Of a DNA stretch of 64,000 nucleotides, positions 1 to 64,000 are shown in pieces. The position numbers and the translations under genes were made by a program. Within the stretch, counting starts at the first letter, position 1. Every line of letters begins with the position of its first letter. Source of the stretch: Kappaphycus alvarezii (Eukaryota > Rhodophyta > Florideophyceae > Gigartinales > Solieriaceae); the NCBI GenBank assembly GCA_002205965.3, contig NADL03000665.1:806001-870000 (forward strand), written 5' to 3'. A model generated the notes under the pieces. That model was not told the DNA's origin. It searched no databases and saw nothing but the letters and a program-made list of their open reading frames with translations.

Positions 1-653
1 GTTCCAGTAGTCAAATCCAAGATCCTGTCCGGTTTTACCTCGAAATGCACGAGGACGGTGGGCCTGTCCAATAATCATGAGCGGCATCTTTCCGGTACCG
101 CTCGCGTTCGAACAAACCAGTAGAGTTAAGCGAACTTTGGCTTTTTTCGGCCGGGCATAGGTTCTTATGAAATAGTCCTGTCAGGAGCCATAGCATAGTA
201 AAGGCCAGTTTAATCAGCATTACAAAAATCACTTCTATCATAATCCGTAAGCAAAGCCTGAAGGCTTGGCAAGGCAGTTTCCACAGCGGCATGGTCGGCA
301 TCCCCACTGTCCCCATAAACTCGAAGGGACCTAAGATTCCAACGTTTCTGAAACTTCGACAACCACCCTGAAGTGAACTTTAAGCAGCACTGCTCACTCG
401 ATGGAAGCATGGAAGTTACTGCATCCTGCAGCCTCAGTGACTTCTCGCGAATAACGGCACCGGTCAAGCCTTGGCGACAGTCATACTTTGCTGCGTGACC
501 CAGTTTGCAAGGTTTTCTCCTAGGCCGATTGCGCGCCGCCCTTATTACGGCAAATTGGTTTGTTGGATAGGGTAAGTGTTTTTTTGGGAGAGCAGTCTGG
601 ACATGACAGGTCGTGAAAGGAGAAAAGGCAATTAAAACCTTTGTCCAGCCCAT
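1..653 (-). pseudogene. pogo/CENP-B-like DDE transposase, truncated by window edge
   Basis: Minus-strand reading gives the N-terminal half of a pogo/Tigger-type (DDE_1) transposase. Around 490-290 lie an IREKSLRLQ stretch, then LKFTSGWLSKFQKRWNL and the ALPSLQALLTDYDRSDFCNAD region that precedes the first catalytic Asp in this family. The Glu expected after that Asp (the usual ADETGL context) is replaced by a stop at 210-212. Past the stop the same frame continues with TGLYYAMAPDRTIS, then, after an indel near 150-160, with PMPGRKKAKVRLTLL and further core sequence down to base 1. The C-terminal half with the remaining acidic residues lies outside the window. The stop and the indel mark it as inactive. 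The family call is firm. Whether the sequence is a transposon copy or a decayed domesticated CENP-B-like gene cannot be decided here. Confidence 0.8.
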
Positions 654-1454
654 GCTGAAAGGCCGGCTTGGGAGGAAGCTAGCCCCTACGCTTTGCGTCG
701 TGAGAATTACTCTTGGATGACAGCCTTTTGCTTATGCGTGAGGTTGCGGCGCTGCATGTTTGCATGAGAAAATAAAGAATGATAGTATGGGTTCAATTTC
801 TGTAAAGCTCTGTGGGTCGCCTACACTGTACATTAGCATGAGCTTTTCAATCGACATGTGATTTTTCTGAGTACTGCACGAACGTGAAAATTTTGCTGTG
901 ACGTGCTTCTGTAGCCTGCAGAGGTGGCTAATGGCTATTGGTCTTACAAAATGGTTATTTCATAAGACTAATAGACGTTGAGATTATTTCAGATTTACAA
1001 ATTGGCCCGCAACGTGTGGTGAAAAGTACAAATGTTGTGCCCTGAAGAGCAAACGGAATGCCCTGTGGAGATTTTTATACCGGTTAGGGATAAAAGGACT
1101 CCAAAACGTACTGAAATGGCACTTCCCAAATTGGGAAATGCTGTTTGCATCTTTGTAAAGGGAAAATCCTTGTATTGAACATTGCTATAGAGAAAAAACA
1201 CTGTAATTAATGTAAGTCAATAATCATTTATCAAGTGGCTGCGATATTACCAAGTCTTTGGTCGAGAGACCTACCGTAATGTGAAACTCAATCGTCTCGT
1301 ACCTCAGCGCACGCACTCTGTCGGCTCTCTGCGGCGCTTATATTTTTGCCGTCAGCGGCCTCAATCCCAATCGAAAGTGTAAGTACAGTACCACGGCGGC
1401 GACAACCCTCAAGGACAACTTTCCTATATACCGCGGATACCATGGTTCTCTAAG
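654..1454. other. No gene recognised
   Basis: About 800 bases between the pogo-like remnant and the left inverted repeat of a Tc1-like element. I see no convincing coding frame, RNA gene or element end. Confidence 0.5.
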
Positions 1455-3013
1455 TACAGTAGCTTCAGTGCCGGAAACTCAGTTACGACACCCCCAAAAA
1501 GTGTCATAAAGACCAAAAAATAGATATCGAAAAACGAAATTTCGTCCATCACCCCCAAATATAACGGTGATAAAAGGCCAAGATTTTGGGAAAATTGAAA
1601 TATTTTTACTTTATTTGCCGTGCAAACGGCCACTTGGGAGGGTGAAATGCCATTACGACAGTAACTTTGAAATACGACATTCTCGCCTACACTTGATCCA
1701 AAATACCCAACCAAACTTCTATATCGCTTCCCCGAGATCTTCGTTATTACCCAAATGGGTCTAACGTCCTCTTGGACTGAGAAGGAGCGAGGCAGAATTG
1801 ATGAACTTCGTGTCGCCAGGGTATCAGTAAGAGAGATGTCCCTTCGCATGCAACGATTGCGTGACACGATTACGAGGTATCTAAATAATATAGAAACATA
1901 TGGGATACGTAAACATACTAATAGATGAGCAAAACTGACGGCAACTGCTCGCCTAGCTATCCTCAGGGAGGAACAGAAGGGTTCCTCGTCCGCCACTAAT
2001 ATCAAGAAAGACCTCAACTTGCTTGTTATTACACGCATATTGCAGCAAATAATCTCCTCAGACAAGCACCTGAGCTTTAAGAAGCCGAAACGTAAGCCGC
2101 CTTTGACATGTTAACACCGTCAGCATCTTTTACAGTGGGCTTGAGAACGCCATGCTTGGTCACGTACAAAATGGGGTCGTGTGGTTTTCTCAGATGAAAA
2201 AGATGGAACTTAGACGTCTTTGATAGCCGTTAGAGTTACTGGCATGACCTTCGGAATAAAGAAAGGATCTTATCAAAGCGGCAAAATGGTGGTGGAAGCG
2301 TCATGATATAGATGGCCTTTTCAGAGAAAGGATACTCTGATATTGCTTTTTCGTGTGGTCGGCAGAACTCGAAGAAGTACTGTGAGATCCTACACGAGTA
2401 TTTACTGCCGATTATAGAAAAATTCATCTTGGAACATGCATTTATAGCAGAATAATGTACCAATGCATGCAAATAGGGAGGAAACGTCGTGGTTTTCAGA
2501 GAATAATATCAATATCATGGACTGGCCTGCGGGAAGTCCGGATTTAAATCCAATAGAGAATCTTTGGGGCATTTTTTCGCGCCGGGTTTACCAAGATGGG
2601 AGGCAGTTTAACTCTGTATCGGACCTTAAAGAGGCTTTTCTCGTGGAATGGCGTAAACTGGACTGTAATCGTCGTTACAAGCTAGTTCAAAGCATTCGAG
2701 ACCGTTGTGTAGCTGTGTTGGAAGGTCAAGTAACGGGCACAAAGTACTGAGCTTGTTCGTTCCGATTATATGGCAACTTGTAGACGCACTGTCGTGATCG
2801 AGTTTCATCTCCTCGGGTAGCCGTCATGACATTCAATAATAAAAGAATTCTGGTATTTCTTTTAAACTTTGTCATCTCTTTCGTTATGTTATGTTAAGTA
2901 AATGGACAAATTTTGGTGCTGAAATTCAGCAGGTTCGGTCATTCTTTTATCACTTCAGCTTTTAAGACACTTTTGGGGGGGTGCCGTAATCGAGTTTCGT
3001 GCACCGTACTGTA
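1455..3013 (+). mobile_element. Tc1-like DNA transposon with terminal inverted repeats
   Basis: A 1.56 kb element, the normal size for Tc1/mariner. The left end (from 1457) starts CAGTAG and contains GGAAACTCAGTTACGACACC followed by CCCAAAAAGTGTC. The right end (about 2955-3011) has the reverse complement of a close relative: ACGAAACTCGATTACGGCAC, then CCCCCCCAAAAGTGTC. TA dinucleotides flank both ends (1455-1456 and 3012-3013), as expected for TA target duplication. The inside carries one decayed transposase frame in the plus direction. The inverted repeats, about 55 bases each with small indels, are better preserved than the coding part. Confidence 0.85.
1765..2750 (+). pseudogene. Tc1-like transposase, decayed
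   Basis: Reading the plus strand across frame changes shows the Tc1 order. First is an N-terminal helix-turn-helix part (TSSWTEKERGRIDELRVAR to about 1920). Next is a KPKRKPPLT region, then KWGRVVFSDEK, which holds the first catalytic Asp, at about 2170-2200. Then come KYCEILHEYLLPIIEKF, a QNNVPMHANRE segment, and NINIMDWPAGSPDLNPIENL with the third acidic residue near 2510-2565. The frame ends at 2750 with a typical C-terminus. In the QDN motif, which carries the second Asp, the sequence reads QNN, so a catalytic residue is lost. There are also several frameshifts and stops. Only the last 95 codons form a long uninterrupted frame. Confidence 0.85.
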
Positions 3014-3828
3014 CACTTCTTGTTGGTCTCTTCAGTCGGACCCGGCCTGCCCCTTCTGGGCCACTATTCTCAGAGCTACTGTACCGTCCCACACGAGTGG
3101 TCCTCAACAACCAATACAAGAAGAATATTCCTTGTTGTGGTGTTTTATTGTTTGAAAGACGTACTGTAGTCAGATGTTTCCAGTGCCACATGAGGCAATC
3201 GCAGATTGGCCGATAGCAATGTACTGTACATTACAGCATTTTTCTTGTACAGTAAACTTCTGTAATGTACATTGCAATTCTGTAATGCACTCTCTACAGA
3301 GAACAATGGCCTCCGATGTACAGAAAAAAAGGAAAAAAGCTCTGCTTTTATCTCCGCAAGTTTTAAAAACATTTGGTTTTTGCAAACTCTATCCTCAGGG
3401 TGGCTTAAATCGTATGCGAATCCGGATTGTAGTGATTGCGTTTGGACGATTTGATCGCAACATTCGTTTTGTCATTCATACCTTTTTGAGCCGGCGCGAC
3501 ACCCATATCCGCTCGTTTTGTAACAGCGCAAACATGCCGGTCTGCACTTGAACACGCGCTTTTCCCATCTACATCATTCGACCCATTCCCATCAACAACC
3601 CTGTCACCTTCGCCGTGTCTTTTGTCCCAGGCTCGTTGTTCGCACGTCCGCTTTCAGAGTGTTGCCTTACCCATTGAACTTTCATCTTAATCTGTCACCC
3701 TTCTCCGCTCACAGAAGATTCCTCTTGCTCCTACCATTGCCAAAAAGCATCCTACCCGCTCAACAAACGATTGCGATCAACCTCACTATCTCTTTGCAGT
3801 TTGCACTTTCAAAGCACTCATTGGCTCC
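3014..3828. other. Upstream region of the Ulp1 gene, no other gene seen
   Basis: About 800 bases between the Tc1-like element and the Ulp1 start. A cluster of ATGTACTGTACATTACAG-type palindromic words lies at about 3218-3290. Open frames here show no recognisable family and overlap one another. The promoter and 5' leader of the Ulp1 gene must lie here, but I see no clear TATA element. Confidence 0.45.
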
Positions 3829-6551
3829 ATGTCCATGGACACGGATGAACCCGACGTGCAACTTGTTGAAAGATCCACGTTCCGCGACCATATCTCTTCA
3901 AGATCCAGTCCCAAAACAGAAACCTCACGGCCGCCAAAGCGTCGACCTCCTAGCAATGAACGTCCGTTTGCTCGCCCGAGAGAAATTCCTCAACAAAGAA
4001 ACCGCCTATTGTCCCGCCCCAGCGATCCGCCAGCGCATTCATCAAACCGCAAATGGAGGAAAGACGGAAATTTCTTTGTGCCAGGAGGCCCCCACTCAAC
4101 AATTTCTCCCAAATCCACCTTTAGAGCTGCAGCTGCAAACCTAAAACTCCCTCTTGAGACTGATGGTTTAAGAGGTTGTACTCCGAAACCAGACCCTGCG
4201 AATCGCCAAACTGTGCAACCCGCAGACTCACCAAATTCCAGGGCATGTACAGTACAATCTCGTATCCCAGTGATCAGAGAAAAAGCAGAGTACAACCGAA
4301 CTTTGAAAGAAGATCGAGCAAAAAGAGAGGGCTCCGCCAGCTGGCACAATTCCACAACGAATGTTGGGAGTGAGTCCAGGGCTCCTGGTCACGCTATTGA
4401 CCTTGATGACGATGGTGATGATATCGGACCCCCACATTCCGTCAAAAGCGTTCCACCACCCACGAAATTGGATGAGCCACTACCTAGTCGACGGTCAAGA
4501 CGCGAAACGGGCGTGCCTCAGAACCAAGTCGACCAAAAAGATAATGTGGCGCGCGCTTTGATACTAAGGAAGATGATGTAACCGCGGGGCAAAGCCTTTC
4601 ACCATCACTGAGATTAGCTATGACGGACCAAGGGATTTGATTTTCATGTATCCACCAGGTGAGAGAGGTAATATCCGCGTCACCACAGAGGAGCGAGAAC
4701 GTTTGAAGCAGCACAAGTACCTCAATGATAGTCTCATCGACTTTTATCTCAAGTTTTTGGAAATGGATCTAAAGAGACGCCCTCCCCCCTCAATTTTGCG
4801 ACAAAATTCTTCAGCTCATTTTTCTTTGGCGTGCTTCGCCGAGTGAAGACCGATGGTACCAGAAAGAAAAAGTCTGGGATGAAATCTCCCTCTATTGATT
4901 ACAGTGGTGTCAAGAACTGGACCAGAGGGTTCGATATCTTTTCAACTGATTTCGTCATCGTTCCGATATGCGATTCGTTTCATTGGAGCCTTATCATTGT
5001 CGCTAATCTTCGGAACTTGGAAAGCACGCTCAGAATCAAGAGGTAGAGTTGAAGCAAGATGGGAAGGAGCGGGATCAATTGACCGACCCGGGACGTCCCA
5101 AGATTATCTACTTGGATTCTATGGACCCTGACCGTGGCGGTGACTTGGCCATTCCGATTAGGCATTACCTAGTTGAAGAATGGTTAGCACGAAAGAAGGG
5201 GTACAATTCCAAAGACTGCGACAATGAGAGGACTAGTACAATCAAGTCATTCAGGAGGGCCATTCCACTCTTGAAGCCGAACGTACCGGTTCAAAATAAC
5301 GAGTACGACTGCGGATTATATCTGTTAAACAACCTCTCAATGTTCCTTAACAACACGGAGAGTTTTATGGCGAAAATGCTTCAAGGAGACCTAGACATGA
5401 AGATGGCGTATGGTAGCGGTGACATCACCAAGTTGCGGAAGAACATGACTTTCCTCATGGATTTATTTGAGGAGGAATGGAGTAAAGGCATGCAAGATCG
5501 CCTCAGGAGCTAAAAACTAATGACCTTCAAGAAAAGATCAAAATTTTACCGACAAGGCTCCTGCTCGTGGAACAGGAGGGTGAAGAAAATTCCAAGGAGG
5601 TAGACAATGTCGCATGGGCGGAGGAAGACTCTATTGAACAAGACCCGCATCCGAGCAAAGAGCACGTGCCTCATAGTGCTAATCCGCCATTCTCGGTGAT
5701 TGAAAAGGTAGATCTAGATTCCGATGAAAGAGTTGAATGCGCTGTGAATTCGAAGCAGGACGAATGTAGAAGCTCAGACATAAGAGAAACGATCCGCTTA
5801 TGCGCCGAGGCTGGTGGTGCAAGTGCCTACGAAAACAGATGATGTCGTACCTGTGAAAGGCCCTCCGCACGACTGTCCCAAAGAGGTTGATGTCAATATC
5901 ACCAGTCCTTCAGGGCGCAGCGTTGAATCGAGGGATGAGGAGCCTGTTCTGATGGAGTGTGAAAGCGACTGTATCGGATCTGAAGACGTTAGGGGCTCGG
6001 ACACGAGACTGCCGGGAAACCGAGATTTGAGCAGGGATAGTGACAGAGTTACCCCGGTGGACGTGGAAGATGGGCACGACGACGCTTCCATGAGTGACCA
6101 CAGTATCGATGGGGGAGACGCTTCCAGTGTGGAGAAAGTCTGCGACTCTGAGATCATGGAAACGAGCTCAGATTATGGAGAAATGGAGATAGAAAATCAC
6201 AGCAGCCATGTCAATGATGTTGATAATGCGGGTGATGTTGAGGTTGTTCCCCATGGGGGACTTGGTGCCTATGAACAAAAGCGCACTCTTGACCCCATGA
6301 TGAAATGCGAAAACAGTAGAATGCTATACGAAGACGAGCACGAGGAGATTATCGAAGAAGGAAATGGGAATGATATGGAGGAACCATTGCAACTGGTGCG
6401 GAACAGTGCAGATCGCAAGATGAAAAGGAATAGGGAACGGAGGAAGATCTTAAACGAACCTGGTGCTCGAGGCACTCCGGGACGGCCGTCACCCGGGTAT
6501 GCAGGAGGTGGGATAAGTTTTAGGATGACTTACCCCTGGAAGGGTAGGTAG
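3829..6551 (+). CDS. Ulp1/SENP-family SUMO protease with long acidic tail (needs frame corrections)
   Basis: Predicted cysteine protease (peptidase family C48) that matures SUMO or removes it from proteins, probably in the nucleus. ATG at 3829 opens a disordered Ser/Pro/Arg-rich region of about 250 residues. The catalytic domain starts near 4590: DLIFMYPPGERGNI, then LKQHKYLNDSLIDFYLKFLE, the usual Ulp1 entry. The triad is visible: His in DSFHWSL (4981-4983), Asp in IIYLDSMDP (5115-5117) and Cys in NNEYDCGLYLL (5310-5312), with the oxyanion Gln at 5292-5294. From about 5500 an acidic, Asp/Glu/Ser-rich tail of about 350 residues runs to 6551. The reading frame must shift near 4580, 4797, 5046, 5500 and 5820. 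Every domain part is otherwise intact, so sequence indels are the simplest explanation. Whether the acidic tail belongs to the same protein is inferred from continuing codon-like sequence across the frame changes. Confidence 0.85.
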
Positions 6552-7013
6552 TCGCAAAGGTGGCGCGAAATTTTCAGAACGAGGTCAAGGGTCGGAAAGG
6601 AAAGGCTAGGTAAGAGCCCATCAGATACAGGACCTTGGCCACTGGGAAAGTCAGTACTTGGGCTGAAAAGGTAATGTACGTCGCAGGTTTGAAACAAGGC
6701 TCTCATCCAAAATTCGGCGCTCCGATGGTGCCAACTTTCTTTTGAGAGCTCCGCGACGGGTTTAAATCACCGTCACTGCAGGGGGGGCCGGAAATTTATG
6801 ATTGTAGATAAGATGGCGAATCGTCAAAACAACGAGCTGGAGGTCAAGGGGTAAGGACTCTGTTATATGGGAACCGTGGGATGAGATCTATCTTTGTAGG
6901 AAAATACTTCTAACTTGAGCATCATTATCGATGTTCCTAAATGATACCGCAGACATTCGACGTTCACATCCATAGCGCATTCATGGCAGTGATGAAAAGC
7001 TTCGTGAGAGGAT
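6552..7013. other. Convergent intergenic region, nothing recognised
   Basis: About 460 bases between the 3' ends of the Ulp1 gene (+) and the HIUase frame (-). No coding frame or structured RNA seen. 3' processing signals of both genes should lie here. Confidence 0.5.
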
Positions 7014-7505
7014 TCAGCTTCCGCGGTACGTGGTAAATCCGAAGGGACTGATCAGCAAAGGTACGTGATAATGAGAGGAGGTGTCGCGAACAGAAAAAGT
7101 AACATCACAGTAAGGGTAAAAGCAATCTATGTTTGCAAGCTTGAAGTATCTCTCGGTCATGAAGCGGAGCCTGTACACACCTTCCCTCCATTGATCCCTT
7201 GCAATAAGATCGGCTACACGGCCATTGACGTTGCATTGAGCATGACACAAGAACTGCTCTGTTCCATCGTCTTGTTTCCGATACAATTCCAACTCGAGAC
7301 CGGCAGCAGGACGACCTGTAGATGTATCAAGGGCATGTGTTGTGAGAGGGCCGGTCATGGAGAGTGGCAGCTGGTGCGAAAAAAGCTGTTGATTCGTGGG
7401 CACGACGGCCAAGTTAGCTGGGTCGACAGGTGGGAATTGGACGGAGGGCTGAACGAATAGAGCGGATGTCTGGGCGGGCGGAGGAAGTTGGAGGGTCGAC
7501 GACAA
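7014..7505 (-). CDS. 5-hydroxyisourate hydrolase (transthyretin-like) domain
   Basis: Hydrolyses 5-hydroxyisourate, the product of urate oxidase, in purine (urate) breakdown. The core runs from TGPLTTHALDTSTGRPAAGL to the C-terminal tetrapeptide YRGS, the hallmark that separates HIUases from transthyretins. The family's active-site residues are present: His in LTTHALD, Arg in NVNGRVADL and His in HYHVPLL. An ATG at 7358-7356 would give a 114-residue protein, the usual HIUase length. The open frame extends about 49 further codons upstream as a Pro/Gln-rich stretch (LQLPPPAQTS, then VPTNQQLFSHQLPLS). That stretch resembles the linkers of the adjacent helix-turn-helix protein, which it overlaps in another frame. 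So either a free HIUase starts at 7358, or a single-base indel near 7420-7510 hides a fusion. There is no obvious peroxisomal C-terminal signal. Confidence 0.9.
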   Translation of the reverse strand: MSSTLQLPPPAQTSALFVQPSVQFPPVDPANLAVVPTNQQLFSHQLPLSMTGPLTTHALDTSTGRPAAGLELELYRKQDDGTEQFLCHAQCNVNGRVADLIARDQWREGVYRLRFMTERYFKLANIDCFYPYCDVTFSVRDTSSHYHVPLLISPFGFTTYRGS

Positions 7506-8347
7506 CGGGCCGGGATTGACGCCTCTTGGTTATTCCGCCGCGAAGTTTGGGAATACCGGCAGTTTGCTGCAAAAGGCGGGTTATTGTTTGTGTGCTCGGA
7601 AATTTTTCCAGATTAAAATTGTCCTTAGCCCACAGGGCCATTTCCTCATATGTAGGCGCTGACCCAGCAGCGATACGACGCTTGGTCTCCTGTTGAATTT
7701 CCTTTTTTTGGGCGTGGGATAACGTTACATATTTTAATCCCATGCGACGCATGCGAATGACTTTGACATCGCCTTGCTCTTCACTTTCGGGCGGCTGTAT
7801 TTGTGTGGATGGTGATTGGGAGATTGCGGGCTGGTTGGATTTTCCCAGGATGTGCGCGACAGTGCCAGTGGTAGGCTGCTTGGCAAGTTGAAACTTGTGT
7901 TGGGCCCATTGTCTGAGGTAGGACATGTTAGGCTTCTTGCCTTTTTGGAGTAAGCGTTTGTGCTCTTCGAATATCATGTTCTTTTGCTCTGCAGTCAGAG
8001 AGGTATTTTTGTGGCGCTGCAGTTGAGGGGTTGATATCTCGGCCTGTTGCCCTGAGAAAGTCTGGTGGAGGGGATTCGGCACTTGCTGGGAATTATTTAG
8101 AATCCTAGAGATAGAGACGCAATCAGGTGGGGTTTTGCAATGCGAATTGGTTCTTTGCCCATTCTGCCAGTTGTTTAACTGTTGGGCTGTTGCCGCGGGC
8201 AATTTGATGGGCATGCTCATCGTAAATCAGCCTCTTCTGAGCGTCGGAAAGTGGAATTGAGGTTTGCAGTGACTGAGACTGCGACCCCTGTTGATTTGTT
8301 GATGTCTCTCCGCTCAAAATGTGCTCTGTGAGTAGGGAATTGAGCAT
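7414..8347 (-). CDS. Protein with three tandem CENP-B/Abp1-type helix-turn-helix domains
   Basis: ATG at 8347. Three copies of one DNA-binding module follow each other. Module 1 (about 8255-8095) has LSDAQKRLIYDEH, then VKQLAEWAKNQF and SISRILNN. Module 2 (about 7998-7837) has LTAEQKNMIFEEH, then LRQWAQHKF and TVAHILGK. Module 3 (about 7725-7560) has LSHAQKKEIQQE, then MALWAKDNF and TITRLLQQ. The pattern is that of the N-terminal HTH of fission yeast Abp1/CENP-B-like proteins, related to pogo transposases. Gln/Pro/Ser-rich linkers separate the modules. A one-base frame change is needed inside module 1 near 8125. After module 3 the frame runs into a stop at 7414, overlapping the HIUase frame. 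It probably binds DNA. Its target and role are unknown. Confidence 0.7.
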
Positions 8348-8882
8348 TGTCCTCTCCACAAAACGTTGAGTGGTTACGTGGTGAACGGCGGACGAGGGTG
8401 GAGGCTGCGCGCTGAGCTTGCTGGGCTTGCTGGGCTGGCAGATTGCGCTGGTTACGGATGTTGTTTCGTGAGTGATGGCTGTTGAGATAGAGAACAGCTA
8501 GAGAACCTTATGTATCGGGTTCTGAGAGGCAATCGTGCTTTATCGTCTCACTTTAATCCGTACGGTTCTGTCGTCTCATTTGTTCTTCGCATTCCGACTG
8601 ATGACGACAACAGATTGGTAGATTTCTCAAATTTAAAACTCGACCCAGCGAGCTATCGATGGACCTGACAGATGAGTAAATTAGTTTCTCACCTAATTTA
8701 ATTTCTCTCGGAAATTTTTATTTGAAATATTTAAATAACTTCACTGTACTGGAGCTGTTAGCTCTTAGCTAGCATTATAGATACTTAATGCAATAAAATT
8801 TTACTTTACCTTGACACAGACTTCTCTAGCGACCTTGAACCGGATTAACTCAGTTTCTTGGTTCCCCCATGCCGACCACTTG

Positions 8883-9016
8883 TACCAACCGACCATATTT
8901 TTCAAATATTAAATCACCCCACATTTCCCCCCCTTGTACCAATTATTTGATGCGTTTTGGAACGTAGGCTAACCCATTTTTCAATCATTAACACACCCAG
9001 TTTTCCCCCCAGTACT
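8883..9016 (-). repeat. Dispersed C-run/GTAC repeat, two related units
   Basis: Two related units. One has CCGACCATATTTTTCAAATA, ATTAAATCACC and a run of C. The other (8968-9012) has GGCTAACCCATTTTTCAATC, ATTAACACACC and again a run of C next to AGTACTG. The first recurs inverted at 58527-58580 and the second recurs at 18477-18526, so this is a dispersed repeat family, perhaps ends of a small non-autonomous element. Confidence 0.7.
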
Positions 9017-9154
9017 GTAATGTTTCGCAGAATACTGTAATCGACGAGTCCATATAATTGCCGTACTGTTTGGTGGTAAATCTTTACGAGTTGTACTGTA
9101 TCATGTGGCACAGGAGCGTGCGGAGGATATTCAGAAACACTCTATCGTACTGTA

Positions 9155-11251
9155 CACCAAACACTGTATTTACATTGGATTCAGATTTGCGTTGGGTTCA
9201 TAATTACATTGGGCCAATTTAATTGCTGATCAGTGGTGGTGGACAGGGAATAGAGCTTGTCATACCTCGGTGTCATTACAGAAAAACAGTATGAAGTATG
9301 CAATTTTTTTGGGAGGTACAGCACATAGTTTTGCGTACAGTGCTCGTGAGACTGGTGAGATCGATGTCGTCGCGATACACAACGCCGAAGTTCACATCGA
9401 GTTTCAAGAAACCACGACCCAAACACCACTCAAACATCGACATCATGACCACAGGCCCAATTGAACGTTCCATTGCTCGCCCTCTCGCCATCCAAGCCTC
9501 CAACACGCATCTAAACACCGCAGCGGCTCCCAATGAGTCACAAAAGCAGTCTAACACAAGCCAAAAACCAAGACAACAAGAGAGCACAGCTGAAACCCGC
9601 CAATCCGTCCACGTTTCCAATATCGCCACAAGAATCAGGGTAGCAAAATGGATGACCTCCGATGAGGAACTAAACGGGAAAGAGAACCTATTTGCGAGAA
9701 CCATTCGCCAGTTTCCTGATATCTTAAAGGAAATTACAAAGCCAATATCCAACGAGCAACCCTATGGTGGAAAAATAAAGATCACATGCTGAGACTCTCC
9801 ACTGTTGGTAGCAGAGGTAACAGAATCGCAGGAACAGTTGCAGGTACAAAACGACGCATCAACTTCAAAGCACTCAATGAACGAGGACACAAAAAAGCTG
9901 CTTGGGTAACTACGCTTTAAAACGAACTATTGGAAGAATTTGATCGGTTGCGCTGCTTGGGCGTAAAGTTTTCGCCAGCTTTTTAAAAAATTCTAGCTCA
10001 CTACATCATAATCAAGGCATACCAATGCGCTCCCTACCACTCATCTGTGCATATTAAATGAAATTCTATTTCTACATGAGTTAACATTCCCTGGATTCAG
10101 AGTCTTTTGAACAGGAATAGGATTGTCTTGAGAGCACAGACAGGCAAGCTCCTTACCATTCCTGCCCATCAGAAATACATTGAACGCACGGTTGCGTTTC
10201 ACCTCGGATGGCTGCGACGGGGACTCATGTCAGGACTGCTCAGTGAAAACGACATCGAGAACGCCGATGAAACTCAATTTTGTTTTAATATGGACAATGG
10301 AAAGACTCTCAGTTTCAAAGGTGATGGCCACATTAAGTACGCCGATGTTGTATCTGGTGGAGATCCTATCACCATGGTGGTCCGCATTACTGGAGGAGGG
10401 AGAGCCTGTATTGAGACCCTTTTTCTGTTTTTTAAGAATGCAAAGAGATTCTATCCTATTCAAAGTGTTCCCGATAAACTCCCGGTGTTTCTTATCGATC
10501 TAGCCCGAAGACGTGGATGGATGGTGTCACGTTTAAAGAGTGGCTTTTTGAGCCGCTCGTTGTAAAGCCTCTCCCGCAAATGGCACAGCGAATTTTATAC
10601 ATTGACAACTGCTCTGGGTATTTTTTTTGACGGAGAAACGAGTGGTATTATGCAGCGAATTCGTACGACTATATCAAAGCTGCCGGCCAATGCCACGAAT
10701 TTGGTGCAACCCGCTGATTCTTTTATCATTCAGAAGATTAAGGATGCGTGGAACAGGCACTGGGAAACTGATAAGCTTGAGTTTATTAAAGGAGGGGTCT
10801 GGGTCGAATCCACTGGAAAGCTTCCTAGTACGGGGAATTTTTTTCTTCTTGCAGCTGGCCGCTGCTCTCTTTAGACATTTCAATGCAATGGTTGACGTTA
10901 ATGGCATTAATTATGCTCTTAAGGCCATGATTTGGACAAGCATGTCATTGAATGTGAATGGGGTTTGGGAAGAGTCCCAACTGTCCGATGAACTGCAGTG
11001 CATTGTCGCGAAACATCGGGATTATTTCGAGGGCAAGGATGTTGATGATATTTCAGATGCCGAAGATGTAAGTGAGTAAAAAGTATTGATTTTCTAGCTT
11101 TTGGAAGATTTTAAATTGGTCCATTCTATATATGAATTATACCTTAAATAGGCTGGGTTCGTATTTAAACTGGACCAACTTAACTGATGAATAATGCCTG
11201 AAATCTGAGGTTCGAAATTAGATTGGTCCAATCTAATTGCAGTGTTCGGTG
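9155..11251 (+). mobile_element. pogo-like DNA transposon with short inverted repeats
   Basis: A 2.1 kb element around a DDE_1 transposase. Left end 9155-9179 reads CACCAAACACTG followed by TATTTACATTGGA. The right end (11251-11227 on the minus strand) reads CACCGAACACTG followed by CAATTAGATTGGA. That is 21 of 25 positions matching by eye. A TA precedes the left repeat. On the right a TA lies three bases further out, so the exact termini are not certain. Confidence 0.65.
9436..11079 (+). pseudogene. pogo-like DDE transposase, frameshifted
   Basis: Plus-strand pieces line up in family order over about 500 residues. An N-terminal segment contains NIATRIRVAKWMTSDEEL and, after a frame change near 9770, RRINFKALNERGHKKAAWV and LRCLGVKFSPAF. 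The middle has NRIVLRAQTGKLL and ENADETQFCFNM with catalytic Asp 1 near 10266. Then come IKYADVVSGGDPITMVV, YPIQSVPDKLPV, LYIDNCSG with Asp 2 near 10600, and LPANATNLVQPADSFIIQKI with the third acidic residue near 10715. The end has ALKAMIWTSMSLNVNG. All three acidic residues are visible. At least four frame changes and a stop-containing stretch near 9960-10100 mean that this copy cannot make the whole protein as read. It is very similar in layout to elements common in oomycetes. Confidence 0.85.
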
Positions 11252-11348
11252 TTGTATACTGTACAGTACAGTACATCGAGTAACATGTACCGTTCGATTA
11301 CAAGTACAGTACTTAGGACTGCCAACCTTTCTATTACTCGCAGTAAAC

Positions 11349-11593
11349 TGATGGGGACAATTGTTGGATTCTGGAATGTTTTAATTATTTTTAAGTACAG
11401 TACAGTACAATACTGAACTGTACTTAAAATATGATTTATTTCTATATTTTAGAGTACAGTGCTGAAATATATTTGTTTTCTAGGAACCACCGGCCACCCT
11501 TTGGCCACATGCATTTTCGACCCTTGCCAATATATGTAGGCGAAGCGTCGGATGCGCGCAAGTAAACTCACAACACAAAGACCGACACCAACA
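11349..11593 (+). repeat. 5' LTR of Ty3/gypsy element
   Basis: 245 bases, TG...CA ends, paired with 18171-18445. It lacks about 30 bases of GTAC-rich sequence present in the 3' copy and holds one block of AGTACAGTACAGTACAATAC. TATATGTAGG near 11532 may be part of a promoter. Confidence 0.88.
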
Positions 11594-11601
11594 TAGTACT
11601 C

Positions 11602-12530
11602 TTGCGCAGGGCTGAAACTACTGGCGCCAGTGCGGCAGTGTTCGACGGCACTGGCGATGTCCGCAAATTCTTCTTTTTCTATGAAAACGTCGTTATGGCC
11701 TCTAGACCCGATCTGGAGAAAGCACTTAATCTCCTGGGACATCTAAACGGCCCGAATTTTGATTTTTACTACGAGACATTCGCCTCGAATGGCGAACTCG
11801 TAGATGAGGCAAAAGGCTACTCCTCCGTCAGGCAAAAATTTTTCAAGCATCTCGTCAAGGAAGAAGACCCCTACACGTCATCCGACAAGCTTTAGAAGTT
11901 AGGCTCGACATTTAAGACGTTGCTGGCCCCCTTAAGGAGATGGATCTACTTTATGAGAAAGTAGGTTTCGACAACGTTGCCAGATTTGGACTTTTACGCA
12001 CCACCGCCTGTCGTCACGAGGAGCTACAGCATTTCTTAGCTTTCCGTGGGCGTCGAGACTACTCAAGCATCAGAAAGTCTCTAACCGTCTCACGTTTATT
12101 GGCCCTCCAAGCCAAGTTTCAGACGTCCCGCCGGCCAAGTTGTTAGTTCGTTCAGACTCCCGTTCCAAAAGCATCTAGAACAAGGTGGAAGCTCTAGCTG
12201 AGTATATCTCCAGACTGAAATTTTTTTTAAAAAAAATAATAAGGGAGATAACGGTGCAGGACCTTCGCCAGCAAAAACAGAGGGGCAACAAAGTCCGTCC
12301 GTTCTCTTATTGCAACGAACTATTCCATAAACTCCGAAAAGAATCCCCACCGCAATACGCGTTGCTCTTATTGCGGAAATACCAGTAATTCAGAAGCCAC
12401 TTGTTGGTCTGCCGCTAAGGTCAGGTCTTCGGGGGCTCAGGATAAAAAAGAGAAGGAGGAAGATGGAAAAGCAGGCCAGATTATTGTAGTTTGTGAAAGC
12501 GATTCAGACACCGATTATGGTATCCAAGTA
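11602..12530 (+). pseudogene. Ty3/gypsy gag-like region with altered zinc knuckle
   Basis: Starts 9 bases after the 5' LTR. The first frame to 11895 reads like a capsid segment (SAAVFDGTGDVRKFFFFYEN, then MASRPDLEKALNLLGHL). Later pieces in other frames follow (LYEKVGFDNVARFGLLRT at about 11945). Near the end, CSYCGNTSNSEATC (12363-12404) has the spacing of a retroviral-type CCHC zinc knuckle, but the His position is Asn. Stops at 11893 and elsewhere plus frame changes make it non-functional as read. No ATG opens the first segment, so the natural start is unknown. The gag call rests on position, the knuckle and the following protease. Confidence 0.65.
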
Positions 12531-12899
12531 GTTAATGCAACGAAAAGAACAGCCGAGGGCGAGGCCTTACCGAAACAGCCTCGCCCCCGGAAGTTACGAA
12601 GGGATTCCGATATCCCGTCTCTTGAATAACCCGCACCAAGCCCTAGTTATTTCCTCAGTCCCTCCAGTAGAAGAATTCCGTAATTTGAACCGCAGGAGGA
12701 AGCCGAAGAAGAACAACCGCGCGAAAAAGAACTCGAACAAGATCCAAGAGTACGTTGGCAAATACGACGTCGTGTCGGAACTTGCAAATGGCAACTGCGG
12801 TCTGACATTCAGATAGCTCTTTCCTGGGGATGTAGATGGAGCTACCAAGATAACGCACCGTTTGCTCAGGAAGCAGTCAGTACCCCGCGTCGCGGTCGT

Positions 12900-15800
12900 A
12901 TCTAAACCGGAATCTCAACTATTGCGAGCCGTTAAACTTAAGGTTTATGGCACTGACGTTTAGGCATTGCTAGACTCTGGGGCGGTCCCCAACGTGATTT
13001 CTGCCGTCTTGTCTCAACGATTATATCTATCGCGGAATTTTACGTCAAGGAAGATAACAGTGGCTAATGGAGAAAGTTCATCTTGTGTCTGCTCGTTGCA
13101 GAATGATCCTACTACTTTCAGAGAGCAAGGGATCAAGCTGAACTACCTTGTTGTCGAGAAGTCTCCATTTGAAATTTTCATCGGACTGCCTGCACTCGCA
13201 TCTATGCGCGCGAGCCTAGACATTGGAGCACAGAGTGTGCGCCTGTACATCGGGTCTGAAGAAGTTGTGCTTACGCTCGAACCTGACGCAAAAGCGAACG
13301 AGAAGAGCCTCGTCGAAGGCTAAGATATCGGTACTCCCAGCGAAGATTTCACATAAGATTCGATCGCTGGACCGGAGTCATCGGATTCATCCGAAGAGGA
13401 ACTTGTTTTGTTAATCTGCGGAGACGTCGTGTAACAAGAAGATGAAAAGCATCCCGACGGAGAAGATACCACCGATGAAAAAGAAGAAGAAGTTCGTGGC
13501 GCTCTGAGGGCCCGTCTAGCGCACCTTCGAGAAGAAGACCAAGCGCGAATAAACGATTCCCTCCGAAGCAATGGAATAGTCGCTTTGAAGATTGACAATC
13601 TCCGTCCCGTCGCAGTTCTAGTGGAATACAAGTTTGAGCTAAAAGACCAAAATAGAGTTTACCACAGAGCTCGTCGCCTGGCTCCGCGTCACAACGATAC
13701 GGTCCGACAAGAAGTTGATAAGATGATGGAAGCAGGAATTATTACCCCAGAATCTTCTGCATGGTACTTTCCTGTAGTTATCGCCTCCAAGAAGGACGGA
13801 AAGCCCAGATTCTGTGTGGACTACCGCACTTCGAACCGCAATATGAAGGCTGGTCATTGGCCTCTGCCCAAAATAGAAGAAAAATATTCGATGACCTAAA
13901 AGGGTAGTTCGGTATTCACTACCCTTGACTTGTTCGCAGGATACTGGCAGATTCGCATGGGCGAAGATTGTAAAGAGATGACGTTCAAGTTTGACGTTAT
14001 GCCCCTTAGTCTCATGAATGCGCCATCAACTTTTCAACATAGGATGGACTATGTTTTACGGGACCAAACCTTTGCGCGCGTTTATCTGGAAGATGTTGTC
14101 GTCTTTTCTAGCTCCGTTGAGGAGCAAATTGATCACTTAAATATAATTTTCGACGCTATCGGTAAGGCGGGTCTGAAGCTCAAGATCAATAAGTGTGACT
14201 TTGCGAAATCGGGTGTGAAGTTTCTGGTACACAAGGTGGACAAAAACGGAGTTCACGTCGACGAAGAGAAAATTGAGGCCATCAAGGAATCACCGGTTCC
14301 GAAGGATACGACTGAGTTGCGCGACTTCCTTGGCCGTACTGGTTATTACCGCCGCTCTATTCGTGGCTTCGCCGATATTTCAGTCGCATTACATGCCTAT
14401 ACGTCTGGCAATAAGAAATTAAAATGGGCAGAGGAAATGATGGCGGCATTCGAGACCTTGAAAGAGAAGCTCACCACTCCACCGGTTCTGTCATTTACAG
14501 ACTTCGATTACCCATTTATAGTGGAAACTGACGCTTCAAGCGTCGCAGTAGGGGCAGTTCTCACCCAAAAAGGAAGACGGGAAGATGCACCCCGTACAGT
14601 ATGCTATCCGCACTATGAATTCGGCTGAGAAGAGCTATTCAACACTTGAAAGAGAAGCTCTAGCGGTAATCTTAGCCCTGCGCAAGTTTTGAGTATACCT
14701 GTTGCCGACAAAGCCATTCAGGTTGGTTACCGATCATCAAGCCCTCCGCTACGCTTTTAAAAAGAACGACATCCATGGAAGGTTGGCGCGGTGGATGGAC
14801 TTTCTTGCTGAGTACGAGTTCGAAGTAGAGTATAGGCCGGGCGCAAATAACGGCGCCACGGACTACCTGTCGCGAGCCGTCCCGACTGGTTCCGCACTAC
14901 CCACAGGGATCGAAGAAGGAGACTTGGTTGTAACAGTTAGTTCGGTCGCTGCCGTGGAGGGCCTTTCATTGGAATCCCATCTCATTGAGGTCGCTCGCCA
15001 TTTGCAGGAGTTTAAGATCGAAAAAGAAGACGAAACCAAGAGGCGTGAAATCAAGCGTATGGTGGCGAAGCGATTCATGGTTTGGGATGGGAAGCTACTA
15101 CGACGCACGAAAATGGGACTCAAGACTGTTCCCTTCCTTGAGGATAGATCTTCGATACTCCACGGTGATATTGTACACTGGGACACCGAAAAAACGAAGA
15201 AGTTCATCTCTGACTGCTACTGGTGGCCGTATATGCATAAGGACATCCAAAACTACGTGAAAAGTTGTGAGGGGTGTCAAAAGACCAAACAGATTCCGCC
15301 TTACCGTACAAGCCTGAAATTGCCGCTCTCAAACATATTTGAGACTTATTCGATCGATTTCGCCGGGCCATCCCCGAAGTCGAAGGGCGGGAAGAAGTTT
15401 TTGCTCATTGCGGTAGAGCATTTAACGGGTTGACCAGCCGCTTTGGCTACAGAAGATTCGTCGGCCAGGAATGTTACTCAGTTCATAGAGAAAGAAATTT
15501 TGTTCCACTTTGGTCCCCTTAAGATTATTATATCCGACAATGCTGGATTCTTCACTGCTGCTTCTCTCATCTCCTTTTTGGGGAAACACAGAATCTCTTG
15601 GAGCACTTTTGTAGCCTACGCCCCCATGTCGAATGGTAAGGCCGAGAGGATGGTACGCACCATCAAGACTGCCGTCAAGAAAATGGTTCTTGGTCAGGGA
15701 ATGGATTGGGAGGAGAGCTTCCCGAACGTTTTGTATGGATACCTCGCCTCCGGAGCATCCCCGCTCGAGTTGATGTACAGATTTGTGTCGCACATGGAAT

Positions 15801-16163
15801 CATCCGATGCGATAGCTCTAATTCCAGCGCCTCGGAGAGCCATCGGCGACTGGAGTTGCTAGCAAACGTGGCACTCCGGGCACGAAGAAGGAATGAAAAA
15901 GAGCGTATATTGAGAAAAAAGGCATTCACAGAACCTGTAGGGTTCAACGTAGGCGACTGGATCCTTGTCGCACATGGGGCGGGCTTGCCGACAACAGTTA
16001 AATGGCCAGCTTTCAAATCTAGGTACTTCGGGCCGTGCCAGATATAAAAAGGGGATCACCTGAGGCATTGGCTGACCTCGTATGGTGTACGTCACTCCCG
16101 ACGTGCTATCCACGCGAGTCGTTTGGTTCCTTTTGTGGTCCGCCCCAGAAGCCTGCAAAAGTA
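12900..16163 (+). pseudogene. Ty3/gypsy pol: protease, reverse transcriptase, RNase H, integrase
   Basis: Parts in order are as follows. An aspartic protease has LLDSGAVPNVIS at 12970, just after an in-frame stop at 12962. Reverse transcriptase has GIITPESSAWYFPVVIASKK and FCVDYRTSNRNMK, then TTLDLFAGYWQIRM and VMPLSLMNAPSTFQHRMD. Its catalytic box reads YLED (14083-14094) where YxDD is expected. RNase H has TDASSVAVGAVL and then LVTDHQALRYAF. Integrase has a zinc-binding HGDIVHWD to CEGCQ segment (about 15160-15285), then SIDFAGP, IISDNAGFF and SNGKAERMVRT, giving the D, D, E residues. A C-terminal part has VGDWILVAHG, KWPAFKSRYFGPCQI and, after a stop, AIHASRLVPFV. Frame changes near 13900, 14630 and 15780 and stops at 15431 and 16045 break it. 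The Asp-to-Glu change in the RT box would itself be expected to disable it. Confidence 0.92.
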
Positions 16164-16430
16164 GTCCCCTCTATTCTCGCCCATTTCAGTGGTTGCAAAG
16201 TGACCCTTTAGCAGAACTGTCCCCCTGTTTGTTTGAACAATATATATTTTGGTAGTTTGAGTAATAAATTCAATTCGTTGGTTTTAAACGCATGCCTACA
16301 CAAAAATAGAAATGAAAGAGAAGAAAAGGAAAGAAAAATAGAAGAAGCGAATTACCAAAGAAGAAAATTGAGTGATAGAACCCGATGGATCACCGCAAAA
16401 CCCTACTGCTGGAGCTACTCTGTTTCTCCT

Positions 16431-17480
16431 TCACCTCCGACTGCGCGCTGCGAGTTTTACGGATTTCCGATTTGGTCCTGCCACAGCTGCGGGGTCGCTT
16501 TGACGACTGTTCACTTCTAAGTGACAGCTTTCGAACTTCCAGTATCGGTACGAAGGTCGAGCTCGCACCCACGCCTCAACCAAGGACTTCTCGGAGAGCT
16601 CAAGAACGAACGTTTCAGCATGGTCGAGAAGGTAACCCGTCTGAGTATTCATCGCAAAGCATTGGCTGACGCCGTTGGAACCTTCTATGGAGACTATATA
16701 GATGACGGGGTCCAAAGCCAACGCAGATTTAACGAAATATTACATCTGCAGGGGTTTTTCGAGCACAATCTCCCTGGGGGGTAGGTGTTTTTGGGCATCC
16801 TGTAGATCTCTGATACGGCCTCCTCTCAAGTGATTCGCGTGGCATCGAGCCATATTTGACCGGTGGTAGTCAAACCAACGCTTTGCGTCGGCCTCCTTCC
16901 CTAATTCTCGCAACCCATTTGCGATGGAGGCGTCAATGCACCCTTCTGTCTGGTCAACGAACCGGGTCTTAAGGAGCGGGAAAGAGCGGTACTTGGTTTC
17001 ATCATCGGGGAGTTCCCGAGAGCGAATGAAAGAAAGAAGAATCTTCCGGCCAGGACGTTCCTGGCACCATTCGTGGATTCCAAAGATCTTCTCTCAACAG
17101 TTGTCCGAACACAACGTGAATAAACCCTCCTCTTCGATATCGTGCAGGAAGTAACTGCCTCCACCCTAAAAGGAAAGGGTCTATAGAAGGATAGTATGGA
17201 ATTCCCTGGTGGCCTCATCTTCTCCCTTGTACACCGCTTTCTTCTCGTCTCATACTATAGACTTGACGATCCAGTCTTTTCCGACACAGTTTAATACGTA
17301 CGGGAGTCATAAAGGGATTCCGTCATTCCCAATTGGCAGGAGACCTCCTTTGTAAGCTCCCTGGTAGGCAAGACGGAAACTGCGTCCATTATATTCTTTC
17401 CAAAGGGGAATAGAAAGTCGCAAGTGCGAACCGTCGTCACGCTCGGAAACCCAGAGGTGAAAACAACGAGTTAGGGATCT
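16431..17480 (-). pseudogene. Antisense decayed coding frame inside the Ty3 element, unknown protein
   Basis: One minus-strand frame stays largely open from 17480 to 16431 (about 345 codons with six stops). Its longest open stretches look protein-like: FHLWVSERDDGSHLRLSIPL and YNGRSFRLAYQGAYKGGLLP at the start, IFGIHEWCQERPGRKILLSF and LPDDETKYRSFPLLKTRFVD in the middle, and LALDPVIYIVSIEGSNGVSQ and AWVRARPSYRYWKFESCHLE near the end. I do not recognise a family. It begins one base out of frame from the end of the H3-tail-like frame (17471-17665), so a single-base indel would make the two continuous. It lies where some LTR elements carry extra or antisense genes. Function unknown. Confidence 0.4.
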
Positions 17481-17665
17481 TTTGGCGACATGTATTTGAT
17501 CTTAATAATGTCCGAACTTCCAACAAGGGCCCTTGTCTGCCGAGGTAGTTTAAACTGGGCTTCGGCGTCTGCTTGCCTTGAAATCCCCGCGGCCTTGGTA
17601 GCGATCTTCTTCCGAGGCGCTTTTCCTCCCGTAATCAACCTAGATAACTGCTTTGTCCTCGCCAT
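17471..17665 (-). CDS. Histone H3 tail-like small ORF, antisense in the Ty3 element
   Basis: ATG at 17665 opens 64 codons without a stop. The first 26 residues (MARTKQLSRLITGGKAPRKK, then IATKAA) follow the H3 N-terminal tail residue for residue in register. With H3 numbering (Ala 1), R2, T3, K4, Q5, R8, T11, G12, G13, K14, A15, P16, R17, K18, A21, T22, K23, A24, A25 and S28 are kept. K9 is Leu, S10 is Ile, R26 is Gly and K27 is Ile. The rest lacks a recognisable histone fold. The ending IKYMSPKDP faintly recalls the H3 C-terminal VTIMPKD, which could be chance. The frame is also open upstream of the ATG to 17941 through a hydrophobic, repeat-encoded stretch. It is antisense to pol, with the 3' LTR upstream as a possible promoter. 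Likely a captured H3 fragment. Expression is unproven. Confidence 0.6.
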   Translation of the reverse strand: MARTKQLSRLITGGKAPRKKIATKAAGISRQADAEAQFKLPRQTRALVGSSDIIKIKYMSPKDP

Positions 17666-17800
17666 TGCAGTTTTAGTGCACAACTGAAGATCAGCTTCCA
17701 CGAGTATACAGGAAGTCGGAAACTGCACCTCCGTACTTCTCAGCTTCCGCGTCACCGTCGTTGTGCCACCGCAAGATGAGGAGAATAAGATGGCGAGGAG

Positions 17801-17936
17801 AAACACGAGGCGCACAAGCCTACAGAGCGAACCAGCTGAACAGGCGTACAAGCTTGCAACGGGTACAGGGCGCACAAGTCCAGAAGAAGCGCGAAACACG
17901 AGGCGCACAAGCCTACAGAGCGAGCCAGCAACAAGG
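17801..17936. repeat. Two-copy tandem repeat, about 90-base period
   Basis: The word AAACACGAGGCGCACAAGCC with following CTACAGAGCGA occurs at about 17801 and again at about 17893, with a shorter GGCGCACAAG copy between. It lies upstream of the H3-tail-like ATG on the antisense strand and encodes a repeated AGSLCRLVRLVF in that open frame. Confidence 0.75.
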
Positions 17937-18170
17937 CGCACGAGCTGAGGACGCGTAAAAGCTGGGGGGCGTACAACCCGGGGAACCGCACAGGCCGAGA
18001 GGCGCTAAAGCTGGGGAAGCCACACAGGTACACAAGGCGAGAGCAAGGCCGGGGAAGCAGGAGTAGTGGTGTCGAGGCTTGGGTTCGAAGGGATGGCCGG
18101 GCTGTTATTTGAAATACTGAAACGCACAGTACAGTATGCAGCCCGGTGGTCCATTTTGTAGGCGGGGTAG

Positions 18171-18445
18171 TGATGGGGACAATTGTTGGATTCTGGAATG
18201 TTCTAATTATTTTTCAGTACAGTACAGTACAATACTGTACTGATATATATAGCTCGTACAGTACAGTACAATACTGTACTGTACGATTTATTTCTATATT
18301 TTAGACTACAGTCCTGAAATTTATTTGTTTTTTAGGAACCGCAGGCCGCCCTTTGGCCACGTGCATTTTCGGCGCTTGCTTATATATGTAGGCAAAGCGT
18401 CGGATGCGCGCAAGTAAACTCACAACAAAACGACCGATTCCAACA
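18171..18445 (+). repeat. 3' LTR of Ty3/gypsy element
   Basis: 275 bases, same ends as 11349-11593. It contains two blocks of GTACAGTACAGTACAATAC (about 18217 and 18256) where the 5' LTR has one, an internal duplication of roughly 30 bases. Confidence 0.88.
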
Positions 18446-18476
18446 TAAACCAACCCAATTTGCCCCCTGTACAATG

Positions 18477-18526
18477 GGCTAACCTATTTTTCAATCATTA
18501 AAACACACCAGTTCCCCCCCTGTACA
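18477..18526 (-). repeat. Copy of the dispersed C-run/GTAC repeat
   Basis: GGCTAACCTATTTTTCAATC, ATTAAAACACACC, then CCCCCCTGTACA. Nearly the same as 8968-9012. A second CCCCCTGTACA lies just upstream at about 18463. Confidence 0.7.
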
Positions 18527-18528
18527 AT

Positions 18529-18886
18529 GTGAAATCATCGCATCTTGACGTCGCGTTCGTCAATTATCTTGCGCCTTGTGCCCTTACTTTCAACCCACTC
18601 GCTTCTCTCAACGCATCCATTTCCGCCAAGAATAAAATGAATGAACAGCTGCTCGTGAAGACAGCTAGAGAAAGGCTTGTGCCCATCCCAATATCCATCT
18701 TTGGAGGCTGGCACCCCAAACGCTTACGCGGTGCTATCCGATCGTGCGCGGAACGTGGCCGCTTGAATGATGAAGACCTAAGGGAAGGTTAGAGCTGTGT
18801 TTAACCAAAGGCACGCTGCCGCCGCCGTCAGGTCTAACGCAACGTGCCTGCTCGCTTGCATTAAGCCGGCCCGGTAAGGGAAATTA
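18529..18886 (+). pseudogene. C-terminal fragment of a LINE-type ORF2-like protein
   Basis: A frame from 18529 to 18792 contains LVPIPISIFGGWHPKRLRGA. After a one-base change it continues as AVFNQRHAAAAVRSNATCLL to a stop at 18886. The pairing of an FGGWHP segment with a QRHAA...NA.CLL ending resembles the region C-terminal to the reverse transcriptase in some LINE-like elements of algae and protists. This is from memory of the pattern, so the call is tentative. No RT domain is present next to it. The fragment starts directly beside a dispersed repeat and the Ty3 3' LTR, so its 5' part was either lost or never inserted (5' truncation is normal for LINEs). Confidence 0.4.
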
Positions 18887-18889
18887 TTT

Positions 18890-20460
18890 AGTGTTACACG
18901 ATAGTGACGACTTATCACAAACAACTCACTAACAGTGGGGATACAACCGACCACTTCTCCCATACATTCAAATAACCCGAAATTCCCCCTCGATGCTGCA
19001 TCATCAATTCTGAGGCTTCTACGAAAAACATAGAGTATCTTATAGTGACTTACAAACCATGAAGTAAAGATGATTGCAATCGGAAAGTGGGTCTTCTGTA
19101 GGGTAATTCCACGGCGCCATCCCAAAACGTAAAATAGATGGAAAATTATTGAACAGCTATCGGTCAGCATGGAATATAGGAATAAGGGTTACTTTTTGGT
19201 CCGTCCATTCCCAACGGAACGTTCCCGTGTAATAATTATAAACTCCAAAGTGTGATACTGACTGTAAAAATTATATGAAACGCGTAGATTTTACATAGAA
19301 AGTTCTAAATAAATGAATATTAACGTACCTGAATAGGACCGAGAATAATTATAAGAGAAACCCAATATTTATTGATCAACGGGAATAGTTCGATCGCCCG
19401 AAGCTTGCAAAAATTTTCTAACAGCCTACGACTCTTTATTTTTTAGATCAGAGTAGAAAAGCTACAAAAATGATTCTAGTAGTATAATAGGTTTGGTAGA
19501 CCGAATTATTGCCCAGTAATAATTATAGAATAGTTTTCAAAGTGATCATTAGTCCAAACAATATTTTGCTGGAAATATTATTCCAGTAATTATAAATGTA
19601 GAATTTAAAATCTAACTGTCTGGAATAATAATTGCTTCAAATTTAATACAGTATATAACATGGGCCAGTGAAATAGATAAAACTGTTTGTCGATGATTCA
19701 AAATAAATTAAAATTGTTGGTCTCTGAAAAAATATTGTTCAGCAGTTTTCTTTCACTTTATGTGATATGGAAAACAAATTAAATAGTTTCACACTACTTG
19801 TAAAAATGTTTTTTCAATTTGCACACCGGCCTTCTTCATGAGACGCAGAAGAAACCATATTACTTCTTGCAAACCATTGGTGCCTCCCTTTCAAAGTGAC
19901 TGTTATGCTTGTGCCTTGCTTTACCTTCCCTTTCTGGGCGAAACGGAACCTTTTTTCCTTTTTCTTTCCACGAACGCGACATGATACGGCCTACAGGATA
20001 TTACTGTAGTGTGCAACATGAGAGATGCATCCAAAAGGTTCCAGATGCCTCTCTCAGAATCTAGGGCTGCAGAGTACTCTACTGGTCATACAGTAAGCCT
20101 CTGCATGGCACAGTGACCACAATGTCTTCAAACGCCCTGCAATTGGACTGCACTGCTTCGCTCTCCTGCACCTGCGGTGCCCAAACAAAAAAATAGTGTC
20201 TACACTATTTACTGATCTACTCCGCGGCGCAATATCGTCCGAGAGCGAGGAAGAGGAAAGAATAATTGGTGCAGTTATCTCCATTGTCGCTACCGCAATT
20301 AAAGGTTAGAATTCATTGTGGTAGGTGGGTAGCCACGTTTAAGCCAAACGCAGGGGTGGATAAAAGACTTGTCGTGGTCCAAATAGATGTATCCGGCGCA
20401 CGGTCGGGGAGGAGCAAGTCGATCTTGACTTTTTCCACCGGAACTTCTCAGATCCACCCA
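18890..20460. other. AT-rich stretch with no recognised gene
   Basis: No convincing coding frame. The part 19220-19640 repeats an AATAATTAT-type word at least four times (19229, 19346, 19516, 19626) in AT-rich sequence. Confidence 0.5.
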
Positions 20461-20470
20461 TCATCCCATC

Positions 20471-21110
20471 ATGTTAGAGGAGGAGTTCGAAAGGCGTTTC
20501 TCAGTTACAAGAGCAATATATGAAAATGTACGACGTGATATTGTAGATATTGATACCTTCTCCAAACAAAAAGCCGACGGCATCGTGGAATTGGGGGCCT
20601 CGACAGACCAAAAGCTAACACCTGCGCTCCGTATGTTGAGTGGTGGAATGGCTGCTGAAAAGGTCGTAGAGTATGTTCGTCTATCTGGCAGTATGATTTT
20701 GAAGTGTTTATTGCGGTTCTCTATAGCTGTCACCACAATGTATGAGGAGACGTGGTAAAGAACGCCGGACGCAGAAGAAATTAGACTGATGGAAGTAGAT
20801 TACGCAGAATTTGACTTTCTTGGCTATTTAGGTTGTGTCAACTGCTCTTCATGGTTTTGGAATAAATGCCCCGATCTCTAGCAAGGAGTTTGCTAGGGGA
20901 AGCGCCAGCTTGTCGGATAGAGGTGGTTTGTGATGATAAACTAAGAATTTGGCATGCAATTTTCGGCTTAACGGACTCAAAAAATACAAGTAAATCCTAC
21001 CTCAGAATATATTCTTCAACGACATTAGTACTGGTCGTTGGCTCCCTATCAGCTTTAGACAAAAATCGTAGGTATGGGCCTGTAATCGTTCTACTTTCTG
21101 GCTAATGGTA
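20471..21110 (+). pseudogene. PIF/Harbinger-type DDE transposase remnant
   Basis: An intact 95-codon piece from 20471 contains MLEEEFERRFSVTRAIYENV, LTPALRMLSGGMAAEKVVEY and ILKCLLRFSIAVTTMY, the region before the catalytic core in plant-type Harbinger proteins. After frame changes the plus strand gives ACRIEVVCDDKLRIWHAIFG (about 20910-20965), which matches the VADQRLWIWHAFFG-type segment carrying the first Asp, and then YGPVIVLLSG. Later parts are too decayed to follow with confidence. The missing C-terminal DDE residues and the frame changes mark it as dead. Not the same subgroup as the copies at 22.5-23.4 kb and 37.8-38.6 kb. Confidence 0.65.
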
Positions 21111-21259
21111 TCCACACACCCTGCCTCTTTCGACTTAGTTCCGTTCTACAGCTGGGTAATATCGGCTTCATTCTCTTCCACAGATGCCATGTACATGAAT
21201 GCGAAGGACAAATATAGAAACACATGAAACCAGCAATTGAGGCTTCAGGACCTTGTTGG

Positions 21260-21430
21260 GAACAGTGCTTGTAGAAAAGGGGAGTTTTTGGGAAGGCTGC
21301 TTGGAGAAATGGAGAGTTAATGGCATGGAATATTGTTAAAGGGTGCTTGAAGAGATGCAAAGGGGAGTTGGAGATATGGAACATTGTCATGGATAGTGCT
21401 TGGAGAGATGGGGAGATATACAGGCTGTGA
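21260..21430. repeat. Degenerate tandem repeat of roughly 50-60 bases
   Basis: Related segments built from GTGCTTGGAGAGATG, AAAGGGGAGTT and ATATGGAACATTGT occur about three times. Copies are diverged and period boundaries are not sharp. Confidence 0.5.
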
Positions 21431-21439
21431 AGGGATTGT

Positions 21440-22490
21440 ACTGGCGCATTTCGCCCATCAGTTTGTATCGGTCTCCTCAGTTGCACGAGCGATATGTTTT
21501 CGCACAAACGAAATACTGAATGCTGATTGAGGGCCTATATTACATGATCAGAGTCATAAAAACTTAATTTGGGGGGTAAACTTAGTTCGGTCCAGAAAAT
21601 GGGCTGATTTTTGGGATTTGTGAGCGTTCGGTGGGACCGAAAATTTCCCAAACTTCCCCTGAAATCCTTTTTTGACTGAAATTTTACGCTCTAGGCTGGT
21701 ACGATGGGTTTGCCCTTACTTTACCTCAGATATAATCAGGTGCACCGTGCAAAGTCCTGAATACCCCACTTTAACAAACCTTAAAGAATTAGGTTTGCAT
21801 TATGTGGCTAAATTCTGCGTTTCGTGGGGCACCGTATAGTGGGTCGCTCTGGATTACCCGAATTTCATTTTTTGTTGATACAAATCCCTGTTTTCGCGCC
21901 AAACTATACAGGAAATTGTGGCTACAATTTGTGACTTGGGTTGACTCTCACCCCTATCTAGGTTGATTTGTGTCAGACACAAATTCTTAATGCCCTCGAG
22001 CCTTGGTAGCAACCTCGTTCATCTATGCAACATCATTTTGGATTAATCCACTATTGAAAATCCAGCCGCTTGCACAACTTCGACACCACCCCCACCACGC
22101 ATAGCATTACTTCCTCACGGCCAGATACCTACCACTGCCTTTACACATGTGCACCGATTTGTTGCTTTCCCACCTCCGTCAGTAGTTCCATCCTAGCCCG
22201 ATGGCATATCTGCGTCCGTGCCTTTAAATTTGCCCCTGAGATCATCAATTCTAACATTTGAAGAGGCAATAATTTAGATTATAGAGACAGGAACAGATAG
22301 AGGATGAGCGTTTTCAGAGTGATTCGGAACGAAAACTGGAACAAAAGCAGAGTTGAGCTGATAGAGCGGAGGAAAGTCAGCAATGTAGGGTTGAAAGCGC
22401 GCGACAAAACTTTTTTATGGAAATGTTAGTAATTGCTATTGAAAAAACAAGTTAGCCAGCTGTACAAGATGAAATCTCCTTCTGTTCAAA
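21440..22490. other. No gene recognised
   Basis: About 1 kb without a frame I can assign to a family. It includes a direct return of ACAAATT/GTGTCAGACACAAATTC near 21940-21990, too short to interpret. Confidence 0.45.
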
Positions 22491-22492
22491 GA

Positions 22493-23450
22493 TTAGAGAT
22501 AAAATAACAAGAGATTTAGTTGATAGCCACAAATTCTTGCACGCAGGTTGAAAAACCATGCTGTAAAGAGAAAAAATTTCAGCTCGCCTCTTTCTTCGTA
22601 AAAATGAGATCTTTCAGACGTGGAAAACTCCCTTTTAGTACACGCATATCCCATTCTGATGCATTTCCTGCCGATTTGCTTCCCGTCGATGAATATCATC
22701 TATGGCTGTAGAAGCCGAGGTCAAATCGTCTTTTTCTGAGTTGATAAGAAACTTGTAGTTCCCCTTGAACAATGCGAAGTCTAAAACGCATTTTCTTCCA
22801 TACCTTTCATATATTGATTCTAAATTTTGATACAAAACACATCATTCGGCACTTGTAGAGTCATGCATAGAAACAGGGACATTAATAGTTCAATCAATTA
22901 TATCACGAAAGGCGCAGACACGAAGAAGTTCCCCACGTAATGATCTTGTTTCCAGCCATTTTAAAATACTTCTTGCATAACCGTACCTCCAGCATGCTCA
23001 AGGATTAGCTTTAAACCTTCCACAACAGGGAAAAAGTCCCCAAGTTTTGAATATTTGGCAGCGAAAGCAACCTGAAAAGCATTGAGTTCACTTTTTTGGT
23101 AGTTTTACAGCAATTTTGGCATCATTACTTTCTGATTTAACGAGAATTCGTATTAAAAAAAGTAGAAACAAAAATCAAACCGAAGAAGAGATCCCTAGCA
23201 ACATACATAAGACCATTATCGATCCGCGTGTTCTACCCCACGCAAGGACGAGAGAAATATATGGAAGAGCAGTAAGAGAGCATGGTAGTCTTGATGGTCG
23301 CCCCAGGCGACCAATCATTTCAATTTCAGAGTATGGAGAGTAGAGCGTATATACTTGAGTAAATCGATTGAGCATATGCTTGTAGTAATTGTTGTCGAAT
23401 CGTGTCAGTGCAATAAGAGCTTGGTCGTTTGCAGAAATGGAGAAAGTCAT
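22493..23450 (-). pseudogene. Harbinger-type (DDE_4) transposase remnant
   Basis: On the minus strand the N-terminal part (23450 to about 23175) contains ALTRFDNNYYKHMLNRFTQV and then LAWGRTRGSIMVLCMLLG, a typical pre-core segment. The C-terminal part (about 22835-22493) has IYERYGRKCVLDFALFKGNY with the third catalytic Asp, then EANRQEMHQN, SHFYEERGELKFFLFTAWFF and NLRARICGYQLN, a common ending in this family. Between them the core is broken by stops and frame changes. The copy at 37839-38600 is a relative on the other strand. No inverted repeats were assigned. Confidence 0.65.
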
Positions 23451-23459
23451 AATCTAAAT

Positions 23460-26070
23460 CTTATGTGATGGATGTAATGCAGATCGCGTAATTTGGCGGT
23501 CCCGGCGCCGTCTAGCGAGCAAGGACAGGAGATGTCTGGAGGATGCATCCTTGATCTGATTTTGCTGCATTTCTTCCTTTAGCAAGATTTAAGTAAGAGG
23601 ATGAGATTGTAAGTGGCCATTTTCGCGTCAAGTTAGCTTAAGAAAATGAAAAGGAAGAAACATGGATGGTGCAGACTGCTTGGAAATAACCAAAGAACAC
23701 AAAAAACGCTATTCTTATCCGAAGGCGAATCGAAAACACGAACCCACAAATGCATTTAAAGTATTAGGAGATATTCTTAGTGACATGATTTTCTGCCATA
23801 CACAAATTGCTTATCCGGAGCGGCTCAGTGTAGTTTTTCAATACCCAACACGCAGAGTTTAACCCTCTGCACACTTATGTTCCATTCTGTACAACTCGTA
23901 AAGATCTACCACCACTAGTTCAGCCACCCTATGTATTCAAACCTATTTTTAGGTTTGTTACAGTAGGATATTCAGGACTTTGCGTGTCGCACATGCATAT
24001 TTCTTTGGTGAAGTAAAAATAGAGAGGTTTCAATTCGAACGTATCATATATACGTGTGGTACCGTTCAATCCTGTGACATGTGCAGAACTGTACTGTCTA
24101 TCCGCTATAGCACCAATTTCATATGAGGCCAAATCCCGTTTTCACGCATATATTTACAATGAGGCGATTCAATTTTTTTTGGGTCTATAAATATTTGCCA
24201 GAAAAGATACCCTAGAAACATATCATTGAAGTTTGTTTGATCAAGCATCCACCTGCAGGTACTGAAAGGATATAATGTGGCCAATTAGCTCTAAAAACGA
24301 GAATTATTGAGTGGTAAGAAGTTGGGCGTGCTCTGATCAGCGTTATAATTCCCGAATTTTTTTGATAGGGCTTCACTACTGTTTAAAGTAATTTTATCAC
24401 ATAAAATAAAATAAAAATTTTACTTCAAAATTAGTCCTATTTTTGTCGTCATATGAAAACAATGGTCCAGTAGACAATAGAGAGTGCGTTAAGTATCATA
24501 AATGGTGGGAAGTTACTGCGGTACTGTACCCCTCTGCTATCTATATTAAATGGTACTGACGTGGTATCCATAACCAGAGACGTATTATTGGGTGTGTGAA
24601 TCTCAGTCCTGGTTCGCACTTTTCATCTTCAATTTGAGATGAAAACATAAAATAGACTTTTGCCAACTTAATTTGGCGAGAGTGGAGGCGGGGCTCATCA
24701 GCAAGGTAGCAGTATATAGTTTTCATCTCTGTATGATATCTTTCATAGTCCTCATCCTCAGCAGTTATCCTGCGCTTTGATTGGTCCACCACAGCTTTAA
24801 CGTCAAACCACTGCATCTGCCTGGACGCCAGCTCTGTAACAAAGTAAATGATCTGATCTTCCACCCCTCGGTGTTGCCTATCAGAGAATAGATCCCTGTG
24901 TTTTTAAGACATTATTGTTTTGCATCCCCGTCTCTTTGACTACTTGTTTGAATGCTACCATGTCTTCCTAGGACACAATCGCTACGCCTCCTTAGTTGAA
25001 CTGTATATAATGTTTCTTAGGGACTGGAGAAGACGCTTTAAGGTTGTTCGCATGTGGCGACACAAAGTAAAATCAAGACGTGAGAGAACTATCAACATGT
25101 ACCATTTTGTTCAACTGAAGGACTGAGAGGTACTGCTTTGAATGGCATCAAATGTTTCACATATTATTCGTGTTGTATGCATAGGCGAAGGGGTAAGTTA
25201 TAATTACTTTTAATTCAGAGTAATGATGGAACCGCTACTCATAAGAGGAATAGAGAGGACCGAATGTCTTTGATATTCTGTGAATAGAATGTAGTGCGGT
25301 GTGAATGCAAGATGTAGTAAACTGATGATTGATGAGGCAGCGTATGTTCACTTATAAAAATAATATAAGAGGATCTAATCTCGGAAAAGACAGCAGGCAG
25401 CTTATATTGATCGATCCTTTCCGTAGCCTTCACACATCAGGTATCCAGATTGAATCTCAAACCTCTCGGTGCCGCCCTACGTGTCCTTCTATTCTCACCG
25501 ATACCCTGTGTTGATATCGGTACCGTAAAAACAGGAGGTGGAAAACAGATTTGATAAATTCATGCTAATGAGTAATACTGTACGTAAACAGTTTCATGAA
25601 CAAGTGCCTTGCATGGATCATTTACTGTACTCAGCAGTCAATTATTATGTGGCATATACAATTGTATGATAAGCGAAATGTAGTGTCGCGTACAGTAGTA
25701 TGCTGGCATAAGCTTATCTAGACTACCGCTTGATGGCATAGTTTACCCCCCTAAACCAATGTTCCGTCATGATTGACTTATCAAATTTTTTAAAAAATTT
25801 GCCCATCACATTTTCTGCTCTAGAAAACCAGTAAAACTGTGCTCTAAGAAGATAAAGCGAATTTTTTTTTAACATATTGGCAAAACATATTTGATGGGTG
25901 TTTGCAGTCATAACATATCTGTGTTCTCATCGCAATGCTAAGGGTAATATATACATTTATTAATCTATTAGCTTTCCCTGGCTTCCCAAAACGTCTAAAG
26001 TGCGCTTATGCATGGAAAAAACCAGCCTATCGATAATATACTGCCAAATTGAGTCCCGATGAGCAGTTAT
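23460..26070. other. No gene recognised
   Basis: 2.6 kb of AT-rich sequence. Several frames of 60-110 codons (for example 24864-24541 minus and 24920-25126 plus) match no family I can name. GTAC-type palindromes are seen near 24050, 25580 and 25690. Confidence 0.4.
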
Positions 26071-26079
26071 AAGGCCATA

Positions 26080-26800
26080 AGGTCTTCTGAGGTCGTAAGC
26101 TACCGGTTGCCTCCGTAAACTTACCTTGCTAGTACCTCCTGTTAATTTTCAATCAGATTCAGGTCTGGGGAACGAGCAGGTCAGTCCATTAATCTAATTT
26201 CATTCTCGCGTAATCAGTCTTTTGCTTATATCGCAGCATTATCTAGATCATTATATTACTTGAATGTCCATTTCACTCACATGATATTATCTGCCCACGG
26301 CAACACATCGTCTTCTAAGATCTTGACATATCTTCTAGCATTGAGCCGGTACACTACCTTTATCAACTTCGCCTTACAATGAGGCCCAAAACCAGCCCAA
26401 AGAGTCACACAATTTCCTCACGTTGACGCCTCGATAGAACCTGTTATTATATTCTTAAATCATTCCAGTAGTATTGGAGACCATCTGGATAATCACAATT
26501 AAATCATTTTTGTCGGTACAGAGGAATGCACCCAAAAAGATTTGGTCCATTTACGCATGCTTCCGAGCATGTTCGATGCGAGCGATTTTGTGTCTTTCGG
26601 CCAACAGTGGGGCATGTTTAACTTTGCAGTAACTCAAGTGGACGCTCCCAGTAAGATATGCACGCGTACGACTTACCGAGATAGGCGATTGCGAGGAATT
26701 ATGGAGTCCTCGGGAGCTCAATGCTAGATTTGACGCCGCTCGAGGTAGCTTTCTCTCATCTCTTTCTGTAATCCTTCGTCGGTAGTTGCGATATTATTGC
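26080..26800 (-). pseudogene. Tc1-like transposase, decayed, minus strand
   Basis: Read on the minus strand from 26800: KLPRAASNLALSSRGLHNSS and then APLLAERHKIARIEHARKHA (the helix-turn-helix part). Next comes a TDKNDFNCDYPDG-type segment near 26515-26475 with the first catalytic region, then VTLWAGFGPHCKAKLIKVVY and YVKILEDDVLPWADNIM. Last is MDxPARSPDLNLIEN at 26195-26143, carrying the third acidic residue. Several stops and frame changes. The order is the same as in the plus-strand Tc1-like copies at 1.5-3.0 and 48.2-49.8 kb, but sequence divergence is large. No inverted repeats were assigned. Confidence 0.75.
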
Positions 26801-26809
26801 CGTACATAA

Positions 26810-28299
26810 GCTCCTGGAGCACGTAAGAAGCTTCTGATAACTTTGCGAGACCATTGAAGTTGACGAAGAAGCACTGAAATTTTTTCCCCGCGTTTTGCAA
26901 AGATAATGCTTGCGATCGCTCTTATTCTGTCAGTTCTGTGCCATTAGGCATCTTGAGCAAAGGAAGAAGAGGTTAGGCAATAGTTTGAAAGGATAAAAGT
27001 CGCATAAAGCAACTCTGTTGCTTTGTAGGGCTTCGTTTGTCCAAATATGCTATGACCCCAGGAACCCCTTAAAATCTGCTTTCTAGAGCTTTTAAGAAAA
27101 GATTACAGTATTCTCATAGAACTTTACAGCTTGATGGCTTTTTTAAGCAAAAAAGCCATTGGTCAGGTCTATTTTAAAAATTAAATAGATTATAATATAG
27201 AACTTTTGTAGGGGAGTGCGCCATGGCACAGTCTATATTTAATGCCCTTTTGTGGTCTATATAAGGTTCCCCTGATCTGGTCTCCAGGATCAGGGAGGAA
27301 CTAATGATTGTATCAACATCTGACTGGTCCTTGCTTTGCAACTTCAATTGAAAGTTACCTCTACTATACGCTTTCAGCAGACCATTTGCTAAAATCTAGA
27401 TTGCTGCAACATGTACTTCTAAACAGAGTAAAAAACACCATTATTATGTGAAATGAAACAGCAGTCTAGAAATTATTGAGTAACCGCTCAAATTCCAAAT
27501 ATGTATTAAAATTATGTAATTGGTGCGAAAATTTTGACAAAATGACAAATACCATATAGTCCAAGACAATACAAGTCGCCCAATACATAAGATTGGCGGG
27601 GAAATTCCGAAAACCGGCACTGTTCTCGAAAAAAAATAGTCATCCAACAGTCCATGGCCTGTCGGCCATAAAGGGCTATAAAACGACATTTTAACGGCTG
27701 AACTTGCCGAGAATCATACGTTAACATGTATGGAGTGGGTTGATGCACAAGTAAATACCTAAATTCCCTTACTCTCCTATCATTCAAGCTTCACACCCAT
27801 TATGGCTCACTCTGCAACAAAGGAATCCAAATCCTTGCATCTTCTGGAAGATGTTGCAGTCGCATGAGACCGCTACCTCAAAGATGAGAGCTTACGTTCT
27901 CTTAAAGAGGACACTTATCAATATATTAACAGCACTTTCCCTTTTTTGACACTTTTTACGAGAAATGGTCCAGTAAGGCCGTAGTCGAAATGACACTCTT
28001 CAATCCATAGCATTTTGACGCTATTTTTAAGTTCTTCAAGTCATTTATTGCGATAAAGTTTTGAAATAGTAGAGAAAGAAAAGCCACCTACGCCCGAAAA
28101 TATGTCCTTTTCGTGAAGTTCAACGTACTGAAAGAGGGTAAACAGTGGGATTTAATGGCTAAGATGTTTGCATGAAGATATCATTGTTACAAAGGCTCAT
28201 TATCATCTTTATCTGATAATCTGTGACGCTGTATACGATAAATACGTTGAGTAATATGCTGAAAATAATACAGTAGAGGTTCTGTCCAATGGCAAAAAT
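26810..28299. other. No gene recognised
   Basis: 1.5 kb, AT-rich. Frames at 27787-27444 on the minus strand are not recognisable. The part from 27800 may belong to the N-terminal side of the DDE_4 remnant that follows, but decay is too strong to say. Confidence 0.4.
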
Positions 28300-28960
28300 A
28301 TTTTTCCAAATTATCCAACGGCTCCTATTTGCGACGTGTGTTACTTTTCAGCCCTCAGATCGTCCGCACGGGTCTTTGAATTGAGCGATTAAGTATTTCA
28401 ACTAGAAAAAAATGTCAACACTGGGTTAAGGTTAACTTATCGTTATGTATTATTTTAATTTCGATAGGATGCAGCGTTCGCGAATCTGGCTCTGTCTACG
28501 ACTTCGCTATTTTTCACCAAATGCCCAGTTTTCGCAAGCATATAGTGCGTAAAACCTAGGAAGAAAGAAAACTTGAGGATGAAGGTTCACTGACCACGAG
28601 GGACTCTCTTGGTTAGTAAATGATATCGAGGCGGGCTAGAATTTATTCGTTGCACACATCTTACTAAGAAACCATATCGAGTGAAAGAATAATTTTGAGG
28701 ATTTTTCGGTCGCAAGTGCGCACTTTGGAACATTGTAAGTACGAAATTCAAGTGAGCCTAGGCAAATTATGACTCGCTTTGCCGCCTCTGTCTTGGGGTA
28801 ACTAATTTTCAAGTTCTACATAACCCATTACCTTTCGGTGACAGTTGCATGTATCACGAAATTAAGAATCTGGGGTACAGTATTAGCCAGGCTCAGATAG
28901 AGAAGTTTCGGCTTTCGAAAAGCAAAGTATCGAGAGAATCGTCGCCGTCGTGTTTACATA
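28300..28960 (+). pseudogene. DDE_4 (Harbinger-like) transposase core remnant
   Basis: Plus-strand pieces across frame changes follow the order seen in DDE_4 transposases. FQPSDRPHGSLN and AIKYFN lie near 28345-28405 and correspond to the D.P.GT..EA..YFS segment. ESGSVYDFAIFHQMPSFRKH lies near 28475-28540 and corresponds to GSVHD..IF with the second catalytic Asp. A later ERIILRIFRSQVRTLEHCKY (about 28680-28740) corresponds to the conserved E-containing RIIVENFFGR..TLW region. No long open frame survives. The call depends on three short, correctly ordered matches, so it is moderate. Confidence 0.5.
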
Positions 28961-28978
28961 CAGTTTCGCGCAATTTTT

Positions 28979-29118
28979 ATAAATGATTGCGGTGCCATAA
29001 AGTCATTATTTTTCTGCAGTTTATGTATCTTCTTGTAAAATTCTGTGATAAATGACTGTGGTGCCATGCAGTCACCCTTTTTCTTTAGCTTCTACATGTT
29101 TTTGTAAAATTGTGTCAT
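28979..29118. repeat. Tandem duplication, about 70 bases
   Basis: ATAAATGATTGCGGTGCCAT...CTTGTAAAATTCTGTG (28979-29048) is followed directly by ATAAATGACTGTGGTGCCAT...TTTGTAAAATTGTGTC (29049-29118), with about 80 percent identity by eye. Confidence 0.75.
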
Positions 29119-30839
29119 AATATTGAAATTTGTATTGTAAATGGTTGTAAATGGGCCTTTTTAGGCTTTTAATTTTTTTAACCATATTCAATTTTAGAGT
29201 ACAGAAGACGTATTGGGCAATAGGCCTACATTTGCAGAAGGGAGCCAGGAAAAGCTATGGCTGAAATTCGAAAGAAAATCTTAGCGTGATATTAACTGAA
29301 TTCAAACACATGTAAGGTATCAATATACCCGAGGATCAGAGCTGTGTGCTGGTACATAGTCTATTCAAGAAAGAGTCATTTTAATTCAATCAAAAGTTAT
29401 TCCGTCAAATAAAAAGTACATAAAAAACTTCAACGAGCTCGTTGAAGACTATATCTGCAGCAACAATTATTAAAATGCCTACAGAGATAAATCATAACTT
29501 TTTATGAAGTATTTACCGTCCTATAGGATAGCCATTTTTACCCTTCCTACTTGGGAGGTCTGTAATTTCTCCTTGTTGTCGATTTACACTATGGTATAAA
29601 TACATCTACTGTTCGTTTTAGAGTAAGTGATTCTAGAATATCGGCAGTGGATAGTAGCCAGTAAAATAGAGGGTGTGCTAGAGCTCGAATTTGGCACCTA
29701 TTTGCCTGTAAGAAGGCCTCTCTACCTTAGGCTTCGAAGTAAAATTCCAACATAGGCAATTTTTCAACTGTTCTACACTATCAAAAACGTCAATTGTTTT
29801 TTCGGGCTCGACGCCTACGCTGCTAGCTGCCATTTATCCCTAGCATATTCGCTACAATCCGAATTTGCCGTTTTCGGAGAATTTAAGAATTATGGTCGCT
29901 TTTTGATAGTTAAAATATTCCTCTGCGCTATTTCTGCGTTGCGTTTTGTCAAGTTAAAGCAAGGAAATACAGACAAATACTACACGTTTATCCTTTTTCT
30001 TCTTTTTGAAAATTATCCAGTAGCTGATAATGGAGGGATTACTAAGGCTACTAATACATTTATAGTTGTAAAGAAGAGGACCTGTAAGCTGTGAAAGGTT
30101 ACTTCTAACGTGCTTAATGCCTCCTTCGACTAATTACAAAGCCGCAGGCGAAAAAATCGCTTACAGGATACGAAAAATCCGACGTACTGTCAGGAGTGAA
30201 CACAGCTTCGAGAGCCTCTCCTATTTACTGCACTTAAAACTGGAGAAAATAATTCTGATGTAGTTTCAAAATGGATTTAGCTAAATCCAATCTCGGAGTT
30301 CAATCTTGATCTGAGTGAATTGAAATTTGAATTACCAAATTAATCGTGATTTTCCTTGAAAAATATTGAAAATCAAATTGGAAAGGGGATTTTCAGTGAG
30401 TTTGATAGAGAGAAACCATGAACGTAAGTACAACAATATTCTGTCAAGATATTAGACAGACCAGAGAATTGGTATTCTCTTATGTAATGCTTTACGTGGT
30501 ATGTTGCGAATATTTATCTCTCTGGTGTTGAATTAAAGGCTCGATTGCTTTTAAAATTTCTCATAACCATGCTTCTCTCGAGACATATTCTGAGAATTTA
30601 TCGTTTATTCGCTGTTTGATTGTATTTATCGCGGATGGAATGTTTCAACGGTACCCAATGAATCTTCTGTCCCTTCGAAGACATTTTCATCAAATTTTCC
30701 CCGCAATTCTGACCTCAGCAAACCGTTGAACCGAATTGATGCATATTTCAACTCTATTGCGTCGCCAACTGGATCGCTGTTAACACTAGCTTCAAACACC
30801 GTACGTTTCACTCCAGTGTCAGTGATTTTAAGACGTAGT

Positions 30840-31945
30840 TCCGTCTGCGTTACACTATAGTAAGACTAAATCGACAAGATGACTGAAGCCAAGAGACATG
30901 TGTCATGTGGCCACGTATGCGTAGAAACTCGGGTGAGTTTACAGTCGTAGATTGACATGGCGGAAAGCCGGCATCCTTTTTGAGTTGTTAGCTTAAGGAC
31001 AGTAAATTATTATGAGATGCAGACTATCATCAACAACTACAGACCAAGAAACTGTTCAAGCATCGACGTTTTATCGCAGTTATTGGTTTCATTTTCAATA
31101 TTTATGGGCTCAGGGGTTTGCAATTCTGCCTTATTAGATCTCCGTTGCTTCAAATACCTCTCGAAGAACCATCTTAACAAGCGCTCGGTCGTTTGCCAGC
31201 AATGAAGGAAGCTCTAAATCTTATCGACAAACTTTTAGGAGAGAAAAACCCCGTTTGGGAAGTTCACATGAAGGCGATACTCGTCTACTAGGGAACTTGG
31301 AAAGTGACCGCTCCCTCAGAAACTGAAGATGAATCGACAGATAGGACCAAGACGGAAAATCATTGGAGATAATTATACTAGCTTTAGGAGAAAAACAGAT
31401 AGTGCACGTTGGAAGTTACAAGATGGCTCGCGTCGCCTAAAACAAGCTTTTTGGCATATATGACGAGTTGAGTACCGCCAATCGCTCAAGACTGTTTGAG
31501 AAGCTACTTCCCCATCAACATAAGAGGTTGCTCTAGCTTCGACGTTTTATCGCATTTACCGGTTTACTTGTTGAGATAAACCCGTTGATTACGTATTTGG
31601 TAGTATAGCTATCTGTTTCATCATCAGTTTTGATTTAAAGTTACTCGATATGATACTTCATATTTAAATACAGTACGAATATTGATAACGAAACCGGTAA
31701 GTGCGATTAAAAACCTAGGTTAAAACAGCCTCTTATTATTTATTTTTTGATTGGAGTCTGCATCTCAGCATGCTTTACTCTCCTTGAGTAAAAATCTCAA
31801 AGAAGATGCTGGCTCACCGTCATTTTAATCGATGACTATAAACTAATCCGATTTTCTAAGCACACGTGGCCATATCATACCTGTCTCTTGGCTTCAGTCA
31901 TCCTGATGTCTGTTTCTTCACAGTAAAGTGTAAGGCAGACTGCAT
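30840..31945. repeat. Foldback element or large imperfect inverted repeat
   Basis: The left arm (30840-31030) contains GATGACTGAAGCCAAGAGAC, GGCCACGTATGCGTAG and GAGATGCAGACT. The right arm (about 31945-31760, reverse complement) contains the same words in the same order: GATGACTGAAGCCAAGAGAC, GGCCACGTGTGCTTAG and GAGATGCAGACT. Arms are about 185 bases. Between the arms, CGACGTTTTATCGCA followed by a GGTTT word occurs at 31063 and 31540, and a related inverted ACCGGTAAGTGCGATTAAAA at 31694. No coding frame is convincing. Confidence 0.75.
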
Positions 31946-32039
31946 TATATCATACACTCACAATTTCTCCGCCAAATGAAGCGTTGAAGACATTAATTGA
32001 CTTGTTACCTGCTTTCGCACCTCTGGTGACAGTAATTTA

Positions 32040-33115
32040 GTGAGAATGCCTGCAAAAGTTTCCATCGATGGACAGAATCTAAAACACCTCCGTACCATCA
32101 CAAGGCAAGGTCCTACACTACATATTCGTACTCTTCAGGAGAGAAATAAAAAAATCTGTAGGAGGCTAGCTGAGTGTTGGGACGAGTTCATAGCTGAATA
32201 CAATTATGTCTACCAGTACTTTATACCGAATGAAGAACAAAAGCTCAAGTATCTCCACCATCTCCCTACAAAAAATGCCAAACTTTTCTACTCAACAAAT
32301 GTGGAAGGTATATACGAGCATCATTCTCAAGCTTTAAAAGCGCTATAACGCGAGTATAGTTCAGTATTTAGGAAAATCAAATTTCCTCATTTATTCGAAA
32401 ATCCCTGTGACCTATTGTATTTACGTCATGTGTAATGTTAATGACGAAATAGATAAATTTCAAGAGGAAATACCCAAACTGGCTCCTCGGGATCCAACTC
32501 ACCGTCGTTCAGAAATCCACAGAACTCGGTATCTCCAGTCCGCAGTTATTGGATTCTCCTGGTCGTGTGCTACTTGCAGTAGAGCTAAATCTGATAACTT
32601 CAATTATCAATCATTTAAATATTCCTGCCTCTCAATTCGAGGAGGAGTAGTAGGTTGGAAGATTGATAGACCAGAGTATCCTTCACATAATATCGATCTC
32701 GGATGCAGACCCTACACTCGGTAAACACATTGCTGATACAAGTTTGTACTGGATAAATTCAATAAGGCCGTGAACTGCACTCTAACAAATTCATTCTTTA
32801 CGATGGTAACTCACTTATCAACGGCACTTACAGCATGCAGAGAAACAAGCATTGTGATGGTATAATTTATCAGAGTTGTGGTAAAAATGCCCATATTCTT
32901 TCTCAATTTTTCCATTCAATGGCTAAGAATGTTGGCAGGAATATTCAATAATATCAGAGAAGCTCGTTTAAAGATCCAACCATTGCCACGAACGTATAGT
33001 TTTGAACGCCGTCAGAAACTGCATCATAATGAGCAATCAGTTGATGATAAAATAACACCTGCTCACGACTTCTTCGGAGACATTAATAGTCACGATAAAA
33101 TTGAGGGCCATTAAA
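32040..33115 (+). pseudogene. Possible copia gag-like region
   Basis: A 102-codon frame from 32040 contains LAECWDEFIAEYNYVYQYFI and then EEQKLKYLHHLPTKNAKLFY, reminiscent of Ty1/copia gag proteins in which a short acidic stretch precedes an LLHH-type segment and a Lys/Phe/Tyr motif. Downstream frames at 32878-33111 contain AGIFNNIREARLKIQPLPRT and YSFERRQKLHHNEQ, compatible with the C-terminal part of such a gag. There is no zinc knuckle. Assignment rests mainly on position between LTR-like repeats and upstream of the RNase H fragment. It is broken by stops. Confidence 0.4.
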
Positions 33116-34292
33116 GTAGAATAATGGATGAAGATGACTCAACGTATGTCCTTGAATAGTTATTCCCACAAATTTCAGTTAAGGACCAACCGTGTTTGGA
33201 TGATGAGTACTTTTAACTAGGGGTACCTAAACAAGCCAAAGTGCTCCTAACCAAAGGAAAAATATAATGGAACACGACAAGCCTCCTATTAATAACGTGA
33301 AACTCGTCACTTTTCCGCAAAAAAGAGGGAAGTAGAGAATAAACAAGTAAAGATCAATAGAGTTTTGACTTTCAGGAGCATAAAATTGCCAAAAAACAAT
33401 ATTTTGGAGAAGTTCCAGGGAGTATGTCTCTAGACTAGTTCTCAAAACTCAGTGATTGGAAAATCAAATGCAAAAGTAAGTTGTGGCCTAGATGGGATTA
33501 GAATCAAACTTCAGCAAGTAACAAATGCTTGTAAGTTTAGAAGTGGAATATTGCCAAGCATTGACTCGATTTTAATTAGTATTCTAACAGTTTATTGTTC
33601 GTTTATCTTTCGATCCAGATTGCAAGTCATATTCTAACAAGTTATAGGCTTTTAACTTTCTACTGGTCGATTTATTTAACGCCAAAAATTACATTTTTGA
33701 TTGGTCTGGGAGCTTCAGACAGATTTAAACTTATTTTTGCCAACGATGGAAACATATTTTATCTAAAAATCATGGATTCATTTTTGCAATCATAAAAAAC
33801 ACGGTCATTTTTACGTCGTGTGGGATTTCTCTGAAATCCTATTCACTGGTCCTCACGTAAAGCGCCTAAATTTACTCTTTTTTCATCCTTCTGCATCAAA
33901 GCTATACAATGTGACTATCAGGAGATTATTTAACGCCTTAGACGCGAGATTGATTACGGAAATATTCAACAATGCCGCACATGTCAGCACTCTGAACCGA
34001 AACCCGGATAATTCCAGGTTAGTATACTGAATTGAATCACATTAAACAAATTTAAGCTCTGGATATAATTTTTGTTGACAAAATATTCTGTAATTCATAT
34101 CGCCGATACACAAAATCATTTCCGTAATGCTATATTCCTATAATTTTTAGGTCCCTGAAATGAAAATTACAATTAGATTTCTCACTTCGTCTGTACAAGA
34201 CAAAAAAACACTGTGCGTCCTGAAAGAACAAAAGTGGACCAAGGCAGTCAATTTTTTTCCAAGTCGTAGAAATATGTGAAAAAATAGAATGA

Positions 34293-35440
34293 ATGGAATT
34301 TAACTCAGCCTATCCGGAGTTGAAATTCATAATTGAACTGGTTCCAGAGAACATTGCCATGATTAATTACGCCTCATTTACCACTGGATTCGCCATAAAG
34401 AGCCTGAAGTTGAAATATAACTCTATCTTCGTCTCTCAGTTAATACGAACAATACGTTACTTTGAACCTAGAAGAACTGGTTCCATCGTTACTCGTCGTT
34501 GGAGATTTTCTGAGATTTCCAGACATGAATAGCGAGCCTCCGATTCAAATGGAACGAATTAGAGCGCTCCAAATTGCAAGAGCTGAAATCAAAATTATCT
34601 CCTTAGAACTCAGACTTAGAATTGCTCTGAATTTGCAGCTTCCAAATATCGCTCACAAATTGGAAGTAAATTTCTATTCTGTCATAAGAGAGAGCAAATT
34701 CTGCACTCACGCTCTCAAGTAAAGTAAATCTGCATATAGATGATCCAGTCGAAACATTCTGCCGAAGACGCTTTTTTCCTGAATTCTATTCTTTAAGGCA
34801 TACATTGGCCTAGCTAACACAAAGCCTGAATTTTGCTGTGCCACAAATATGGCTGCGAAAGTGACTGAACCTAAATTTTCGGTTGAAGCAGTTAAACATC
34901 TGAATAAATTTTCCAAGCACGCACAGATATTCCCCAGCTATTCGCTTAGTTTTTATAAGTTTTTCAAAGAACCTCTAAAGTTGAAGTATATTTTGACCCG
35001 TCATTCGCAAGCAATGACTACAATAATTCTCAACATTGATACATTGTCTTGTTCCGTGGCAGGAACCGGAGTTGTAATGAGCTGAGTTATTCTAATCAAG
35101 AAATCGTCACAGTAACTGGATCTGTACTAGGCGTCGAAGCTCAAGCTTTCGCTGATGCTCTCGATACTGGCTACATTATCAAGCACGACCTTGAATAGGT
35201 GATTAGAATCAATTCCATTCTTAATTTTTAAGGACTTCGAGAGTCTGCTTGATATTATCTCCAAAAGTTCCTACACTTTGAAAAAAAATCTTGTGAATGA
35301 TATTGTTTTTGCAAGAGAGGCATATGCAAAAGAGTAAATATGCAATGTTTGATTTGTAAGGACTACCAACAGCCCCAATGGCGCTTTCACGAATATTTCA
35401 AAGTTTCATCTACTGAATCAAATTTTAATCATGAGTAAGA
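34293..35440 (+). pseudogene. Ty1/copia reverse transcriptase C-terminus and RNase H remnant
   Basis: The best part is 35067-35198: ELSYSNQEIVTVTGSVLGVE followed by AQAFADALDTGYIIKHDLE. This matches the copia RNase H segment in which an R-SVLGAE...FADAFD...KHDLE run is standard. It continues after a frame change as SLLDIISKSSYTLKKNLVND, IVFAREAYAKE and FVRTTNSPNGAFTNISKFHL, the usual C-terminus (NVGFVR..NNPADGFTK...). Upstream, KAYIGLANTKPEFCCATN joins MAAKVTEPKFSVEAVKHLNK (34790-34920), equivalent to the 'TRPDI...A..VTEP' junction of copia RT. Earlier frames (34293-34722) are leucine-rich and probably also RT but cannot be aligned by eye. Several frame changes and stops. Confidence 0.7.
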
Positions 35441-35910
35441 GCGATCTACCAGTTCAGCAGTGGGTGACTGGAAAATGAGAATGGAGACAATAAAAGGCCA
35501 GGGAAAAGAGGGATTGTAGAAACTATTTCTATAGTGCCTGTAAGATAGTTAAATAAATTTATTTGTAACATTTACAATCCTACAGGGTAGATATTTTGCC
35601 CTTACCAATATTTTAGTCTACACACTCTATGTTTATCTCTATTCCGATCATCGATTTACACTATGTCAGACATACTGCTAGTGTTTCCTTTATAGTAGGG
35701 GTCTCTAGAACATCTAATAGGGATCGTATACAGTAAAATAGTAAGTATGATAGAGCTATACTTTGGAATCTGCATGCCCTTTAACGGCCTCTTTGCCTAG
35801 GGTATCGAAAAAAACAAGTTTGACAAATTTATTTCAACCTAAACAATCGTTCTACAATTAAAAAGACGTCTGCCGTTTTTTCAGGCTCGCCGCCAAACTC
35901 CGTCATGAGG

Positions 35911-37260
35911 AGAGCTGAAGGAACTTCACTGAGGAAGAACAATGTGTTTTTTGAACATAACCAGAGCAAGTCCTACGATAAGGCAAGAGAACGGAATGCC
36001 ACCACGGGCAGGATACAAGCGGTGGCTTCTGTAAGCTTCTGCCGCATACAATAGCTGGTGTGCCATCCGCACTGTACAAGAGGTGAGAGGGTGCAGTAAT
36101 GGATATTGCCTAGCGCATGTGGGGGATACACTACTGTACAGTGTACAGTGGGATGAATATTGTACAGGTGCTTCGGAAGGGTACAATATCATACTGTAAA
36201 AGGTCAGGGAATGGGGTTCTTTCGGGAGAGTCGGCCTGGCAGAAGGAAAAGATAGCGGAAGTGAACGAGAGTGGAGGAGTACGAGAGCGGAGGTGAAGAC
36301 GCCTTACTTATACCCACGCAGTGTCCCCGATAAGGTGAGGTATGCATTCGCGTGATGACACACATTTAGTTTGTCAGTTGCAGAGGTGGTAGATGTTGTA
36401 GCGAAAAAAGGAGGCAGGGACTAGACTAGCGTTCATTTTTTTAGCGGGGTAAGGCGCATGTGGCAGGAAATGAAGTGGCGAGGACTTCGTCACGTACGAA
36501 TTGAAACTGGACACTCGAAAGAAGTACTGCTGAGTGCGTACTGTCAGGTACTGAATAGGAGGGTCGAACCAGCTGCGAAAACAGTTCCAATGGAAACTAT
36601 GGATTCGGGAGGAGTTCTTTAGGTATTTATCACAGAGCCTGCGATAGTAGCGCCACTTGGAGTCAATCGTAAAAACATTTAGCGTCAATACAAAAACACA
36701 CAAATGCCAAAAGGTGGAACGGTAAAAAAATTGCAACATACGACGACAGCTATGGACGAGGCTGTACGACTATTACACGGGATACTGACGGAATTAGTGG
36801 TAGTAGAAGAAGCGATTCGTTAAAAAGGAACGATAGAAATGATGCAAGAGAGAATGCCGCGGAATTGATGGTTGATTTTCAGGTCGCCAAAGCCGAAATG
36901 CATAAATTTCCAAGGCTGGAGGGAACAGTGATGTAAGTTCAGTTCGTAAGTGAGGTGAGGCAGCGCCAGAAAGATTGGTTACATGGAAAGATACTGAAGG
37001 ACTAACTAGTCTGGAGGGGACTGGGACAAAGAAGAGTTAGGAAGAAGATGACCAGAATGAAAAAACAGGAGAAGCCGGAGGGCCTACATTTTGATTCATT
37101 GGATTCTTTTGTTTTTTTTGTCCTTTATGTGGAGTTTTATAGTCGCAAGAGGGATTAACAAGGTACGAGTGTTGCGCTGCGTACAGTAGTTGTACTGTTA
37201 TTCTAGTACAGTAGTGGTTGCACTGGCCTAAAATTAGCTGATCGTATATATGCGTTAGTA
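35911..37260. other. No gene recognised
   Basis: 1.35 kb between the copia right LTR and the Harbinger-type element. Contains TACTGTACAGTGTACAGT near 36132 and GTACAGTAG words near 37182 and 37206. A purine-rich stretch at 36220-36300 and another at 37000-37085 show no clear frame. Confidence 0.4.
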
Positions 37261-37838
37261 GGTGCCTCCGAAAATCATATTTTGCTTATACACATTTGAC
37301 TGTGCAAAGCCATAACATTGCGTGCAGTATTTTGTGCATTGGCACTGAAATCATCGGAGCACATTCCACATTTGGCTGTATCGTATTTTTGACAAGGTGT
37401 GAGCTGTGAGCTTGATCAAAGTATCCCCTGTGTGACCATGGTGCTCTCCTAGTACATAAATAACAGGATATCCTGACCTTCATGTTCCATCATGTCCTCT
37501 CTCTTACTTTTGCTTTACTTGCAACGCTCAAAAACGCAGCGATTGATTGAATTTCGAAAGTGGCTCTCCTTAACTGGCAAGTGTCGCCGTGATCGCTGAA
37601 AACCCCGAAGAGCACTTAAAAAGCCTTTATACTCTGCTTTCTCCATAAAGTTTGGATCTTGATGCGATCAGTCCCTCATTACCCTTTGCGTATTCGATCA
37701 CGGATCTTTTCGATACATCTTGCCTTTATTTGATCCTTTATTCAATCGCTACACACCATATTCTCGGGATGGATATATTCGAATCATTTCAATCCGATCA
37801 AACATACGAGGTTATCCGCGTTCTCTCTCCGCTCTAGA

Positions 37839-38600
37839 ATGTTTACCAATGACGCTTTGCTGGTACCGGACACGAGGATCAATAATGGGTTTTTGCTTTT
37901 TTTAGTGTTACTTCATCATTTTGCTCGATATTTTTACGATTTGGGCGCCGCTTGCTATTACTTGTTCTTTTGTCCGACGATAAGGCTCGAATTGACATGT
38001 CGAATATCTGCCAGATTGAAAGTTATAGAGAAGCGATTGCAGAGAAATACCCTCTTCTTGGGGAATTGTATGCCATGGATGATGGTTTGAAGTTTTAGTT
38101 ACAGATGCGTGGGAATGCTGTTCTCCAAAACATATTTTTCAATAGATGGCAGCCTGAACAATATGTCATCAATGTTTTGGTCTTTGTCCCAGCTGGTTTA
38201 ATAACAGCAGCAGCATTTAATGCTCCTGGTTGTCTCTATGACTCTGTAATCGCAGAGTGGGGAAACATTTACGGGAAGCTGGAAGAAGTTTATCAAGAAT
38301 GTGGAGGGACATATGTCATCGATTCAGCGTTTAGCAAAATGGATTATCCTTTTCTAATCAAATCATCTCAGGAGATCCCTCTTGCAAATGAAAGAGCTAT
38401 ATTAATCAAAGTTTGCCAGCAACATCGGCTAGTAAAGCATCAGAATGGGATATTTGAGCCTTTCAAGGATTCTTTCCTCGTTTAAAGGACAGATTTGTAT
38501 ATGTGGATCATGCTGAAAGAAGAATCATTCTACGCCTGGCTATAATTTTACGAACGATACTTGCAGGGATAAATCGGATCCTTCACACTTTCATGCCATG
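37839..38600 (+). pseudogene. Harbinger-type (DDE_4) transposase
   Basis: An N-terminal part near 37860-37900 reads RTRGSIMGF, the same pre-core motif as at 22.5-23.4 kb. Around 38070-38095 the strand reads AMDDGLKF followed by a stop, corresponding to the first catalytic Asp (..MDGLK). The best-preserved frame is 38105-38485. It contains NRWQPEQYVINVLVFVPAGL, then AAAFNAPGCLYDSVIAEWGN with the second Asp, IYGKLEEVYQECGGTYVIDS with the third Asp, and AFSKMDYPFLIKSSQE. After 38485 the C-terminus is decayed. At least one stop and one frame change separate the parts. It is the best preserved Harbinger copy in the window. Confidence 0.75.
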
Positions 38601-38713
38601 ACTGAATATTGAGGCCAATAACATTCTTCCTGATCAAACATAACTTCGAATACTTTAGTTTCCGTTCGGAAGGTTTAGTTGCTGTTTCTCCAAGAGCATC
38701 ATAGCCATCTGCA

Positions 38714-39781
38714 TCAAGGCTTCCCGATTTTTACGATCTTCTTCCCGTTATCTCCGGGATTCCCCATGATCTTTCTACCGTTGGCGTCTTCCATCTTCCC
38801 TTCGCTCCACTGTAATGCGAGCTTCTCACTCTCGTCTCCCTTTAGCCTCTTCGGGCTCTCGTTCCGCTCTTTCTCTTTCCGCCTGCCTGAATTATCGTTC
38901 CTTGAGAAGTGAAGCTTTGAAATGTTCGAGAAATTCGTCTCCATTTCCCTGATTGCGCGTCGTGTAAGTTTATGCACAATGGGGAAGAAAGGCGTTATAG
39001 AGGATGGAGTAAAAGATTTTAGGGGTCGTGAGGCATCTTATTTCCCGTCGTTTTCATTCTTTTGTGGAACGTTTGGCTGTTTTTTCGGCGGTTGCTGCCC
39101 ATCACTTTCATCTTCGTTACCGAAATAACCTTCAATCACGCTTTCATCTCCATCGCCAAGATCAACGCGTTTAGTCATACCTTCACTAATTTTCTTGGTT
39201 CGCAAGACTGACAGTGAAACTCGTGTGTTTCCTGTAGGCACTCTCTCCCTGCAAAGCATTTCAAACTTTCTTCGCAGAGAATCTGTTGTTCTATTCTACT
39301 ATGGGTATCTCGTTTTGTGAAGACGGGTAACAGCGTTCCACTCATCTCCAACAATAGGTAGTTGTTCTTCCTGAATATCCATAAAACTCTCCAGTTCCTA
39401 TTCACTAAACGTAGCACCACATCCAGGACCACTATTGAACTTCCTACGAGATGTACTAGAGAGTTTCTTGGATTGCGCAACTGGTGTTCGGCAGCTAGAT
39501 CGAGCTTTCCCTGATTAGGCAACAACTCGAGATCATTGATTTCGCTTCGGAATGTTAGATATCGTTGCTAGTCGCCTCACGGACTCTACAGGTCGCACAG
39601 GTGCCAGTGGTAGTTGTTCTTGTACCGCAGGTGCATCTATTGGACAAAAAGATTGCCCATATCCGTATCCCAGGGGAATTTGCCATTGCTCTAGTACTTG
39701 GTCAGCTACCAGGAGAGCTGGGGCCAGTGGCTGAGGAGGGCTTCTAGACGTCTCTTCGTCGGAATTTTCAACCAAAGTCAT
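38714..39781 (-). pseudogene. Myb/SANT-like DNA-binding protein of the Harbinger-type element
   Basis: Minus strand. It starts at 39781 with TLVENSDEETSRSPPQPLAP and passes a Pro/Gln-rich stretch. Then, in changing frames, it shows ELESFMDIQEEQLPIVGDEW, NAVTRLHKTRYP, NRTTDSLRRKFEMLCRE and VPTGNTRVSLSVLRTKKISE. This order (acidic helix, DEW, R.YP, R....LRRKF..L, PTG......VR.AK.I) is that of a Myb/SANT-like domain found in proteins of oomycetes and algae (DUF6818-like, from memory). A Lys/Glu-rich coiled-coil-like tail follows (RKEKERNESPKRLKGDESEK to 38714). Stops near 39533, 39500, 39290 and 39050 plus frame changes indicate decay or sequence error. It converges on the transposase, so it is probably the accessory protein of the same element. 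Confidence 0.5.
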
Positions 39782-40204
39782 CTTTTAGAAATAAAGATTG
39801 GAGAGAGACTTGATGTAGATCTATGCCTTGAGCGCTCCGATTGTAAAAGATGCTTCAGGGTTTCCTTACAGATATGTTAGGGCGAATAAACAGTGGGAGA
39901 GATAAAATTTCGATCTTTTGTTGGGGCTGGCGGATGAAAAGATGATGAGATCGGACATAGACGAATCGCTGGGAATCAGACGCGAATAGATGACTTCAAA
40001 TGTAGCAAGGGTGGTCAGCGTCCATGATTCCAGATGGAAAATGAGGTAAGACATGTTCAATTGTGCATACACACAAACAATTACATCCGGAGGCAAGCAT
40101 AGAGCAATTTTCATTGTTATGCACACATAAAAGCTCTAAACTCTGTCTCTTTTGTGGTAATAATGTGTGCGCAACTTATGATTTTATGTTTTTCGGAGGT
40201 TTTT

Positions 40205-43200
40205 ACTTGCATTCGTATCAAATGCATTAAATGAATTTAATGTGCATAGTAGTACTGACTTTATGGCATCTCGTTAGTTCATATATAGCCACCAAACGGG
40301 CCTACCAGGACCAGTACGACAACAGTGATTGTAAGTACAGCACTCCTGGTCTATACTTCAAAAATTTAGCCACGAAGGTGTAATATTACAGTTCTGTTTG
40401 AATTAATTCTTCTTAAAAGCAATAATATTTCGTAAAGGAGTAAAAAATTGTAGTTAAAGAAAAAACTTGTGTTTAGCATAATTTCCCGCCTTCGGACATT
40501 TTATCATGCAAAATGATAGCTTACGCTAATTCTTGGAAGAGTGGTAGCAGCAATGAACTGCGTCCGCCTAGTAATAATATAATGGGTTTGATATGCAAAA
40601 GAACTAATTAATCTCTAAAATGGGTTCCACTCTGAAAACGGCTCTCTTACGGATACTGCGGGTAGCATTAGTCCCATTTCTGCTATCAAAACCGACAACA
40701 ACCATCAATTTCACACATAATGGAAAATTAACAAATCAAAATGGCTTCATGGGAAATTTTTTTCGAAGATGGGGAAAGTTCATTACTTCGAGCTAAAAGA
40801 AATGTTTACATTAGATTTATCCACCTGGTAATAGTGTTTGCATGCTGATAGAGTCTCTAATCTCGCGTAGAAAGTAGAAAAAGAAATTCTAAAGCTGCTC
40901 CAGTACCGCAAAAAGAACATGCGGAAAGTTGTAACGATTTGAGATCGGGTAGTTTCTAGAAATGTTTTTTTACTTCGTATAGAATGGCCGCTTACGTGGC
41001 AAAGTGTAGTTTACACAGAGTAAAAGTTGCAAAGGGGCACTCTCATTCATAAGATTGAATTTCGATGAGCGTTTCAGCAGGGTAGGCTGGGTCAAATGCG
41101 CCCAAGCGGGTTCCGAAAAGATTTCTATAACATTCGAAAACAAATTTGATAATTTTCGAGCGTGCCCAGTTGAATACAAAGCATCTGTCTCCAATAGATC
41201 GTTTGGATCTTGGTGTAAATTGAGAGGATTTATGTAAGCAAAGGCGCTGTTATATTTGGCCCTTTGCATGATTAAGTCTTGCATTTGTCGCTAGAAGACT
41301 GAAGCTGTTGGCTTGCATACTCGGGGAAACCCACAGGGGTACCGATTGACAATTCTACAGGTGCTGAGACCAATGAGGCGGGCAAAGGCGCGTTAAGAGC
41401 AAAAAGACGGACAAATAGTAGTTCAGATGGCATGAAAACTTGCGAGATTAATCTGTAATTAAACTTCAGTATTAAACGCCTGCAAAATCTGCTTTTTTTG
41501 GCCACTTCTGGGATAGCGGTAGACAACTGCGTCGAAAAATGTACGGCAATATTATCAGGAGTACAGAACAGTAACAGGCTATTTTTCGAGCTAATAGCTA
41601 ACCGGGGCTTCCATATCGGCCACATGCGGTCGCGCAAATATAGAGAACTGTGTTTTAAAAGGTTACTTGGTCGTAATACTGTACTCATAAGAATTGATTT
41701 ACACGTGGTTTGCATGGTCACATAAGTGGTTGCTAAAACGCAGGTACTAATTTCAAATCCTGCTGATTCCTTGGTACATGCTGTTAGATTGACGAGTTCT
41801 ATTGGAGGGGCAAAATCATGAATGAGACAAAGATTTCTTCTACAATCGAAGCAAGACCCATGATAGACATCAAGGCATTCACGGATGTGTATGATCGCAA
41901 GAAAAATCTTTAAAATGTTGGATTTGTGCGCACAGCTGGAAATCCAGCTTATTAAGTTCCCAAGGTTAGTCCCTGCCCCCTCTTTGACTTCCTTCCAGAT
42001 AGTTATACGTATTCAATTTCTATAGAGCAATAGGTAATAGTCAAACACAAAACACTGTACCCCGCGAGTTTCAGGACCAGAGCACTGGGGGGTGTTAATA
42101 ACATTGTCCATGATTAGATGTCAATTTGACTCAGGTGCAATGGGCTAGCTACCAAAATGCTGTGGTGGTCACATTATCCACCCACAAAGTGCACAGTATA
42201 CGGCTTAATAATTCAATTAACCTGCAAGATATGGGTATATGTAGCATTTATTTAATGAAGCTCAGCCCATCTAGGCAAAAATTACAGTAATTATTACTGT
42301 AGCATCCTTTGTTGCAATAGTTTTTGTAGTTAGGTAGAGAAACATTACGATATACTCTGTTTCAAGTGCATTCGGTTTCTTACTGAATCTCCCGCTACTT
42401 TCAGTCAATGTAGACTTTTTGTTCGCTAGTCTACCTGAAGTATAATAAAAAAGGGGCCGGCCGAGTAGCGGCCTGAACCAGTCATTGATTTCACGAATTT
42501 CTATCCAACCGTTCAACGTAAAAAAACATTACGACAACAGTGGTAGACTAAACAGTTTAGATTTGCCAAATTTCCCGCGATTCTAAGAAATATAGATCCA
42601 AATGCGCCTTGAAATCATGCAGCCTTTCACAATGGACACGGTTTGACTGGACCGTAATTGAACCAGTTAAACTACACTGAAATCCGGTTCTCCGATACCA
42701 ATAAGACGCAAACGTTTAATTTGATCAAACTATTTGTATCCGTCGATTCGGTTCACTATAATTCCGTAAAAAATTGGAAGACAGTTTACAAAAAAAATCA
42801 AGGAGCTCGGTCTACTCACAGAAATGGGCTCATTTTATTCTTAAACAGCTTTTCTACCAGTATTTTTGCAGATGAATGTGAAGTATTTGTACTGCCCACA
42901 AACGCAGTGTCAATGGTTGATTTTGATAGTTGTTTTTAATTGCAATATCAGGTTCGACTCAAACCGGTTGAATATGACTTCGAATTTTTTAAGAAACAGA
43001 CTGATCCACTAAATTTAAAATCCTCGGAGATCTCAAATGAGAATAGCAAACAAACTAGTCTCTACTACGACCTAAATTGTTCCCTTATGAGGGAAACCTT
43101 ATCAAAGTCTTCAAAATTCGATGCAATGGGGAAATCCTCATCCAAGTGTGGACAAAGCTACCCCGGCAACCTGATAAAGGAGGCCTCCATCTGCCAGTGT

Positions 43201-43859
43201 CCATAACTACATCAAAACTACGCAAGTAGGCAATCAAGTAAGCAAAAAAAAATGTGTGCGATGCAAGGCAACATACAATTTGATTAGCATCACATCAAAA
43301 TTGGGCTCTCACGCCCGTAAACCAGGTTCTAGTTGATACTGATAATCAAATAAGATTCATGATGGACGGCTCACTACATACCACAACACAACTACAAAAG
43401 GAAGAGCAAAGCGAATGGTTTCCCGACAAAATTTGTAGAAGGTCTGTAAACGAAGGTCTCCCCTTTCTGTGTGCCGAAAACCCAGAGTTCCAGAACTTTT
43501 TTGCCAATTCTCAATGATGGTTTCACAATCACGTAACATGCTGCAGTAAGACGAAGGATTAAGTAAATAGAACATGCTAAGGAGGTACGAATGAAACAAA
43601 TAAAATCTATAGCACCAGGTAAAATAAGGTTAACAATTCATGAATGGTCTTCGAAGGTGTAAGAGGGTTATATTGTGATAAAAGAACCACTACATAACGA
43701 CTGACTGTAAAATATACTCTAATATGTTTGATAAAAAACAATTAACGACGCTCCATATGGGCGATTCAAAATATGCCCTTTTGCTTTACTTGTTAGAGCC
43801 ATAGGATCCCTACAGTACAATTAGGGCTATAGTCTCCGATAAAGCTAGTTATTTCTGCA
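40205..43859. other. No gene recognised
   Basis: 3.6 kb of AT-rich sequence. Frames of 60-150 codons exist (41721-41272 minus, 42658-42939 plus, 42940-43206 plus), with no family resemblance I can defend. Confidence 0.4.
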
Positions 43860-44960
43860 TTGGTGTCTCCAAAATACTTGATAGACTTACTGAATCATGG
43901 TGCCGCGACTTTAGAAGATTTTCATGTTCGCTGCCTACCTCTTGTCGTTGATCTTGCTGTCAAGGAGTGCATAGGGTTGATTTGGAAGGAAGTTGGCAGC
44001 ATTAATTCTATTATTAATTCTATTCCTGTATTAGTGAAACAATGGGATCTACTTAACAGTGTTAATATGGAGCTTGTTGAAAATACCATAGTTCCTGTTT
44101 TGGAGATCTACAAGAGATGTTCATCTACATTTCGAATGACTACGAATGTGTTTGATGCTCGTATTTTTTAAGACTTCATGCGATGTAATTGATGAGCTTG
44201 CTGTACTTACTATTCCTGAGGTTGAATTGGAGAAAGCAGCCGTGACTTTTACCTTTTTGGAAACTGTTGGAGATGTTACTGAATTGCGATCTGGCTCATC
44301 GTACGTAACACTACGCGTATCCGTTAGGGCGTTTGGACCTTTTGGAGAAGTCCTAAGCAGCGTCTAATGGATCTGTGCAAGCAGTTGTCTCCATTTTAAC
44401 AGAATTTTGTCAGAAGTTGAAGTCATATGAAAGACTTGTTTGCAATGACTTGGCTCGGTTGGACATGATGCTTGAAACTCGATTTTCAAGTGATATTATT
44501 ACAGTATTTGATCGTCTACGGAGATATTTATACGTTCCACAGTCCTTGAATCGACTATGTGCAAGTGAGGTGGCGTTAAGAACAGACTTATGTTCGGGGC
44601 CAGTCACATAGAACGTTTATTTTTTGAACAGCATTTAGATTTGAAATGCTGCGATTATCGCGCGGACTACGACAGACGGTCAAATTTTTGTTCTAATCGT
44701 CGAATTGATCCACTTCAATGGTGGAATGCAAATGAAGATAGTTGACCTATTCTTTCTGTTGCTGTAAGGAATCCATTGGCAATTCAGCCCTCATCTTTGG
44801 ACAGCTAGTGTACTTTTTATCATGCCAATCAAGTGCTGGATGAGTCACGTTTACGATGGAATGATGAGATTGTACAGTAGAACTGAAGACTTGGAATATG
44901 TTTAAAGTGAAGGAATTAAAATCGCTTAAGAGCAGCCCTGGTTTCCTCCCGGCTGTTGTT
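43860..44960 (+). pseudogene. hAT-type transposase, C-terminal half, decayed
   Basis: Plus-strand pieces follow the order of hAT proteins. There is a helical region (LVKQWDLLNSVNMELVENTI, VPVLEIYKRCSSTFRMTTNV, 44025-44160). Then comes FCQKLKSYERLVCNDLARLD with MMLETRFSSDIITVFDRLRR (44400-44520), which corresponds to the VA..LDPRFK segment. Last is the dimerisation domain at about 44700-44860: RIDPLQWWNANEDS, PILSVAVRNPLAIQPSS and NQVLDESRLRWNDEIVQ. The usual SER.FS.AG core between the last two is altered. Two longer frames survive (43860-44168 and 44375-44608). Stops interrupt the rest. The N-terminal BED-type zinc finger was not found upstream. Confidence 0.75.
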
Positions 44961-44969
44961 TTAAAGTTA

Positions 44970-47900
44970 CTATACTTTAATGCGCAGCGATTGAAGTGAG
45001 GAGAATAACAGACTTCGTTTGAGTGCGAATGAGGACTATCGGAGCTCATTGAGATACAGCTTTATGTAATAATAAATAACAGAGCTCATAACAAGCAGGA
45101 AGTGATCGCGTTCCACAGCAAGACTCGTGCTTTTATCAGTAAGCCACTTGGTCAGAAATACGATGGATTCTATGCTATACAGCAGATATTATCTGAGGTA
45201 CGCCTCACACGCGGTGTACCGACACTTAATACACAAGCATATACACTGTTTATTAAGTACAAGTAGAAAAGATCTGGCTCTTGACTTTATTGGAACCATA
45301 AGGAACTGAGCAGTCGTGTGTGCTTGTCTATTGGATAGATTAGTTTGATCATGATTATGACTTGATGATCATCCGGATGAATCTGGGACTCAAGTAAAAA
45401 ATACCCCAGAAATCCAACCCATTTCTTTCCCCACTAACAGAAACAGGTTAACTCACAAAAAGTTGATCCGTTCACCCATTTATGTGTCCACCTGGAAAAC
45501 ATGTCATGAGTAAATGACGTAGACCGTACCATAAGATTTCAAAATTGGAGAGAAACAGTGTTGGCTTGCTGCGAGTCTTTAAATGGTGAAAGTCCTATAG
45601 AATTACAATTAAAGAATATTGTAGGATCTACAATTGTCTGACCGCGTCAGCTGTCAAACTATTCAATGGTGGGTGAGCATGATGCATTCGATTGTCTATT
45701 TGGGAACCTCGGTTGATTTTGCCTTTTTGATCTCTTTTTAACAAAATAAATCAGCCTTGACCGCTCAATAGTTCTGCATTTGTAGCTGTAACTGGGCTAC
45801 AGTCTACGGGAAGGATGTGGAAAGACAGTAAGGCCCGTAATTTTACCTTCTTGTCGTTTTATGGGTCTTCGAAAAAAGATATTTAAAACCCTAGTTCATT
45901 TTGGGGGCGCTGTTTGGGCGCATGGACCATTGAAAGGTAAAAATAATGTCATTTTTGGTTTAAAGTCTCTTGCGTCCCATTGCATGGTTCAAAGAATAAA
46001 TAAGAGCAGATGTTTGGATTGTCAGTGAGGTACATCACTTCCAAGTTGCAGTGGAACTCTAAGAGAACTCCGCCGTACAAAAAGGGGGGAAATTGGGTGC
46101 TTACTCGTTAGGGGCATCTAAAGTTATTTCCGGACAAGGACGGGAAGCACCCATGTGCTAAGATCGTATTAAGTTAAAGATGATGAATGATATGATTCTG
46201 AAGAGCTGTTGAATCGTCTGGTGTATCCAGTACTACGTAAATTGCAGACGCTTGTGTAGTATCTTTTAGGGTAGATATATCCTTCACGCAGACATACCGT
46301 AGCAGATATTGACCCAAACAATATTACAAATCGAGAGAGCTATTGAAAATTAGAGCTTCATGCCAGAAGATTCAAGGTGACGTTTTGGTTGTATTTCAAG
46401 CTCTGTACCTCAAATCAAGCCATTGAAAAACATAAGGTAAAAGTTTGGGTGATCTACTGCTTGAAAAGTGCACTTGACTTTTTCTTGTTATCTACAAGTA
46501 AAAGAGCTTGGATAGTTTCACAAGGGCCAAGTTACCTTATCGTTGAAGTACATGTAAAGGCGAAGTACCTGATTAGCAAGTAGAACATATTCTTCAAAAT
46601 CGCCACCAACAAAGGGGGAAATTCCAGAAAGAGCTTTGGTAGTAGGTTTTCGTTTCAGGTTAGATACATGGCCTTCACAGAGTATATGATTGAGAAGTGT
46701 ATAGACCACCGTGAGGCTGACAGAATATCTCTTTAGCTTGAAAAAAGCCATAAGCGGTTTCAATCTTCTGTCGGTTTAACATGTATTGTTTTGGTTGGTA
46801 TCTGTTAAAGTAGCAGACAGCTTCAGTTAGCAAGAATTAGGAAAGACCGCAAAACACGCATTTTATTGGCAAGGGAAGTCTCCCAAAGCCTCGTTTGTAG
46901 CTTGGTCAGGTTGAAAATAGAAAGATATATATATTTGTCAGTTCGGATTACGAATCACGTTTTAAGTAACCAATGCAGCAATGAAATCATGTTCGGTCAC
47001 TGTACTGTAGTGAAATTGGCACTCGTACTGTACTGCCACCGGCAGAACTAGTTTTAGTGATCTTTTTAAGATCCATTTTTTATTCGTGCTGGCACACTGC
47101 TACCAGCAGACACCGTACTGTACAGTAAGGGCAATTTTCGATTGTCGCCCGTCATTATTGCTAGTACTGTGTGCTCATCAGAGAGGAATCGAGGGCTTGC
47201 AGTCCAAACCATTCGGCCCAAAAATTGGATCTGATATTTTCGCAGGAGAAAGGCACCTTTTGGGCTACCGGTCGACTTTACTTATCTCTAACTTGGATCT
47301 ACATTACTTTGCTGACCTTAACTTTACGCACCCCGCCGTCGTAGACAAACCTAACCTAGGTAGCTAGTATTTATACCTACCTGGCCACTATGGAAGTAGA
47401 TTTAACATCCGCCCCGTGATGGCTCTGAACTTGACTCCCAACATCCGCCTTTGGAGGAACCTTGACAACGTAAGCTATAGCCACATTTATCCGCCCGGGT
47501 ACCGCTTTTTACTCCCCCAACTCTCTATCCAATATTAAAATACCCCCTTTTATGTTTTGTTGTGATATTTATTCACACTTGGCGCCCCGGACTCCGGCGT
47601 CTATATAAAAATAGGAACTTCAAGTTTGTCGTTGGTGACAACAACCTTATCTCAAAAGGAAATACTTAGCACTGCGGATCTAATACTACATCTTCTTTGT
47701 CCGGTATTATACCCCTGATGTATACGGTTCTTTGTAATCGATCCTTGTCAAGGTTATAGCATTCTGCGGACCACGTTCCGGCCTTACAACCAGGAGGACG
47801 AGTATAACGTCCAGCAGTCCAAGGACTCACTCCTGCTCATCCAGCCCCACTTCTCCTTGCCGTTGGCGAGCTATGATACTGCATAGCAGGGTTCTTAAAG

Positions 47901-48248
47901 AGAAGGACGGATAGCGAACACCTTGTGGGTTTTGTTGTGTGTGTGTTGGTTTTCTCATTGTCTGACTGGGTTCAGTTCCTAGACGAGAAGAACTGCGAAC
48001 GGCGCATTGCATTAAATGTACTACACAGAAGTTCTGCAAGAAAAAACAAAGTTTTCTACTTTTCGGACCATTCTGGGACTGCGTTCATGGTGAACGGCCT
48101 ATCACGATCACCAGAAGGGCAGCTTTCAGGAATATGTAGAAACTATATTATGAGAAAATTCTCCCAACTACCCCACCAAATAGTCGCAATTGACCAATCA
48201 GGAACCTGGAAAGCTGGGGAAATTTTTCTCCACTTATAAGTGTGAATG
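44970..48248. other. No gene recognised
   Basis: 3.3 kb. GTACTGTAC-type words at 46997-47034 and 47112-47123. A TATATAAAA box at 47600 lies next to GGCGCCCCGGACTCC (47581), which could belong to a solo LTR or promoter. I cannot pair it with anything else in the window. Confidence 0.4.
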
Positions 48249-49805
48249 TACTGTGGTGGAAAAAACTGTGTGACATTTTGCCTAATTCAACCTTGCGCGT
48301 TAAACATTGTTGAGCGTGAAGGAAGATTAGGTGTACTTAAAGTGAAGAACAGAGCTGCATTAAATTTTACAGATGATGCTTAAAAGAAATAAAAAAGAGG
48401 ACTTATGGCACAAAAAAAATCGCTCTACCCAGAAAAAATGTAACGATAATTTGAATTGACAAGTGAAATCCACAGAAAATGGGGAAGAATACCACAAAAA
48501 TGTTCAAATGATAAGCTCTTGAAGTTTATAAACACTGGGTGCAACAACGTAGATCAAATATCTCCAACCACCTCTATAATTAACACACAAAACACCTGTC
48601 TGAGTACTCTCAAAAAGGGAAATATTAAGCAAACTGCATGCGCATTTCTCACATTTCTAATTGGCTTAAACCCTTTTATTCTGTCATTACTTCATTTCGG
48701 AGCATCCAGACTCTCTACAATCGCAAAAAATGGAAAAAAACTTGTAAATTGACGGAAGCCGACAAAAGAAGGATAACTAGGACAGCTTCAACTGGAAATA
48801 TCTGCTCTGCATGAATTGCGAAAAGCTTACTTCTCTCTGTTTCGCCTAGACATGATCGTATATTTTTAAATCATACGCCTTTCCTTCGGTACAGATGAAT
48901 TTGCGGCACATCAGCGATGGAACAAAGGCTTGAAAATGCTTGGATTGAACGGGCAACGCAACGTCGCCGATGGACGATGGAGAAATGGGATTCTATTGTG
49001 TGATCGGATGAGAAAGTCAATCTGGGAGTGCCTGACGGTTTGGCGTTCAAGTGGCATCACCTGCGGAAATAAAAGAATGGTTATCTAGCAGACTAAGCGG
49101 CTGTGAATCTATGATTATTGGGCATTCTTTGTTGGAGCCAGAATCTCCAACTTGGTCAATATGGAAGGGAAACGAGATAGTCCGATGTACGATCAGACGC
49201 TGAAAACATTTTCTGCCATTCCTGGAAGATTCGCAGCGTCAATGGGAATTTATGCAAGAAGGCGCTCCGTGGCATATCGCTATTGTGACAAAAAAATTGG
49301 CTAGAACGGAACTTCATTTCGTTTCTACAGTGGCCAGCGTATTCAACGGACTTGAAATCTATCGAAAACCTTTGGGGCATCTTGGTTAAAAGTGTCTATG
49401 GGAATCAGATACAGTTTGAAAACGCAGTTCTCTTAATTGATTTGTGCTGGGAGTATGATCCAACAGTGCGCGTAGTATGCTAGGTAATTTGATCAATTGT
49501 ATGCGTAGGCGGTGCGAGGTCGTTCTCCGAGCGCTAGGGAAGATGATAGACTACTGAACTTCTCTTACGAGGGTCTTTTCTCTGAATAAATCTGGTGTAT
49601 CCGAGACTTTGCTTAAAGTTTTTCTCCGGGGCAGTGTAAGTTTTTGTGGCATAAGTCCTGATCTTTATTTTTTTCGAATCATCGGCATAGCTGAATGCAG
49701 CTCTATTCGTTACACAAGTACAACGAATCTTGCTGTACGTACCACACTATTTAATGCGCAAGGTTGAGTAAGGCTAAATGTGGTATAGTTTTTTCCACCA
49801 ATGTA
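48249..49805 (+). mobile_element. Tc1-like DNA transposon with terminal inverted repeats
   Basis: The left end (from 48249) reads TACTGTGGTGGAAAAAACT, then TGCCTAATTCAACCTTGCGC and GTTAAACA. The right end (reverse complement from 49805) reads TACATTGGTGGAAAAAACT, then AGCCTTACTCAACCTTGCGC and ATTAAATA. Inverted repeats are about 60 bases, flanked by TA. Length 1.56 kb, the same as the element at 1455-3013, with different termini, so it is a separate Tc1 subfamily. The inside carries one decayed transposase. Confidence 0.85.
48900..49500 (+). pseudogene. Tc1-like transposase, decayed
   Basis: Pieces in order: RLENAWIERATQRRRWTMEK with SDEKVNLGVPDGLAFKWHHL at about 48918-49063 (first catalytic Asp in SDEK). 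Next is QEGAPWHIA near 49253, in place of QDNAPCH, so the second Asp reads Glu. Then come LQWPAYSTDLKSIENLWGIL near 49328-49386 with the third acidic residue, and KSVYGNQIQFENAVLLIDLC. Several frame changes lie between the pieces. Its N-terminal helix-turn-helix was not traced, but 48300-48850 inside the inverted repeats presumably held it. Confidence 0.8.
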
Positions 49806-50127
49806 CTAGAGAGTATTACACACTACAGTATACTGTACAAATGTACAGTACTGAGTGTGATTTCACAAACACGTTGTACAGTATCAGGTTGATCAGGTCC
49901 CATTTAGCACAGGAGTAACCGACCAGGCACCCGACCTTTTGCCCCCGTCCACATTGGCGCATTTCAGATCAAGCAACCTCTTTTTCCCATCTGAAACGGA
50001 GAGGCATACTTGGCTTCAACATCCTTCTTTTCCACAAACCGCGTCAGCAGGCTTTCAAGGTCCAAAATAAACGCACAACCCACCAAGTATCTTTTTCCTA
50101 CGCGCCGCAACCTAGTCCTACAATCAT
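49806..50127 (+). promoter_or_regulatory. Presumed promoter and leader of the kelch gene, with a GTAC hairpin
   Basis: About 320 bases between the Tc1 right end and the kelch start. An imperfect palindrome at 49819-49859 pairs CACACTACAGTATACTGTAC with GTACAGTACTGAGTGTG. No clear TATA box near the ATG. Regulatory role is inferred only from position. Confidence 0.35.
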
Positions 50128-52132
50128 ATGGGAAAAAAGGACAAAAAGAAGAAGGGCCTTGGCAAGGCGAAGACCGAGGCCAAAGCTGCAAAAAAGGAAA
50201 AGAAAGCCTCTAGAAAGGCCCGCGAAGCTGATGGAGAGGTAAGCCACATCCTTCTGCCCCAACGGCTCCCTCTCTACCAAAGAATCACTATCGTCTTTTA
50301 ACCACTGTCTGTTTTACCTCGGCTTTTTCACGCAGGACGTTGAAGCGATTCTGGCGGAAATTCTTGCAAAGGAGGAAGCTGCTGTTGCAGTTGCAGAACA
50401 CCAAAATGTTGACCCTCCGAAACCCCGCACCGCGTTTACAATGGTGGCCAGTAGCGCCAACGAAGATGAACTCATTTACTTTGGCGGTGAGCGCTACACA
50501 GGGGACAGAGCCACCTTTTTCAATGACTTGTATGTGTTTAATATCGAAAAGGAGACTTGGGCCCGTTACGATCTCCGAATCGACCCCCACCACGTAGTTC
50601 GCACGCCGCCGCCGTGCATAGAAACATGATGTATGTATTCGGAGGAGAGTTCAGTAACCCCAGTCTCAGCCAATACAGGCATTACAACGACCTTTGGCGT
50701 TTGGATCTCACAGACATGGGCTGGGAGCGTATTGAGATCCGTGGGGGACCATCGCGTAGGTCCGGCATCGTATGTGTGTTGTGGATTAAGTTGCTTGTAT
50801 TTGGCGGTATTTCGATGATGGGTATAAGATCAAGCATCTTAATGATATGTATTTTGTAGATCTGTCGGTGGATGAGCTCAAGTGGACAAAAGTCGAAACT
50901 TCCGCTGTGATGTAGTTCCGTCTCCCAGGTCTGGATTTCAGTGGGTAGTCCTTGGCAATGATGTGTACCTGTACGGTGGTTACTGCAGGGAAGTTGTACA
51001 GAAGGCAAAGACTATGTCTCACAAAGGAAAGAAGAAAGGAGGTAGTGCCGTTGAGGAGGCAATGTGTCTCAAGGTGTCATCCTGACTGACTGCTACAAAC
51101 TTTCCGGGGAGAACCTGAAATGGCAAAAGGTAAAGAAGACAGGATACGGTCCATCGCGTAGGGCTGGATTTGCTATGGTTGTGCATAAGAGAAATGCCAT
51201 TGTGTTTGGTGGGGTGGAAGATGACGAGACGGAGGAGGACATGGAATCTATATTCTACAATGATATGTTTGCGTTAAACTTGGATCGAAGAAGTGGTTCC
51301 CCATGACTCTACGTAAGAAGAAGGGGAAGAAGGGCAGGCGGAGGCGCAAGAAGGCCGAGAGGGGATGGACTCGAAGGATGTAGTAAACCAAGGAGACGAG
51401 GCGGGTTCCTCTACAAGGGAGACTCAGTCGGAAGAGAAGCACGAAGAGGATGAGGACGACGAGAAGGAATTGGATACGGAGGCGCTAGAGGCAGCATTAA
51501 TGGAAGAGGAGGAGGAAGTAATGCCGTGCAAACGGTTTAATGCGGCAGTTGCCATTCAAAAGAATGTTTTGTACATTGCTGGAGGAGTGATTGAGAGGGG
51601 TGAGCAGGATGTCACTCTTGATGACCTATGGGCAATCGATCTGAACAAAATGGATGAGTTCAAAGAGGTGAAAGGATTGAGCGAGGAGTGTTCAGAATGG
51701 ATAGCGTCTGATGAGGAAGAGGACGAAGAGGAGGAGGAAGCTGAAGATGAGGCAGAGGGTGAGGATGAGGACGAGGACGATGACGAGAGGGAAGAGAGGA
51801 AACGAAGAAGGGGGGGAAGGAGGGATAGGCTGCGTGAGCGTGTATCGCAAACTGAAGATGATCACTTCACACCAAAAGCGAATGAGTCATTGAAGGACTT
51901 TTTCGAGCGAACGAGACCATACTGGATTGGTGAGGTGCATGAGGCACTTGGGGAGTCTGGCAAGACATTGAGGCGGATATCGTTTGAGTGGGCGTTCAAG
52001 CGGTATTGGGAGGTTAAGCCTAGCTTGAAGGAGTTGGAGGAGTTGGAGGCGGAGCTTGCTCGGGAGGAGGAACTGGAGAAACAGTTTGCAAAGGCGCAGC
52101 TGGAACATAAGCGAGGGAGGGGCAGGCGTTGA
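50128..52132 (+). CDS. KLHDC4: KLHDC4-like kelch-repeat protein (needs frame corrections)
   Basis: ATG at 50128 opens a very basic N-terminus (MGKKDKKKKGLGKAKTEAKA) like that of KLHDC4. A 97-base intron is supported: GTAAGC at 50239 to CAG ending at 50335, joining Glu to DVEAILAEILAKEEA. Kelch repeats follow: LIYFGGERYTGDRATFFNDL, MYVFGGEFSNPSLSQYRHYN, GGPSRRSG, VYLYGGYCREVV and IVFGGVEDDETEED. Then come a basic linker, an acidic segment, a last kelch-like VLYIAGGVIERGEQDVTLDD, a second acidic stretch (about 51700-51790) and a Glu-rich helical tail to 52132. The reading frame must shift by one base near 50583, 50812, 50905, 51065, 51290 and 51365. No conserved block is missing, which favours sequence indels over a pseudogene. 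The molecular role of the family is poorly known. The GTAAGC...CAG intron is the only one I can support in the window. Confidence 0.85.
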
Positions 52133-53114
52133 TATGGTGCTGGAATGCTAATGCGATAGAACTTGCGGTGCTCTTGCGGTGCTCATGCGGTTCGTAGATT
52201 GAGAGTGGTAGGAAAGAAATGCATATGTAGAAGCATCGTGTGCTGCCCACTGCTGATCATTGCAGATAATATGTGTGGCAAAGAACAGCGTGAGAGATGT
52301 AATTGCTCGATGAAGACTGCTAGTTGGCGATTGCATCAATGCGAAACTAGTGCCGACAGGAATAGCAAAAAAGTATGATGAATGTGGGGGCTTGCCAACT
52401 TTGCGAACTTGTCACATGAGTAGGTCTGACATACGAGTTTGTAACGACAAACAAGTGTTGCGAATCAATTAGCTCGACGGCACTGTAAATGACGGGGCAG
52501 TCGGCGTTGGACAGAGGCCCCCCTCGTTACATCAACAACACATGTAAGCTGCAAAGTTGATGTGGGACGTGAGTGGTACGGCACGGGACATCAACAAGAT
52601 GGCTGACGGCCGTTGGACCGACAACAAGTGGAGCTGCACTTTGCTGGACACAGTGCGATAGGCCACTCTCGCGCAGCCAATCGGCCATCAGCGTAAGAGT
52701 GGCCAAACCGGACCACAGGGCCTAAGAAGCAATACCTTTTCACCATGTCCCACTCGCCCGGTCCACAGGTAAACATGCGCTGAGTCGCACCGCATTCCAC
52801 CGGTAAACATGCCACTTGAAGCCCAGCACCATCCGCTGTGTCCAGCATCGACTTGTCCCCGGCCGGTCCGTTTGCACACGCCCGTTAACGCATTGGTGAA
52901 TAAAGGTCGAGCGAATGTCAACCTCTGGACCAGCTACAGTGCCGTCACGGAAAATTCAACCTCGACACCATCCACAGCACCATTGTTTGACCGTTTTCAC
53001 CTTACCCGTGTGTACCCACATCCGCGCAACGCAAGCTTCAACCGCACACACACAGTTTGTGTATGCACCGCTCACACAATGTTTGACTGATTCCCGGTGC
53101 GCCCTGAGCCCACT
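52133..53114. other. Intergenic region between kelch and BUB2 genes
   Basis: About 980 bases between two plus-strand genes. No convincing frame or repeat. A GC-richer part (52600-53100) directly upstream of BUB2 probably holds its promoter. Confidence 0.45.
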
Positions 53115-54193
53115 ATGGGCAGCAGCGACGCCGCGCTGCGTGAACGCTATCGTAACATTCTCAACGCAAACTGCACCTCCGATTACGACTCTCTTCGCCG
53201 TCTGGTTCTCCTGCGCGGCCTTCCCTACGACGCAAATGTAATGCACACCGATATGTTTGGCCGCTGTTCCCTGCGCGGTTTGGTGTGGAAAGCGCTGCTC
53301 GGCATCGGTCCTATTGATGTCGATGAATATACTAATCTTGTCAAGCAGGGTCCTTCTGCCGATGACTCGCGCGTCCGTGAGGATGCACGGCGTACCTTTT
53401 CGCATAGTGATGATTTTACAACCCGCGTTCCAACTGACAAGCTCATTCGCCTTCTTAATGCTTACGTCGCTCATGTGGAGATAAGCATGGCATCTATGCG
53501 CAGAGTATGAGTCTGTTGGCGGCGCCGTTTTTGTATGTCATGCCCGAACCGGATGCGTTTCATTGCTTCCGAGTGTTTGTTCAGCATAAGGTCCCGTCGT
53601 ATGTGAAAAGATATGCGGGGGTGAGGGAGGGTTGCGCCTTGTTGGACAGGTGTTTGATCCATACGAAACCAGATCTTCATCGCTTGTTTGCGAACTATGG
53701 CCTCAATGCAGAGGTGTATGCCTTTCCTTCGGTCTCGTCGCTTGGCGCATGCGTTCAGCCGATGTCAGATACCGTGCGCTTGTGGGACATTCAACTCGCC
53801 TTTGGAGTTCACATGCATATTTTGTTTACTCTCGCACGTCTCCTTATTTCAAGTGATAGTATTTTGGATGCCGCTCGTCGTACCTCGGCCGCTCCGATGA
53901 CTACACGGGAATTGGAGCAGGGCCTGGGACTTGATGCTGAGACCGTGCTCGCAAAGGCTGTCCCCTTGGCTGCCCGTTTGGATGATCAGTTGTACGATCG
54001 ACTTGTTTCGCATGCAACAGCACACGCGGATGATCTAGAGGCCCCAAGAGCGCATCCTAAGCTGGATTCCGTTCCTGCAGAAAGTCAACGTGCTTCGCAT
54101 CCGAATACTGTTCGCCAAGGCTCTTACTCTTCGTCCATGTCTGTGGCTAGTGACAAGCATGCCCACACTGGACGGGAGCAGGGAGGGACATGA
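53115..54193 (+). CDS. BUB2: BUB2/Cdc16-type TBC-domain GTPase-activating protein (one frame change)
   Basis: GAP subunit that in yeasts holds mitotic exit or septation by acting on the Tem1/Spg1 GTPase with Bfa1/Byr4. ATG at 53115 starts a short N-terminus, then RRLVLLRGLPYD and RGLVWKALLGIG. The two catalytic fingers are visible: VREDARRTF (I-x-x-D-x-x-R type Arg finger, near 53380-53400) and YAQSM (Gln finger, near 53500). After that comes APFLYVMPEPDAFHCFRVFV, and the diagnostic YAFPSVSSLGACVQPMSDTV and LWDIQLAFGVHMHILFTLAR, which separate the BUB2 branch from other TBC proteins. A Ser/Pro-rich tail ends at 54193. A one-base frame change is needed near 53485 between the HVE and KHGIYAQSM segments. 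Length of about 360 residues suits the family. A partner Bfa1 gene is not in the window. Confidence 0.88.
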
Positions 54194-54928
54194 CTCCCCA
54201 ACTTTTTTTTTACTGGGGCGGAGCGGATTTTGTTGCTGAAGAGCTTCGCGCAAGGTTGGGACGACAGCATTATTCGTGGTTTCCGTATGGAACCTGCTGG
54301 TTTTGTGTCTAATCAGGATGACACGAACAAAGAGTGCAAGGATTAAGCGCCTCTGCGATGTGAACATAATTTTGCCTTATTAAATGGCATTTCACAGCAA
54401 CCAATCATGTAAAATTGTAACAGTATGTTTGCCATCAGCTTCTGATAGATAAGTTTTTCTCGCTAGAATGCGTTTTATTCAGAACCGTAGGACTGATCTG
54501 CGCCTGGTTTGACTTGAAGACGCACTCGAGTTGTCTTCGATAAGTGCAGTGAATGGTCAGGAGTGCAAATGGTTGCATGTTGCAGGGCGCAGAATGTCGG
54601 TCGTCTCGCTGCTGTTCAAGTCGTCGAATTGTATTTCAACTCATTATCTATCACATCCACGATGCTAAGCCAGTATAGTATTGCTCTACCAAGCAAGAAA
54701 TCCTTTTAGGCAACAAACGGCTGCCAAAGCAGCCGTACAGTATTTCCTCATACACAGACCACAAGCAGTACGGAAGCAGTGTCCAAAACGGATCTGAGAA
54801 TTTGGCTTTCGTCAAGCTGTGATCGGACGAATTGTATGCCAGTGGTAGAGAGCTCAAAATTCCCTCGGCAACCGCTTCATGTTTAAAGGTATAGCCACAG
54901 ATATCATCTCTCCAAATGGCCGTAATGT
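54194..54928. other. Convergent 3' intergenic region, BUB2 and WDR75
   Basis: About 735 bases between two converging genes. No convincing coding frame. Polyadenylation signals for both must lie here. AATAAA-like words were not pinned down. Confidence 0.45.
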
Positions 54929-57900
54929 TTAGCTGCCTTTAACGGCAGCTTGCTTTACGCGTCCTTTGCCACCCGATTTTTTCTTTTTCGACGATTTTCT
55001 ACTGTCCTTCCCCTCCGGCCCTCTTGTCTCAATCATATTTCTGCACATCGCCAGACAAGCGTTGTAGTCCAGTTCTTGAATCGAAACGGTTTCAAGGCTC
55101 TCAGCAGCCTTCATCACGCCTGAAGGCTCCATGGTCGTCCCCGCCTTGACAGCGGACACATCCTCTCTTCTTTCAGAGTGCTTTGCTGTACTTGCAGAGG
55201 ATCTTAGAGCGCGGACAAAGTCAGCCGCTTTCGCGGAAATTGGGGCTTGAATGTGTACTGGTCCATCAAAAATGTCTTCCACTAGTCTGAATACTTGTTT
55301 CGGTTTTCGGGATCGTGTTGAGAGTCTGCTAGTTTTCCCTGCTGTGCCCTGGCCACCTTACGCTCGGAAATGCCTCCAGTGTTTTTCCCAATAATGCTCT
55401 AATTTCCCTTCTCCCTCTGGTGCGCTATCCGCTCTGGTGCTAGTTGAGCTTGCACTTGTAACGGCAGAAAACCCGTCATCATCACCATTTGGATTAAAAA
55501 AGCTTACATCGAAATTTGTGTCAATATAAACAAGAGCCGGTTTGTCGCCTCCGCCGAGCTGGAACTAGACACAAATTCCAAGGACACACATCTGCACCAG
55601 ACGACGGCTGCAGCACTCTCAAAGGGTACGGGGACAAGACGTCAAAAATCGCTACTGCAGAATCCAAGGATCTTGCAACGTGTTGTCAGTCCAACGGACT
55701 CCTTTCTGTTTCTTACGCGCCCTCTTTGTCCGCTTCCTGTGCTTCGTACCGGTATCCAATCCCTCCACTGCGCCATTTGAGTCTCTGCATTTCACCGTTT
55801 GCTAGCTCATCTTTGTCATTTGATTCTTTCTGGACTTCACTAGCTCCTCTTTGTCCTGTTTCCTACGCGCCCTCTTTGACTGCTTCTCGTGTTCATAATG
55901 GTAGCCAATCCCTCCACTGCGCATTTGAGTCTTATTTCACCGTTTGCTAGCTCATCTTTGTTATTTGATTCTTTCTGGACTTCACTGTTTAGCTCCTCTT
56001 TGTCCGGTTTCCTACGCGCCTTCTTTGACTGCTTGTGCTTCATACCGGTAGACAACCCCTCCATTGCGCCATTTGAGTCTTTCTGCATTTCACTGTTTGC
56101 TAACTCCTCTTTGTCGTCAATACATTCCATGGTAACCTCTTTCGTCCTACTCAAATCTGTGTCTGCTCACCAAAGCAATGAATCCCGTGGCTGGAATTTG
56201 GACTGCTATTCCAAAGGACTTTTCATCCACCGCTATAGTCTGGGTTTTGTTCGAATTCGAGTTGACCACCATATGCCCTGAGTCAATGCATTCCACACAT
56301 ATATACCGAAATCAGTCGCGGTGATAAACATTGGAATCCCAACATTAATAAATCTCACGCAACGCAAAGTTTCTTCTGCTGGAGGGTGAACGAGGGCATG
56401 CAAAAGTTCAAACCGAATAGAAGATGGACCAGACATTGTCGATGCATGAATTGATTCAGGGTCGTTTGCATCGGCCCCACCATCGTCAAGCAAATCCTCA
56501 ATGTGCCACAAGGTCAAAAGGCTCCCGCAAGTCACGGCAAGTAAAGAGCCGTCACTGGAAAAGCAAGAGCTGCTACATGGAAGAGCCTTATAACCAAGCT
56601 CCGCCTCAACCCTCCACGAGGCGGTGCGTCTCTCCTCTTTCAATTGAAACGACCTCCATATCTTAAAATTCCCTCTGGGCGATGTAGTAACAGCTATTGG
56701 CAAGTGCGGATGGAAGCAGACCGAGGAGACGTCTTGATCAGCCCCATGTGGACAACTAAAGACAGCCGTCATAGTAATTTCATCGTCAGCATTAATGTCC
56801 CACAGTCGGAAATTTGTTATGCGATGGCTGGAGTTGAGACCCTCGGCATTTTCCGCGAAAAGGTTCTGAACTTCCACGGTCGCCATGAGTCGTCCCGATG
56901 GATGAATCTCAACAGCGGTTACCCGTGCAGGTCGTGGTTGTACATCTTCCCTTTCCGCAGAAACATGGACAATATTGCGCGGAAAAATGGTCATATCAGC
57001 GATGTGTTGTCCCTTGTACATGTCGTACAATTGAAGGTTTGAGCCAGTTCCGGACAAGAGCACCTGATTCGGGCGTTTTGGATAGCGAGTCATGCGAACA
57101 GCCTCAAGCGATTGGGGTGAAGCCCTCGAGGAGAGGTCACAGCCTTTCTTTGGGTGATAATGGTCTATTGTGATCGATATGCCTCGAATGGTTGCAGTGG
57201 TTTCACTTGAAACTAGGTCAACAATGCGAACCGAGTTGTTTGCCTGAGTCAAGGCACAGAGTCTGTCGTCGTTGGACAGTGAGAGCGATAAAATTGGGGC
57301 ACCAAGGCGAGGAAGAAATTGTTTTCCAAACTCGTTCGGGGTCATTTTCCAGGTGACAAGGACGGCCTCGTTGCCACCAGAGAATAAATGATTGCCATCT
57401 TTGGAGAATGCCAAGCCGCGCACGGGGGAAGAGTGCCAGTGAAGAGTAGAATTGGGAGTGTCTGCTTGTCCCAGTTTCGTGTGCTTGTTTGAGCGGGTCA
57501 ATAAAGAACGCACAGACCTGACCCCGTTGATTTCCAACTGCAAGCTTTGAGCCATCATGACTAACGCAGACGGCAGTGAGACACCAGCGATGAGCGATTT
57601 GGACCCAGGGGCGATTCAGCATCGTGCAAGATGCAAGGTACACATCTTCATTTCTCAAAGTAGCAACGACGGAGCCGTCCCCTGACGATACCAATCTGTG
57701 ATTTCCAGATTTCAGGACTGCATCCGGGAACAGTGCGTTGTTACCTTTCTGGCGTTTCGAATGCTGAGACTTTGCCAAATTCACCACAACAGTGTTGTTG
57801 TTTGTAGAACAAAAGAAATTGCCTTGATGAATACGACACATGTGCAAAATGGTGTGCCCGAGATCGACGGTGCGCAAGCAAGCGCCATCCGTGATATCCC

Positions 57901-58123
57901 AAAATCGCACGGTGCCGTCTTCCGATGCTGAGGCGACGCGCATGTCACCTGCATTGACGACAGCAACGACGGCGGCAGAGTGACCTTCCAGGTAGGAAAT
58001 GCATGAGGGGGTTGGGTGAGTTGTTATGTCGTAGACACGGAGGATCCGACCAAAGGGAACTACAAGGTGACGGTCGGGAGGTAGGCCAGGCGGGTGTAGT
58101 GGAGGCGACAAGGCCGCTGACAT
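54929..58123 (-). CDS. WDR75: WDR75/Utp17 (Nan1)-like WD40 protein with internal repeat insertion
   Basis: Component of the early small-subunit processome (t-UTP group), needed for pre-18S rRNA transcription and processing in the nucleolus. The ATG chosen is at 58123 (MSAALSPPLHPPGLPPDRHL). The first propeller has SYLEGHSAAVVAVVNAGDMR and VASASEDGTVRFWDITDGAC. The linker and second propeller have ALHWHSSPVRG-type sequence (TLHWHSSPVRGLAF), then GGNEAVLVTWKMTPNEFGKQ and FLPRLGAPILSLSLSNDDRL. These TLHWH and FLPRLGA blocks are diagnostic. Near the C-terminus come ALVYIDTNFDVSFFNP, then EDIFDGPVHIQAPISAKAAD, the family's GP.HILP-like end, and a basic tail (stop at 54929). Frame changes are needed near 57490, 56285, 56150, 55700 and between 55550 and 55282, and one stop near 55365 must be an error. 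About 150 residues of tandem repeat are inserted before the last part, so the protein is longer than human WDR75. Confidence 0.85.
55700..56130 (-). repeat. Three tandem copies of a 150-base unit inside the WDR75 gene
   Basis: The word TACGCGCCCTCTTTG (or a one-base variant) returns at about 55713, 55863 and 56012, always followed by TGCTTC..., ACCGGTA/ATGGTAG and CAATCCCTCCACTGCGCC-like sequence. The period is 149-150 bases, that is 50 codons, so copies stay in frame with each other. The encoded unit includes a KEELANSEMQKDSNGAMEGL-like stretch and a KKARRKPDKEE-like basic stretch. Confidence 0.85.
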
Positions 58124-58316
58124 GTGTGGATACCATTTCGATGGCCTCAATGGCCTCGACGGCACGGAGTGGATGACCGCGATGGCGAAATTGGGTGGAT
58201 TGGTGATGGAGGGGGTTGTAGTCTGAGAGTGGAGAGTGGAGGACACAGTATGTGTTGGGCGACGGCGGTGGCGTGTGTTTGCAGAGCATCTACAAATCCC
58301 AAATCTAAAGTTCAAT

Positions 58317-58410
58317 AGTGTACTGTACAGGTATTGTACAGTGGTATTGTACAGTACTGTATTGCAGGTACTGTACTGTATGGTACAGTACTGTACAGTA
58401 CAGTACATAT
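58317..58410. repeat. Dense GTAC/TACTGTAC palindromic array upstream of WDR75
   Basis: Eleven or more overlapping GTACTGTAC, GTACAGTAC and ATTGTACAGT words in under 100 bases, just upstream of the WDR75 start (-). The same words occur in both Ty3 LTRs and at many other places in the window. Confidence 0.8.
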
Positions 58411-58448
58411 GTAATCATTTTTATATTTAAGGTCTTGTTGGTGTATGA

Positions 58449-58498
58449 CCGTCATACCCCCAACCCTTCATATGTACTACGGTATGACGGGTTGGGGG
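58449..58498. repeat. Inverted repeat with G/C runs
   Basis: CCGTCATACC (58449-58458) pairs with GGTATGACGG (58481-58490), and CCCCCAACCC (58457-58466) pairs with GGGTTGGGGG (58489-58498). The two pairs are in exchanged order, so they cannot form one simple hairpin. Confidence 0.7.
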
Positions 58499-58526
58499 GG
58501 GTGGTTCTATGGCACCAAGCAGCAAT

Positions 58527-58580
58527 GTACAGGGGAAAATCTGGGGTGATTTAATATTTGAAAAATATGGTCGGTTGCGG
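58527..58580 (+). repeat. Inverted copy of the dispersed C-run/GTAC repeat
   Basis: TGTACAGGGGAAAATCTGGG, GTGATTTAATATTTGAAAAA and TATGGTCGGTTG. It is the reverse complement of 8883-8940 with few differences. Confidence 0.75.
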
Positions 58581-58738
58581 CCCGGAATAACCTACAGGGT
58601 GCCCAGTAATAGCTCTGTACGTATGTACAGTACGGTAACAATTGAGAGCCATTTACTGGGACTTGGCGAAATTTGGCCCTCTAATGACGATTTGGCCCGT
58701 GGCCCACAAAATAGAGCAGAAAGGCCACATATTAGCGT

Positions 58739-59272
58739 ATGGCTAGGAAGAAATACTCGGCGGCGGAGCTAACCAAGATATCTTTGCGTAACCCCTCCCA
58801 AATTCCTCTCCAACCACCTTCCCCTCCTTCGTTTGCACAGAACACAGAAGCACATTCTTCACGCGCTCATTCCGGTGCGACGCGCACAACTAGCGCGACG
58901 CGCGACTACCGAAACAACGCGTTAAAGCCAGTAGCTTCCGACGTAGCTTCTGTCGCGTGTAACATCCCTGCACTCATCTGCCAACGCAACCTTTACGCTG
59001 TGACCCTAGTAATGCGAAACGCAGAAATTTCTTCGGCCACTAAGGCGCGCCCCGCGCCTTTTAGCACATTCGTGCGACGTTGTGACCATGTAGTACTAAC
59101 TATGTCTGCGCGCATGCGATGCAGAGCGCTACCGGAAACCCTTGCCCTAGACGGTCCCCACCGCTCCGAAAATGGATTGCCCTCAGTAGGTGATGTCGGG
59201 TGGGACACGCGAGGCGGGTGCAATGGCCGCTCAACTTACGACACATCCCGTTTGGGGTTAGCTGTTCAGTGA
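58739..59272 (+). CDS. Hypothetical protein, 177 codons, unrecognised
   Basis: ATG at 58739 gives MARKKYSAAELTKISLRNPS, then a Ser/Pro/Thr-rich middle and a cysteine- and arginine-containing second half ending at 59272. I do not recognise a family. It starts about 160 bases from the dispersed C-run/GTAC repeat and divergently from WDR75. The frame is long for this region and its sequence is GC-richer than the AT-rich transposon zone, but a second open frame on the minus strand (59459-59100) overlaps its end, so its reality is uncertain. It could be a decayed element gene. Confidence 0.3.
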   Translation: MARKKYSAAELTKISLRNPSQIPLQPPSPPSFAQNTEAHSSRAHSGATRTTSATRDYRNNALKPVASDVASVACNIPALICQRNLYAVTLVMRNAEISSATKARPAPFSTFVRRCDHVVLTMSARMRCRALPETLALDGPHRSENGLPSVGDVGWDTRGGCNGRSTYDTSRLGLAVQ

Positions 59273-59595
59273 CTTTGAGGCCTTGTGTAGCCAGAGCGAC
59301 ACTCAACTGGTGGTACCCCCAGTGGTTGATCCAGTCGGAGATGTTGGCGCGTCCGTAGTCGTAAAACTTTAGATTGTTCGCACCGCACGAGTCGGTGTGA
59401 ACATCAGCTGTTCCTGTCCCTCTCTCAAAGTCCACAAGCGTGGTTGACTTTTCAACCACGGGTTGAGTGCTAGTTTGTATCCATTAAAGCGCATTTACAT
59501 TTTATTGAACCTATTCCTCTCTGATACTAAGCTCCACTCCCTAACAACTTAGCTAGCCTGCGATCCATCAACAACTTCTTTGCGCGAATGTGCTT

Positions 59596-60120
59596 TTACT
59601 TCAATGTGCGAGAAACGGAGAGCGTAACCCGATGCCAATTATGCCTATCAACCGCCTTGGCCAATGGTATATTTTGGAACCAATCCTCTTTCTTCCCCTT
59701 CCTTGTTTCTTCCTCATTTCGGCGAATATTAGCATATCTATCCTTTTCTAGTTCCATTTCCTTTTTGTCTGACTCCAAAGCTTGCAAAAGTTCCAAAACG
59801 TCATTGCCGATTAGCTCAATTCCTGCTATGAAGTCAACATATCCAGCTCGAATCGTAGGTTCTGGACGCTCAGACCTTTTTGTACTGTAGCACCTGGAAT
59901 TTGCACTGGTATTTGGGTATTTCATCAAACGGAACTAGTTCTTCTTCAACTCTCGGTTTTCGAATTTCTCGACGGCCTGTTGGGGCGGCGATGCTAAGGG
60001 GCTAGATCTTGGTTCTTGCAGAACCTCCTTTGATATTGGAACTTGTTGCTGAAGGCTTTTAAGCCCTAAAATGGCTTCCCATGCATCTCCTCCACTAACC
60101 CTGGTGTATTTTTGGTGCAT
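59596..60120 (-). CDS. Hypothetical protein with Lys/Glu-rich coiled-coil end
   Basis: Two minus-strand frames look like one interrupted gene. The first (60120-59935) begins MHQKYTRVSGGDAWEAILGL and has a Pro/Ser-rich middle. The second (59928-59596) has PEPTIRAGYVDFIAGIELIG, then LELLQALESDKKEMELEKDR and YANIRRNEEETRKGKKEDW, which should form a charged coiled coil. A stop or indel near 59930 separates them. The layout (Ser/Pro-rich part followed by a charged coiled coil) is common in accessory proteins of Harbinger-like elements and in small host proteins. I cannot choose between these. Confidence 0.3.
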
Positions 60121-60442
60121 TTGCTTCGCCTCAAGCGCCAGGTCAAGAATAGCACTATTTACATATTTTTTCTGTGGGACGAAAACGGAAAATCCAGGGA
60201 TTTCAGGTTGTCACTAGTGCACGTAGGTAAGGAGACAGCCATAAACTTGTTTTATTTGAATAATTAAATTGTTTCAGAGTTCATATGCAAAGTCAAACGT
60301 CAAGGAATCGAATCATGCAGTGATGGGGCCCACATTTGTTTCGAACAATAGGTACAAACTTCCTTGGTTATCTTGCAAAGATTACAGTGTCCACGCTCCC
60401 CATATCTCTTCTCTAGAAACCGTTACATACTTCGAGCATAAA

Positions 60443-60958
60443 CTAGTCCACAGGTTCAGGACATCCATTCTTAGTAATAGTTGGCTCTCGCATACCCCTA
60501 CATATCGGAGCGGGTAAAAAGTCTTCTCTGTTTCCGTTAATACATGCGATTAAACTAATTCGGTGGGGGAATATAAAGGAGACTTTTGGCAATGACGCCC
60601 TACACTTTCGTGAAGTTATAACACGATGGTGCACCCGCCCATTAAGGCCCCTACCAGGCGTAAAGCCGGTCTTATTTTGATTAAACACTTGTTATTGCTC
60701 CTTTATATTGTACTTGCAATAAAGAACTTGCACTTCAGCAAAAAAGCTGGCTTCATTGTCGAAATTGAAAGGACGATTTCTTTTGGCATCCACCGGTCGG
60801 GCGATCGGATTCGATATTCTAGTTTGGTCTCGCCAGGCGAAATTGGACACCAAGAACCTTGTTAAATTCGTTCGGACTAACATTTTGCGCGGCGCTCTCG
60901 CCATGATGGTGTCCGTTATATCCCTGCAATATTCATCAGATCTGTTGGCTCTAAGCAT
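60443..60958 (-). pseudogene. Possible LINE-type reverse transcriptase fragment
   Basis: The minus strand shows RPFNFDNEASFFAEVQVLYC (about 60800-60740) and then, after a frame change, FNQNKTGFTPGRGLNGRVHH (60685-60625). The pair resembles the RPI.L.N...K..A.VL...I...Q.GF.PGR.I stretch of LINE reverse transcriptases. No YxDD box was found downstream in this direction. Based on two short matches only. Confidence 0.35.
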
Positions 60959-60969
60959 GGCCGCTTGAT

Positions 60970-61860
60970 CAATAAATTTTCAATCGTGTGGATTTAACTC
61001 TGTCCCGCGACGCGGCTAAACGCAGTTACTATGCTAGAAGAGTTAGTCTTCAGGTAAAAGCCGGAACTTGTCTATTCAATGACTGGCGTTTGGTTTGGCA
61101 GACCATGATGTAAATAGCTTTTTGAAAGCTTTCTTGAAGTACCTTCCTTTGCAATTGTCAGAGCACTCCGAACCGACGCACCGGAGGTAGTCGATTTTAT
61201 GCTCGATCAATTGCCTTAAGAGCACACTGAGCTTGCCGCATAGTTGCGTAAACTAGCCAAGTCATTGGATGGCTTGAGTTATGTAATACTCAGAGTAGAT
61301 ATGGCGGTAGATTTGCGGTCGCTTCGATATAGCAGGCTTTCGGATGCAAAATTTTAGTTCCTCGGGCAAAAGAACGCTCGAAGAGATCCTTTACAAGTTT
61401 CAAGGGTGATGGAGTTGTAATGAGTGAGATATAGAGCTTGGAAGTAGGGCAAACCAGGTTGAATGAGAAAGGAGATGACAAGTTTCGTGCGCTTTCTTAA
61501 ATTTAATCTTGACTTTACACAGTAAGCGCAATTTTTCATTTCCCATAAATCGCTGCGACAGTGTTACAGTACTGTTTAGACTACATCGTAGAGTCAACCA
61601 CAAGCGTTTGACCAAGTTGTGTCTCCACAATTTGATTTCCTCTGCGGTCCCACAGAGGCACAACCGCTTATACAGACCTCAAAAGTGGCCCTAGAAGCCT
61701 ATTTTTGCTACACTACAGTACAGTAGCGCGCCAAAACATAACATTTAAAATGCAAACCAAACATTTGTACATCCCAACACCCTACACATACGCCCACCCT
61801 AACACGGCCTTGTGATCCTCTTTTGGGTTCAGGCAGCGGAACTGACAGTAGTGATGGCGG
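60970..61860. other. No gene recognised
   Basis: About 900 bases without a defensible frame. An ACTACAGTACAGTAG word lies at 61712. Confidence 0.4.
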
Positions 61861-62147
61861 CTATTGGAGCGGTTCTTTCTGTCGCCAGGGGTTCTTGCGG
61901 TTCAGGGGGGCCCCCGAAGGCGACTTCGTCGGCTTAAATACTGTGGCGTATTTGAAGCGCTTGAACGGGCGATGAGAGCGGTAGCGGCGAAGTGACTGCG
62001 GCGGCGACAGCGGCGGAGGCGTGGATAGCGAGGGATTCTCCTCTTGTTTCTCCTGCAAGCGATCCTCCCATGCCCTAGCCAACTTCTTGACGCGGCGCTG
62101 GCTGCTTAGGCTGCCACGATTGCGGTCTTTACTTCCTTCTTTCTCAT
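61861..62147 (-). CDS. Small basic hypothetical protein, about 95 residues
   Basis: ATG at 62147 on the minus strand (MRKKE). After a one-base change it continues as GSKDRNRGSLSSQRRVKKLA, RAWEDRLQEKQEENPSLSTP, a proline-rich turn, RRYRSHRPFKRFKYATVFKP and a basic end at 61861. Composition is strongly basic with Ser/Pro, like a nuclear or nucleolar small protein. I do not recognise the family. A GC-rich, codon-like pattern supports coding over chance, but the frame change leaves it uncertain. Confidence 0.4.
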
Positions 62148-62149
62148 GG

Positions 62150-64000
62150 TGCGAAGAATTTTTGACTTACTTGACCCATTGTATTGTCTCCACTGCGGTT
62201 TACGATTGCATATTTCTGCTGAAGGGATTTATCCGCAAGCCCTGGGCTCCGTACCTTCAACGCTACCCCTTGTTTCATTTACTTTCTTTTGGTTGCAGTA
62301 CCGCTCCATCCAAGTACTATTAAAGCTGCACACGCTCTATCCTTCTTGAACTTTCAACCCTTTCCCACCAAGTCACTGGCCTGGAATTTCACCTCGAGTC
62401 GGACTCAGACTCCTGCTTCCTTGAGGACATGGGGGGCAAATACCCTGATCACGGCATTATAACTGTTAGCCCATCCCAAGATTATTGCAAAATTAAGGTG
62501 TATGGTCCCTTCGGTCTTCCATAGGCCTTTTTTACTTTGTGCACTGCAGCGACATAGTGGCGTCAAACACGTGAACTCCCAGGTGGCGGCGTTGCATCAC
62601 CGAACACATTTTATTATAAGATGTGTGGTGAGAAATGCTGCGGCAGGAGTCTCTAGTTATTCCTGGCGGCGGATCCTTCGCCGAACATCAGCATTCGTAT
62701 GCAGCACAGTGATTAAAAAACTCTCCCATTCGGTTTCTTTCCAGTCTTTCTTTGCTGCAGACTTGCATCAGGCTCGATCCCAAATTCTATGCGTATTTTC
62801 GGGCTTGGTTATAAGACTGGCCTCTGTCACTGCTTTTGGGAGACTAACATGTCCATCATAGAGGCCTTAGTGGAGTGTGTGGACTTAGAATTATTGAAAA
62901 AAGTCGAAAAGATGACCATCAAGGTGTGTATTGCTTCATGCACGGTGCTAGGCTATGCCAGGATCATTGGGGCATCTAACTTGTTTGGATTTTTTTGTAT
63001 TCGAAGGAGGAAACCAGTTTGGCCGTAATGAAAGAGGATAGGACCCTGGATATTATCTTGAAGGGTGACCCCTATGGCCAGCCATATCCATCAAGGGATT
63101 CGAACTCACGCATGTTTTGGTATCACTGAAAATTAGATATCCCAAGCATGGTAGGCGCTCTTGGCAAAAAAAATATCAAGGGCAACATCGGCTAACAAAC
63201 AGCAGGAATATCAACCACTGACCTCAAAGCCGTGGAAGAAAGGCGCGAGGTTAATTGTGAACGATTCTAGGGGACAGTTCCATGAGTTTAGAGTATTAAA
63301 TTAAATTATTAGACGGAAAAGATGACTGTGGGCTCCGTAAGCCGCATTTTTACGTAACTCTTACTTCCTGCAGCGATTGGCGCGACAGCAGACTTCCTGG
63401 CAGTATCCCAAACAGCAAATATTATCCAAATAGAGGTGTTTTCAGCTGCAAATAACATGCGAAGCCTCCTCAGATGTGTTTCTCACATCTCGAATGTTGC
63501 TGTAGTCCTTATTTATTTTCAAAAAGCTGTCATCCGCGTTTATCAGCATTCGATGCTGGAACTCCACCCCTTTAAACGGTCAAGCTCACCATCGACATTA
63601 ACTCACTCCCTAGCCGCCTAAGAAAAATGCTAAGTATTGCCTTCTGTACCCGTAAAAGGGGCCAACATGTCGCTGTCCTCTCTGAAAAACTAGCATTTCA
63701 TCCCCAACATCTTGGAGAGCACTGACTTCAAGGGGGTCATGCCAACATGTTTTGGGATCCCCTACGCTCCAGAACAGCCCGAAATATCACTGAAGGCACA
63801 GAGATCACCCTCAACCTGTAGTGCGCCGGTGGATACCCAGTAACTGCAAATCGTGACGTTCTCCGCGTGCGGAGATCCTGGTGCAATGGTATGTCCCCGC
63901 CCTTGGTTTTCTTCTCAACATGCGAAAAGAACGCGTCAATTGGCTTCTATTCATTCGCTAGTGCGCTCCTCATTCCTACTCGCATTTCCCCTTGATGGGT
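62150..64000. other. No gene recognised
   Basis: 1.85 kb to the window end. Frames at 62502-62861 and 62789-63028 on the plus strand are not assignable. A TTCGAA-containing word near 63100 was considered as a tRNA T-loop and rejected. Confidence 0.4.

Follow-up and report, generated by a model that had tools for sequence, protein, structure and literature searches.

The window, that is the whole stretch of 64,000 nucleotides of Kappaphycus alvarezii DNA analysed here, contains a retroelement delimited by a 5′ LTR at 11349-11593 (11349-11595 as aligned) and a 3′ LTR at 18171-18445, both on the plus strand. The LTRs were identified by alignment, and their ends were placed from the TG...CA termini and from a 5-bp target site duplication, TAAAC, the left copy of which lies at 11344-11348 and the right one at 18446-18450. 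Between the two LTRs 223 of 247 ungapped columns are identical, leaving 24 mismatches, and the alignment has 30 gap columns, due to a 29-bp indel and one more; the figure of about ten percent given for LTR divergence in the preliminary description of this DNA was therefore correct.

The plus strand between the LTRs carries the pol frames. An aspartic protease-like frame (12964-13323), named by eye from the ALLDSGA motif in its translation, is followed by the reverse transcriptase and RNase H frames (13435-14628), which are interrupted by an in-frame stop at 13897-13899. The part beyond this stop (13900-14628) matches the Pfam families RVT_1 (E 3e-13) and RT_RNaseH_2 (E 6.3e-16), as well as the Ty3 Gag-Pol of PDB entry 7q5b (E 1.6e-32); 13435-13896 alone has no Pfam match and is attached to the reverse transcriptase by frame and position. 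The end of RNase H and the integrase zinc-binding domain follow at 14693-15433 (RT_RNaseH, E 3.8e-8; Integrase_H2C2, E 5.5e-14), while the frames for the integrase core and C-terminus, interrupted by a single frame change, occupy 15434-16047; here the assignment relies on the frames and on an rve match (E 1.2e-4) of 22.7 bits, under its cut-off of 32.6. A Pfam search at E ≤ 0.5 with the broken frames 15640-16044 and 16023-16208 gave no match, hence no chromodomain was seen. The Ty3-type reverse transcriptase, RNase H and integrase in this order, together with the TG...CA LTRs and the duplication, identify the element as Ty3/gypsy (Metaviridae). Its pol is indeed broken, as had been described: besides the stop in the reverse transcriptase region there is a second one at 15431-15433, and the frame changes twice, once between 14628, where one frame ends, and 14693, where the next begins, and again inside the overlap 15640-15862. 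No second copy of the element turned up when it was compared with the remainder of the window. A 49-nt sequence repeated at 84% is present on both sides, about 2.3 kb to the left (8967-9015) and just to the right (18477-18525); insertion may have taken place close to a repeat dispersed in the host genome.

About 2.1 kb separate the integrase from the 3′ LTR, and this interval contains, on the antisense strand, a segment resembling the tail of histone H3. It opens an ORF at 17471-17665 on the minus strand, consisting of ATG, 63 further codons and TAA, which encodes 64 residues. The first 26 residues (M to A25 in H3 numbering; 17588-17665, minus strand) align to H3 without gaps and are identical at 20 of 26 positions, start Met included. 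The essentials of the preliminary description, i.e. 64 uninterrupted codons beginning with an H3 tail, antisense inside a Ty3/gypsy element, are thus confirmed, and the start Met is of the native type. In a six-frame scan of the whole window against H3 residues 1-26, the tail has an ungapped BLOSUM62 score of 98, while the runner-up, a Lys-rich stretch at 55009 (minus strand), reaches 39 and the top score across 40 Markov-1 random windows is 32. Moreover, phmmer aligns residues 1-45 of the ORF to the H3 chains of the PDB with an E of 8e-7, and BLASTP against one canonical H3 gives 25 identities in 45, with two gap positions. The match, for which a short chance resemblance had been considered, is far above chance.

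A Pfam search of the ORF gave no histone match, probably because the core dominates the H3 profile. Its sole match at E ≤ 1 is PF15715, the histone-like domain of the PCNA-associated factor PAF, which covers residues 1-34 (E 0.079) and at 14.2 bits stays below the cut-off of 23.4; H3 itself matches the ORF far better. As a separate observation, the start of the ORF (17652-17665, minus strand) forms a 14-nt inverted repeat of 93% complementarity with a plus-strand copy, ATGGCGAGGAGAAA, at 17790-17803; this copy opens a small basic frame, and the repeat may be due to chance.

The homology to H3 is confined to the tail. The ORF continues in frame for 38 more codons and TAA (17471-17587, minus strand); these codons, residues 27-64, show no greater similarity to the remainder of H3 than shuffled sequences (P 0.48-0.80). 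A complete H3 query, read from one of the genome contig loci described below (L002), finds the tail in the window at E 3e-8, whereas for the core of the same protein (residues 27-136) the best match anywhere in the window has an E of 1.4. The shuffle test, the core query and the Pfam search thus agree in detecting no histone-fold core after the tail: the H3-derived part of the ORF is 17588-17665, and the sequence beyond A25 is something else.

This boundary bears on the possibility that the ORF is what remains of a complete H3 gene, or of an H3 pseudogene, nested in the element and decayed there. Such an origin would account for the H3-like tail and start Met, and the alignment can be extended, loosely, to about residue 45; in addition, a search restricted to the 2.1-kb region finds a core match of 26 residues at 18108-18031 (minus strand, E 0.038). 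The latter, however, corresponds to H3 residues 47-72 and lies upstream of the tail, i.e. in the wrong order, and its E is 1.4 window-wide, so that it is probably a chance match. Since residues 27-64 have the same frame and age as the tail, and yet lack H3 similarity, an evenly decayed whole gene is unlikely; with the part after A25 comparable to shuffles and the core found only at E 1.4 in the window, a decayed full-length gene was rejected, and we regard it as very improbable.

Within the tail, the lysines at positions 4, 14, 18 and 23 are retained, while position 9 is Leu; further along the ORF, position 27 is Ile. The preliminary description had reported these residues correctly, but its statement that K27 is lost needs qualifying: the position is at the limit of the homology or beyond it, and, because the homology ends after A25, Ile cannot be counted there as a substitution of K27. 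In the aligned part the ORF differs from H3 at six positions in all (6, 7, 9, 10, 19 and 20), and the changes at 6, 7, 10, 19 and 20 indicate that the losses extend beyond the lysines that carry repressive marks.

The divergence of the LTRs, 9.7% (10.4% after Jukes-Cantor correction), implies that each copy has changed by about 5.2% since the insertion, and this age was used in 5,000 neutral simulations that started from the present sequence and introduced substitutions only, without indels. The 64 codons remained free of stops in 69.9% of the simulations; survival of the frame, which had been put forward as an argument for function, was accordingly rejected as a sign of selection. The simulated tail accumulated 2.8 amino-acid changes on average, and at least six in 5.8% of cases (P 0.058). 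Thus, neither the open frame nor the altered lysine requires selection. Many of the differences between the tail and H3 may have arisen only after the insertion, in which case the tail may have been almost canonical when the element moved; this copy, now broken, has probably been inert for a long time.

These results weigh on the idea of a selected tail mimic, in which the H3 tail would have been kept while both ARKS motifs, around K9 and K27, were destroyed, so that the product would draw away activating or reader complexes and escape repressive methylation. The intact contexts of K4, K14, K18 and K23 and the altered residues at both ARKS motifs are what this explanation would predict. On the other hand, decay after insertion leads one to expect 2.8 changes, close to the six observed, the second ARKS motif is situated at the limit of the homology or beyond, and only one broken copy is available; a selective loss of K9 and K27, as first proposed, is not borne out, and of the explanations weighed here this is the one to which we give least credence.

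On the antisense strand, the H3 ORF is preceded by a leader of 113 codons (17666-18004, minus strand), open in the same frame and devoid of Met; the H3 ATG is therefore the first ATG of the open frame. Downstream, a coding-like frame in a register other than that of H3 runs from 17501 to 16431 on the minus strand and overlaps the H3 ORF at 17474-17501. It has 7 stops in 357 codons, six of them internal and the last being the frame end at 16431-16433; over a length of about 1.07 kb, the internal stops follow each other more closely than the interruptions counted in pol. With a codon table derived from ten training stretches, which were taken from the window and included pol, 16431-17501 (minus strand) obtains a codon score of 13.5, the highest of the six frames, while the random maximum of the shuffle control has a mean of -9.4 and a standard deviation of 6.5, and one of 400 shuffles scored as high. 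Shorter cuts give P values of 0.005 (16431-17300), 0.05 (16431-17093) and 0.04 (17093-17300). The downstream register also scores well at 17680-17800, and within 17474-17665 it exceeds the H3 frame (5.5 vs 3.3; P 0.085 for the top score); since it scores high even in these two stretches, where it contains stops, the codon signal may be partly compositional. Stop-poor stretches as long as those of the downstream frame occur in 6-19% of random sequences. The frame at 16431-17501 is probably a broken coding sequence; a past coding role of the minus strand downstream of the tail is indicated, not proven.

No homologue of the downstream frame was found in Pfam, PDB sequences, the protein database or the viral_contigs collection, every profile or structure match stayed below its cut-off, and single-sequence structure models of this part have pLDDT values of 36.9 and 38.7, which make them unusable. 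Three weak matches were recorded, to TraI-like_C for 17310-17501 (E 0.058) and to YoaL for the 177-residue frame that contains the H3 tail (E 0.052), both far under the Pfam cut-off, and to RNase H2 subunit C for 16431-17093 (E 0.28); these identities were set aside on account of their weakness. A papain-like cysteine protease, guessed by eye for 16431-17093, likewise found no support: neither Pfam nor PDB sequences gave such a match, and the models are those just mentioned. CpG deamination was dropped as a source of the downstream stops, the observed/expected ratio of CpG being near 1 (antisense region 1.02, element 1.05, whole window 0.91).

Relatives were sought in three collections. In the protein database, the 64-residue ORF returned no candidate, the 177-residue frame (region 112-177) two candidates, none at E ≤ 0.001. 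The downstream frame, with X at its stops, drew 923 candidates over region 60-330 without any at E ≤ 10. That an H3-tail query should retrieve just two candidates suggests that this database is largely devoid of eukaryotic histones, so the blanks are weak evidence. In viral_contigs, pattern-matched stretches were obtained for the ORF (31), the downstream piece (4), the reverse transcriptase (5) and RNase H/integrase (3), none of which was confirmed, and the tail pattern had no match. The tail pattern matched seven loci (L001-L007) in genome_contigs, all on contigs of bacterial MAGs; five run into the H3 core, L006 leaves its contig, and L005 diverges from H3 after about residue 22. None of the seven resembles the 64-codon ORF, and these H3 tails are likely eukaryotic contamination.

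The explanation we prefer, tentatively and at somewhat less than even probability, is that the 5′ piece of an H3 gene was captured by the Ty3/gypsy element and forms the start of an antisense accessory ORF that is now broken. Some 26 codons from the 5′ end of an H3 coding sequence, start codon included, would have entered the element in antisense orientation, in the interval from pol to the 3′ LTR, and become the N-terminus of an additional antisense ORF that continued into unrelated sequence. Tail and downstream frame would formerly have been one protein, made from a putative antisense promoter near the 3′ LTR, and in the nucleus its H3-like tail might conceivably have competed for, or borrowed, the readers and writers of the H3 tail, to the benefit of the element. 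The H3 match, its sharp end at A25, the complete element and the antisense position, all directly observed, argue for such a capture, as do the top codon score of 16431-17501 and the position of the H3 ATG as the earliest Met in a long open frame. Against it, a single copy was seen, the H3 and downstream frames are out of register, the stop-poor stretches are near chance, the shorter cuts are weaker, the internal stops are dense, and the downstream part lacks both a homologue in the searches above and a usable fold in the models.

A rival explanation is a passenger fragment, that is an H3 piece picked up by this single copy, or present in it as a small insertion, which was never a functional protein, the coding-like signal downstream being separate or compositional. 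In its favour, the open frame survives without selection in most neutral simulations, stops in the downstream frame are about as dense as chance would make them, its codon signal persists in places where that register has stops, the H3 frame and the downstream one are not in register, and viral_contigs holds neither a relative of the ORF nor a match to the tail pattern. A passenger is less easily reconciled with a piece that starts exactly at the H3 start codon, no earlier Met being present in the open frame, with coding-like codon use downstream on the same strand, and with a location that is that of known antisense ORFs (PMC7264820, PMC11963269). We consider a passenger fragment a serious possibility, though one that we are inclined to doubt.

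If a captured H3 piece was indeed expressed in a protein, the intact contexts of K4, K14, K18 and K23 could, judging from the sequence, be bound or modified by the proteins that recognise them, and the tail might possibly act as a decoy or mimic for the host silencing machinery. A broader proposal, that a Ty3/gypsy family encodes an antisense nuclear accessory protein in which a captured H3 tail precedes a domain specific to that protein, and that this tail reaches the readers, writers and erasers of H3 tails and lets the element act on its own silencing, is in our opinion unlikely. An antisense ORF beginning with an H3 tail would nonetheless suggest a direct and testable link between such ORFs and the chromatin machinery of silencing, and, if true, would be a retrotransposon case of histone-tail mimicry through gene capture; a mere passenger fragment would be a curiosity of gene capture.

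The NS1 protein of influenza A is reportedly a viral histone mimic with a short H3-like tail. Like the K. alvarezii ORF, it is a case of a sequence resembling the H3 tail that is carried by a viral or mobile genome, but the H3-like stretch is C-terminal in NS1 and N-terminal here. Unlike the short motif of NS1, moreover, 26 residues with 20 identities point to descent from an H3 gene over convergence.

Antisense accessory ORFs of Ty3/gypsy elements are described in a review as relatively frequent in plants and of unknown function (PMC7264820). Those located between pol and the 3′ LTR, termed aORF-3R, include Grande gene23, RIRE2, Retand and PvRetro13 (PMC7264820, PMC11963269), and according to the review no clear likeness to other proteins has been described for their products. 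The ORF described here shares with them the Ty3/gypsy context, the antisense orientation and the position between pol and the 3′ LTR; it differs in its H3-derived N-terminus, the word "histone" occurring 0 times in the texts of PMC7264820 and PMC11963269. Tandem repeats are found in the pol-3′ LTR region of about half of the surveyed Retand elements (PMC11963269), while the present element has only a two-copy 37-nt repeat. The TRP28 domain of Retand-type aORF-3R has no Pfam match in the downstream part. Capture of host gene fragments (transduction) by LTR retrotransposons, as treated for additional ORFs in PMC7264820, likewise places a short host coding fragment in an element; the piece in this element differs in that it begins at the start codon and opens an antisense frame. 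A limited search of the open-access literature, covering titles and the openings of abstracts, found no description of an H3 tail in a retrotransposon ORF.

Outside the element, the window contains a frame for an Ulp1-like C48 peptidase at 5007-5510 (plus strand; Pfam E 2.4e-5). A WDR75-like frame at 56236-57615 (minus strand) and a TBC-domain frame at 53459-54190 (plus strand) are long open stretches representing eukaryotic host genes. A tandem array of 2.7 copies of a 149-nt unit, at 55706-56115, lies inside long open frames of the plus strand.
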